Part shown: positions 1 through 49,294 of the stretch, piece after piece
Layout of the letters: every line of letters begins with the position of its first letter
Numbering within the stretch: the first letter of the stretch is position 1
NCBI GenBank assembly: GCA_017622845.1
Contig: JAGAQJ010000070.1
Location: forward strand, 1-49,294
DNA: 49,294 nucleotides
Source of the DNA: Lachnospiraceae bacterium
Lineage (GTDB): Bacteria > Bacillota > Clostridia > Lachnospirales > Lachnospiraceae
Reading direction: 5' to 3'
Position numbers and translations under genes: made by a program
Notes under the pieces: model-generated
The model's input: only the letters and a program-made list of their open reading frames with translations
Told to the model about the DNA's origin: nothing
The model's database searches: none

Positions 1-44
1 AAAGTTGCTATGAGAGTGGTATAATCATCTTGGAACTTCAACAT
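1..44 (-). CDS. Start of a phage-segment protein, cut by the window edge
   Basis: An ATG at 44 (minus strand) opens a frame that runs off the window; only about 14 codons (beginning MLKFQDDYTT) are visible. A textbook ribosome binding site, AAAGGAGG, lies six bases upstream (51-58), which is the main reason to call it a real start. It follows the HNH/AP2 gene in the same direction, so it probably belongs to the same phage-derived gene set. Function cannot be judged from 14 residues. Confidence 0.6.
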   Translation of the reverse strand, partial: MLKFQDDYTTLIAT

Positions 45-253
45 AATGTGCCTCCTTTCATAGTGTGTCGTGATTTACAACTATAGGATAGCATATTTTG
101 TTGAAGTTTTTCTATACCGACAATCAACTAGCACAACAGGTCAACTTAATACCTATATTATAAAGTCAATTTCTTATTTTCGACATTTTATACAATTATG
201 TGCCTCCAAACTTGTAAAATATTACAAACAATCAAAGTCCTTTTATTAAATAA

Positions 254-283
254 GACATACCAGATATTTCTGTCTGATATGCC
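254..283 (-). terminator. Hairpin after the HNH/AP2 gene
   Basis: On the minus strand an 11-bp stem (GGCATATCAGA with TCTGGTATGTC, two G-U wobbles that pair only on this strand) closes an 8-base loop just after the stop at 291, followed by a U-containing stretch TTATTT. Likely an intrinsic terminator for the HNH/AP2 gene; the U-tract is weak. Confidence 0.45.
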
Positions 284-290
284 ATAACAA

Positions 291-1556
291 CTAATCGTCA
301 ATCTCAATTTTCCAATTCAACATAGCCTGATATACTTTATCAGGTATCTTATCTCTATACTGCTCCGCCATATCCTTAATAAAGTCCTCTTTGTATTCCT
401 TATACCTTGCAAAAGCAGCTTCAGCACTATCAAATGTACCTAACTTTATTGGTCTACCCATAAATGACATTTCAGCACGGTATTTACCTTTATCCTTATC
501 AAAATGTACCCCAACAGGCAAATCCCCTCTATTCTTCTTGCCATTCAGAAATAGTGTATTGATAGTATGAGATACAAAAGCAACCGTTTCAGGGCTATAA
601 ACTTTATTTACTTTGAAAAGAATATCCTTATCTAAATCTAACTTCATACCAGCTATTTTATTCTGGTCATACCATACCTTAAAATTGCTGTAATTCAACC
701 ATTCTGCACACACTGTACAACCTTTATACTGTGGCTGTCTTTCATGAAATTTTTCATTATAACAACGATTTATCATATCATGCCACTTTAAATATGACTC
801 TGATGTACAGTCAACGCCTTCTAATCCACGATAGCCAATGCCACACATAATAGGTTCCATTGCTCTTTTACTCCAATTATCCGGCTTATACTTAATGTCA
901 TTCATTACCTTTATAATAAACTCTTCTGAATTGTCACCTGTCTCATTGAAATGCTTTCTAACTACCATATACTGTTTCTGATTCAGGGGATATAAGTTTC
1001 TGTAATAGCAGTCCTGTTTATCATAGCCACTATGCCATATATACACATTATTTACTTTGTCTGGGTTTACAATAAATTCTTCTACTACAGCTTTTGCTGC
1101 ATATAAATGAACACTCCTATAAATCCATTTGCCATCAAAGAAAACATTTTTTTGTACTGTATAGCGCAATACTCCATAATCATCATAACCACCCTGCAAC
1201 AGATTATATTTACCGTCTGAACACCGGATTACCCGACCATAATTAGATAACCATGTATTTTTATAATCCATAAGCTTTACAAAGACCTCATCTGTGCCAA
1301 GTGAAATTATGCCTGTATTAGAAATATCTAATATTCGTTCCTTCTTTATTTCTTTGTACTGTCTCTGAATGAGTATTTCTAAATCATCTGAAAACTCATT
1401 CCTATTCTTTTCTTCTAAATAAGCACGCTGGTATTTATATTCACATTCTTTACATTGATTTAGATAGTATGGATTATGAAACTGACCTTTAACCAATCTG
1501 AATTTTTCTATTGGCAGAATTCTGCCACATTTCTTACATATTTTTGTATCTTCCAT
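291..1556 (-). CDS. Phage-type HNH/AP2 domain protein (NUMOD4-like, zinc ribbon)
   Basis: 421 residues from the ATG at 1556. The frame is open to 1613, but the 1556 start is preceded by an AAAGGA motif and fits the start of the zinc ribbon. Visible parts: a four-cysteine ribbon (C7/C10 and C35/C38); a NUMOD4/HNH-like middle (W-L-S-N-Y-G-R-V-I near residue 100, then a vHlyaAkavveeF-like stretch) whose catalytic histidines look degenerate; a second conserved block containing YKGCTVCAEWLNYSNF and LDKDIL; and an AP2-like DNA-binding domain near residues 345-390 (GVHFDKDKGKYRAEM, LGTFDSAEAAFARY). Families of this build are phage-borne DNA-binding or homing-type proteins. It sits directly after the candidate structured RNA. 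Nuclease activity is uncertain because the HNH core is not clearly intact. Confidence 0.75.
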   Translation of the reverse strand: MEDTKICKKCGRILPIEKFRLVKGQFHNPYYLNQCKECEYKYQRAYLEEKNRNEFSDDLEILIQRQYKEIKKERILDISNTGIISLGTDEVFVKLMDYKNTWLSNYGRVIRCSDGKYNLLQGGYDDYGVLRYTVQKNVFFDGKWIYRSVHLYAAKAVVEEFIVNPDKVNNVYIWHSGYDKQDCYYRNLYPLNQKQYMVVRKHFNETGDNSEEFIIKVMNDIKYKPDNWSKRAMEPIMCGIGYRGLEGVDCTSESYLKWHDMINRCYNEKFHERQPQYKGCTVCAEWLNYSNFKVWYDQNKIAGMKLDLDKDILFKVNKVYSPETVAFVSHTINTLFLNGKKNRGDLPVGVHFDKDKGKYRAEMSFMGRPIKLGTFDSAEAAFARYKEYKEDFIKDMAEQYRDKIPDKVYQAMLNWKIEIDD

Positions 1557-1654
1557 TTTATTATTTAATTCCTTTCGATAATAGACTTGATTTACCCTTT
1601 TTGGGTAAACCATAAGAATAAATTTAAAGAATCAGAATTGATTCCCTGACATAA

Positions 1655-2583
1655 GAAAAGAGACTGCACGAATCACTCATACTGTCTCTGTAAATAATGT
1701 ATTGGTTGTCCGTGATGGACAAATGTATTAAATCTCAAAAATGTTTTAGATGCCGCCAAAAGTGGCGATTTCTCTATTTTGCGTAATCGTAATATGATGT
1801 TTCCTCCACTTGTTGGGAAAACAATATCAATCGCTTTTGTTCATTATTGCTTTCTTGAATTAGATATGCACACAATGCACATCCAAACAGCAAGAATTAG
1901 GAGAGCGCAATTTTTCACCGTCCTCAGACCCAAATGGGTTTTAGTTTAAGTCGGTGCTGTCGGCTTAGAGTTATCCCGTTGTTATCCGCAAGAAAAATCC
2001 TATAAGTTGTTATAATCAGCATCTCCAAAATGGGAGTCGATTTTTATTTGCTTCCATCGTACAGGCATATAAAAACTGTTATCCAACGATATATTCAAGA
2101 CTACATCTGGACAAATCTGTCCAAAAGTACAAGCGTACCTTTAGGTACACACCAGTTTCCCACACAGAACCATCGTCTCACGGGTCTATGGCAGAATACT
2201 ACCCATCTTATAATTACATACTGGCAGCAGTTGTGTCATAATCTCACAACTGTTGTATACAGCGTACAACACTTTCCATATTTATGTAATCTGTTTGAAC
2301 CTAATACCCGTAGTAGTATTTTGATTCAGAGTAAAAACTTTTTCCTCTGATTGTCTAATGTGGTAAATTGCCACCTTCACATTGAAGGTAACTAATAGTG
2401 CCCTCTGTTTGATTCTTCCAATCGGACTAATCGAAACGTATCCATTTAAAGGATACGCCCTTAATAAGTTTCCTCTAAATGACGGATACCTTTTTACTAA
2501 GCGAAATTTTTCGCTCCATCAATTCTGTCGAACCCGTACTTTTCAGTACATGTTGTGTACTAAGTTTTTACAATGGCTTTTAA
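1655..2583 (-). ncRNA. Candidate large ornate structured RNA (phage-borne; ROOL/GOLLD-like class to be tested)
   Basis: About 930 bases without a credible gene hold a dense series of short hairpins: 1706-1722, 1754-1767, 1928-1939, 2109-2122, 2133-2150, 2225-2255, 2373-2389, 2437-2457, 2501-2514, 2536-2549 and 2546-2560. Several pair better on the minus strand: the stem at 2536-2549 becomes GTACT-GAAA-AGTAC, a GNRA tetraloop; 2133-2150 and 2437-2457 gain G-U wobbles; the terminal hairpin 1659-1689 is a 12-bp stem with two U-G wobbles and ends in UUUUCUU. One stem (2225-2255) favours the plus strand. Genes on both sides are minus-strand phage-type genes. Large structured RNAs such as ROOL and GOLLD are known from this setting; class membership here is inference, and the 5' end is not defined. 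Confidence 0.55.
1656..1689 (-). terminator. Terminal hairpin of the candidate structured RNA
   Basis: Minus-strand stem AGAGAC / GTCTCT, one A-A mismatch, then six further pairs (GTATGA with TCGTGC, including two U-G wobbles) around a GTGAT loop, followed by TTTTCTT. The wobbles pair only on the minus strand, so this fixes the likely direction of transcription and the 3' end of the RNA. Confidence 0.6.
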
Positions 2584-2594
2584 AAGGCAGTGCC

Positions 2595-2891
2595 TTATTT
2601 TAACACAAAAGAATCAATCGCCTTTTTCATCCTACACATCTCATTACAATAAATCCTATAAGCAGCAGTTTTCGCTTCATCTATATTTGAAAATATATCA
2701 GGTCTTATTCTCCTGATACTGCCTATACCAAAAGAACACAAACAATATTTATCCTCTTTCTTATCATAAGATATACGGAACTCAATTATAATATCATAGC
2801 CATATACCCTGACTTTGCAATTGCTGCTTATAATTATACCATCTGAAATATGCTCTTCCCACTCCAACTCTTTAAACTGCATACAGCTCAT
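2595..2891 (-). CDS. Small orphan phage-segment protein
   Basis: 98 residues, start overlapping the stop of the HU-like gene by four bases (ATGA), so translation is probably coupled; an in-frame ATG three codons later is an alternative start. No domain recognised. The sequence is acidic-basic mixed with three cysteines near the C-terminal half (CLC, CNEMC) but no clear metal-binding pattern. A small hairpin (AAGGC-AGT-GCCTT, 2584-2596) lies across its stop codon. It is the last gene before the candidate structured RNA. The function is unknown. Confidence 0.6.
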   Translation of the reverse strand: MSCMQFKELEWEEHISDGIIISSNCKVRVYGYDIIIEFRISYDKKEDKYCLCSFGIGSIRRIRPDIFSNIDEAKTAAYRIYCNEMCRMKKAIDSFVLK

Positions 2892-3175
2892 TCCTCCTCA
2901 TTTAGCTTTCTAATTACTGGCTCACTGACTTTAATCTTGATGCGCTTATGTTCCGGTACAATACATTTCTTGCCTGTCATTGGGTTCCTTGCTGGTCTTT
3001 CGGGTGTCAGCTTAGCCTCTGCATTCATGATTCCATAAAATTTAATTTCTTCGCCTTCCTCTAATAGCTCATAAAATGTATCTAACACCAAATCTAAGTA
3101 TTCCCTACAGGATTTCTTCGTTACCTGACCACTTTCAGCCATTCTGTTAATAAATTCCTTTTTGTTGATTGCCAT
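2888..3175 (-). CDS. HU/IHF-family DNA-binding protein
   Basis: 95 residues. It begins MAINKKEF with the N-terminal helical region of HU proteins, and carries the beta-arm signature around residues 60-85 (RPARNPMTGKKCIVPEHKR), where the arm proline (RNP) that inserts into DNA is present. Members bind and bend double-stranded DNA without strong sequence preference; phage and conjugative elements often carry their own copy for packaging, replication or recombination. It lies between a virion-type gene and a small orphan, all co-directional with overlapping or short gaps, which suggests an operon. Divergent from chromosomal HU of Firmicutes, so a phage-type paralogue is more likely than the main cellular HU. 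Confidence 0.88.
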   Translation of the reverse strand: MAINKKEFINRMAESGQVTKKSCREYLDLVLDTFYELLEEGEEIKFYGIMNAEAKLTPERPARNPMTGKKCIVPEHKRIKIKVSEPVIRKLNEEE

Positions 3176-3193
3176 ATGTTCTTTTCCTCCTTG

Positions 3194-3634
3194 TTATGCT
3201 CTTACTGAAAATCCTTTGCTTTTTAGATAATTCATTGCTAATTTCAAAAGTTCTCCATTATTAACAGTCTCGTCTATAGTATCATTCCATACATGAGGGG
3301 TATTGTTACCTACGTCTAACCCTCCATGCAATCCCTGATTCGCCCATGATGCAACCTGATATCCTGATGCATTGTAATAGTTGCCCATGTAGTCTGTATC
3401 AATATATACTGACGCTACAACTTTGTTTCCTACGACTTTGGGTTCTACTTTGACAGCAGAGCGCAGGAAATCGTATTGTCTTCGATATGACTTCGGATCG
3501 TAGCTGTTATAGTACTCTTGCAGAAAATAGTTTAGTGTCTCATATACTCTTTCTGCTAATTCACCTATCATTGCTTTCATTACAGGCTGTAATGCTTTTT
3601 CTAATTCATTCATGTTGCTAATATGTCTTGCCAT
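3194..3634 (-). CDS. Phage virion-type protein (HK97 gp10-like, tentative)
   Basis: 146 residues with a strong ribosome binding site (AAGGAGG) nine bases ahead of the ATG at 3634. The size, the helical N-terminal region (ALQPVMKAMIGELAERVYETLNYFLQEYY) and the mixed beta region ending with a GLHGG...VWND stretch resemble small head-tail connector or tail-completion proteins of siphoviruses. It is the first visible gene of the phage-type run and leads into the HU-like gene with an 18-base gap. I recognise the general type but not a specific family; a non-virion role cannot be excluded. Confidence 0.5.
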   Translation of the reverse strand: MARHISNMNELEKALQPVMKAMIGELAERVYETLNYFLQEYYNSYDPKSYRRQYDFLRSAVKVEPKVVGNKVVASVYIDTDYMGNYYNASGYQVASWANQGLHGGLDVGNNTPHVWNDTIDETVNNGELLKLAMNYLKSKGFSVRA

Positions 3635-4072
3635 TGTTTTTCCTCCTTGATTTTGTTAATGAAATTACTCTTTTATGTTGTGCTGTATAATACCTCTGTA
3701 ACGCTCTGTGAGGCTCATACAGACGTTTTAATGTTATTTGTGTAGAATTCCACATATAAATTCAGGCACTAAAATAAGCAGTCAGCAATCATATTTCTAT
3801 GACTGATAACTGCTTATGTATGTGTCCAAATATTCTATCACATTAAGGCTCTTTATGATATATTTTTATTTTGTGTAAAAATGGTGTAAATGCACTTTTT
3901 AACCCTTTAAGAATGCCTTATTTTACGTACTTTCTGGATATCAGACTTGCACCCTGCCCCAAAGAATTATTCTATTGTTTATGCAGATAATTATAGAGCC
4001 AAACGATTAAGAAAGCAAGTGTTTTTTCAAGGTTTTTGGATATTTTGGCAACCCGGCTGCAAACTGTTACCC
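3635..4072. other. Gene-free boundary between phage-type genes and core chromosome
   Basis: No credible gene. It holds one notable hairpin, 3775-3816 (TAAGCAGT with ACTGCTTA, with an inner CAG/CTG pair), followed on the minus strand by TTATTTTAG, so it could terminate leftward transcription. The region divides minus-strand phage genes from plus-strand mutS2 and is where an integration boundary could lie, but I see no clear attachment-site duplication inside the window. Confidence 0.4.
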
Positions 4073-4102
4073 TTTACTTCCCATATTTAAATGTGATACA
4101 AT
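4073..4102 (+). promoter_or_regulatory. Predicted mutS2 promoter
   Basis: TTTACT (4073-4078), an 18-base spacer, then TACAAT (4097-4102). It lies about 150 bases ahead of the mutS2 start; no competing better match was seen closer to the gene. Confidence 0.4.
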
Positions 4103-4255
4103 AGCTATAAAACAAAAAATTGCTTTGTCACATAAAAGCATCTTTGAAATACCGGAAAACAGGCGCAAGCTCTTATGCTGACATACGGCGATATGATTCC
4201 CACTCATTTCGTATGATAAATAACTACTGTAATTGTGGCCACAAGGAGAATCCAT

Positions 4256-6667
4256 ATGAACAACAAGGCATTACGCATACTGGAATATCATAAAATCATA
4301 AATCTGCTTGTTGAGAAGGCAAGCTCTGCTCCCGGAAAAGAATTATGCCAAAAGCTGCTTCCCATGACGGAGCTTTCTGAGATTGAACAGGCACAGCAGC
4401 AGACCGCTGATGCTTTTACCAGACTGGTGAAGGGAGGGCGGATTCATTTCAGCGGAAATAAAGATATCAGTTTCAGCATCAAATCACTGGAAATCGGAAG
4501 CTCTCTTTCTGCAAGCGAGCTGTTAAAAATTTCCGCCTCTCTTGCCTGTGCCGCTAAGGCGAAAGCCTTTGCGCGCTCTGAGCATGACGAGGAAATCGAA
4601 GACAGTCTGCAGGCATATTTTGCAAATCTCGAGCCTCTGACTCCGCTGCAGAATGAGATTAACCGCTGCATTATTTCCGAAGAGGAAATCGCTGATGATG
4701 CAAGCTCTGCGTTAAAACATATCAGGCGAAGCATCAATCTGACCAATGAAAAGATACACAATCAGCTTATGGGCATGGTGAACGGCAGCTGCCGCACATA
4801 TCTGCAGGACGCTGTCATTACAATGCGTAACAACCGTTATTGTATTCCCGTAAAAGCAGAACACAAGAATAACGTCCCCGGTATGATTCATGACCAGTCC
4901 TCTACCGGCTCCACACTTTTTATCGAGCCTGCTGTGATTGTTAATCTGAACAATCAGCTAAAGGAGCTTGCAATGCAGGAGCAGGAGGAAATTGAGCGTA
5001 TTCTTGCCGAACTTAGTGCAAGCGCCGGTGAGCATACTGAGGAGCTTGCAAACAACTTCCGCCTTCTGACAAAGCTGGATTTTATCTTTGCAAGGGCAGG
5101 ACTCGCCATCGATATGAATGCATCACGGCCTCTGTTTAATAAAGACCGTTATATTAATATCCGCAAAGGAAGACATCCGTTATTGGATAAGAAAAAAGTC
5201 GTTCCGATTGATATCAATCTGGGTAAAGACTTTGACCTTTTAGTTGTGACAGGTCCCAACACCGGCGGTAAAACAGTATCTCTTAAAACTGTCGGGCTGT
5301 TTACACTAATGGGACAGTCAGGGCTTCACATTCCTGCCCTTGACCGCTCCGAGCTTGGCGTGTTCACGGAGGTTTATGCCGATATCGGTGATGAGCAGAG
5401 TATTGAACAAAATCTGTCTACCTTTTCCGCGCATATGACAAACACAATCTCTATTTTAAAAAATGCCGATGAACATTCTCTCTGCATTTTTGACGAGCTT
5501 GGCGCCGGAACAGACCCTACGGAGGGCGCGGCACTCGCTATCGCAATCTTAAAGCATCTGCATGACAAGGGAATCCGCACAATGGCAACCACGCACTATA
5601 GTGAATTAAAGGTCTTTGCACTCACAACGTCCTATGTGGAAAATGCCTGCTGCGAATTTGATGTCGAAACGCTTCGCCCCACTTACCGGCTTCTCATCGG
5701 TATTCCGGGCAAAAGCAACGCCTTTGCCATCTCCTCAAAGCTTGGACTGCCGGACGAAATTATTGAGTCGGCAAAAGAGCATATCAGTGAGGAGGACGAA
5801 AGCTTTGAAGACCTTTTAGCAGATTTGGAAGCAAGCAGACGCACCATTGAGAATGAGCGCAATGAAATCCAAAGCTACAAGGCTGAAATCGAATCCCTGA
5901 AACAAAAGCTGGAAAAAAAGCAGGAGCGGCTTGATGAACAAAAGGACAGAATCCTGCGCGAGGCAAATGAAGAGGCGCGCAGAATCCTGCAGGATGCCAA
6001 GGAGGTTGCCGATGAGACAATCCGCAGTTTCCAAAAGGTCAATGTTAATAAAACTTCTATCAAGGATTTGGAAAAAGCCCGTACCAAAGTGCGCGACAAG
6101 ATTTCCGAGAAAAATACAAAGCTTTCTGTCTCAGAAGCAAAGCCGACTCACAAGATTTTAAAACCGACTCAGATCAAACCCGGCGATATGGTAAAGGTTG
6201 TTTCCATGGGCTTAAAGGGCACGATTTCCTCCAAGCCTGATGCAAAGGGAGACCTTTTTGTACAGTGCGGCATTATCCGCTCCAAGGTTAATATTAAGGA
6301 TTTGGTGCTGATTCATGAGGATTCCCTTTCCGGAGCTGCCAACTACAAAAAAGGTTTTAGCGGCGGCATGGGCAGCCAAAGAAGCTCCGGCGCCGGACGC
6401 ATCGGCATGTCGAAGGCTGCTACCCTTTCCACCGAAATCAATCTGCTTGGCAAAACAGTGGATGAAGCGATTGCCGAGCTTGATAAATACCTTGATGACG
6501 CTTATCTGTCCCATGCGCCAAGCGTCCGCATCGTGCATGGCAAGGGAACCGGCGCGTTACGGCAGGCTGTACAGCAGCATTTAAAGCATATCTCCTATGT
6601 CAAGTCCTTCCACCTTGGCGAATATGGCGAAGGAGATGCCGGCGTGACCATTGCAGAATTTAAATAA
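4256..6667 (+). CDS. mutS2: Endonuclease MutS2 / ribosome collision factor
   Basis: 803 residues from the ATG at 4256, which has AAGGAG seven bases upstream; the in-frame ATG at 4235 lacks a site. Visible domains: core/clamp helices (about 1-310), ABC-type ATPase with Walker A GPNTGGKT (about 333-340) and Walker B CIFDELGAGTDP, a long coiled coil (about 505-610), a KOW-like beta segment (IKPGDMVKVVSMGLKG), a glycine/serine-rich linker and the C-terminal Smr domain (LLGKTVDEAIAELDKYL ... HGKGTGALR). MutS2 does not act in mismatch repair; it suppresses recombination and, in Bacillus, splits collided ribosomes. The length is normal and nothing looks broken. It stands as a single gene followed by an unrelated two-component operon. 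Confidence 0.97.
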   Translation: MNNKALRILEYHKIINLLVEKASSAPGKELCQKLLPMTELSEIEQAQQQTADAFTRLVKGGRIHFSGNKDISFSIKSLEIGSSLSASELLKISASLACAAKAKAFARSEHDEEIEDSLQAYFANLEPLTPLQNEINRCIISEEEIADDASSALKHIRRSINLTNEKIHNQLMGMVNGSCRTYLQDAVITMRNNRYCIPVKAEHKNNVPGMIHDQSSTGSTLFIEPAVIVNLNNQLKELAMQEQEEIERILAELSASAGEHTEELANNFRLLTKLDFIFARAGLAIDMNASRPLFNKDRYINIRKGRHPLLDKKKVVPIDINLGKDFDLLVVTGPNTGGKTVSLKTVGLFTLMGQSGLHIPALDRSELGVFTEVYADIGDEQSIEQNLSTFSAHMTNTISILKNADEHSLCIFDELGAGTDPTEGAALAIAILKHLHDKGIRTMATTHYSELKVFALTTSYVENACCEFDVETLRPTYRLLIGIPGKSNAFAISSKLGLPDEIIESAKEHISEEDESFEDLLADLEASRRTIENERNEIQSYKAEIESLKQKLEKKQERLDEQKDRILREANEEARRILQDAKEVADETIRSFQKVNVNKTSIKDLEKARTKVRDKISEKNTKLSVSEAKPTHKILKPTQIKPGDMVKVVSMGLKGTISSKPDAKGDLFVQCGIIRSKVNIKDLVLIHEDSLSGAANYKKGFSGGMGSQRSSGAGRIGMSKAATLSTEINLLGKTVDEAIAELDKYLDDAYLSHAPSVRIVHGKGTGALRQAVQQHLKHISYVKSFHLGEYGEGDAGVTIAEFK

Positions 6668-6762
6668 AATTATATAGAAATGAAGTAACGATTCAATACA
6701 CCGCTGCGCTGTCTGCAGCGAATATCGGTGATGTTCGTTTGGAGTATGTGAGAAAGCGTATC

Positions 6763-6851
6763 GGTTGAGACGGCATCAAGCTGCCGCGAAGCAGTTTTGC
6801 ATTTGCATGACTTGATGTCCGCAGCTTTGAAGGTACGGAATCGTTGCGAAT
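6763..6851 (+). repeat. Dispersed repeat, copy 1
   Basis: About 89 bases ahead of the response regulator match a second site at 21493-21575 in the same strand orientation. Shared blocks include GGTTGAGA, GCATCAAGC, GTTTTGCAT, CTTGA, TGAAGGTAC/TGAAAGTAC and a final GTT-CGAAT block. The two copies are clearly related but about a quarter of positions differ. Neither is inside a gene. Confidence 0.65.
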
Positions 6852-6865
6852 GCGGGAGTAATATT

Positions 6866-7567
6866 ATGGCAAATAAACAAAAAATATTAATTGTAGATGA
6901 TGATGAAAACATTGCAGAGCTTATTTCCCTGTATCTGACAAAGGAATGCTTTGAGACAAAAATTGTATACGACGGCGAATCGGCTTTGCAGGAAATAAAC
7001 AGCTTTGTTCCCGACCTAATCCTGCTTGACCTGATGCTTCCGGGCATTGACGGCTATCAGGTCTGCCGCGAGGTGCGCCAGAAATCACAGACGCCAATCA
7101 TTATGCTGTCTGCCAAGGGCGAGGTATTTGACAAGGTGCTTGGCTTAGAGCTTGGCGCAGACGATTATCTGGAAAAGCCCTTTGACACCAAAGAGCTTGT
7201 AGCGCGCGTCAAGGCAGTTCTGCGCCGCTATAAGACTGCTGCGCCTGCCGCACCCGTATCAGCCGCAAAGCAGGTTGCTTACCCGGACCTTACTATCAAC
7301 CTCACCAACTATTCCGTTATCTATCATGGCAAAACAGTGGAAATGCCGCCAAAGGAGCTGGAGCTACTGTATTTCCTTGCTGCATCTCCCAATCATGTGT
7401 ATACACGGGAACAGCTTCTGGACCAGATATGGGGCTATGAATATATCGGGGACACGCGCACTGTTGACGTGCATATCAAAAGGCTTCGCGAGAAAATCAA
7501 AGACCATGAATCATGGCGCATCGCAACCATATGGGGAATCGGATATAAATTCGAATATAACAAGTAA
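6866..7567 (+). CDS. OmpR/PhoB-family response regulator
   Basis: 234 residues, starting at the ATG at 6866 with GGGAG seven bases upstream; the frame is open further upstream into the dispersed repeat but those residues do not resemble the family. Receiver domain (about 1-118) with acidic pocket D11/D12/D13 and the phosphoacceptor D55 (LILLDLMLPG), then the conserved K near residue 104 (LEKPFD). A linker rich in alanine and proline precedes a winged-helix DNA-binding domain (about 140-233: MPPKELELLYFLA ... YEYIGDTRTVDVHIKRLREKI ... GYKFEY). It is followed by its cognate sensor kinase after 136 bases. Target genes cannot be told from sequence. Confidence 0.95.
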   Translation: MANKQKILIVDDDENIAELISLYLTKECFETKIVYDGESALQEINSFVPDLILLDLMLPGIDGYQVCREVRQKSQTPIIMLSAKGEVFDKVLGLELGADDYLEKPFDTKELVARVKAVLRRYKTAAPAAPVSAAKQVAYPDLTINLTNYSVIYHGKTVEMPPKELELLYFLAASPNHVYTREQLLDQIWGYEYIGDTRTVDVHIKRLREKIKDHESWRIATIWGIGYKFEYNK

Positions 7568-7703
7568 TTTAATCCTGTAAAAGTAAAGCATTCTGCAGCA
7601 TCGGTGCCGTTTTTAAGCAAATGTTTAGCATCGGTGTTGTGTTATGAATCAATTTCCTATAACTTTATAAAATAGAGATATCAATCAGAAGGGACGAAAA
7701 GCG

Positions 7704-9119
7704 TTGCGAAGAACTCTTTATTTAAAATTTGTACTTGCATATTTTATCTTTGCTTTTTTCGGTTTTATTGTAGTAGCCACCTTTACGTCAAGCATGACAC
7801 TGGAGCACATGAAGCGCGAACGGGCAGACACATTGTATAAGGAAGCCCTGCTGATATCTGATTCCTACGCCGCCGACCTGTACAGCAGTGAGACTACGCT
7901 TGAGTCCGTATGGCGTCAGCTTGAGGCAATCGGTACTTTTTTGGACGCTTCCATATGGATTGTGAATCCTTCCGGTCTTATCGTGCTGGATTCCAGCTCC
8001 CCGCTTGATATTGAAAACACTGTAACAATACCGAATTTCAGCCCTACCATTACGGGAAGCTCTTTTTATACGGTTGGGAACTTTTTCGGCATGTTTGACA
8101 AGGAAATGATTTCGGCATTTGCACCGATTACTTCCCAGTATAAGGTAAAGGGCTATGTGGTCGTCCATGCATCAATGGACAGCCTGCAGCGCTCCTGCAA
8201 CTCGCTTTTAAATATCTCTTATATTACGCTGGTTATCCTTTTTTTGCTTTCTCTGATTATCCTGCTTTTTTTTACCGAAATGGTATATCTGCCGCTCTGC
8301 AAGATTACGCACGCAACGGAGCAGTATGCAATCGGAAATTTCAGGTATGAATTTCAGGTAGACAGCGAAGATGAAATCGGCTACCTCGCTGCCTCGCTTG
8401 CATATATGGCAAGCGAAGTCGCAAAGGGCGAGGATAATCAAAAATGCCTTGTTGCGAACATTTCACATGATTTCCGTTCTCCGCTTACTTCCATGCGCGG
8501 CTATCTGGAGGCAATGCTTGACGGAACCATTCCGCCTGAACAGCACGAGAAATACATTCAGGTGGTGCTGAACGAGACTGACCGGCTGACCAAGCTGACA
8601 AACTCCCTGCTCACCTTGAATAACCTGAATACAAAGGGCATGATTCTTGACCGGACCAAATTTAACATCAATCAGGTCATCAAAAATACGGCAGCCTCCT
8701 TTGAAGGAACCTGCCGCCAAAAACTGATATCGATCGAGCTTGTGCTCACCGGAGAGGAAATGTATGTCAATGCTGATATGGTAAAAATCCAACAGGTGCT
8801 TTATAATCTGGTGGACAATGCCATCAAGTTCAGCCACAAAAACTCTTCCATCAAAATTGAAACGATTGAAAAATCAAACAAGCTGCTGGTATCGGTGAAG
8901 GATAACGGCATTGGTATCCCAAAGGACAGCTTAAAGCTCATCTGGAACCGCTTCTACAAAACGGATTTGTCACGCGGCAAGGATAAGAAGGGAACAGGTC
9001 TTGGACTTTCCATCACAAAGGAAATCATTCAGTCGCACAATGAAAATATCAACGTAATCAGTACCGAAGGGGTCGGCACTGAATTTATCTTCACGCTGGA
9101 AAAGGTTGATGAGGATTAG
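7704..9119 (+). CDS. Membrane sensor histidine kinase
   Basis: 471 residues from a TTG codon at 7704 with AGAAGGGA upstream. First membrane segment at about 6-28 (LKFVLAYFIFAFFGFIVV), an extracytoplasmic sensor domain of about 140 residues (30-170), second membrane segment near 172-197, HAMP, then the HisKA dimerisation helix with the phosphorylated histidine (NISHDFRSPLTSMRGY) and the ATPase domain: N box (YNLVDNAIKFSH), G1 (VKDNGIGIP), F box and G2 (GTGLGLSI). All catalytic motifs are intact. Partner of the upstream response regulator. The stop lies 15 bases from the convergent lipoprotein gene. The signal sensed is unknown. Confidence 0.95.
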   Translation: MRRTLYLKFVLAYFIFAFFGFIVVATFTSSMTLEHMKRERADTLYKEALLISDSYAADLYSSETTLESVWRQLEAIGTFLDASIWIVNPSGLIVLDSSSPLDIENTVTIPNFSPTITGSSFYTVGNFFGMFDKEMISAFAPITSQYKVKGYVVVHASMDSLQRSCNSLLNISYITLVILFLLSLIILLFFTEMVYLPLCKITHATEQYAIGNFRYEFQVDSEDEIGYLAASLAYMASEVAKGEDNQKCLVANISHDFRSPLTSMRGYLEAMLDGTIPPEQHEKYIQVVLNETDRLTKLTNSLLTLNNLNTKGMILDRTKFNINQVIKNTAASFEGTCRQKLISIELVLTGEEMYVNADMVKIQQVLYNLVDNAIKFSHKNSSIKIETIEKSNKLLVSVKDNGIGIPKDSLKLIWNRFYKTDLSRGKDKKGTGLGLSITKEIIQSHNENINVISTEGVGTEFIFTLEKVDED

Positions 9120-9134
9120 AGCTATGCCATTCCT

Positions 9135-10655
9135 TTAATTTTTCCTCCGCATGCCTCCTCCAAATGCGGAGGTTTCTCCGTAAATCAGCCCATCCATGGT
9201 AACCTCTGTCGTTGTCTCACCTGTTTTTACAGTATAAGAGCCGCCATCCTCAATTTCAGGACAGCTTATTACAACTGAATTATAGTTTTTTTTCATATTC
9301 CATGCAGCAAGTTCCCTGCCATCGCTGTCGAGGAGCACAATATCGCTTCCTGCTTCATTCTGCTGTTGTGTACTGATAAGGATAGCGCCTTGCGTGGACT
9401 CAGAGCCAAAGTTCTGCGCCATTCCGCTTTGACCTGCCGCCACAACAATGCCGCCGCTAATGGAAGCATCAATGCCATAGTCGAGTGCCCCGTTTCCGCC
9501 ATTAGAAGGTCCTGCAATATAAACTTCACCGCCGCTTACTGTAAGATAACCGTTTGAGTCAATGCCGTCGCCTTCCGCATCAATCGTGATAATGCCGCCT
9601 GCAATGTGAATGCTTGCATCACTCTGGGTATCATCCATACCGCCGCCTTGAAATTTTTTTGCAAAATCCTTCCTTTCCTTAGTTTTATCAGCTTCTGTTT
9701 CACTTGCTGCTTTTGTCCTCTTGTCTGTTGCATTTAATCCGTCATCAGAAGATGTAATGTCAATTTCTCCGCCATATATATTGATGACTCTCCCTTCTAT
9801 GCCTTCATAGGACTGTTCCACCACAATGCTTCCGCCTGCAATATAAATCTCATTCATTGCACTGATTCCATCGCTTTCCGCACAGAGGGAAAAATTCCCG
9901 TCTGCAATATATACATTTCCTGCCGTGTCGTCCTCATCATTTTCAGAATGTACTGCATCTTTTCCGGCTTCAATATCAAAGCTTCCGTCTGCAGCCGCTA
10001 CGCTGTCCTTTCCCGAAAGTCCGTGTGACGCTGCTGTAATCTCATAGCTGCCGTTTGTGATAACCAGGTCATTTTTTGACACGACTCCATGTCCTGCCGG
10101 GGAAGAAATCACAAGGCTGCCTGTTCCATTCAAGGTCAAATCGTCTTTTGAAAAAATAACTGCATCAATATTGTTGTCATCAATTGCAAGAAAGCTTCCT
10201 CCGTTCGTAAGCACATTAGTCGTTCCATCGGCAAGCGTGACAAATACCTTATCTGCCTGCTTTACATAGATTGCAGCAGAGGTTTCGCTGTTGATATTCA
10301 CCCCGTTTAATATAAGCTGAACCTTCTCCGTCTTATCCGCATCCACAATAACCATTCCATTGCTGAGCGAGCCGTTTATCAGATAATCTCCCTCTTTTGT
10401 AATGGTTATCGTATTCCCGTCAACCGTAACGCCCTCTGCCTCCGAGGCAGAGTTTCCATCAGAAAGCGTGATGCGTTCGCATTGTTCTTCATCATATGCT
10501 CCGCTTAAATCACGGTTGGAGAAAAGCTGTGAGACACTGTCTGCCTCTGCTGCCTCTGCTTCCAATGTATTTGCCGGACTCTCAGCCTTATTTCCACAGG
10601 CTGTGGCGAACATGCCAAATGCCAAAGCCATTGCAATGTATTTATATTTTTTCAC
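9135..10655 (-). CDS. Lipoprotein with Cthe_2159-type carbohydrate-binding beta-helix
   Basis: 506 residues from a GTG at 10655 (AAAGGA upstream). An N-terminal signal with a lipobox-like ATAC and cysteine 20 suggests a lipid-anchored surface protein; alanine at position -3 is slightly atypical. The body consists of repeating short beta-strand units rich in D, G, N and S (GNTITITKEGDYLINGSL, then many G-x-I/V-x-I repeats), as in the carbohydrate-binding protein family typified by Clostridium thermocellum Cthe_2159, which binds acidic sugars and forms a right-handed beta-helix. The last residues (AFGGGMRRKN) are glycine-rich and basic. It lies 52 bases downstream of a DUF4956 pseudogene; these two families commonly occur with a VTC-type polyphosphate polymerase, absent here. 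Binding target is inferred from family only. Confidence 0.8.
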   Translation of the reverse strand: MKKYKYIAMALAFGMFATACGNKAESPANTLEAEAAEADSVSQLFSNRDLSGAYDEEQCERITLSDGNSASEAEGVTVDGNTITITKEGDYLINGSLSNGMVIVDADKTEKVQLILNGVNINSETSAAIYVKQADKVFVTLADGTTNVLTNGGSFLAIDDNNIDAVIFSKDDLTLNGTGSLVISSPAGHGVVSKNDLVITNGSYEITAASHGLSGKDSVAAADGSFDIEAGKDAVHSENDEDDTAGNVYIADGNFSLCAESDGISAMNEIYIAGGSIVVEQSYEGIEGRVINIYGGEIDITSSDDGLNATDKRTKAASETEADKTKERKDFAKKFQGGGMDDTQSDASIHIAGGIITIDAEGDGIDSNGYLTVSGGEVYIAGPSNGGNGALDYGIDASISGGIVVAAGQSGMAQNFGSESTQGAILISTQQQNEAGSDIVLLDSDGRELAAWNMKKNYNSVVISCPEIEDGGSYTVKTGETTTEVTMDGLIYGETSAFGGGMRRKN

Positions 10656-10707
10656 ATCATTCTTCCTTTCTCAAAAGTTACAAAATTCCTTACCATTTAC
10701 ATAAGCG

Positions 10708-11275
10708 CTACAGCATTTCCGTCATGCTGCTTTCCTGATTGGACAATGTTATCTCCAGATTTCCGTTTCGGCAGCGTATTTCATCAATCAATGCCTTCTC
10801 CGTATTTTCTTCCTTAAACGTAATATTATATGTAAGCTTAAAGAGACTTCCCATATTTGTCGTCTTTACATATACAAGCTCACTCTTACTGGTGTATTTT
10901 TCCAATAAATCGTCAAATACTTCCGTATAATCCAAATCCTCGGGAATCGTGATGCGCATTGTTTTATTCAAAGCGGTATATTTCTTCGCTCCGAAATCAA
11001 ACTGTGCATAAAGCATTGTTACCGCTCCGAGTACAATGACGAAAAGAAATGCATACGCGATGTAACCCATGCCTGTAATCAGTCCTGCACCCATTGCCAT
11101 GAAAAGAACACCGATTTCCTTTGCGTTCCGGGAACAGACCGAAATCTGACCAGACTGAATGCGCCCGCTACTGCCACACCTGCTCCAATGTTTCCATTTA
11201 CCATCATAATAACCACGCACACAATGGCAGGGAGCATAGCAAGCGTGAAAATAAAGCTTCTGTATTATTTTGCAG
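10708..11275 (-). pseudogene. DUF4956 membrane protein, frameshifted and N-terminally truncated
   Basis: The C-terminal frame (AKEIGVLFMAMGAGLITGMGY, then a membrane segment and a soluble tail) is a good DUF4956 protein. Upstream of about 11130 the same frame turns to nonsense, while another frame continues the family: FTLAMLPAIVCVVIMM, VNGNIGAGVAVAGAF, SLVRFRSVPG. The switch falls at the CCCGGAACGCAAAGG stretch, where one missing base (GGAACG for GGAAACG) explains it. A stop codon ahead of YRSFIF and the lack of the usual N-terminal 40 or so residues point to further decay. DUF4956 genes usually sit with VTC-domain polyphosphate polymerase and CotH/Cthe_2159 genes. A single sequencing error could explain the first frameshift but not the truncation. 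Confidence 0.75.
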
Positions 11276-11464
11276 TAACGTTCGGACAAGTGGAATGAAC
11301 GATTCCTTACTGCTTGCTGCTATGCTATGAGTATAGGAGTTCAAACTTAAATGAAGTTTAAATTACCTGTGAAGAAATTGTGAAAAATACAATTGGGCAT
11401 GCTCCGATACGGATTTCCTTGAAGGCCGGCTTGGTGCTAATTTCCTTACAGGCTTGTGTGCATA

Positions 11465-11497
11465 AAAACAGCGGTACCTTCCACATACCGCTGTTTT
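11465..11497 (-). terminator. Rho-independent terminator after tex
   Basis: Perfect 12-bp stem (AAAACAGCGGTA / TACCGCTGTTTT) with a nine-base loop, and five Ts following on the minus strand. It lies 47 bases past the tex stop. The plus strand also ends with TTTT, so it may act in both directions. Confidence 0.9.
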
Positions 11498-11543
11498 GAC
11501 CTGTTCTGATATTTCTTTCCAGCTGCTCTTTGCCGTCACACGT

Positions 11544-13901
11544 TTATCTGCCTTTTTTATGATCCTGATCCAGTCGCATAGTGAGTGATATCCGCTTTTT
11601 TGCCATATCTACATCAAGCACTTTGACATCCACGATATCGCCCACGCTGACTGCCTCAAGCGGATGCTTGATGAACTTGTCTGTTATCTGGGAAATATGA
11701 ACCAAGCCGTCCTGATGTACTCCAATATCTACGAATACGCCAAAATCAATGACATTCCGTACTGTACCTTTTAATATCATATCAGGCTTTAAATCTTTCA
11801 TGTCAAGGACATCGCTTCTAAGGATTGGCTTTGGCATATCTTCGCGCGGATCTCTTGCAGGTTTTTCCAGCTCCCTTAAAATATCTGTGAGCGTTATCTC
11901 ACCGATTCCAAGCTCCTCTGCCATCTTTTTCTTGTCTTTTACGCGCTTTTCCAGTCCGCCTGCTGTCTGCAGCGGTACATCTTCGCCTCTATCCTTTTGC
12001 TGCGGCGTTTCAAGCGCTGCTCCGCCCATGGCTGCTGCGAGTGCCTTTCCCATCGCAGTACTGGTATTTCTGATAACAAGATTTTGTTTCTGCTTATTAT
12101 TTTTGCTTTTGTTCTGCTTCGCAGGTTTCCCAGTCTTGGCTGCGGCTGCATTTTTCTGGATTTCCTTTAAATCGTCCATTGAAATATCGAGCTTTTCTAA
12201 AAGCTTAAGCGCTGCATCATAGGACTCCGGATGCACACTTGTCGCATCCAGCGGATTGTCCCCATCTAAAATGCGCATAAATCCTGCGCACTGTTCAAAT
12301 GCCTTGGGTCCAAGCTTTGCAACCTTTAAGAGCTGCTTTCTGTTGGTAAAGCGTCCGTTTGCTTCCCGATAGTCTACGATATTTTTAGCGATTGTCTTAT
12401 TGATTCCTGATATGTACTCAAGAAGAGAAGCAGAAGCCGTATTCAGGTCAACGCCTACTTTATTTACAGAATCCTCTACCACTCCGTTCAAAGCTTCGCT
12501 GAGCTTTTTCTGGTTCATATCATGCTGATACTGACCTACTCCGATGGATTTCGGATCAATCTTTACAAGCTCTGCCAATGGGTCCTGCAGACGTCTTGCT
12601 ATGGAAGCTGCGCTTCGCTGTCCTACATCAAAATTGGGAAACTCCTCCGTTGCAAGCTTACTTGCCGAGTAGACGGAAGCTCCTGCCTCATTTACAATTA
12701 CATATTGTACCGGTGTGTCAAGCTCCTTGATCAGCTCCACAATCACCTGCTCTGATTCACGGGATGCCGTGCCGTTTCCTACGGAAATCAGATTGACATT
12801 GTATTGATGTATCAGCTTCTTCAGCTCCTTTTTGGCCTCTTCGACTTTATTCTGGGGCGCTGTGGGATAGATTACTTTTGTGTCAAGCACCTTGCCTGTG
12901 GCATCTACCACAGCCAGCTTACAGCCTGTGCGGAAGGCAGGGTCCCAGCCTAAGACTACCTTGCCTGTGATTGGGGGCTGCATGAGAAGCTGCTCTAAAT
13001 TCTTTCCAAAGACGGAGATTGCACCGTCTTCTGCTTTTTCTGTCAGTTCATTTCTAATGTCACGCTCAATTGCCGGGGCAATCAGTCTGTCATAGCTGTC
13101 TAATATGGTTTCCTTTAATGCCAGCGTGGTGTTTTCGTTGTCCTTTGTGATAACTTTTGTCTCCAGAAAACGGATAATGCGCTCTGTCGGCGCCTCGATT
13201 CTGACTGTGAGGATTTTTTCATTTTCTCCTCTATTGAGAGCGAGAACGCGATGACCGGCTACCTTGTTTACCGACTCCTCAAAATCATAATACATCTCAT
13301 ATACGCTCTGTACCTTCTCGTCCTTTGCCGTACTTGTAAGCTTTCCTTCCTCATAGGTTGCCTGACGGATATAGGCCCTGTAATCCGCATTATCAGAAAT
13401 CATCTCGGCGATGATATCCATAGCGCCCTGGAGCGCCTCTTTTACATTCTTAACTTCTTTCTCCTCATTGACATAGCTTTCTGCTTCCTCAAGAAGTGAT
13501 TTTGTTGTCTCCTGCGCAAGAATTATATTGGCTAGTCCGTCAAGTCCCTTTTCTTTTGCAACGCTTGCACGTGTCTTTCTCTTTGGTCTGTAGGGACGAT
13601 ACAAATCTTCAACGACAACCATAGTTTCAGCAGCAAGAATTTTTTCTTTTAATTCCTCTGTAAGCATCCCCTGCTCATCGATGCTTCCAAGCACCTGCTC
13701 TTTTTTATCCTCCAGATTTCTAAGGTATCCTAACCGTTCATTGAGGTTTCTGAGCACCTCATCATTTAAGGAGCCGGTAGCCTCCTTACGATATCTGGAA
13801 ATGAAAGGAATGGTATTTCCTTCATCTATCAGTTTTACAGCGGCCTCAACCTGCCACTTTTCTACCTTCAGTTCCTCTTTCAGCTTTAAAATAATGTCCA
13901 T
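11544..13901 (-). CDS. tex: Tex-family S1 RNA-binding transcription accessory protein
   Basis: 785 residues. In order: N-terminal helical region (MDIILKLKEELKVEKWQVEAAVKLIDEGNT, with the family motif IPFISRYRKEATGSL), a YqgF/RNase H-like domain (about 318-430, VVLGWDPAFRTGCKLAVVD), helix-hairpin-helix repeats (SASLLEYISGINKTIAKNIVDYRE), and a C-terminal S1 RNA-binding domain (about 705-778, LKGTVRNVIDFGVFVDIGVHQDGLVHIS). Between the HhH region and the S1 domain lies a lysine/asparagine- and alanine-rich insert (about 588-650) that makes it longer than most Tex proteins. Tex binds single-stranded nucleic acid and influences transcription and gene expression in several bacteria. Stand-alone gene with a strong terminator. 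Confidence 0.95.
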   Translation of the reverse strand: MDIILKLKEELKVEKWQVEAAVKLIDEGNTIPFISRYRKEATGSLNDEVLRNLNERLGYLRNLEDKKEQVLGSIDEQGMLTEELKEKILAAETMVVVEDLYRPYRPKRKTRASVAKEKGLDGLANIILAQETTKSLLEEAESYVNEEKEVKNVKEALQGAMDIIAEMISDNADYRAYIRQATYEEGKLTSTAKDEKVQSVYEMYYDFEESVNKVAGHRVLALNRGENEKILTVRIEAPTERIIRFLETKVITKDNENTTLALKETILDSYDRLIAPAIERDIRNELTEKAEDGAISVFGKNLEQLLMQPPITGKVVLGWDPAFRTGCKLAVVDATGKVLDTKVIYPTAPQNKVEEAKKELKKLIHQYNVNLISVGNGTASRESEQVIVELIKELDTPVQYVIVNEAGASVYSASKLATEEFPNFDVGQRSAASIARRLQDPLAELVKIDPKSIGVGQYQHDMNQKKLSEALNGVVEDSVNKVGVDLNTASASLLEYISGINKTIAKNIVDYREANGRFTNRKQLLKVAKLGPKAFEQCAGFMRILDGDNPLDATSVHPESYDAALKLLEKLDISMDDLKEIQKNAAAAKTGKPAKQNKSKNNKQKQNLVIRNTSTAMGKALAAAMGGAALETPQQKDRGEDVPLQTAGGLEKRVKDKKKMAEELGIGEITLTDILRELEKPARDPREDMPKPILRSDVLDMKDLKPDMILKGTVRNVIDFGVFVDIGVHQDGLVHISQITDKFIKHPLEAVSVGDIVDVKVLDVDMAKKRISLTMRLDQDHKKGR

Positions 13902-14183
13902 AGCTTCCCATTTCCCTCTTTTTATTTTACTTGTTTATTCTCTTTTGTTTCGAACTGCAATCACTGTGCATTCGAAGGTGATACAGGCGCCAAAATATAT
14001 TACAGCCTTTTGGCATCGTGCATGCGTAATTTATGAAGCCTTGCAGACAGACTGCTGCATAAAAATTCCGCGGCAGCGATATTACAATTATATGCCAAAA
14101 TGCGTCTCTGTTCAAGAATATTTATAGCAGTTGCGGTATGATTGGGTAACTGTTCAGCCTTATGGATTATTTTAGCCAGGACG
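13902..14183. other. Intergenic stretch upstream of tex and the inverted repeats
   Basis: No credible gene on either strand. It must contain the tex promoter on the minus strand, but I found no confident hexamer pair. The open frames here are short and compositionally poor. Confidence 0.4.
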
Positions 14184-14412
14184 AAGGTCGGCAGTCCTAT
14201 GCCGGGACAGGCGGTTGGACTCCGAATGCGAATTTTCTAATGGGTGATGCCAAAGTCTTTGAATGCATCCGCGACCGGACTCTACGCGCCGTCCATGGAC
14301 GCGTTTCGTCCTAAATCCGCATCCGTGCGGATTTTCGCTGATGTATCGAATCACCAATAAGAAAATGTCAGCATTCTCCGCCAGCCTGTTCCAACATAGG
14401 ACTGCTGACCTT
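14184..14412. repeat. Giant imperfect inverted repeat 1 (about 63-base arms)
   Basis: The left arm 14184-14248 (AAGGTCGGCAGTCCTATG...GGTGAT) and the right arm 14350-14412 (ATCACCAATAAG...GCTGACCTT) are reverse complements over their whole length with scattered mismatches. The loop contains its own hairpins, for example AATCCGCA-TCCG-TGCGGATT near 14320 and a palindrome around CCATGG near 14293. If transcribed it would form one long rod with small side stems. No transposase is present. Confidence 0.75.
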
Positions 14413-14534
14413 CTGTGTATGGATAACTGCCTGTTATCCATCTTAAAGCTTGCCATTATTTACTGTTTTAGATTTTCTAAATACGATAAAGTTTGTTTGT
14501 TATTAACACAGTTTTTTGCTTTTGATGAACAGAA

Positions 14535-14758
14535 AACTGCAGATAGTATCCCGTAGAATGCCTAGTGGAGAATGGTGATATTTCCTTATACGATGATAAA
14601 TCATCAGGAGTAAATTTGCACGGAAGCAAATTTAGGCGAGATGGAGGCATGGACGCCGACTCGAGCCGGCTCCGTCCTCATTTAGAAAGCTTTCATTCAT
14701 CGTATTAGGAAATTCCCATTCGAAACCAATGGCAGCCGTAGGGATACTATCTGCCGTT
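14535..14758. repeat. Giant imperfect inverted repeat 2 (about 62-base arms)
   Basis: Left arm 14535-14596 (AACTGCAGATAGTATCCC...TACGATGA) pairs with right arm 14697-14758 (TCATCGTATTAGGAAATT...GATACTATCTGCCGTT) with a few mismatches. The loop carries the hairpin TAAATTTGC-ACGGAA-GCAAATTTA (about 14612-14635) and a G/C-rich hairpin near 14650-14675. Same architecture as the element 120 bases upstream, but the arm sequence is different, which suggests conserved structure rather than a recent duplication. Confidence 0.75.
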
Positions 14759-14825
14759 TTCGTCCGGATAGGAATGCATAAAAAGCTGCACTGTTACTTT
14801 AGAGCAACATTTAATACAGATTTCA

Positions 14826-14854
14826 TTGTTTTATTGGCACATTCATGATACAAT
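14826..14854 (+). promoter_or_regulatory. Promoter of the DUF975 gene
   Basis: TTGTTT (14826-14831), 17-base spacer, TACAAT (14849-14854). It ends 38 bases ahead of the ATG at 14893, and it overlaps an upstream in-frame ATG at 14845, supporting the later start. Confidence 0.6.
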
Positions 14855-14892
14855 TCAAAATATCGACTAAAACATTGAAAGGATTTCATATT

Positions 14893-15720
14893 ATGCAGCA
14901 ATCACAATATAAAAGCAACAGTGAGCTTAAATATCTGGCAAGAATGCAGACCGGACGGTATATGGGGATTCTTGCAGGAACGATACTGTTAAATTTTGTT
15001 ATCACGCTTGTCGCAGCAAATATTTTTTCCTCTTTGGTGCCTGTGACCACTGCTGTCGGTTATATCATCAATTATATATTAGTATTTGCCGTACAGGTAG
15101 TGACCTCTGTATTAAATGTCGGTTTGTCCTTTATCTTTCTGAAATCTGCCTGTAATATGCAGAGCACAATCTCCGATTTATTCTGCGGCTTTCGAAAAAA
15201 TACTTCCAAGGCTTTGAAGCTCAGCGCTATTATCGCTGTTGTTGAGTCAATCTGCATGATTCCGCTCGATATCGCTTCCGTACAGCTTACGGATGTGCTG
15301 GAATCTGTTAATCTGAATGACCTCAGCCTTATGCTTGCCGGAGGCTCCCTTGACAGCTATGAGATTTTAGAGTCCTACAATGTATTTTACAATGCTATGA
15401 TGAAATTTTACTTGATCATGCTTGTATGTACGGTTATTTCCGTGATATTGACTCTTCCGTTTTTTCCTGCATTTTATATGATACTGGACTTTCCTTCCTG
15501 GAGCGCCGGTACGATATTGAAAAAAAGCTTTGAAATTATGTCCGGAAATAAACTGCGGCTTTTTATGCTGTACTTGAGCTTTCTTCCCTTGTATCTGCTG
15601 AGCATATTTACATGCGGCATCGCACTGATATGGGTTATTCCGTATATGAAAATGGCAGAAACCAATTTTTATCTGGATATGATGGCTGTCAGAAACAAAA
15701 CCATAAATTCATGCGTATAA
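14893..15720 (+). CDS. DUF975-family multi-pass membrane protein
   Basis: 275 residues from the ATG at 14893 (AAGGA about ten bases upstream, promoter just ahead). Four to six hydrophobic segments: about 27-50, 58-85, 115-140, 175-205 and 235-262. The signature of the family is the GNKLRLFMLYLSF segment followed by LSIFTCGIALIWVIPYMKMAETNFY near the C-terminus. DUF975 proteins are integral membrane proteins of Firmicutes with no settled function; some are thought to relate to envelope or antimicrobial-peptide physiology, which is not shown here. Single gene ended by a strong bidirectional terminator shared with prfB. Confidence 0.85.
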   Translation: MQQSQYKSNSELKYLARMQTGRYMGILAGTILLNFVITLVAANIFSSLVPVTTAVGYIINYILVFAVQVVTSVLNVGLSFIFLKSACNMQSTISDLFCGFRKNTSKALKLSAIIAVVESICMIPLDIASVQLTDVLESVNLNDLSLMLAGGSLDSYEILESYNVFYNAMMKFYLIMLVCTVISVILTLPFFPAFYMILDFPSWSAGTILKKSFEIMSGNKLRLFMLYLSFLPLYLLSIFTCGIALIWVIPYMKMAETNFYLDMMAVRNKTINSCV

Positions 15721-15726
15721 CAAAAG

Positions 15727-15765
15727 AAGGGGGGACTCTCTGATTGAGTCCCCCCTCCTTTTTAT
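15727..15765. terminator. Bidirectional terminator between the DUF975 gene and prfB
   Basis: Stem GGGGGGACTC / GAGTCCCCCC with a seven-base loop and TTTTT on the plus side; A-rich sequence on the other side gives Ts on the minus strand. Convergent genes flank it. Confidence 0.9.
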
Positions 15766-15861
15766 TGTCTATTGTAATAATCCATACCGCTATCCGGTTT
15801 AAAATAAGTCCTAAGATAACCGTCTTTGGAAACAATAACAAATTCATTGGTGCAATAGACC

Positions 15862-16987
15862 TTATTCCTGTGTCTGTCCTGCTCCATTGCTCTTCCACTT
15901 GAGATACGCATTGATGAAGCCATCCAGCGCACCGTCCATGACCGCATCCACATTTCCCGATTCAAAGTTCGTTCTGTGGTCTTTTACCAAGGTATACGGC
16001 TGCATGACATAGGAACGAATCTGATTTCCCCAGCCGATTTCCTTTACCTCTCCCCGTATGTCAGAGAGCTTCTCTGCATTTGCCTCCTGCTTCAGCAAAA
16101 ACAGCTTTGCCTTCAGCATCTGCATCGCTTTGTCCTTATTCTGGAACTGGGAACGCTCATTCTGACACTGTACCACGGTTCCGGTCGGAATATGGGTGAT
16201 GCGGATTGCCGATGAGGTTTTGTTAATGTGCTGTCCGCCTGCGCCGCTGCTTCGGTATGTGTCAATGCGGAGATCATCTTCATTAATCTCGACGTCCAAA
16301 TCCTCCTCAATATCCGGCATGACATCAAGCGATACAAAGGACGTCTGACGCTTTCCCTGTGCATTGAACGGTGAGATACGCACAAGCCTGTGCACTCCTT
16401 TTTCTGATTTGAGATAGCCATAGGCATTCTCTCCGTTTACCTGAAAGGTAATCGATTTAATCCCTGCTTCATCTCCGTCAAGGAAATCCAGTACATCAAT
16501 CGAAAAGCCTTTCCGCTCCGCCCATCTGGTATACATGCGGTAGAGCATGCCTGCCCAGTCACAGCTCTCGGTACCGCCGGCTCCGGCGTTGAGCTTCAAT
16601 ATGGCATTGCACTTATCATACTCCTCTGAAAGAAGCGTGCTGATGCGAAGCGCTTCAAAGGTTTCTATAAAATGATCCAGTTCCTCCCTGATTTCAGGTA
16701 TCATTTCAGCGTCCTGCGCCTCATATCCCATTTCAATCAGCGTTTCAATGTCTTCATATTGGGATTTCAGCTCATTGCATTGGTCTACAGTGCCTTTGAG
16801 CTGTTTTAATTCTTTCATCTGCTTGTTGGAGCGGTCAGGGTCATCCCAAAAGCCGGGGGCTTCCATCTCCCGCTCTAATTCTTCGATTCGCTTTTCCTTA
16901 CTTACGAGGTCAAAGTGAATCCCTCACTTCCGCTAATGGACTTTCATATGTCTGTAACTCCTGTTTCATCTGGTCGAGTTCTACCAT
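15862..16987 (-). CDS. prfB: Peptide chain release factor 2, with programmed +1 frameshift
   Basis: RF2 recognises UGA and UAA and triggers peptide release. The first frame starts at ATG 16987 (AAAGGTGG upstream), gives MVELDQMKQELQ... for 25 codons and reaches an in-frame TGA at 16910-16912 inside CTT-TGA-C. A +1 shift there continues as DLVSKEKRIEELERE and joins the long frame (MEAPGFWDD...). A purine-rich AGTGAGGG lies just upstream as internal Shine-Dalgarno, as in the classical autoregulatory site where low RF2 favours frameshifting. The product is about 374 residues with the GGQ motif (GAGGQHINKTSSA) and the SPF stop-recognition motif (RISPFNAQG). Annotation of only the long frame (start 16866) would miss the N-terminus. 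Confidence 0.96.
16909..16928 (-). promoter_or_regulatory. prfB: prfB recoding site (CUU UGA C)
   Basis: Codon 26 is UGA in the context CTT-TGA-C, with GAGGG upstream that can pair with 16S rRNA. Position and sequence match the known RF2 autoregulation site. Confidence 0.95.
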
Positions 16988-17117
16988 TGCGTTCACCACC
17001 TTTTAAAAATTCAGTATTTGTTTCTGCGAAGCTGTTCAGCAGGCATACGCATTCCCTGCGCATGCTATGGCATACAGTCCTTCAGCCGAAAAAGCCCGGA
17101 CCGCATCCTCTTTCAGA

Positions 17118-19682
17118 TTACGAGTTTCTGCCGCAGCACTGCTTATATTTCTTACCGCTTCCGCATGGACACGGATCATTCGGATATACCTTTACTTCCT
17201 TCTTTACAGGACCTTTCTGCACGGAATCGTCCTTGTTTGTACCGGTAACCTTGGCTACCTCCTCACGCTCTACCTTCTGCTCTACCTTTACATGAAGCAG
17301 CAAGCGGACCGTATCCTGCTTGATGTTGGCTGTCATGGCATCAAACATCTCATATCCGTTCATCTTGTACTCTACAAGAGGGTCTCTCTGTCCATATGCC
17401 TGTAAGCCTACTCCCTGTCGAAGCTGATCCATATCATCAATGTGGTCCATCCACTTACGGTCAATTACCTTAAGAAGAATCACACGTTCAATCTCACGGA
17501 TATTCTCCGGCTCAGGGAACTCAGCCTCTTTACTCTCGTAAAGCTTCACAGCCTCCTCTTTCAACTGATGCTTGAGCCCGTTCTTCGTCTTCTTGGAAAT
17601 TCGTTCAAGCACTACCGGACGAATTGGCACAATCGGAAGAAGCAGCGTATTCAGCTCGTTTAAATCCCACTCCTCCGGCTCCAAATCATCATTAATCGCT
17701 GTGTCTACCGAGCTTTCGACTATATCCGTAATCATCTTATAGATGGCGTCTCTCATGCTCTCACCGTCAAGAACACGGCGGCGCTCCTCATAAATGATTT
17801 CTCTCTGCTCGTTCATAACCTGGTCGTACTCAAGAAGATTTTTTCTGATACCGAAGTTATTGCTCTCAATCTTCTTCTGCGCATTTTCAATGGCGCTTGT
17901 GAGCATCTTGTGCTCAATCTCCTGTCCTTCCGGAATACCAAGCGTATTAAACATGTTGATCAGACGCTCGGAACCAAACAGGCGCATCAAGTCATCTTCA
18001 AGTGAGATATAAAATCTTGACATACCGGGGTCTCCCTGACGGCCTGCACGGCCTCGCAGCTGATTGTCAATACGCCTTGACTCATGGCGCTCCGTACCAA
18101 TAATCATCAAACCGCCTGCTGCCCTTGCTTCCTCGTCAAGCTTGATATCCGTACCGCGGCCTGCCATGTTTGTCGCAATCGTAACTGCCCCATGCTGTCC
18201 TGCATCTGCTACAATCTCAGCCTCAAGCTCATGAAACTTCGCATTCAATACCTTGTGCTGAATACCGCGTCTTGTGAGCATCTTGCTAAGCTCCTCACTC
18301 GCTTCAATGGTAATCGTGCCGACAAGCACAGGCTGTCCTGTAGCATGCGCTTTCTCCACTGCGTCTACGATGGCGTGAAGTTTTTCTTTTCTTGTCTTAT
18401 ATACACTGTCCTGATGGTCCACTCTGGCTACAGGGCGGTTCGTCGGCACTACAACAACGTCCATGCCATAGATATCCCGGAACTCCTTTTCCTCTGTGAG
18501 CGCTGTACCGGTCATACCGCATTTCTTGTCAAATTTATTAAAGAAGTTCTGAAACGTAATCGTCGCAAGCGTCTTACTCTCTCTTTTTACCTTAACGTGC
18601 TCCTTTGCCTCAATTGCCTGATGTAAACCATCTGAATAACGGCGTCCCGGCATGATACGTCCGGTAAACTCATCAACAATCATAACCTGATCATCTTTTA
18701 CGACATAGTCCTGATCCCTGAACATCAGGTTATGTGCCCTGAGTGCAAGGATAATGTTATGCTGTATCTCAAGATTTTCGGGGTCTGCAAGGTTTTCAAT
18801 CTGGAAGAATTTCTCTACCTTTTCTACTCCGGCTGTTGTGAGGTTTACTACTTTATCCTTTTCGTTGACGACAAAATCTCCTGTTTCCTCCTGCTCAATG
18901 CCCATCACAAAATCCATCTTGGTCATCTCAGGGACATCCTCGCCTCGTTTCATCTGTCTCGCCAAGATGTCACAGACCTCATAAAGCTTTGTGGATTTGC
19001 TGCTCTGTCCTGATATAATCAGCGGCGTTCTCGCCTCATCAATTAATACAGAGTCTACCTCGTCTATGATGGCGTAGTGCAAATCTCTCAGTACAAGCTG
19101 TTCTTTGTAGATTACCATGTTGTCGCGGAGGTAATCAAAGCCAAGCTCATTGTTGGTGACATAGGTGATATCACAATTGTATGCCTCACGCCTTTCCTCA
19201 GGCTTCATATCGTTTAATACGACGCCGACTTTCAGTCCTAAGAACTCATGCACTTGTCCCATCCACTCGGCATCTCGCTTTGCCAGATAGTCATTGACGG
19301 TGACTACATGTACGCCTTTTCCCTCCAAAGCGTTGAGATATGCCGGAAGAAGGGCTGTTTGCGTCTTACCTTCACCGGTTCTCATCTCTGCGATACGTCC
19401 CTGATGAAGGATAATACCACCGATTAACTGTACTCTATAGTGCTCCTGATTCAGTACGCGCTTTGCTCCTTCGCGAACGACTGCATATGCCTCGGGGAGA
19501 ATGTCGTCAAGGCTTGTCCCTTCTGCCACTCTTTTCTTGAACTCTGCTGTTTTTCCCCGAAGCTCATCATCCGTAAGCTTTCCCATCTCCTCGCGATAAC
19601 TCTCAATTTTTTTAACGATGGGTTCAATCCTTTTTAATTCGCGTTCACTGTGTGTACCGAATACTTTTTCTATAATACTCAT
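17118..19682 (-). CDS. secA: Protein translocase ATPase SecA
   Basis: 854 residues from the ATG at 19682 (GGAG six bases upstream); an upstream in-frame TTG at 19694 overlaps that binding site and is unlikely. Motor of the Sec export pathway, cycling between cytoplasm and SecYEG. Visible: Walker A ([17 protein letters not shown], near 100), DEAD-like box with DEVDS, preprotein cross-linking region, second ATPase fold ([30 protein letters not shown]), helical scaffold, and a C-terminal zinc motif [13 protein letters not shown] that binds SecB or the ribosome in other species. Normal length. Promoter 19751-19779. It precedes prfB with 130 bases between, an order common in Firmicutes. Confidence 0.98.
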
Positions 19683-19750
19683 ATGCGGCTCCAATCATAA
19701 ATAATCGTTTTCTTACTTTACATAAGTCTGCACTGAACAAACTAATGTCT

Positions 19751-19779
19751 ATTGTAGCAGATGACAAGCACAAATTCAA
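19751..19779 (-). promoter_or_regulatory. secA promoter
   Basis: On the minus strand TTGAAT, a 17-base spacer, then TACAAT, about 70 bases ahead of the secA start. Confidence 0.7.
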
Positions 19780-19832
19780 TGAAATTTAAGTGAACATTTG
19801 GAGAATCCTTTGAAAAAAATACAAAATCGGGC

Positions 19833-19879
19833 AAAAATAGAAGACTAATTGCCATCATGGCAACAAGTCTTCTATTTTT
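19833..19879 (-). terminator. Terminator spanning the stop codon of the DUF2828 gene
   Basis: Minus-strand stem AAAAATAGAAGACT / AGTCTTCTATTTTT extended by TTGCCA / TGGCAA around a short loop. The 5' arm encodes the last residues of the protein (KIEDLLP) and the stop sits near the loop. Ends in TTTTT. Confidence 0.85.
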
Positions 19880-21366
19880 TGATAGCGCTCTCCATTCAAT
19901 ATCGTTAACAGGCTTTTGTAGGGATCAAGCTCGTTTGAGAGAACCATTCTGCATACATTAGGGGAAAAGCCGCTGACCAGTCCGACACCAAGCTCATTTT
20001 CACGCACAGGGACAACGTTGGTTCTGCTGTTAATATTCCAAAAAACAAGCTTCGGCAGCTTGTAGCCATATGCGGAATATTTCCTTTGCATTGTCTGAAA
20101 TAGCGTCTCTCTGCCGTTTGATGAGACTGCTGCGTCAAACTCCATGTCGGAGAGAATCAGCACAGTCTGCGGAAGCTGTGACTGGGAAAGGTGATTTCTC
20201 ACAGCAGTATCCAGTATCAGTGCAAAGGTTGCTTCTATATTGGTGTTAGAGCAGTCATTGTGCGAAAGTGCAAGCTCCAGCTTTTCCCTAAGAGTTCTGC
20301 ACTTTGACAAATCCACATACTCCGGTCTGCTTGAGAAGGTTATATATTGATTGTGATATACGCCCTTCAAGCGTTCTGCAAAGTAAATTCCTATGGCATT
20401 TGCCACCTCGAGCGCTGTGGTCTGCGTATTTCCGACATTCACCATCATGCTGCCCGAACCGTCGACCACACACAGGACATTCTCTGCATCATTGACGGTA
20501 TCAGGAAGATTGCTCCAAAGCAATTCAAGCGAGGTATCCTCGGGCTTTACTGTCATCTTCCATCTGACTTTTTCCACATATTGCGTAACAATATCATGCG
20601 GCATCAGCACGCCTGCCTTGATGGAGGCTGTATGATTTTTAACGGCTTCCAGATATGTTTCCCTGCGTGATTTGTCATGTCTGATAAAAGCATTTCGATA
20701 GAGAATATTTGCCTTTGACGGCACATATTCATACGATATTTCCTGCCAATCTCCCGCACTCATCTGCACCTCTATGACATTCAGGTATGTCCTGAGCGCA
20801 CTAAGAAGCTTTCTATATTCCTTTGAAGTCAAGTGCATATAGTCCCTGATTTTCTCTGCCTGACGTCTTGTAAGCTCTGACGAGGTATTCAGGCTTGGCA
20901 TCCACTTGGCACACAGGGAGATGCTTTTTCCTGATGCCATATGGATGCTGTCTTCCCTTAACTGCGCCTGAATATAAGCAAGCGCTTTTTCCTCAGCATC
21001 CGTATCAAACAGAGTGAGCAAATCATCGTATCTGCCATACTCTGCTACAAGCGGTATCATTTTCTCTGCCAGTATCTTGTCGCTGTGTGCAAAATAATCC
21101 AGCAGGATTCTAAAGGTACGGCGCTCGCCCATTCCGCCCCTGATATCGCGGAGGAAAAACAACCATTTCAGCGCCATGCGCTGATCCTCATAATATGCCT
21201 TAATGAACCGACTTACAATTTCCCGGGCTGTCGCATTTCTGAGGGAGGCTGCCGCAAAATTCAAGTCAACAAGCTCCTTGCCGGAGGTCACATAGCCTAC
21301 GGCTCCATTTTCCGTGACTGCTTTTCTATTGGTAAGATTATTATAAAGCATTTCCATAAAATTCAT
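19855..21366 (-). CDS. DUF2828 / TROVE-like protein with C-terminal vWA domain
   Basis: 503 residues. The N-terminal two thirds is helical and carries the conserved DUF2828 pattern: WLFFLRDIRGGMGERRTF, LVAEYGRYDDLL, LCAKWMPS, VPSKANILYRNAF, RHD..R..YL, PHDIVTQYV. The last third is a von Willebrand A domain with an intact metal site (CVVDGSGSM, D-x-S-x-S near residue 295, then T and D further on: ILSDMEFD). This architecture, helical repeat ring plus vWA, is that of Ro60/TROVE proteins, which bind Y RNAs and misfolded RNA; equivalence of DUF2828 to Ro60 is inference. The two tRNA-like elements 230-480 bases upstream on the same strand strengthen an RNA-binding role. Function unproven. Confidence 0.8.
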   Translation of the reverse strand: MNFMEMLYNNLTNRKAVTENGAVGYVTSGKELVDLNFAAASLRNATAREIVSRFIKAYYEDQRMALKWLFFLRDIRGGMGERRTFRILLDYFAHSDKILAEKMIPLVAEYGRYDDLLTLFDTDAEEKALAYIQAQLREDSIHMASGKSISLCAKWMPSLNTSSELTRRQAEKIRDYMHLTSKEYRKLLSALRTYLNVIEVQMSAGDWQEISYEYVPSKANILYRNAFIRHDKSRRETYLEAVKNHTASIKAGVLMPHDIVTQYVEKVRWKMTVKPEDTSLELLWSNLPDTVNDAENVLCVVDGSGSMMVNVGNTQTTALEVANAIGIYFAERLKGVYHNQYITFSSRPEYVDLSKCRTLREKLELALSHNDCSNTNIEATFALILDTAVRNHLSQSQLPQTVLILSDMEFDAAVSSNGRETLFQTMQRKYSAYGYKLPKLVFWNINSRTNVVPVRENELGVGLVSGFSPNVCRMVLSNELDPYKSLLTILNGERYQKIEDLLP

Positions 21367-21492
21367 ACGATACGCCTCCTGTCCGTTTTGCTGTTAAGTC
21401 ACAGTTATGCTAACGCTGTTGAAATTATCATTGTAAGAATGTGCGTAGCAGCACAGCACTATGCACTCGCTGCGGAGTACATAAAAATATAG

Positions 21493-21575
21493 TGGTTGAG
21501 ATGCATCAAGCCGCCACGAAATGGTTTTGCATGGCTTGACGTTTATAACTATGAAAGTACTGAATGGTTACGAAT
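21493..21575 (+). repeat. Dispersed repeat, copy 2
   Basis: Related to 6763-6851, same orientation. It lies between the DUF2828 gene and tRNA-like element B, within the likely leader of the DUF2828 gene if transcribed from the right. Confidence 0.65.
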
Positions 21576-21595
21576 ATCATAAGAACTCTGCACGT

Positions 21596-21697
21596 CAGGA
21601 TTCGAACCTGAAAGACCATAACCAAAATGGGATTTACATTTGCTGTGAAAGCCTTTGGCAAGACTTATGAATTTTGTGCACCTGCACCGATGCAGAG
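21596..21697 (-). ncRNA. tRNA-like RNA B (Y-RNA-like candidate)
   Basis: 102 bases closed by a perfect 7-bp stem (CTCTGCA / TGCAGAG). The 3' part has a canonical T arm (TCAGG-TTCGAAT-CCTGA). A D-arm-like hairpin (GTGC-AGGT-GCAC) follows the closing stem. Between them lie about 60 bases, far more than the 22 of a tRNA, with an AAGTC-TTGCCAAA-GGCTT hairpin almost identical to one in element A and a CCAT-TTTGGTT-ATGG stem-loop. It is therefore not a normal tRNA. It resembles bacterial Y RNAs (YrlA type), tRNA mimics whose anticodon region is replaced by another stem. Confidence 0.55.
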
Positions 21698-21722
21698 TCT
21701 TATGAGGCAAGAGTACCACGAC

Positions 21723-21848
21723 GCTTCCTTTGGGACGGGACTCGAACCCGCAACAGCCATGTCACTTGGAAGGTGATATTGGATTGCTGTAAAAGTCTTT
21801 GGCAAGACTTTATTCTTGGTGCTCTACCAGTTGAGCTACCCTTGGTGC
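21723..21848 (-). ncRNA. tRNA-like RNA A (Y-RNA-like candidate)
   Basis: 126 bases. A fully canonical D arm (TAGCTCAACTGGTAGAGCA with the GG pair) and T arm (GCGGG-TTCGAGT-CCCGT) are separated by about 68 bases instead of about 22. The extra part holds the hairpin AAAGTC-TTGCCAAA-GACTTT plus ACAGCA, shared with element B, and a second stem TCAC-CTTCCAA-GTGA inside an ACAG/CTGT stem. The closing stem (GC-CC-GGG with CCC-GG-GC) is interrupted by A-rich internal loops, unlike an acceptor stem. Two anticodon-like loops contain GCC and TCC, so automated tools may call a glycine tRNA; the geometry does not support that. Confidence 0.6.
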
Positions 21849-21908
21849 AATCATGGTGTTGTTCTCTTGTTGAAGTCATCATAGCATTTTATGGAAATAA
21901 AATCATTT

Positions 21909-21932
21909 AAAAAAAGCTGCGAAGGTAACAGC
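21909..21932 (-). terminator. Hairpin plus seven Ts upstream of the tRNA-like RNAs
   Basis: Minus-strand GCTG-nine-base loop-CAGC followed directly by TTTTTTT. The stem is short, so the strength is uncertain; it would separate the tRNA-like RNAs from the structured stretch to the right. Confidence 0.5.
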
Positions 21933-22193
21933 GCGAGTACCTGTGTGCAGTTGAACAGGAAAAGGTGCACGAGTCTGCACAGAACAAAAGCAGGCAAGCC
22001 TGCTCTCAACTCCCCAACCCCTCACTCATGAGGGGCTTGCTTGCCCAGATGCAGTCACATAGTGACATTTTCCATACGCATCTGTGCGCATCCTGCCGGA
22101 GGCTTTTATGATATAGGAAAATGCGGAGCACTTTCCTATATCATAAAAAACAGCTCCCCACCGTCAAAGCACAGTGAGAAGCTGCTCCCTTAT
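21933..22193. other. Hairpin-rich intergenic stretch
   Basis: No gene. It contains the perfect palindrome GCAGGCAAGCCTGC (near 21990), CCCCTCA-CTCA-TGAGGGG (near 22018-22035), GTGCAG...CTGCAC, an ACGCAT/ATGCG-type stem, and the strong inverted repeat listed separately at 22104-22148. It could be a leader or a non-coding RNA ending at the T-run at 21909; no class recognised. Confidence 0.4.
22104..22148 (-). terminator. Terminator of the galactan operon
   Basis: Perfect 17-bp inverted repeat (TTTTATGATATAGGAAA / TTTCCTATATCATAAAA) with an 11-base loop, 46 bases past the zinc-ribbon stop at 22194. Ends in TTTT on the minus strand. Confidence 0.75.
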
Positions 22194-22412
22194 TTAATCA
22201 AAATCAAACTTTGTAAATCTTTTTGCCCTGTCAAGATAACGGAATCTTACCATCTCGTTTTTCTCAAGTACATCGGCCTCTGTTCCTCTGTACTGGCAGC
22301 GGATGCAGCTATAGATTCCTGTATCCTTATTATAGAACATGTCGATGTCGAGGTCTCGCATGAAGCAGGATGGACACCTATAATTTAATTTGCCTTTTCC
22401 AAGTTGAGCCAT
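22194..22412 (-). CDS. Small zinc-ribbon protein
   Basis: 72 residues with two CxxC pairs (CPSC at about 13-16 and CIRC at about 36-39), typical of a single zinc ribbon, followed by a charged basic tail (RFRYLDRAKRF). Its start overlaps the end of the preceding gene by 28 bases, so it is probably translationally coupled and transcribed as the last gene of the galactan operon. Short proteins of this type bind zinc and often nucleic acid or act as small adaptors; the specific family is not recognised. The very strong palindrome just downstream supports the operon ending here. Confidence 0.75.
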   Translation of the reverse strand: MAQLGKGKLNYRCPSCFMRDLDIDMFYNKDTGIYSCIRCQYRGTEADVLEKNEMVRFRYLDRAKRFTKFDFD

Positions 22413-24244
22413 GTTGCAAATACCTCCTTATCAGAAATTGTCTTCTTATATCCAAGCTTGAACATAGGGGAGAATGCATATCCCTCTTCAATATAACCAA
22501 GAGCCTTGTCAGATGCGGTCAGTGAAACCTTTGTCTGAATTGCCGGAATCACTGCGCTGACTGCGCTTGCTCCGTCAAGCTTTGCATCACGGCATCTGTA
22601 CTCATAATTAATTGTTTCTCCGTTCTCACCTTCACATGCAAGTGTAATGCCTGTCATATCCTCAGGATACTCTGTTGTGCCATAGCATGCTGTGATGTAC
22701 TCATCAAGCGTAATCTCAGCCGCAGGATCACTGATTTCAAGAATGTTTCTCTCAATCTTAATGTTAGAAGAGCCTTCCTCAAAGTATTCCTTTGTCTGAA
22801 GCTTCACTGTCACATCACGGAACTGAATCTCAACCGGATCAAGTGTCAGAATACGTGTCTTCTTTCCATCAATTACTTCCTCTGAGAAGTGGCAGTGTGT
22901 CGGGCAGAGGCAGAGGTCAACTTCCTCACCCTTGTAAGAAAGCTTCGCGCTTCTTACTGTACCGGCTCCGGCATAGTGTGTAAAGTAACCTGCACGATAC
23001 TTCTCCTGAATCAGGAAAGGATAAGAAGCATCCTGTACATGCTTTGTTCCGATGCCTACAGGCCACTCAAGCTTTGCAACATAAGGACGAAGGTCAACGA
23101 TGGCACCGCCCTGGTCCATATTGACACATGCTCTCATGTATGGGTCGCAGTACCAGAATAACTGCTTGTCTGAACCGTATAAAATATCTCTCCACGGAGC
23201 GCACTCAGGCTCATTGTAGTTTCCTGCATTAACGCCCTTCTTCTCTCTGTAATAGTCGGCAAACTCGGCCATTGTCATGTCAATCAGCTTGCCTTCCTTC
23301 TTTAAGTCGCCATAGTACTTGCAGCCGTCGCTGTAAGACTTGTAGAGAAGCTCATATGGCTGCTCCCAGCGTCCCATCTTGTTCATCCAGCCTGGTCCTA
23401 CGAACATCATATTGTAAGAATATCCGTTGTTGTATTTGGCTAAATCGCGGTACTGGTCAATTAAGTTATAGAGATATGGATATTCCCAAGTCTTTGTATC
23501 ATAAATCATACCACGAAGCACGTTCTGCGGATGGGTACCGAAGTTTGAGCCGTTTCCATCATAGCATGCAATCAAATCTCTTGATAAATGAGGGATTGCT
23601 ACAATACCGGAATCCTCTGCTGCATTTGCGGCAGGTGCATGGGTGTTCTGCTTAGAAGGAATCCAAGGTGCCCATGGACCGCCGTCAAATAAGGTGTACC
23701 ATGAGTTGTTGCAGGTATGGTATGCCTTAGGACCTTCCTCCCAACAAGTTGCAACAGCACACTTAACCGTCGGATATTTTTCCTTAATATAATTGGTAAG
23801 CTCGGCATCCATGTAATAAGAGCCTGTTGACTCCGGATAGAATCCGAATCTGTCATGGAATTTCTCGAAAACATCATTTACGATTGCCTTCTTATCCTCC
23901 ATTGAGAACATCCAGATACAGAAGTCCTTTGTCTTATACTTCTCGCGGAACTCCTCACAGGGAAGTCCCAGTAAAGAAAGTGCAATCTCATCACCGTAAA
24001 CCTCGTGATCGTGCTTTGCAATTTCTACTGCCTCATCATTAAATAATGAAGCGTAGGTCATCTGGATTGTTACCTTCAGACCATTCTCATGTGCCAGTCT
24101 CTGCTGTGTTTTGAAAATATCAAGAGACTCTGTGAGCAGCGCCTTATCTCCGATATCTTCCTCTTTTCCCTGTCCTGTGACAGTTGCAGAATACTCCGGA
24201 ACCATCTCCGGACGATGGATAATGTTGACTACGAATTTATCCAC
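22385..24244 (-). CDS. Unrecognised sugar-enzyme-like protein of the galactan operon
   Basis: 619 residues, no signal peptide, so cytoplasmic. The N-terminal 370 or so residues look like a barrel enzyme of the polysaccharide-deacetylase/GH57-like kind: NIIHRPEMVPEYSA at the start, an alternating helix-strand pattern, DRFGFYPESTGSYYMD, and conserved acids and histidines (KHDHEVYGDE; IPHLSRDLIACYDG). The C-terminal 250 residues are mostly beta strand. I recall similar proteins annotated only as hypothetical or as DUF3863-like, without certainty. Position 24 bases after lacZ in a galactan operon suggests action on a galactose-containing intermediate. Function not established; it is a good candidate for a new glycoside-processing enzyme. 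Confidence 0.55.
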   Translation of the reverse strand: MDKFVVNIIHRPEMVPEYSATVTGQGKEEDIGDKALLTESLDIFKTQQRLAHENGLKVTIQMTYASLFNDEAVEIAKHDHEVYGDEIALSLLGLPCEEFREKYKTKDFCIWMFSMEDKKAIVNDVFEKFHDRFGFYPESTGSYYMDAELTNYIKEKYPTVKCAVATCWEEGPKAYHTCNNSWYTLFDGGPWAPWIPSKQNTHAPAANAAEDSGIVAIPHLSRDLIACYDGNGSNFGTHPQNVLRGMIYDTKTWEYPYLYNLIDQYRDLAKYNNGYSYNMMFVGPGWMNKMGRWEQPYELLYKSYSDGCKYYGDLKKEGKLIDMTMAEFADYYREKKGVNAGNYNEPECAPWRDILYGSDKQLFWYCDPYMRACVNMDQGGAIVDLRPYVAKLEWPVGIGTKHVQDASYPFLIQEKYRAGYFTHYAGAGTVRSAKLSYKGEEVDLCLCPTHCHFSEEVIDGKKTRILTLDPVEIQFRDVTVKLQTKEYFEEGSSNIKIERNILEISDPAAEITLDEYITACYGTTEYPEDMTGITLACEGENGETINYEYRCRDAKLDGASAVSAVIPAIQTKVSLTASDKALGYIEEGYAFSPMFKLGYKKTISDKEVFATWLNLEKAN

Positions 24245-24267
24245 TTTTCTTCCTCCTTATCCGGGAT

Positions 24268-27390
<3,123 letters not shown>

Positions 27391-27491
27391 TCAGCAAACG
27401 CAATACCTGCCTTTCTCTGTCCTTCACTACAGCGCCGTATCAAAAATTCATAGCTGCCCGGGGCGGCACATTTTCACCGCCCATCATCGTC

Positions 27492-27500
27492 ATTATAGCA
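27492..27500 (-). promoter_or_regulatory. Extended -10 promoter ahead of lacZ
   Basis: TGCTATAAT on the minus strand (27492-27500), an extended -10, in the araC-lacZ gap. No good -35. A GGGCGG/CCGCCC hairpin lies in the presumed leader (27460-27482). Confidence 0.45.
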
Positions 27501-27573
27501 TCTGTTTCTTTATGATTGTTTCTAATATCTTCTCTATTTTGTGCATTTTCAGCCATCGCGTTTCTGCTTTGCC

Positions 27574-28500
27574 CTACCAGCCTTTCAACGCTGATATTTT
27601 ATACTCCAGAAGCTTTCCTTCGTGGTTGTCAGGACGCTTCTTCCATTGATAAGGCGACGTTCCGATAATGCGCCTGAAATTTCTGTTGAACGTTGAAGGT
27701 GTGACAAACCCAACCTTTTCAGCGACATCTTCCATACTGATATCTGTCTTGTCGATCAGCTCACACGCCTTTTTCACACGCACAAAGTTCACATATTCAA
27801 TCGGCGTCATATTCATTTTCTCCTGAAATATGCGCCTGAAATGCGTCTCACTCATATGGCACTCATTTGCCAGATCAGCAATCTTGAAATTGCCCGCATA
27901 GTTCTTTTCCACATATAAAATGGCATTTTCAAGCTGCAGGCTGCTGTTCTTTCCCCAAAACTGCCCTGCCCTTTTGCCGTTAAAGCGCGCAATCTCAAAC
28001 AATAATGCATATGCCATTCCCTTGACACAGTCCTGATGATATTCGCTTTGATGCTGCATCTCTTCAAAAATCGCCCGGACCAGCGTTATCATCATCGGAT
28101 TATCTTCTGCATTGATAAAAAAAGCCTTCTGATTAATAATGTCTATAATATCCCTTGTCTCCTGTGCAGATTTACCACATTGCCTGAGTATCTCCTCGGG
28201 CTGTATATAAAGATACTCCCAAAACGCCTTAACCTCTGCATCGCTTCTCGTAATATGCAGAACATTTGCCGGGATACAGGATACCATTCCTCCGCCGAAA
28301 CGGTAGATATCATCTTCAATTACCAAATCACCGTCTCCATAATGGCAGTATCCGATTTCGAGCAGATTGTGAAAATGCATATTGTTGATATTTTCCCCGT
28401 AAACCTGTATCCATTTACTGCCCATCAATGCCAGCACCGGCTCATCCTGCGGCAGCTCGTAAAATCGAAACTCTGCCTGCTTCTTTTTCTTCTTAGGCAT
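27574..28500 (-). CDS. AraC-family regulator with cupin-type sensor
   Basis: 308 residues from the ATG at 28500, one base after the lacI stop (AAGAAGGA within the lacI end serves as binding site). N-terminal cupin-like arm (NNMHFHNLLEIGYCHYGDGDLVIEDDIYRFGGGMVSCIPANVLH) probably binds a sugar; C-terminal double helix-turn-helix (about 210-295: FKIADLANECHMSETHFRRIF and VAEKVGFVTPSTFNRNFRRIIG). Tight coupling to the LacI-type gene means both regulators are made together, so the operon may be both repressed and activated. An activator for lacZ or for a galactan transporter elsewhere is plausible; neither target is shown. Confidence 0.9.
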   Translation of the reverse strand: MPKKKKKQAEFRFYELPQDEPVLALMGSKWIQVYGENINNMHFHNLLEIGYCHYGDGDLVIEDDIYRFGGGMVSCIPANVLHITRSDAEVKAFWEYLYIQPEEILRQCGKSAQETRDIIDIINQKAFFINAEDNPMMITLVRAIFEEMQHQSEYHQDCVKGMAYALLFEIARFNGKRAGQFWGKNSSLQLENAILYVEKNYAGNFKIADLANECHMSETHFRRIFQEKMNMTPIEYVNFVRVKKACELIDKTDISMEDVAEKVGFVTPSTFNRNFRRIIGTSPYQWKKRPDNHEGKLLEYKISALKGW

Positions 28501-28501
28501 A

Positions 28502-29539
28502 TTATTCCTTCTTCCCAAAGAGCGTTGATTCCCTGCTTATCAGCTCATATCCAAGCAGTGTTTTCCCCTCTACCTCTTCTCCCTGCATATACCGCAGAAG
28601 TACTCTGCAGGTCAAAACGCCAAGCGCCCTGTCGTCAAACAGCAGTGAAGTAACTGCCGGCTTTCTGTTTCTCAAAAGCGTACTGTCATAGAAGGACGCC
28701 ACCTGCATTTTCTCCGGAATGGAAATATTCTTCCTTGCCAAAATCTGAAGGACTGCCGAGCAGATTGCATCATCCATGCAGACGATGCCTTCTGCCCTTG
28801 CCTCAACAAGCTTTTTGACGGCAAGCTCTATTTTGTCCGGCTTATCACAGTCTTCAAAAACCAGCAGCTCGTCAGGCTCCAGTTTTGCATTCTGAAAGGC
28901 TTCCCGATATCCCTGCTTTCTGGTGCGGTTTACCACATAATTTTTACTGCCGCCGATCAGCCCGATTCTTGTCACGCCGCTGCTAATCATGTGCCCGACC
29001 AAGTCAATGCAGCCGGCTTTATGATTGTTATCGACCTGTAGAATTTCCTCATCTTTTGAGGTTCCCATCAATACAAAAGGGATATTCTGCGCCTTCAAAA
29101 AATCAGCGTTATGGTCCCTGACCAGAGAACGGCTCAGAATGACGCCGTCAACTTTATTGTTCGCAATCATGCGTTCAAGGTTTGCCTGTGTCTCTCCGGC
29201 AGCCGTGACGAGCATGACATCATAATCATTTGCAGATGCCTCCTCACAGATACCCTGCATACTGTTCTGAAAAAAGGGCATATCCACAAGATTGCAGTAT
29301 TCCGGGATTACCAGTCCGATATTGAAGGTTTTCTTCTGCGCAAGCCCCTTGGCAAGCACATTGGGTTTATAATCGTTCTTCTCTATGTACGCCAGCACCT
29401 TCTGCCTGGTGTCCTCACTGATGCGTCCCTTACCCGATATCGCCCTCGAAACTGTGGTCTTGGAAACATTCAGCGCCTCAGCTACATCTGAAATTGTAAT
29501 CTTTCTGTTTTCTAATCTGTCATTGCGAAATGTCTCCAT
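28502..29539 (-). CDS. LacI-family repressor of the galactan operon (GanR/GalR-like)
   Basis: 345 residues. N-terminal helix-turn-helix (ITISDVAEALNVSKTTVSRAISGKGRISEDTRQKV, residues 14-48) and hinge helix (YKPNVLAKGLAQKK), then a periplasmic-binding-type sensor domain (FNIGLVIPEYCN onward, two Rossmann lobes, GLIGGSKNYVVNRTRKQGYREAF). It lies inside the operon it most likely controls: a LacI-type palindrome sits right at the start of the operon transcript (32277-32294). Autorepression with induction by galactose, galactobiose or a related sugar is the simplest reading; the inducer is inference. Confidence 0.92.
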   Translation of the reverse strand: METFRNDRLENRKITISDVAEALNVSKTTVSRAISGKGRISEDTRQKVLAYIEKNDYKPNVLAKGLAQKKTFNIGLVIPEYCNLVDMPFFQNSMQGICEEASANDYDVMLVTAAGETQANLERMIANNKVDGVILSRSLVRDHNADFLKAQNIPFVLMGTSKDEEILQVDNNHKAGCIDLVGHMISSGVTRIGLIGGSKNYVVNRTRKQGYREAFQNAKLEPDELLVFEDCDKPDKIELAVKKLVEARAEGIVCMDDAICSAVLQILARKNISIPEKMQVASFYDSTLLRNRKPAVTSLLFDDRALGVLTCRVLLRYMQGEEVEGKTLLGYELISRESTLFGKKE

Positions 29540-29566
29540 AGGTTATCCTTATCTATCGTAAAAATA

Positions 29567-31078
29567 TTACAGGCTGTCAATAAATCTCTCAAATGCCGCC
29601 ATGCCTTCGGCGTCTCTCTTGTACACGCCCGCATGCTCCAGTACTTTTCCAAAGACGATTCCGACTTCCTTTTTGATAATATCCATCGCATTGTCTGCTG
29701 TCACAGCTTCATATTTTGGAAGGAATTCGTCTACCCAGTCCGCATGCTTCTCAAGCGCTTCATTTTTGCGGATATCTTCTTTTGCCACGATAGCCGCCGC
29801 TAGCTGTTCCAACTCGGATTTCAGCCTTGAAGGAAGCACCGCAAGTCCCATAACCTCAATCAGTCCGATATTTTCCTTCTTGATATGATGAAGCTCTGCA
29901 TGCGGATGATATACGCCAAGCGGATGCTCCTCTGTCGTAATATTATTTCTCAGTACCAAATCAAGTTCATAGCTGTCACCGCGTTTTCTTGCAATCGGTG
30001 TAATGGTATTGTGCGGCTCGCCGTCCGTCTCGGCAAAGATAAATGCCGCCTCGTCCGTATAACCGCGCCATTTCGCAAGAATCACATCGGCAAGCTCAAT
30101 GATTCTGTGATAATCCTTGTGGGAGAGTCTGATGACTGACATCGGCCATTTTACGATACCTGTCTTGATATCCTCAAATCCCTTGACAGTAAACTCCTTC
30201 TCTACCGGTGCCTTTGCCATTGCGAACTCATAATTTCCGCCCTGGAAATGGTCATGGCTCAGGATAGAGCCGCCCACAATCGGAAGGTCTGCGTTGGAGC
30301 CGACAAAATAATGAGGAAACTGTTCTACAAAGCTAAAGAGCTTTTCAAAGGTATTGTGCTCTATTTTCATCGGAATGTGCTGACTGTTAAATACGATGCA
30401 GTGCTCATTGTAGTATACATATGGAGAATACTGGAAGCCCCACTGATTTCCCTGAATTTCAACCGGAATAATTCTGTGATTCTGTCTTGCAGGGTGGTTG
30501 ACTCTTCCGGCATAGCCTTCATTCTCGATGCAGAGCTGGCACTTCGGATATCCGCTCTGTTTTGCATTCTTTGCCGCCGCAATTGCCTTGGGGTCCTTCT
30601 CAGGCTTGGAAAGGTTAATCGTAATATCCATTTCACCATACTCGGTATCTGCCTTCCACTTCATGTCACGGGCAATGCGGTAGCGTCTGATATAGTCTGT
30701 ATTCTGGCTGAAATTGTAATACCAGTCTGTTGCCGTCTCTGCGCCCTTTTCATCATACAGCTTTTGGAAGGTGTCAATGACCTCGGAGGGACGCGGTACC
30801 AGACAGCCCATAATCTTTGTGTCAAATAAATCCCTGTACACAATGCTGTCATCCGGCATCAAGCCCTGCTCTGCTGCATAGCCGAGCATCTCCTGTAAGA
30901 GTGACTCCAAATCATATGCGGCAGGATTTGTGATATCATCCAGCTGCGCCGGCTCTTCATATTCTTCAATGCCAAAAAGCTCCAAAAGCCTGTTGGTTGT
31001 GTATATCTTATCCGCCTTATTCAAAAGTCCTGCTGCAATACCATAATTTACAAGATTCGCAATATTTTCCGTAATCAT
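29567..31078 (-). CDS. galT: UDP-glucose-hexose-1-phosphate uridylyltransferase (class II GalT)
   Basis: 503 residues. Converts galactose-1-phosphate and UDP-glucose to glucose-1-phosphate and UDP-galactose (Leloir pathway). The sequence matches the Firmicute class II form rather than the E. coli form: DTKIMGCLVPRPSEVIDTF, then YPKCQLCIENEGYAGR, QFSYSPYVYYNEHCIVF-like region, and GGSILSHDHFQGGNYEF with active-site histidines, followed by the C-terminal domain. Length is typical for class II. It lies 13 bases after the GH53 stop in the operon. galK and galE are not in the window. Confidence 0.96.
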   Translation of the reverse strand: MITENIANLVNYGIAAGLLNKADKIYTTNRLLELFGIEEYEEPAQLDDITNPAAYDLESLLQEMLGYAAEQGLMPDDSIVYRDLFDTKIMGCLVPRPSEVIDTFQKLYDEKGAETATDWYYNFSQNTDYIRRYRIARDMKWKADTEYGEMDITINLSKPEKDPKAIAAAKNAKQSGYPKCQLCIENEGYAGRVNHPARQNHRIIPVEIQGNQWGFQYSPYVYYNEHCIVFNSQHIPMKIEHNTFEKLFSFVEQFPHYFVGSNADLPIVGGSILSHDHFQGGNYEFAMAKAPVEKEFTVKGFEDIKTGIVKWPMSVIRLSHKDYHRIIELADVILAKWRGYTDEAAFIFAETDGEPHNTITPIARKRGDSYELDLVLRNNITTEEHPLGVYHPHAELHHIKKENIGLIEVMGLAVLPSRLKSELEQLAAAIVAKEDIRKNEALEKHADWVDEFLPKYEAVTADNAMDIIKKEVGIVFGKVLEHAGVYKRDAEGMAAFERFIDSL

Positions 31079-31090
31079 TATTTTTCCCTC

Positions 31091-32209
31091 CTATTTCGGC
31101 TGATAGTCTTTGATGACCTGCAATGCCGGAAGTGCATTTCCATCATAATCAAACAATGCCTGATTTGCCCACTCATTTCCTCCGGGACCTGCTTCCTTGA
31201 TATATGCAAGCGCCTCATCGGTCGCCCAGCCGCTGCCTGCTACCGGAAGCCAGCCTGCCTCCCAGTAAAAGAAGCCTCTTCCTTTGTTCTCAGGCACTTT
31301 CTCAAGTGTCTCAAGAAATGCCTGCATAAATGCACACTGTCCTTCCTTTGTCATCGGGAACGGCACCTTTTCACAAAGCGCAGGCTTTGTCGCCATGCCT
31401 TTTCTGTTTTCAGGAGCCAGCTTCTCATATGCGATATAGTCCTCTGTGGTATGACCCATGGAAACCTCTGCGATAATCAGTTCCTTTCCGAATCGCACTG
31501 CAATATCATTCATATTGTTTGACAGGTCATCAAGCGTGCCATGCCAGAAGGGATAATATGAGAGTCCGATAATGTCAAAATCCTCTCCCTTATTGACATT
31601 GATATACTGGTCAAACCACTCTCTGTAGAGTGCATTGTTTCCTCCGTTATCAAGGTGTATCATAATCTTTGCTGCCGGACAGGTTTCCTTCACTGCTCTG
31701 ATGCCTGCACTTACGAAACGGGCAATGTTGGCATAATTCGGTACCTGTCCTTCCGGCCAGAGCAATCCATTGGAAAGCTCATTTCCAACCTGTACCATAT
31801 CCGGAACGGCGCCTTCGCGAATGAAGCCTGTCATCATCTCTTTCGTAAAATCATATACTGCCTGCTCAAGCTGGTCTGCATTGTAACCTTCCCATGCCTT
31901 CGGCTTCCTCTGCTTACCGGGGTCCGCCCAGAAATCACTGTAATGAAAATCAAGCAGAAATCCAAGCCCTGCCGCCTTTACGCGTTTCGCCATGCGAAGC
32001 GCTGCTTCATAATCGGTGTTTCCGGCACCATAAGGCTTGCCGTCCGGAGATTTCGGATCATTCCAAAGCCTGAGGCGGATATAGTTTGTATCATAGCTTT
32101 TCAGGATTTGAATTAAATCGCCTTCCTTGCCATGGTCGTAAAATTTTGCGCCGAGCTTTTCGATTTCGTCCAGTGATGAGATGTCCATTCCTTTGATATA
32201 ATTCAGCAT
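31091..32209 (-). CDS. GH53 endo-beta-1,4-galactanase, cytoplasmic form
   Basis: 372 residues from the ATG at 32209, which has AAAGGAGG upstream; the frame is open to 32467 but those residues read across the promoter and operator, so the long start is wrong. GH53 cleaves beta-1,4-galactan, the side chain of pectin. Catalytic glutamates appear in QVGNELSNGL (acid/base) and IIAEVSMGHT (nucleophile); the fold opens with YIKGMDISSLDEIEKLG. No signal peptide, so it must act on galacto-oligosaccharides already imported, unlike the secreted GanB of Bacillus. First gene of the operon, directly behind the operator. It is followed by galT after 13 bases. Confidence 0.92.
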   Translation of the reverse strand: MLNYIKGMDISSLDEIEKLGAKFYDHGKEGDLIQILKSYDTNYIRLRLWNDPKSPDGKPYGAGNTDYEAALRMAKRVKAAGLGFLLDFHYSDFWADPGKQRKPKAWEGYNADQLEQAVYDFTKEMMTGFIREGAVPDMVQVGNELSNGLLWPEGQVPNYANIARFVSAGIRAVKETCPAAKIMIHLDNGGNNALYREWFDQYINVNKGEDFDIIGLSYYPFWHGTLDDLSNNMNDIAVRFGKELIIAEVSMGHTTEDYIAYEKLAPENRKGMATKPALCEKVPFPMTKEGQCAFMQAFLETLEKVPENKGRGFFYWEAGWLPVAGSGWATDEALAYIKEAGPGGNEWANQALFDYDGNALPALQVIKDYQPK

Positions 32210-32276
32210 AATCTTTCTCCCTTTCCTCCTTTTGAGGCTTGCATCTTTTATTGTGTCGATGGATTGTTCTGCGCAT

Positions 32277-32294
32277 TGCGCAACCGCTTGCGCA
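32277..32294 (-). promoter_or_regulatory. LacI-type operator of the galactan operon
   Basis: TGCGCAAGCGGTTGCGCA on the minus strand, a near-perfect palindrome of the LacI/GalR-family type with a central CG pair. It begins nine bases after the -10 element, so bound repressor would block initiation or early elongation. A second TGCGCA half overlaps on the downstream side. Confidence 0.85.
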
Positions 32295-32303
32295 TCTGTA
32301 AAT

Positions 32304-32332
32304 ATCATAACAGGGAAATCCAGATAAGTCAA
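32304..32332 (-). promoter_or_regulatory. Main galactan operon promoter
   Basis: TTGACT (32327-32332), exactly 17 bases, TATGAT (32304-32309) on the minus strand; close to the sigma-A consensus. The operator follows at once. Confidence 0.85.
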
Positions 32333-32578
32333 TCGATTCGAGAAAATCTCTGTGTGAGAAAAAATGGACATGTTTTTGGTGATTTTGTATAATATTTGTG
32401 GTAAGCCTGTGTTTCTACTGTGAAAACATTCCATAATCATTATGGCACAGGAAGACAGAATCCGCAAGCGCAGAACACGAAAACGTGTTTAAAAAAGTAA
32501 CAGGCGCAGCGGGCTGCGTCGAGGCTTTTTGCCATGTGCAATCAGGAAAACAGGCCAGACTGCTGCACGGCGAAAAGG

Positions 32579-33286
32579 CTACAGTTTCATTCCGGTAATG
32601 ATTTCCTCCACCTCTTGAAGATTTCTAATCTCATAATCAATGCGAAGCCCTTTTGTGTTGGTGTTTCCTGCCGGATTATACCAGCAGCACAGAATGCCTG
32701 CATTATTTCCTCCCTGTATATCGCTTGTTAAAGAATCTCCAATAATCAGAATTTCATTCTTTTCATAATCTTCGCCTTTTGCAAGTTCACAAAATACATA
32801 ATCAAAAAAGCCGGCGTTCGGCTTTTCGATACCAATTTCGTCCGAGATAAATACGCCGTCAAGCAGCTTATCCAATCCCGATTTTGCAAGCTTTCCGCGC
32901 TGTGCAGTCAGTGTTCCGTTTGTGACAGCATACTGTTTTACTTTTGCTTTCAATTTGATGACAAGCTCTTCTCCATTATCATTAAAAAATGCCTTGTCTC
33001 CTAACCGTACCTGATATTCTTTGTTAAAAGCCTCTGCGTTTTCCCCTGGTAAGCCTTCCCCACGGAAAAACTCCCGAAAACGCCCTGTCAATATCTGCGC
33101 TTTTGTGAGTTCGCCGCGCTCGAGCCGTTCCCAGTATTTTTTATTGACAGCGGCATACCGCTCTACCATCTCATCTGTGCAGACGCCCATGTCAAACATT
33201 TCAAAGCATTTTTTCATGGCATAATTTTCTACCTTTGTGAAATTAAGCAAGGTTCCGTCGATGTCCCATAAAATAACCTTTATCAT
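32579..33286 (-). CDS. HAD-family noncanonical pyrimidine nucleotidase (YjjG type)
   Basis: 235 residues. HAD motifs: motif I DIDGTLLNF (D9-x-D11 nucleophile region), motif II threonine in YAVTNGTL, lysine in IEKPNAGFFDYVF, and motif III IGDSLTSDIQGG. The cap domain (FTKVENYAMKKCFEMF ... GELTKAQILTGRFREFF) matches the YjjG/YfnB group, which dephosphorylates pyrimidine nucleoside monophosphates and helps remove modified nucleotides. Transcribed alone on the minus strand, ending about 250 bases before the galactan promoter. Substrate assignment is by similarity only. Confidence 0.88.
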   Translation of the reverse strand: MIKVILWDIDGTLLNFTKVENYAMKKCFEMFDMGVCTDEMVERYAAVNKKYWERLERGELTKAQILTGRFREFFRGEGLPGENAEAFNKEYQVRLGDKAFFNDNGEELVIKLKAKVKQYAVTNGTLTAQRGKLAKSGLDKLLDGVFISDEIGIEKPNAGFFDYVFCELAKGEDYEKNEILIIGDSLTSDIQGGNNAGILCCWYNPAGNTNTKGLRIDYEIRNLQEVEEIITGMKL

Positions 33287-33394
33287 CGTTTCGTGTTCTC
33301 CTATTATTCATAGACGTATATCATTCCACTCCCTTAGAGCGTGTTTGAACAATCATTCCTGTCATCTGCACAACGAACGATCCAGTCTGCATAT

Positions 33395-33498
33395 TAATTA
33401 CACTTATTTACCAATTCTCTAAACGCATTTTCCAATGGTTCCCAATCCGGATTTCTGTCATCCTCCATAGACTCAGCAAGCGCCTTGTAGTATGATGT
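33395..33498 (-). other. In-frame protein-like extension after the RlaP stop
   Basis: Directly after the TGA of the upstream gene the same frame continues for about 34 codons, TSYYKALAESMEDDRNPDWEPLENAF..., to a TAA at 33395. The composition is protein-like. Either the longer protein has been cut by a point mutation to TGA, or this is the tail of a separate small protein whose start is hidden; no ribosome binding site with ATG was found in this frame. Confidence 0.45.
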
Positions 33499-34518
33499 TC
33501 ATATTTCATCGCGTATTACTCTTTCATTGATTGTCATCACCAGCTCCTGAACCTTCAACATATCCGGTTCCTCCGGTAAGTCCGTATTCTCCGCTGCATA
33601 ACGCAGTTTCTTTTCAAACTCCGACAGCATATCATAGAAACTCTCATGAAAAGTTCCGTCTTTCTTTTGATATTTTCCGGAACGAATGTCCATCAGAAGC
33701 TCATGCTCTTTTACCCTGCAGGTATTAATCTCGCCTTTTTCCAAAATATCCAGCGCCATCATGAAAAGCCTGATTAAATGCATCGCATGCTTGTTCAGAT
33801 GCAAATCGTCCTTTTTCTTATTGCGCTTTCCAATCTTCTCGTAATCCCTGACGACATTTGCCATAGTATTCCACATGCCGGAATAATCGCGCAGCGGATA
33901 ATGTTTCATATCAGCATTTACGAATATTTCTGTTTCAAATTCCGGATTTACAGCCTTATCAATAAATATCTCCAGACTTCCATTTTCAAAATGCTTATAA
34001 TGATTGTTAAAATCATGCATTGCATTCTTTACCGAATTGAAAATGTGCTGCTCCTTCTCGCTCTGCAAAAAAGAATCTCTGGCAAGCGCATTCTGCAGCC
34101 GGCGCAGTTGTGCATCGGCATATCCGCCAAATGAATTGATTGCCCGTTTGGAGAGAAAAAGCCTCTTGTTATCCAGAAGCAGTCGGCCTATGTCATTCAG
34201 ATATAGATAATGCTCCGGATTAAGTCCCAGAAGTTCTATCGTATTCGGATTACAGCTTAATAAAAGCGTAATTATCTTATTGAATGCATAAATAACCGTA
34301 TCCGTATTCTCGTCCACATACTGTTCAAACCGGGTAAGCCCTATCAAATCCGATTTCTGATTCAGGGTGATTCCTCTGATATCGATGTCGCTTGTATCGA
34401 TATTGGTTCCATAGGAATAACTGCCGGCAAGACCCAGAAGAATCACATGCTTTCCAAGATGCTTATCAGTCTGTATAAATTCGTATTCCGTTTGCTGTAA
34501 AATCTGCTTGTAATCCAA
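33499..34518 (-). CDS. RlaP-type predicted nucleotidyltransferase
   Basis: 339 residues from a TTG at 34518 with GGGGAGAG eight bases upstream; the ATG at 34563 lacks a site. Polymerase-beta-type nucleotidyltransferase core: GLAGSYSYGTNIDTSDIDIRG (GS motif and D-x-D metal ligands, about residues 30-55). The rest is helical and matches RlaP (RNA repair ligase-associated) proteins in length and pattern. Proteins of this family add nucleotides to unknown acceptors and often lie near RNA repair genes; no such genes are adjacent. The frame continues in a protein-like way after its stop (see 33395-33498). Function unproven. Confidence 0.8.
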   Translation of the reverse strand: MDYKQILQQTEYEFIQTDKHLGKHVILLGLAGSYSYGTNIDTSDIDIRGITLNQKSDLIGLTRFEQYVDENTDTVIYAFNKIITLLLSCNPNTIELLGLNPEHYLYLNDIGRLLLDNKRLFLSKRAINSFGGYADAQLRRLQNALARDSFLQSEKEQHIFNSVKNAMHDFNNHYKHFENGSLEIFIDKAVNPEFETEIFVNADMKHYPLRDYSGMWNTMANVVRDYEKIGKRNKKKDDLHLNKHAMHLIRLFMMALDILEKGEINTCRVKEHELLMDIRSGKYQKKDGTFHESFYDMLSEFEKKLRYAAENTDLPEEPDMLKVQELVMTINERVIRDEI

Positions 34519-34663
34519 AGACTTTCTCTCCCCTGCCAAAAGGCAAAAGGTACCCGTATGCAATCAGGCAAAAGAGCATTTCCCTCCTGCTTGTGCGCCG
34601 GGCACCCGTCACTTCAATCATTTCCCAGCAGTCCCGTCTTCGGCTTCCTGCTGCATCATTTCA

Positions 34664-35692
34664 TTATCTGTTCATTTCAAGCTGCGGTCCTGTAGACTGG
34701 TGGTTTTTGATAATACCATCAATCTCTCTTAAGTCTGAGGAGGGCAAATCACCCGGAATCGTATTCTTTACTGCCGCCGTAGCATTACCGTACTCCATAG
34801 CCTTGCGGCAGTCCATATTGTGTGCAAGCAAACCATACAGCGCTCCTGATATATATGCATCACCGCTGCCGATACGGTCTACGACATCAATATTTTCATA
34901 CGCCGGTTCCTGTACAAAGCAGTCGTTTATCGCATCATAGATGCAGGAACCAAAGGAATGTACCTTGGGTGAATGTACCACGCGCTGTGTGGAAGCTACC
35001 ACGCTGATCTTATAATCCTGCGTAAAGCTTTTCATCATTTCCTGCACTGTGCCTTCCTTCTTAAAGGTTAATCTGGCTGTATCCTCAGAACAGAAGAAAA
35101 CATCTACATACGGAAGAATCTGCTCAATGCACTCCCTTGCTTCCTCGCCTGTCCAGAGATTTCCCCTGAAATTGACATCGAAAGAAATGAGCGTACCATT
35201 TTCCTTGAAGCGCTTAATCATCCCGATGGCTGTCTCTCTTGTCTTCTGTCCCAGTGCAAGTGTAATTCCTGTTGTATGGAAGCAGCGTGCAGAGGTAAAC
35301 ATCTCCTCCGGGAAATCATCAATTGATATCTCTGTAAATGCAGTATTTTTTCTGTCATAAACGACATTCGGCTTTCTGGGATGTGCACCATATTCATAAT
35401 AATAGATGCCAAGTCTGGAATCCTTTGTACTGTCATATACCAGATAATCATCACTAACACCGCAGAAACGTACTCTGTTTTGGATATATCTTCCTAAATC
35501 GTTCGCAGGCACTCTTGATATAATGCCGGTTCTGAGTCCCAACAACGATGTGCCCGACACTACGTTCAGCTCGGCACCGCCTGCCTGCTTCTGAAATGCA
35601 TCGCCCCTTGTCAGTCGCTCATTAACCGGCGGCGACAGGCGAAGTAAAATCTCTCCAAGTGCTAATAAATCAAATTCTCTTTTATTCATCAT
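34664..35692 (-). CDS. PfkB-family sugar kinase, 2-keto-3-deoxygluconate kinase-like
   Basis: 342 residues from the ATG at 35692 (GAGGAG eight bases upstream; the GTG at 35698 is too close to it). Ribokinase fold: N-terminal sugar-site motif LLALGEILLRLSPP, GGAELNVVSGTSLLGL, and C-terminal PfkB signature DVVDRIGSGDAYISGAL with the catalytic aspartate. The pattern best fits KdgK, which phosphorylates 2-keto-3-deoxygluconate from pectin or uronate breakdown, and that would suit a pectin-galactan user; fructokinase or another sugar kinase remains possible. The neighbours are not uronate genes (no kdgA beside it). Confidence 0.82.
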   Translation of the reverse strand: MMNKREFDLLALGEILLRLSPPVNERLTRGDAFQKQAGGAELNVVSGTSLLGLRTGIISRVPANDLGRYIQNRVRFCGVSDDYLVYDSTKDSRLGIYYYEYGAHPRKPNVVYDRKNTAFTEISIDDFPEEMFTSARCFHTTGITLALGQKTRETAIGMIKRFKENGTLISFDVNFRGNLWTGEEARECIEQILPYVDVFFCSEDTARLTFKKEGTVQEMMKSFTQDYKISVVASTQRVVHSPKVHSFGSCIYDAINDCFVQEPAYENIDVVDRIGSGDAYISGALYGLLAHNMDCRKAMEYGNATAAVKNTIPGDLPSSDLREIDGIIKNHQSTGPQLEMNR

Positions 35693-35982
35693 GTTCACGG
35701 CTCCTCAATTATGGTTTGGTTGACGAAGTGTCTGGTTGTAAGCTCTTACATCTAATAGTTTATCATACGAATCTAAAAATTTCTACATTTTTTCTGAGAA
35801 TTAGGAGAATATTTTGCAGAAATCTTTATGATTGCCGCCATGATATCCTGCTTCGTCAGCCTGTATCAAAAAATGCTTTCATAAAGCCGGCAGCTACGGC
35901 AAACATCAGCAATACATATCTGCGGCCCTGTATTAATTATAATTATAAGATGATACTTTTATCCAAAAACGAATTATTTCAC
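35693..35982. other. Intergenic between the sugar kinase and the M23 remnant
   Basis: About 290 bases with no gene seen. A T-rich stretch ahead of the kinase may carry its promoter, but hexamers are weak. Nothing else is recognised. Confidence 0.35.
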
Positions 35983-36455
35983 TTATTGTACACTGACGCT
36001 ATCTGCCTTCTCCGGCACCATGGGGTCCTTCATGTCATATTTTCTGTCCCACTCTTTTGTCGCTTCATCTCTTACCACCTCTGCCCTGTTTGCATTTAAA
36101 AATGATGCGAGCTGGTAAAAATCTATCCAGATTTCATTGTTTCCATCCTTTTGCGATTCGTCAAAAATAAGCTGCAGGCCTACATGCAGATGCACTGTTT
36201 CTATATTGTTGACATTTTCCGTGTCACTATAGCCGGTATGCCCCATATATCCGATCACTTCCCCTGCCGTAACATAATCCCCCTCCTTAAGTCCTTCTGC
36301 ATAGGGTCTGTTCTGCCTTAAGTGGGCATAGTAATAATACCGCTTTTTGTCAAAGCTTCTGATGCCAATGCGCCACCCTCCGTACCGGTTCCAGCCAAGC
36401 GCCTCCACATAGCCGGATTCACAGGCAATAATGGGCGTGCCGACAGAAATATAAA
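35983..36455 (-). pseudogene. M23 peptidase, C-terminal part only
   Basis: The readable part has the second half of an M23 (LytM) domain: GTPIIACESGYVEALGW, GGWRIGIRS, YYYAHL, LKEGDYVTAGEVIGYMGHTGYS and the HLHVG metal/catalytic motif. The first zinc-binding motif (H-x(3)-D, usually in a RGHEGTD-like stretch) and the signal peptide are missing; upstream of about 36455 the frame reads into unrelated DNA that holds a fragment on the other strand. So it is a truncated envelope peptidase gene at the edge of the accessory region, and the junction probably marks an insertion or deletion. An active enzyme is unlikely. The only start in frame is a GTG at 36408. Confidence 0.7.
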
Positions 36456-36472
36456 GCAGAATGATATTTACT

Positions 36473-36612
36473 TGATTATATTGTCTTGATGACCCGAATG
36501 ATATTGTATATCTGTACCGGCTGGCAGAGGAAACACCACTTACATATGCCAGGCTTGCACGAAAGAAAATGGATTGCAGGATTATGCAGATGCGATGAAT
36601 TGGTTTAACTGA
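36473..36612 (+). pseudogene. DUF6061-like fragment, frameshifted
   Basis: A plus-strand frame gives DDPNDIVYLYRLAEETPLTYARLA and, after a shift near 36565 in an A-rich stretch, KENGLQDYADAMNWFN to a TGA at 36610. The pattern PLTYARLA...QDYAD resembles the tail of the 117-residue protein at 48348-48701 (PIEYVAMALSGEMQAYCD). Such small proteins travel on conjugative elements. Only the C-terminal portion is present and it is followed directly by a terminator. Confidence 0.5.
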
Positions 36613-36617
36613 ATCAC

Positions 36618-36640
36618 AACCACCGGGTCAGCCGGTGGTT
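36618..36640 (+). terminator. Hairpin after the DUF6061-like fragment
   Basis: Perfect 9-bp stem AACCACCGG / CCGGTGGTT with a five-base loop followed by TGCTGTTT. Reads as a terminator for the plus-strand fragment. Confidence 0.6.
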
Positions 36641-36692
36641 TGCTGTTTCCCCTACAAGAGGAATTTGCCGACTTGGGCTAAACCCACGTTGA

Positions 36693-37805
36693 TTACTTGA
36701 ATATTGAATTATCTCTTAAATGTTTCTCAAAATCAGCCTTTTGCCCTTCGCATTCACGCCAAAAATAATCATACCGCTCAATAACCATCTTTACCTTTTG
36801 CCCGCAATCACTTATTACTTCATCAATTTCAATAAGCTGACATTCTTGCCCTACAATAAGAATATAATATAATTGCGTTATATCATAAAAGAAAATGCTC
36901 TCCATATTTATCTCCCTGTCATACCAGCGATACATATCTTCCTCCAGTATTTCAGCCTGCTTTAAAAAAGCGGTCTTCCATTTTTCTTTATCCTGCAATG
37001 ATTTCTGAATCGAATTTAATATCAAATTGATATATCCTGTAAACAATGGTTTATTTATTGAAGCGAATACCTTTTTCTTTTTCTCAATCAAATCTTTCCA
37101 CCGATCCAGGATTATGCCGCTTACATGCACTAAGATATAATTTTTTGATGAATCTGACAGACTTTCAAACGCAGGCGATAAAATATCTGGTTTGTGATCT
37201 TGTATCGTCATATCCAAATGAATTGTTTGTGCAAAAATCTCCAATGCTTTTTTATCAACTTGTGAAAGGACAGTAAAAAGCAGCTTCTGCCAGCAGGGAT
37301 TGCTTTCATTTTTTTGAAGCCATCTCTTCCATAGTTTTACATCAATATCTGCTAACTTCTTAACTGCCGTAATAATCCCCTCTTGACGCAGTAAATCCTC
37401 TTGCAGCCTCTTAAGCAAAATTCTGGCACACTCATAATAAAAACACGGATACTCTACATCCATCTTTGTAAATCCGACAATCATATATGTCTCACAATTT
37501 GAGGAAAGATATCCCCAATAATCAATAATGCTATCTTTTTCCGCTAATATCCTGCACAACCGTTTTGCATCCTCATCATATGCCTTCTGAAACAACTTAC
37601 GCACAATCGGATCAGAATTCAGCCCTCTTCCTCTTTCATATGCCTCAATAAATTCATATATCTTATCTATGTCTCCGCTTTTCAATCCTTCTTGCAAATG
37701 CTCAAAAAACATACGATCTGCTCTTTTTGCATTTTCTCCTATTTTTGAAGTGAATCTCAAGGTATTAATTGCTCCCCAAACATCTTTTTTGATTTCGTTT
37801 TCCAC
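36693..37805 (-). CDS. Unknown protein coupled to the VPA1262-like gene
   Basis: About 370 residues. The best start is a GTG at 37805, two bases after the VPA1262-like stop with AGAAGGGA about nine bases upstream; ATGs at 37826 and 37835 overlap that gene but lack a site. Mostly helical, rich in K, E and aromatic residues (YWGYLSSNCETYMIVGF, WRECEGQKADFEKHL), with no recognised motif, signal or membrane segment. The tight coupling suggests that the two proteins act together, in what looks like a defence module. Low GC compared with the core genes to its right in transcription. Function unknown. Confidence 0.65.
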   Translation of the reverse strand: MENEIKKDVWGAINTLRFTSKIGENAKRADRMFFEHLQEGLKSGDIDKIYEFIEAYERGRGLNSDPIVRKLFQKAYDEDAKRLCRILAEKDSIIDYWGYLSSNCETYMIVGFTKMDVEYPCFYYECARILLKRLQEDLLRQEGIITAVKKLADIDVKLWKRWLQKNESNPCWQKLLFTVLSQVDKKALEIFAQTIHLDMTIQDHKPDILSPAFESLSDSSKNYILVHVSGIILDRWKDLIEKKKKVFASINKPLFTGYINLILNSIQKSLQDKEKWKTAFLKQAEILEEDMYRWYDREINMESIFFYDITQLYYILIVGQECQLIEIDEVISDCGQKVKMVIERYDYFWRECEGQKADFEKHLRDNSIFK

Positions 37806-37807
37806 TA

Positions 37808-39427
37808 TTACATTCCCTTCTTCCATACAAGGCATTCCGGATCACTTAACTCTTCCCAAAGTTCCTCAAAGGCATCTACTAACATCTGTGGGTGTTCCAC
37901 GCTTTGTATAATATGATGCTTTTTTCCAAGACTATTTATTGATGTACCAAGTGACCAGACCTGCGGTCTATCCTCATCTTTTCTCACATTCATAAGGAAA
38001 CGATCATGAAAGCTGTACCCATAATCTGCCCACTGACACCTAAGCTCTGCATGTATGCCATAATGATTACTGCGCTTATTCATGATTTTCTGCTGCTCAC
38101 TGATCCATGTATGTACGCTCACCTTACTCTTTTCCGCTATTTCTCCGGAAGTAATCGCATAAAGCTTTACATTCGTGCTTGTCGTAAAATACCATGTATG
38201 TAAAAGGTCCTCGACTGTCAAATACGGATCCCATAAGTATACCTTTCCAATCTTTACACGATTCATTAACGCAATCACATCCGCCACAGCTTTATTCGCC
38301 TGTACATTTCTTCCATACCGCCTAAACTCAGCCCTCACATATAATTCCTCTACTCGTCTGTCATATTGGCGGTTCCTGATATAATCATCGCGCATACGGC
38401 AGATTGGCGGACCCACACAAATATCCTCTGCACACACCGGCTCAAGAGTACTTACAAGAGAACCATTTTCATCATATATCAAACGCTGCTCCCCATACTG
38501 CGAACCTATTTCCATGATAGTTGAAATTTTCCTCATGAAGCTTGTATCCTGGCGTGACAATATCAACTGCCGCTTCAGATCAATGACTGTAGTCTTACAA
38601 ATACGTGAAGCATCCCCGACTGTAAATGTCACCTTACAACCATCCCTGGTAAATATCTTCGTACCAAACGCAACAACTGAATCATCTGTATTACCTTCTG
38701 ATAACAGCATAAACTCATCATCTTTTTCACATTCTTTACAAAACGAAACTTGATATGTTAGTTCCCTCTCCGTTTCATTTGTCAAGTAGGATGAACTTAC
38801 ATTTAGTGAGGGAAACTGAAACACAAAATTTCCAATGCGATCTGAAACAGAGAAAAGATCTATCGGTAGCACACTATGTATTTTTTCTGTCAGTTTTTCC
38901 AGTTCCCTCGGCGTCCATATTTTCAAAACTGTCTTATCTATATCAAAAAATTCTAAAACATAGCTTCCGTTTCTGAAATTATTTTTCAATATCTTATTCA
39001 GTAGTATTTCTCTTGTACTGTCCTGTTGTATAAATACCTTGGTAACTCCTTCCAGATGACCAACTTGTAAATCTCCATCTCCTATATCTATCCTTTGCTT
39101 TTCTCTGCTTGTACAAAGCATTTTGAAAATATCCCTGATTTTCGATACTTCCAAAACCTTTCTTTGTATTCCCAGCGAATATTCATCTGTAATTCTCTCT
39201 AATTTCTCAAATAAATTCTCAGACTTTTCAACTACAGATATCCTCTCTTCAAATGTAAAAATCGTATATATATTACTGGTCGATTTCTGCTTTTTATTCC
39301 ACAAAAAGATAGATATCACTTCACAGCAATTATAATCTCCCAGACTCTTGCAGGAAATCAGTTCATCATATTCCCTAAGCAAATATTCTGTTGAAATATT
39401 TTCATTTATCCCTTTTCCCCTATACAT
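37808..39427 (-). CDS. VPA1262-like protein with PLD-type C-terminal domain
   Basis: 539 residues with GGGTGG ahead of the ATG at 39427. The N-terminal and middle parts recall proteins named after Vibrio VPA1262 (family recognition tentative). Near the C-terminus there is a phospholipase D-like half-site: KVYLWDPYLTVEDLLHTW, then HDRFLMNVRK and WSLGTSINSLGKKHHII, matching the H-D-R-F-L ... S-x-G-x-S-x-N pattern of PLD/HKD-fold nucleases in bacterial defence proteins. A dimer would make the full active site. Overlaps or abuts the next gene (36693-37805). Likely an effector acting on nucleic acid; the trigger is unknown. Confidence 0.65.
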   Translation of the reverse strand: MYRGKGINENISTEYLLREYDELISCKSLGDYNCCEVISIFLWNKKQKSTSNIYTIFTFEERISVVEKSENLFEKLERITDEYSLGIQRKVLEVSKIRDIFKMLCTSREKQRIDIGDGDLQVGHLEGVTKVFIQQDSTREILLNKILKNNFRNGSYVLEFFDIDKTVLKIWTPRELEKLTEKIHSVLPIDLFSVSDRIGNFVFQFPSLNVSSSYLTNETERELTYQVSFCKECEKDDEFMLLSEGNTDDSVVAFGTKIFTRDGCKVTFTVGDASRICKTTVIDLKRQLILSRQDTSFMRKISTIMEIGSQYGEQRLIYDENGSLVSTLEPVCAEDICVGPPICRMRDDYIRNRQYDRRVEELYVRAEFRRYGRNVQANKAVADVIALMNRVKIGKVYLWDPYLTVEDLLHTWYFTTSTNVKLYAITSGEIAEKSKVSVHTWISEQQKIMNKRSNHYGIHAELRCQWADYGYSFHDRFLMNVRKDEDRPQVWSLGTSINSLGKKHHIIQSVEHPQMLVDAFEELWEELSDPECLVWKKGM

Positions 39428-39441
39428 AAATCATCCACCCT

Positions 39442-39556
39442 TTATTCCAATATAAGACTATTGCTTGTGCTTGATGTATCTTCTATTTTTGTTGCAGCTG
39501 TACCTGTTAAAAGTTCCATATCGACTAATTCATTTAACAACTGCCGTGTTCTTGGT
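39442..39556 (-). pseudogene. Helix-turn-helix tail remnant
   Basis: In one frame the minus strand reads PRTRQLLNELVDMELLTGTAATKIED... to a TAA at 39442. This resembles a winged-helix end of the kind found at the C-terminus of Fic or AlbA_2/Schlafen-type proteins. It has no start and overlaps the end of the next remnant in another frame. A gene scrap. Confidence 0.35.
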
Positions 39557-39855
39557 CCTTAACGACTTAGCAGTATCATTACCCTTCCATTTTATAAGCT
39601 GTGCAATATTCTTCGTTATCTTCTTATATTCTCGTCTATCCTTTGCCTGAGCGCAGCTCTCATTTATTTCCTTATAACACAACTCATATACCTGCTCCGG
39701 ATATTCCTTCACCAAATATTTTCCATAATAAAACAAATCATACGGATTCTCCATTACATCTTCAAGCAATCTCTTCTTTTCATTTTCAGACTTTAATTCA
39801 TCCAATAAGCTCTCATAATTCTCATTCCATGCACCGCACTCATTATAAATATCTC
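39530..39855 (-). pseudogene. C-terminal scrap of a helical (SWIM-associated-like) protein
   Basis: The frame reads ECGAWNENYESLLDELKS, then DVMENPYDLFYYGKYLVKEYPEQVYELCYKEINESCA...REYKKITKNIAQLIKW. The pattern resembles the helical C-terminal part of SWIM zinc-finger proteins of Firmicutes. There is no upstream start: a TGA precedes the first residues and the DNA joins straight into the IS630 remnant. The first ATG available (39805) would give only 91 residues. Most likely debris from rearrangement. Confidence 0.5.
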
Positions 39856-40433
39856 ATTCACTTTCTGTGCAAAAGATTCCTGATCTTCCTCTTTTTCGGA
39901 AGAATGGAGCCAGTAACGAATCCTGTGCGGCTGTAAATTTACCTCATTTTTAAAAAACGGCTGACCGACTTTTCTGAAATCCGGTCAGCAATTCCCTGTT
40001 TTTTGATTTCCATAGTTAAAAGCGGCAGGCTCCACTGGATTACTTCATAACCTAAATCGCACGGGTTCCGGCAGGCAGGGGCGATGATTGCCATGATCTG
40101 TTCCTGCGTAAATACAGGCGGTGCGCCGGAACGTTTCCTGTCAGAAAGAAGCAGGCGGATTTCTTCTTCCAGTTTATCCGGTGCGCCTGCTTCAATCTCC
40201 CACAAGGAAGGAAGAGCTTCCATAAAACGATTCCGCCAGGCTGCAACACGGTTGTAATGCAGGTCGACCTGTGAGGCAATTGTCTGGTTAGACATCCCCT
40301 GTGATGCCAGAAAGATAATCCTGGATCGTTTGACCAGGCTTGCAGGAAAGGAGCGACCTTTAGAAAAAGAAGTCAAAATAAACTTTACATCATCGGATAA
40401 AACGGGAATCATATCAATCGTTTTCTTTCGCAT
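39856..40433 (-). mobile_element. IS630-family transposase, N-terminal part, with -1 slippery site
   Basis: The ATG at 40433 opens 164 residues with an IS630-type helix-turn-helix head (LVKRSRIIFLASQGMSNQTIASQVDLHYNRVAAWRNRF) and linker (RSGAPPVFTQEQIMAIIA, YEVIQWSLPLLTMEI, ISEKSVSRFLK). The 0 frame stops at 39939. A slippery heptamer T-TTA-AAA lies just before it (39948-39954) in the correct phase; a -1 shift continues NEVNLQPHRIRYWLHSSEKEEDQESFAQKV, which is the expected IS630 continuation. The DDE catalytic half is missing because the frame runs into unrelated DNA near 39856. So it is a non-functional remnant. Terminal repeats were not located. Confidence 0.75.
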
Positions 40434-40620
40434 AATAGAACCACCTACTCATTTATATTAAGACCATTATGCACTTAAATGACCAAAATGAAAACAATAA
40501 TTTTTCACTGTTAATTGTGCAATGCTGTACTAGCCTCTACCATTAAAAGACCAAACTAAAACCTTTATTCCCAATATAAATTTTCACCATTCCTAAATAG
40601 ACCATTTCCCAAAAAGTATG

Positions 40621-42453
40621 TTACATTTCTCTCCTATGCTTAGGCATTCTTTTTACAACCTCTACTATTTCTTCAACAGAATTCTGACCTTTTAATATAC
40701 CATTTAATAACATTTCTAACATGTCATCGTACTCATTACTATTTATCGGACTAAAATGTGCACATATAATAAAATTGTACGGTGTAATATAACGAGTTCT
40801 TAATTTCGCCTTTCCCTTTAAATCAACAACTTTGCCATCCAGCATAGCAGCACCATCATCATATTCTGCTCTTGTTATCTTTTTATCCTCATATTCTGCA
40901 TACTCTTCATAGTAATATCCATATTTATCTGTCCATTCTTCTATAAAAGCATTATCATTCGCATATAATCCTGTTTCTTCTTCTGGATAAGCTTCTACAT
41001 AAACAAATTTCTTGTAATATTCTGCTGCTGCACATACAACAATCCGCCGTACTTTTATCTCATCGCCATCCATCAAGAATTTGTCATCTGTGATTCTTTC
41101 AAAATTACTAATATCAGAATTGCCACTACCTCTAACCCACCATATAGGACCTACTAATTTTTCCCCACTTAGTGGTTTTTTCAAAAGTATCTGCAATCTA
41201 TCAACACATTCTTTAGAATCTGTAAATTCTTTTACACCTCGTATACCTGGAAATGCCTTTCCAAATCTATAGGCAAAAAAAGGAGTAGATGAATCAAACA
41301 AATCAATATCATTACTTTCTTCATCTTTATCCTGAGAATCTTCTCCAAGATTTTTCTTAATGCATTTTAAATCTTCCTCCTGATTAACTCTATCAATGCC
41401 GCTAATGTTTGCTGCAATAATTTTTTGGACTAAAATAAACTCCTCATCCCAAAAGTTTTTATTTTTCTCTATTTCAGCTTCACTAATACACATAAAGTCT
41501 TCAATAAAACCTCTTGCCACTTCAAACCGTTCAATTTTCTTTGGTGAAAATTCACCTTTCATTAATTTCTCCATCTGTTCTTCAGTAGCAACATACGCAA
41601 CACCACCAAGTTTTTTAATTTTATCTGCCTCACGCACAAACCTATAAAATTCAACCAAATCCCTTGTTCCTGCTCCACCAACACTGGAATTTAAAGTAAA
41701 ATACTTAGAATATAATTCATAGCATAATTCATTCTTTTGTCTAATAATACATGATTGTCTCCTTCCTTTAACTTCCCCAATAACAACAATAAATTTATTG
41801 ATAGCTTTTAAATCCTCTCTTCTTAATATATCCATTGGGTTGTCACTCCAAAAACTGATATTTGATGCAAATGGAAATTCACCTCTGCCATGTACCATCC
41901 ACTCCTGGTTCACTCCAAATACATCAACAAATCTCTTTTTGAATTCATCATCAGGTTCTTTTTCTTGGGTTAAATAAACTTTTAATCCATCTACATTCTT
42001 TAATCCTATAAGCGAGCTTACATATTCAACAGTATATTCTTTTTCATTAAATCTTCTTGCATCATTTAAAAGCAAAAGCAATATTCTAAATCTTTCAGAA
42101 AACCATGAATTAACATTTTCTTTCTTTTTATCGTCATTATTAGAATAAATAAAATTATTCGTAACACTATTTCCATTTCCAGCTACATTACCATTTCCTT
42201 CTACAGAAATTGTATTACTATTATCGTTTTGAATAATTTGATTTTTCTTAGCTATAATATTGTTTCCACCTGAAACATTGTTATTATCATACACTTTAGA
42301 TTTCATTGTATATGTATCTGAATTCTCACCAGACTTTTTTCCCATAATGAGTTTTCCAATAAACCCCAATACTACGACACCAATTCCACTGAAAATCCAT
42401 TCTTTTCCCTCCCAAATTGTACTAATAATTTTATCTATATCCATTATAATCAT
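40621..42453 (-). CDS. Membrane-anchored protein with XRE-like domain
   Basis: About 610 residues; candidate starts are ATG 42453 (AAGGAG four bases upstream) and ATG 42444 (about 13 bases). The upstream open frame to 42558 is not favoured. One membrane helix near residues 14-36 (IFSGIGVVVLGFIGKLIMG), an asparagine/glycine-rich linker (NNNVSGGNNIIAKK ... SVEGNGNVAGNGN), then a helix-turn-helix region ending FGVNQEWMVHGRGEFPF, like the end of phage CI-type repressor N-terminal domains. The remaining 400 residues are unrecognised. A membrane anchor plus DNA-binding-like domain is unusual. Neighbours suggest a defence role; it lies downstream of the primase-RT operon but after a terminator, so probably has its own promoter. 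Confidence 0.65.
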   Translation of the reverse strand: MIIMDIDKIISTIWEGKEWIFSGIGVVVLGFIGKLIMGKKSGENSDTYTMKSKVYDNNNVSGGNNIIAKKNQIIQNDNSNTISVEGNGNVAGNGNSVTNNFIYSNNDDKKKENVNSWFSERFRILLLLLNDARRFNEKEYTVEYVSSLIGLKNVDGLKVYLTQEKEPDDEFKKRFVDVFGVNQEWMVHGRGEFPFASNISFWSDNPMDILRREDLKAINKFIVVIGEVKGRRQSCIIRQKNELCYELYSKYFTLNSSVGGAGTRDLVEFYRFVREADKIKKLGGVAYVATEEQMEKLMKGEFSPKKIERFEVARGFIEDFMCISEAEIEKNKNFWDEEFILVQKIIAANISGIDRVNQEEDLKCIKKNLGEDSQDKDEESNDIDLFDSSTPFFAYRFGKAFPGIRGVKEFTDSKECVDRLQILLKKPLSGEKLVGPIWWVRGSGNSDISNFERITDDKFLMDGDEIKVRRIVVCAAAEYYKKFVYVEAYPEEETGLYANDNAFIEEWTDKYGYYYEEYAEYEDKKITRAEYDDGAAMLDGKVVDLKGKAKLRTRYITPYNFIICAHFSPINSNEYDDMLEMLLNGILKGQNSVEEIVEVVKRMPKHRREM

Positions 42454-42897
42454 TCCTCTCCTTGAATTTTTACAAAAAAAGACCTGCCTTTTCTCAAGAT
42501 AAGTCCATTGTACTACAAATATTAACAACACGCTATTGCAAAATAAGACCGAACTCAATTAGTCAAGAAATCACCCTATATGCTTACAAGTACCGAACTT
42601 ACATTATTTAATAACAAAAATTCGCTTTTGCCATCTCCAGATAGAACATTTCAAAAAAAGAGTAGCAGAAATATTCCCATTTCATCCCCATTCGGACATA
42701 AGAAAAGCCCACGAAGCCCAAAAAATAAAGGCTTTGTGAGCAACTGTAAGCTATTCAAACTCTTGGGCGGAGAGATTTATTTGGCTGTTTCGTGGTACAC
42801 ATTTGTGTGTTTTATTATTCATATTCTTCATAATTTTAGTTTTTCTCTATCTCGTCCAAAATTTTTAGAGCCAAAATGGAGCCATCAAAAATCTAAA
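42454..42897. other. 444-base gap with a hairpin, between two accessory genes
   Basis: No gene supported. On the minus strand a stem AAAGCC / GGCTTT (42704-42735) is followed by TCTTA and could terminate the primase-RT/912-residue operon. The 160 bases between stop 42898 and this stem are unexplained and could be a 3' UTR or a small RNA. The promoter of the next gene must lie near 42470-42600. Confidence 0.4.
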
Positions 42898-45636
42898 TCA
42901 CTTTTGACTTTTCTTAATTTCATCTTTTTTTACAAACATACAAATCGCCCTCTTGGGATTATTTAACATTGTTACCGGAAATACATTCATCTTAGGCATA
43001 TTAAATTCACGTACTACAGTATATACATTTTCTTTAGGTGCAAAACGTGGCCATATTTCTTTTACTTCATCCATAATCTGAGTTGCTTGATTTATTATTT
43101 GCCTTTCATAGGAAACCTCACCTAAATTAATATGCTGTTCATTAAGAAAATCTTCAACTGCTTTTTTCCCTATTTCAGTTCCATAATATCCATGTATCTC
43201 TATTGTGCAATTATTCTTTTTAATAACAGACTCCAATGGAACCTCAACACGTTGTTCCTGTGCAACATCTAAACCATTTTGTTTGATAAAATATTTCTGT
43301 CTACTTGCTCTTACCTGTTCTACTTTTCTCTTTTCACTTTCGTCCGTAACATCAAGATTCAGATAGGCCTTCAGCATTCTTATGGTTGCTGAACCACATT
43401 CAAAATTATCACAGAGAAATACAATGTTATTAATCCGATTGTCATTGTAATAAAACCCATCTTCTTTCAACTCTAGCATATAATTATACATATCATTTGG
43501 CTCTCGAACACTTTTGGCTTTCAAATATGTTTCGTATATACTTGCAAGCACACTATCACTTTCTCGCCCATCCTTAGGAACATATAATGTATTTACATCC
43601 TTTCGTATAAATTTTTCATCACGATTAACATCTGAAAATTCCAACTTCTGATGGTGCATAAATATTTTCAAATAACTCCCTATCTTTGCCTTATCAATTT
43701 CTGACCAAAGCAAATTATGTATTAATCGATAATATACTTGCGAATCAAAATCACAAAAGTATCTTTTTCCCACTTCCTCCAAAGCAGCTCTTTGAAGTAG
43801 CATCATATTGGTAATTTCATCATACTGTGTCCGACTTATTTCTGAAACCGTTTCCAATGTAAGATAATTCTTACTCTGAATCTTTTCAAGTGCTGACAAC
43901 ATCTTTAACAGAGACTGATTGCAAACAACGCCACTTTGTTCCTTAGTGTTATATAACAAATAATATTCATCACCATTTCCCCAAATATCTTCAATCAACC
44001 CTTCTGGATCATCAAGAACATCTGTGTTTATCAATAACTGGGGCATTTCTGTATCTTGGCTAAACTTTTTTCCTACAACATCACTGACCAAATCTACAAC
44101 CAAAATAAAGTTTCCTTCACTATCCTCTTGAACTTTACCATGCAACACATACCATTCTGTTGGATTTTTGCATCCTATAATCTGATACATCCAACTATTA
44201 TCACTCTTTAAAGGATAAAAATCCAGTGGTTCTATTTCATGCTCTTCAATATTTTTCTCCTTTGAATTTTTATTTTTCTTATAAGTAATGGCACAATATT
44301 CATTTTCTCTTTGCCATTGCCCTACTATAAATGTCAAGGCTTCTACAGAATCAGAACAATGCTCCACCCAATTTTTCAACACTTGACTTTGATACCATTC
44401 ACTTGAATTTAATTCATCCACCCCAAGCCCATTCACTCCTACATTCTCATTTTGAAGAAGCATAATAGCTAAACCAAATGCCACTCTATTCATCACGCAC
44501 TCTTTGCAAACTTTAAGCGCCGAACTCCTGTATTCACGTATCGCATCTATTAAATGTTCTTTTTCATAAATTGTGCCCGTCTTATTTTTCAACCATCCTT
44601 TTACTATTTTATTATCATTATAACAGTATGGATTAACTGGTAATAAAGAACCATCTGCTTTCTTAATAATAGAATGTTCAAAAAGAATATTATATGCCCT
44701 TTTATCAAAAACCAACCTCAAAAAAGCCTGTCTTCCCTCTTCACTTTTTAGAATGTCAGAATGATCTTTCAATGAATCGCTTTTCTCCAAATCATATTCC
44801 ACAAAAAAGCCTATTTTATTCCTATGATGATCTTTTTCCTCTTCGATTGTTACTCCATCTATTTCCCATAAAGGCTTTCCTTCAAAATAGTTTCGGCTTT
44901 TATGCCTTATAAGAACTTTATTTGTCATAGCATCATAAAAGATCATAACTCCATTTTTCTGATAATTAAGTAAATCCAATGTATCTATTATATACCCAGA
45001 AGCGTTAAGGTACTTAATAAATCTTAAATTGCACTGGTCAATTAGTGTCTGAAGAATTTTCTGTTTATCTTCACTATTAATAAATAATCTAACTGCAAGT
45101 TGAAGAATATGTATCTGATATATTCCCAACGGATTATTAATATCTACAAATTCTGGTCTTTCAACAACTTTTGCTATCATATTATGAATAGGAAAAACAT
45201 GTTCTTCGTTCTCTTTAATGTCAAAAACAAAATAAATATTATCTAATTCCTGTATAAGAATCTGCATAGATTTTTGAAGCAACTCATCCTCTATTCTCCA
45301 AACATCCCCAGTCTTACCATGTATTTTTAATTCATGTAAAAACCATACAGTGGTTAAATTACTATCATATCGTTCCTTTTCAGTTGCTTCTACACCAATC
45401 TGTTCAATACTCTCAAATGCCTGTAATAATTCTTCTACTATATCTTGTGGAACATTTCCTTCATACATAGCTTGACAATACTGAAGCAATTGGCAATACA
45501 ATGCTGCAACAAGTAATCTATACTCCGATAATTCTTGTGGTGTACATGATTTTAATTCTTCAATTGTTTTCAATATTATTTTTCTTTCGTGCTGTCCTGC
45601 TTGCAACGCCTGCAAATATATCTCAAGCTTTTTCAT
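42898..45636 (-). CDS. Large unknown partner of the primase-RT
   Basis: 912 residues. Its start overlaps the primase-RT stop by 14 bases (45623-45636), so the two are co-transcribed and translation is probably coupled. Low GC, helical N-terminal 200 residues, then a mixed region. No membrane segment or signal peptide. One stretch near residue 740, INNIVFLCDNFECGSATIRMLKAYL, vaguely recalls a phosphoribosyltransferase loop, but I do not trust it. Several cysteine and tryptophan positions are scattered without pattern. No family recognised. By position it is an obligatory partner, effector or regulator of the primase-RT. Confidence 0.75.
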   Translation of the reverse strand: MKKLEIYLQALQAGQHERKIILKTIEELKSCTPQELSEYRLLVAALYCQLLQYCQAMYEGNVPQDIVEELLQAFESIEQIGVEATEKERYDSNLTTVWFLHELKIHGKTGDVWRIEDELLQKSMQILIQELDNIYFVFDIKENEEHVFPIHNMIAKVVERPEFVDINNPLGIYQIHILQLAVRLFINSEDKQKILQTLIDQCNLRFIKYLNASGYIIDTLDLLNYQKNGVMIFYDAMTNKVLIRHKSRNYFEGKPLWEIDGVTIEEEKDHHRNKIGFFVEYDLEKSDSLKDHSDILKSEEGRQAFLRLVFDKRAYNILFEHSIIKKADGSLLPVNPYCYNDNKIVKGWLKNKTGTIYEKEHLIDAIREYRSSALKVCKECVMNRVAFGLAIMLLQNENVGVNGLGVDELNSSEWYQSQVLKNWVEHCSDSVEALTFIVGQWQRENEYCAITYKKNKNSKEKNIEEHEIEPLDFYPLKSDNSWMYQIIGCKNPTEWYVLHGKVQEDSEGNFILVVDLVSDVVGKKFSQDTEMPQLLINTDVLDDPEGLIEDIWGNGDEYYLLYNTKEQSGVVCNQSLLKMLSALEKIQSKNYLTLETVSEISRTQYDEITNMMLLQRAALEEVGKRYFCDFDSQVYYRLIHNLLWSEIDKAKIGSYLKIFMHHQKLEFSDVNRDEKFIRKDVNTLYVPKDGRESDSVLASIYETYLKAKSVREPNDMYNYMLELKEDGFYYNDNRINNIVFLCDNFECGSATIRMLKAYLNLDVTDESEKRKVEQVRASRQKYFIKQNGLDVAQEQRVEVPLESVIKKNNCTIEIHGYYGTEIGKKAVEDFLNEQHINLGEVSYERQIINQATQIMDEVKEIWPRFAPKENVYTVVREFNMPKMNVFPVTMLNNPKRAICMFVKKDEIKKSQK

Positions 45637-48151
45637 CTGACACCTCCGCAGTAATTAATCTCAAAGCATTTATGATTATTTCGTCATCCTTCTTCATTTT
45701 TGTATCAAACAATTTTTCTATATATTCATGCTTAATCCTTTCGAAAAGAGAGGGGGCAATCACGTGATCTTGCACAGCATAATACAGCGAATGTACAAAA
45801 TTGCTAAAATTTAATGAATCAAGTGATATAAGAGCTAACTCTTCGTTATCTAAAATGAGCTTCATATATCGTTCATTGCAAAATAAAAATTCATAAAATT
45901 TTCTAAAATTACTTCCCCTACCATTGCAACTTTTCAAAATATCTTCACGATAGTAATCTAAGCACCAACTTTGTGCCTCTGAAAATGTATTTGTGCCAAA
46001 TATATATCTCAAAGAGCCCACACTAAAAGAATTTTTCATTAAATAATTCTTTAATTTTTTACGTCTTTCTTCTTCAACAAGAATTCCTGTATATTCATTT
46101 TCCTTTAATTCATAGTTAAAACTATCTTGATGAAGAAGTTCTCTTCTATCTTCATCATTTATGAGACTAATTTTTCCAAAATATTTGGTTTTATCATAAT
46201 TTACAGGGAGTCCTGCTGATGGAAGTGCACCAATTAAATAATCATACATTGCCTTTCCGTCAAAATCTGGTTCACAAAAAAAGACAATATCATCAACATA
46301 ACGATACATATAAAATCCGCTATTTTTAAATCGTTGACACACAGACTCTAATAATCGATCCAAAAACATCTCAGCAATAATCCTTGCATAGGCCGGTCCC
46401 TGTGGAACGCCAATCCGTCGTCCGTTCTGTAGCTTCTTCATCAACATATCATTAAATTCTGTTAAAAAAACAAAAATATTTTTTGTTTCTTCATCCAGTA
46501 AATCTTCAAAAGACCTAAATACTGACACAAAATCAATATGATCATAAAAACCTTTTAAGTCTATATAAAACGCTTCATAATTATCCATAAAAGGGATTTC
46601 TGTAAATACTCTGATGTGATCTATGAATTTTCCCCATGATGAATACCAATAATAAAAAATTCTTTCTTGTGAAGTGTAAGATATATGATAACTAAATGAT
46701 TTCCAATTTACTTTCATTTTGCTACACAATCGCAATGCAAGATTGGTTGTAATAACGCGATCTTTAGCAGAAAGTGATACCAATGTTCTTACCTTTTCTG
46801 ATGATTCTACTCTCTCATAAACTTTATATTCAGTCGGTACATATTCAATTTTTTCTCCCCTTACTATCTTTTCAATTATGTCATCATAGTGTTGTAAATC
46901 ATACTGCTTTAAATTACATAACTTATTCCATATAGAAACATCCGGTACCTCATCATTATCTTTTAAATAAGCCTTTTCCTTTTTTACTGTAAGCCCAATA
47001 TCAGAAACAGCCTTCTTCTCATTCAGTTCCTCATACTGTACCAAAAGATTCTGTTCCAAACCACATTTACGTAGTAAATAATGTAAACTTGTCTCCTGTC
47101 CATCAAGGCTGCTTTCTATCTTCATGCCATAAATGTGATACAGATATTCAAAAGTAGCTGGGAAATATCTACCACCTACTTTTTCAATATTACTATATGT
47201 CTTTTGCTCATCATAATTAGGGAATTTCCTAAACACATCTTTTACAAGCTGTGCATTCGAATCACATAAATACAATGTTCCAAGTAACACAGTCCAGTCT
47301 TGTGGCATTGCTAATCCTTGTTTCATTCTCAGAAAAATTTTATTAAACACTTCCGTCTCTGATAAAATATCTATCACTTGATCCACTGTTATTTCTATTT
47401 TATCTACTAAACGATATTTTCTATATTTTAATTTTACTTCATCACTATGTGATATATCTATGCCCAGTCTACTTGTAACTACTTCTATGTCATTTGGCTT
47501 ATAACCCTCAAGTATCTTTAGCTGTTCTTGGAAGAACTTTTCTGACTCAGTATCATCTTTTTTTTGAAAACTTTTAGTAAAAAAAAACGATCTATCACCA
47601 GACATATGGCATGAAAGAGGAAATTTCACTTGTTTCCCAACTATATTATTTCGACTGCTGTCTGTAGCTGGAAATCTATCAAGCCCCCACTCCTTACTTT
47701 CCATAATTCCATACAATGCCGGACAACACTGCTCCAACTTACACACAATTCGATACCCCAGTTCCTTTGTTATCAGCTTATCAAACGTTATCCAAACATG
47801 AATACCCCTTCTTCCAGAGAACTCAAGCATATAATTAATTTCAAATTCATCTAACATCTGTGTAAATGGAACAATGCACTGATTGTACAAAGAGAGTACG
47901 TTTGGCTCGACTTTATCCTTACAATCAAAGTCGAAACATATCCATTTAATTCTGTTTGTCTTATATCCCTGCTGATAACATCCCATAGACCCTTGTCTTT
48001 TAAGCATTTGTTCAATCACAAATGGTGACATAGGAAAATATTTTGTAATATATCGTCCATCATTTTGTTGAATTCCAGCTGCATAACTATTTACTACAAA
48101 CAAACTATATTCCAACTGCGCAATATTCTTGATAATCTGATCTATTGTCAC
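45623..48151 (-). CDS. Archaeo-eukaryotic primase fused to a reverse transcriptase (DRT-like)
   Basis: 842 residues from a GTG at 48151 with GAGGTG six bases upstream; the ATG at 48214 lies ahead of the -10 element. The N-terminal part is an AEP primase of the TOTE-like type: metal ligands D74-F-D76 (ICFDFD), SGRRGIHVWITF (112-123), DRFP and the KQVKFPLSCH motif (173-182). The C-terminal half is a reverse transcriptase: YIDLKGFYDHID, GVPQGPAYARIIAEMF, and the catalytic YVDD at about 618-621 (MYRYVDDIVFF). From memory, a primase-RT fusion occurs in UG10/DRT type 7 defence systems; membership needs a profile search. It starts an operon with the 912-residue unknown. Likely anti-phage DNA synthesis, inferred. 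Confidence 0.85.
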   Translation of the reverse strand: MTIDQIIKNIAQLEYSLFVVNSYAAGIQQNDGRYITKYFPMSPFVIEQMLKRQGSMGCYQQGYKTNRIKWICFDFDCKDKVEPNVLSLYNQCIVPFTQMLDEFEINYMLEFSGRRGIHVWITFDKLITKELGYRIVCKLEQCCPALYGIMESKEWGLDRFPATDSSRNNIVGKQVKFPLSCHMSGDRSFFFTKSFQKKDDTESEKFFQEQLKILEGYKPNDIEVVTSRLGIDISHSDEVKLKYRKYRLVDKIEITVDQVIDILSETEVFNKIFLRMKQGLAMPQDWTVLLGTLYLCDSNAQLVKDVFRKFPNYDEQKTYSNIEKVGGRYFPATFEYLYHIYGMKIESSLDGQETSLHYLLRKCGLEQNLLVQYEELNEKKAVSDIGLTVKKEKAYLKDNDEVPDVSIWNKLCNLKQYDLQHYDDIIEKIVRGEKIEYVPTEYKVYERVESSEKVRTLVSLSAKDRVITTNLALRLCSKMKVNWKSFSYHISYTSQERIFYYWYSSWGKFIDHIRVFTEIPFMDNYEAFYIDLKGFYDHIDFVSVFRSFEDLLDEETKNIFVFLTEFNDMLMKKLQNGRRIGVPQGPAYARIIAEMFLDRLLESVCQRFKNSGFYMYRYVDDIVFFCEPDFDGKAMYDYLIGALPSAGLPVNYDKTKYFGKISLINDEDRRELLHQDSFNYELKENEYTGILVEEERRKKLKNYLMKNSFSVGSLRYIFGTNTFSEAQSWCLDYYREDILKSCNGRGSNFRKFYEFLFCNERYMKLILDNEELALISLDSLNFSNFVHSLYYAVQDHVIAPSLFERIKHEYIEKLFDTKMKKDDEIIINALRLITAEVSDEKA

Positions 48152-48173
48152 GATATTCACCTCGCCAAAAATT

Positions 48174-48201
48174 ATTATATCCAAACATTTTATCTGTTTA
48201 A
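48174..48201 (-). promoter_or_regulatory. Predicted promoter of the primase-RT operon
   Basis: TTAAAC (48196-48201), a 16-base spacer and TATAAT (48174-48179) on the minus strand, ending about 22 bases before the GTG at 48151. This placement supports the GTG over the upstream ATG. Confidence 0.5.
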
Positions 48202-48347
48202 TTACTGGGTGCAATTGATTACAAACATACTTATTCTTTAATAACCAATTTCCTTCCCTCTTAATATATCATATATTTTTTCTTTTTTCACGCCAAACAA
48301 TTACTTGAAATGTTGACCTACCGAATAATGATTTATTCATTAATTTT

Positions 48348-48701
48348 TCAACTCTCATACCGAAAAAACTCCCTTGCCCTTGCCTCAGCAGTCGCTTTGT
48401 TATCCCCCTTCTTCAAATACCCTTGAACAATTGTTCCAAACATACTCTTAACCATTTCATCCTCAATATCACAATATGCCTGCATTTCCCCGGATAAAGC
48501 CATTGCCACATACTCTATCGGCTTATTTTCTAACAACTTATGAAGCTTAGCCAATGACTGCTCTGTTGTCCTCAGAGCAGCCTCCACTTCTTCACACTTT
48601 ATACGAAGCATATTTCCATCAGCATACCACATCTCAACATATCCGTTATCCATGTTATAGGCACATTTTACAATGTTATCCCATCTATTCTCATCCACCA
48701 T
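48348..48701 (-). CDS. DUF6061-like small mobile-element protein
   Basis: 117 residues. The opening (CAYNMDNGYVEMWYADGNMLRIKCEEVEAAL) matches small proteins of conjugative elements that begin with a YNMDTGYVEV-like strand pair and end with a PIEYVAMALSGEMQAYCD helix. Function unknown. It follows the mobilisation-type gene and precedes the primase-RT operon by about 200 bases. A broken relative lies at 36473-36612 on the other strand, so related sequences flank the accessory block. Family name is from memory. Confidence 0.6.
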   Translation of the reverse strand: MVDENRWDNIVKCAYNMDNGYVEMWYADGNMLRIKCEEVEAALRTTEQSLAKLHKLLENKPIEYVAMALSGEMQAYCDIEDEMVKSMFGTIVQGYLKKGDNKATAEARAREFFRYES

Positions 48702-48719
48702 ATCAACCCATCCTTTCGT

Positions 48720-49154
48720 CTATCTCGCTCCATAAGACCTATGATACTGTCTTGTCTGTTGCTCCATGCGTTCCTGCTCCTTTACCTTACTGATAATAGT
48801 GTTGATTTGCTCCGCACCGGCATATCGTTTCACACGCTCCAGATCATCGGCTTTTTCCTGCAATAATTCCGTTTTAGTGTTCATATCTCTAATCTTGCCT
48901 TTATAAAATTCCACATCACTTGTGAGATGCTTAACTTTATCTCGCAGTTGAAGCACTTCCTCTTTTAATCTAACACATTGGATTGTCAGGCTTTTTACCA
49001 GTTCCTTCAATTTGCTCACAAGAGGCAACGCTACTTTATCCCGAAATGACTTTGCACTTGCAAATGCTCCCAGCTCTGAAAGTTGCCATTCAGGTTCTTC
49101 ATCATACTTTCGGACGTCACGCTGCAACAACTTTTCTGTGTTGTGGTCAAGCAT
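48720..49154 (-). CDS. Coiled-coil tail of a mobilisation protein (relaxase C-terminus-like)
   Basis: 144 residues, nearly all coiled coil (LKELVKSLTIQCVRLKEEVLQLRDKVKHLTSDVEFYKGKIRD), ending in a basic region (EQERMEQQTRQYHRSYGAR). This is how the C-terminus of MobV/Pre and similar relaxases looks; the catalytic N-terminal domain is absent and there is no good ribosome binding site at 49154, so it is probably a truncated gene. It lies beside an oriT-like inverted repeat. Identification as a relaxase tail is weak; any coiled-coil protein of a mobile element would fit. Confidence 0.4.
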   Translation of the reverse strand: MLDHNTEKLLQRDVRKYDEEPEWQLSELGAFASAKSFRDKVALPLVSKLKELVKSLTIQCVRLKEEVLQLRDKVKHLTSDVEFYKGKIRDMNTKTELLQEKADDLERVKRYAGAEQINTIISKVKEQERMEQQTRQYHRSYGAR

Positions 49155-49217
49155 TTTTGTAACACTTGTGGCTAAAATTTATTGGATTGTTGCCTGGAGG
49201 CTATCGGAACTGTCAGC

Positions 49218-49266
49218 TTTTATCAATGGTGCTTCGCACCGCTGCGCGACCATGCCATTGACAAAA
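49218..49266. repeat. Inverted repeat resembling an origin of transfer
   Basis: TTTTATCAATGG (49218-49229) and CCATTGACAAAA (49255-49266) are inverted with one mismatch; between them lies GGTGC-TTC-GCACC. A long inverted repeat close to a mobilisation gene is the usual look of a plasmid or element oriT. No nick site can be named. Confidence 0.4.
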
Positions 49267-49294
49267 CCTGCCACCTCCGATTTTTGGCAGTCAA

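What the first reader, a model, noticed from the sequence alone, without database searches (positions are those of the whole stretch)
45623..48151. Primase-reverse transcriptase fusion in a small accessory operon
One protein carries an intact AEP primase core (D74/D76, SGRRGIHVW, KQVKFPLSCH) and an intact RT (YVDD, QGP motif). A single enzyme that could both prime and reverse-transcribe or polymerise DNA needs no external primer. The TOTE-like primase form fused to this RT may differ from known DRT type 7 members.
Basis: partly seen in the sequence, partly recalled or inferred. Interest (0 to 1): 0.92.

Follow-up and report, generated by a model that had tools for sequence, protein, structure and literature searches.

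The report
Split DRT7 reverse transcriptase-primase operon
The protein belongs to an already described bacterial anti-virus enzyme family (DRT7/UG10) that joins a DNA-starting enzyme to a reverse transcriptase; what the databases used here miss is a second gene, locked to it, that looks like the detached other half of the family's long form.

Summary
In detail: one 842-aa protein (45623-48151, minus strand) carries an intact AEP primase and an intact reverse transcriptase. The fusion itself is known: it matches PADLOC RT_UG10_small over its length (E=0, 1154 bits), i.e. DRT type 7. The primase is closest to CRISPR-associated primase-polymerase; "TOTE-like" found no support.

The new part lies outside the given coordinates. 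A 912-aa ORF (42898-45636) overlaps the RT gene by 14 bp and reaches no family cut-off. All four intact small-form loci have a homologue there. DNA similarity to the closest relative covers just these two genes. Profile comparison makes the ORF the separated C-terminal half of the 1777-1909-aa UG10 long forms (score 47.0; best of 100 shuffles 24.0). Its last 279 residues model as a phosphoribosyltransferase-like fold; one of five long forms passes Pfam's PRTase-CE cut-off there.

Reading: a two-gene DRT7 whose RT-primase makes DNA and whose PRTase-like half acts as effector or subunit. No activity is shown. Three DRT7 preprints could not be read, so the split may already be described.

The parts
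45623..48151 (-). RT-primase, 842 aa, UG10_small / DRT type 7
   Evidence: PADLOC PDLC03747 E=0, 1154 bits, residues 4-832
47444..48151 (-). AEP primase domain, about residues 1-236, CAPP-like; D74, D76, H118, D158
   Evidence: profile A3 against PDB 7nqd/7nqf E 3.4e-31; residues identical in 11 of 11
46121..46885 (-). reverse transcriptase core, about residues 423-677; D531, GVPQGPA, YVDD 618-621
   Evidence: Pfam RVT_1 7.5e-12; residues identical in 11 of 11
45623..45636 (-). 14-base overlap of the two genes; overlap of 14 or 4 bases in 4 of 4 small-form loci
45643..45647 (-). GGAGG before the second gene's ATG, inside the RT gene
   Evidence: sequence
42898..45636 (-). partner O912, 912 aa: homologue of the C-terminal half of the UG10 long forms
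   Evidence: homologues directly downstream of the RT in L032, L033, L034; hhalign 47.0 against at most 24.0 in 100 shuffles
42898..43737 (-). PRTase-like C-terminal domain of O912 (residue 634 to the end)
43384..43419 (-). PRPP-loop-like stretch FLCDNFECGSAT, O912 residues 740-751
   Evidence: acidic residue and glycine kept in 9 of 9 aligned domains; the loop consensus is recalled

Best explanation
This is a two-gene form of the DRT7 (UG10) defence system. The first gene encodes a CAPP-like primase fused to a UG-type reverse transcriptase. The second, probably made by coupled translation, is the separate counterpart of the C-terminal half of the single-chain long form and ends in a PRTase-like domain. 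Proposed working: on phage infection the RT-primase starts and extends DNA with no outside primer and no dedicated RNA template; the partner assembles with it as the missing half and acts either as effector (for example on PRPP or nucleotides) or as a subunit that controls synthesis, so that phage growth stops. Shown here: conserved polymerase sites, conserved two-gene cassette, similarity of the partner to the long form, PRTase-like fold of its end. Reported by others for DRT7 and seen only second hand: protein-primed, protein-templated A/T-rich duplex-like DNA. Inferred: assembly, trigger, effector or subunit role, and defence itself.
For: UG10_small match E=0; catalytic residues identical in 11 of 11. 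Partner directly downstream in the window and in L032, L033, L034, not in the five long-form loci, whose single ORFs have 1777-1909 aa against 842+912. Long-form profile A2 absent from the whole genomes of L032-L035 and present in the six genomes of L036-L041. Window/L032 DNA similarity covers window 42926-48150 only. hhalign: two collinear segments, P 2e-4 and 4.4e-3, six control pairings P>=0.09; 0 of 100 and 0 of 200 shuffles reach the observed scores. PRTase-CE in 3 of 5 long-form C-terminal domains at E<=0.1, one above the cut-off. PRTase-like fold. DRT7 DNA product: PMC13213688, passages. PRTase as retron type III effector: PMC12548924, passages.
Against: hhalign probability is only 46.7%, the second segment falls to P 0.037 with query and template swapped, and a global alignment failed. 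None of the four small-form domains hits PRTase-CE; VIA Z stays under 8 and Foldseek had nothing at E<=0.001. In the loop the first of the two usual acidic residues is missing in 9 of 9 and the T/S before the glycine is missing in the four small forms, so catalysis may be lost. The middle of O912 could not be modelled. Only four intact small-form loci are known here. Nothing shows activity, complex formation or defence.
Confidence: 0.6

Rival explanations
1. The RT-primase is the working enzyme and O912 only a scaffold or regulator whose PRTase-like domain no longer catalyses anything.
For: Loop residues altered in small forms; no PRTase-CE hit in them; other DRTs work by DNA synthesis alone (PMC13213688, passages).
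Against: Fold and an acidic-glycine loop are kept in 9 of 9; PRTases are effectors of another RT-based defence (PMC12548924, passages).
Confidence: 0.3
2. O912 is an unrelated accessory gene that happens to travel with this RT branch.
For: Sequence similarity to the long form is weak.
Against: Overlap in 4 of 4 loci; two collinear profile matches beyond all shuffles; matching lengths; DNA similarity confined to the two genes.
Confidence: 0.06
3. The primase comes from TOTE conflict systems or the gene belongs to a CRISPR adaptation module.
For: PADLOC 'adaptation polymerase' PrimPol match 7.2e-11 and CAPP similarity.
Against: No TOTE model listed; UG10 profile far better; no cas family among the seven ORFs scanned.
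Confidence: 0.02
4. It is a group II intron or retron RT.
For: Weak hits to the RT core: group_II_RT_mat 4.8e-12, retron_St85 2.5e-5, both below cut-off.
Against: UG10 profile E=0; primase residues identical in 11 of 11; no Rfam match in 36000-49294.
Confidence: 0.01

Closest known systems
DRT type 7 / UG10 small form (PADLOC RT_UG10_small)
   Same: Full-length match, CAPP-like primase plus RT with YVDD
   Different: The PADLOC model covers only the RT-primase; the partner gene is matched by no PADLOC model at E<=1 in the window
UG10 long form (PADLOC RT_UG10_large)
   Same: RT-primase half matches (1.7e-123); O912 resembles the C-terminal half
   Different: Two overlapping genes here instead of one chain of 1777-1909 aa; only 24-27% identity in the RT-primase half
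CRISPR-associated primase-polymerase (CAPP; PDB 7nqd, 7nqf)
   Same: Primase domain
   Different: Fused to a UG RT; no cas family among seven ORFs scanned
Type III retrons with PRTase effector
   Same: RT-based defence paired with a PRTase-like protein
   Different: UG10 RT with a primase, no retron RNA found, the PRTase-like domain sits in a 912-aa protein; relation of the two PRTases not shown
PRTase-CE (Pfam PF24390)
   Same: Found in the equivalent domain of long forms L038, L041, L037
   Different: Not matched by the four small-form domains

Membership tests
DRT type 7 / UG10 | RT of the UG10 profile | tested here: met
   PDLC03747 E=0, residues 4-832
DRT type 7 / UG10 | fused AEP primase with intact catalytic residues | tested here: met
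DRT type 7 / UG10 | YVDD in place of YADD (PMC4244168, passages) | tested here: met
   11 of 11
DRT type 7 / UG10 | anti-phage activity and DNA product | not testable with these tools
   needs experiment
UG10 long form | C-terminal half on the same chain | tested here: not met
   separate overlapping ORF
UG10 long form | C-terminal half present, on any chain | tested here: met
   collinear profile similarity, hhalign probability 46.7% but 0 of 100 shuffles as high
PRTase-CE | Pfam PF24390 above cut-off | tested here: not met
   no hit in the window domain or the other three small forms
Phosphoribosyltransferase fold | fold like solved PRTases | tested here: inconclusive
TOTE AEP primase | match to a TOTE primase model | tested here: inconclusive
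   none listed at E<=1; presence of such a model in the library not confirmed
Retron | non-coding RNA beside the RT | tested here: inconclusive
   no Rfam match in 36000-49294; upstream stretch not similar between window and L032, the one relative compared

The most novel reading that the evidence does not exclude
Small-form DRT7 is a two-subunit system in which a template-free RT-primase makes DNA as sensor or activator and a separate PRTase effector then disables the cell's nucleotide metabolism: a counterpart of type III retrons whose effector has gone unannotated because tools see only the RT gene.
Probability: 0.3. Interest if true: 0.72.

Novelty: new variant of a known kind. Interest (0 to 1): 0.45.

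Why it matters
If the partner is really the other half, bench work that clones only the RT gene of small-form DRT7 leaves out half of the system. The PRTase-like half gives a directly testable idea of how DNA synthesis becomes defence, and links DRT7 to the PRTase effectors of retrons.

Tried and rejected
TOTE origin of the primase: no TOTE model listed in Pfam; CAPP is nearest.

Phage or viral carriage: no match in 'phages' with the RT-primase and no confirmed relative in viral contigs with four queries; a long-form query in 'phages' matched 7 records, only over the RT core.

Plasmids: one UG10 relative, in Peribacillus muralis. Its match reaches base 13 of the circular record, and an IS3 transposase gene lies about 530 bases beyond the record start; a C-terminal half was not found there. 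Seven further plasmid records matched the long-form query only over short RT or primase stretches.

Direction of the split: the RT-primase tree is unrooted. More long forms: 1 of 298 genomes around the Pseudomonas locus, its own.

Rows dropped: of the 11 relatives, L032-L034 with the window form A1 (partners), and L036, L037, L038, L040, L041 form A2 (long forms). L039 (1138 aa) and L003 (1116 aa), whose ORFs stop 64 and 110 bases from a contig end, were used only in the RT-primase alignment A3. L035 (residues 2-433 in two ORFs) and L042 (match to residues 16-209 only) were in no alignment. In one search, 134 of 392 genomes matched the UG10_small profile; in the listed rows only G000 and G197 matched over nearly the whole profile, the rest mostly over the RT core.

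Full report
Observation. An 842-aa ORF lies at 45623-48151 on the minus strand. Its GTG start at 48151 agrees with the start of the 71% identical relative L032. It matches PADLOC RT_UG10_small over residues 4-832 with E=0 and 1154 bits, and Pfam RVT_1 at 7.5e-12. Sixteen primase and RT motif residues, among them D74, D76, H118, D158, D531 and YVDD, are identical in 11 of 11 aligned UG10 proteins.

What the fusion is. The group was named UG10 in PMC4244168, with YADD changed to YVDD (passages). The fused primase is in print in PMC8934634 (passages). A 2026 commentary, PMC13213688 (passages), lists DRT7 as an RT-primase-polymerase fusion and cites a preprint reporting protein-primed, protein-templated, palindromic A/T-rich duplex-like DNA. 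PMC13174585 (passages) and PMC13314766 (passages) cite DRT7 preprints. The three preprints and the 2022 UG/Abi survey (its identity is recalled) are not held, so I saw nothing of them. The primase is nearest to CRISPR-associated primase-polymerase: NF040561 1.5e-16 (below its cut-off), and profile A3 against PDB 7nqd 3.4e-31. No TOTE model was listed at E<=1.

The partner gene. The next ORF, 42898-45636 (912 aa, here O912), overlaps the RT gene by 14 bases and follows a GGAGG. It has no PADLOC family at E<=1, only MSV199 below the cut-off in Pfam (0.0056), nothing in NCBIfam at E<=0.01 and nothing in the PDB at E<=1. A scan of genome contigs with the RT-primase gave 88 candidate stretches and 11 relatives. 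A homologue of O912 lies directly downstream of the RT in L032 (62%), L033 (24%) and L034 (29%), and in no other of the 40 loci searched besides the window's own. Overlaps are 14, 14, 4 and 4 bases in window, L032, L033 and L034. The three relatives are UG10_small. Five other relatives are single ORFs of 1777-1909 aa (L036, L037, L038, L040, L041); the three that were scanned match UG10_large end to end (L036, L037, L040). The remaining three are L035 (broken), L039 (cut near a contig end) and L042 (primase part only).

One cassette. BLASTN of the last 15.3 kb of the window against L032 gives one block at 71.4%, window 42926-48150, which is the two genes to within 30 bases. The neighbourhoods differ: L032 has an ERF protein and a YhcG nuclease, L033 a type I restriction subunit and a Schlafen AlbA protein, L034 a NADAR protein, a phage-type integrase and a Mob protein. 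The operon has 32.0% GC against 44.9% for window 4001-36000. Profile searches for O912 found only the genome that supplied the query: 1 of 391 (class), 1 of 397 (family), 1 of 247 (family of the L034 genome), 1 of 241 (order of the L033 genome); share some genomes. The long-form profile A2 was found in 6 of 10 genomes behind the loci, those of L036-L041, and not in those of L032-L035.

O912 as the long form's other half. hhalign of four partners (A1) against the C-terminal halves of five long forms (A2) gives two segments in the same order: 193-354 with 235-400 (P 2e-4, probability 46.7%) and 703-853 with 820-993 (P 4.4e-3). With query and template swapped the values are 3.3e-4 and 0.037. Six control pairings, reversed or with the RT-primase alignment, gave P of 0.092 or more; a global alignment failed. 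Column shuffles of A2 reached at most 24.0 in 100 trials against 47.0 observed. For the C-terminal domain alone, 200 shuffles reached at most 20.7 against 30.3 (P 1.9e-3, probability 14.3%). The RT-primase tree puts the four small forms on one side of a fully supported branch and seven others on the other, but it is unrooted, so splitting and fusion cannot be told apart.

Mechanism. The most likely reading is a two-gene DRT7: a self-priming, DNA-making enzyme plus a PRTase-like half. No RNA partner was seen: no Rfam match in 36000-49294, and no similarity upstream of the start codon better than E 0.34 between window and L032, the one pair compared. This agrees with the protein-templated synthesis reported for DRT7 (second hand). 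PRTase genes characterise type III retrons as effectors (PMC12548924, passages), which makes an effector role here plausible, not shown. A catalytically dead structural half is a serious alternative because of the altered loop.

Novelty. The fusion is known. Searches of the held library with DRT7, UG10 and related words listed no paper that, in the passages I saw, describes a split form or this partner gene; I did not read those papers whole, and the key preprints are not held. The label 'new variant' is therefore provisional.

Noticed in passing
window 36693-37835 (-) and 37808-39427 (-): Two overlapping ORFs in the same low-GC stretch; the 539-aa one matches NCBIfam VPA1262_N_dom (1.8e-50) and weakly PADLOC PDC-S05 (2e-4); the 380-aa one has no family above a cut-off. 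Possibly another defence or island unit.
   Followed up: partly
window 40621-42558 (-): 645-aa ORF downstream of O912 without Pfam or NCBIfam match; only a weak PADLOC PDC-M43A hit (8.4e-5).
   Followed up: no
window 39939-40433 (-): Short ORF with HTH_32/HTH_23 domains as in transposases, perhaps the remnant of an insertion element.
   Followed up: no
window 48348-48701 (-): DUF6061 protein (2.9e-33) just upstream of the RT-primase gene.
   Followed up: no
G383 contig C23 16927-19074 (part held as L010): A 950-aa open frame matches the UG10_small profile in swapped order: RT part first, primase part after it. It may be an RT-primase fusion with the domains exchanged.
   Followed up: no
L035 6941-8289: Decayed UG10 relative: only residues 2-433 are matched, in two ORFs, and no partner is found in the locus.
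   Followed up: no
L034 2682-3602 and L032 3262-4632: A NADAR protein and an ERF recombinase-like protein lie within a few kb of the small-form operons.
   Followed up: no
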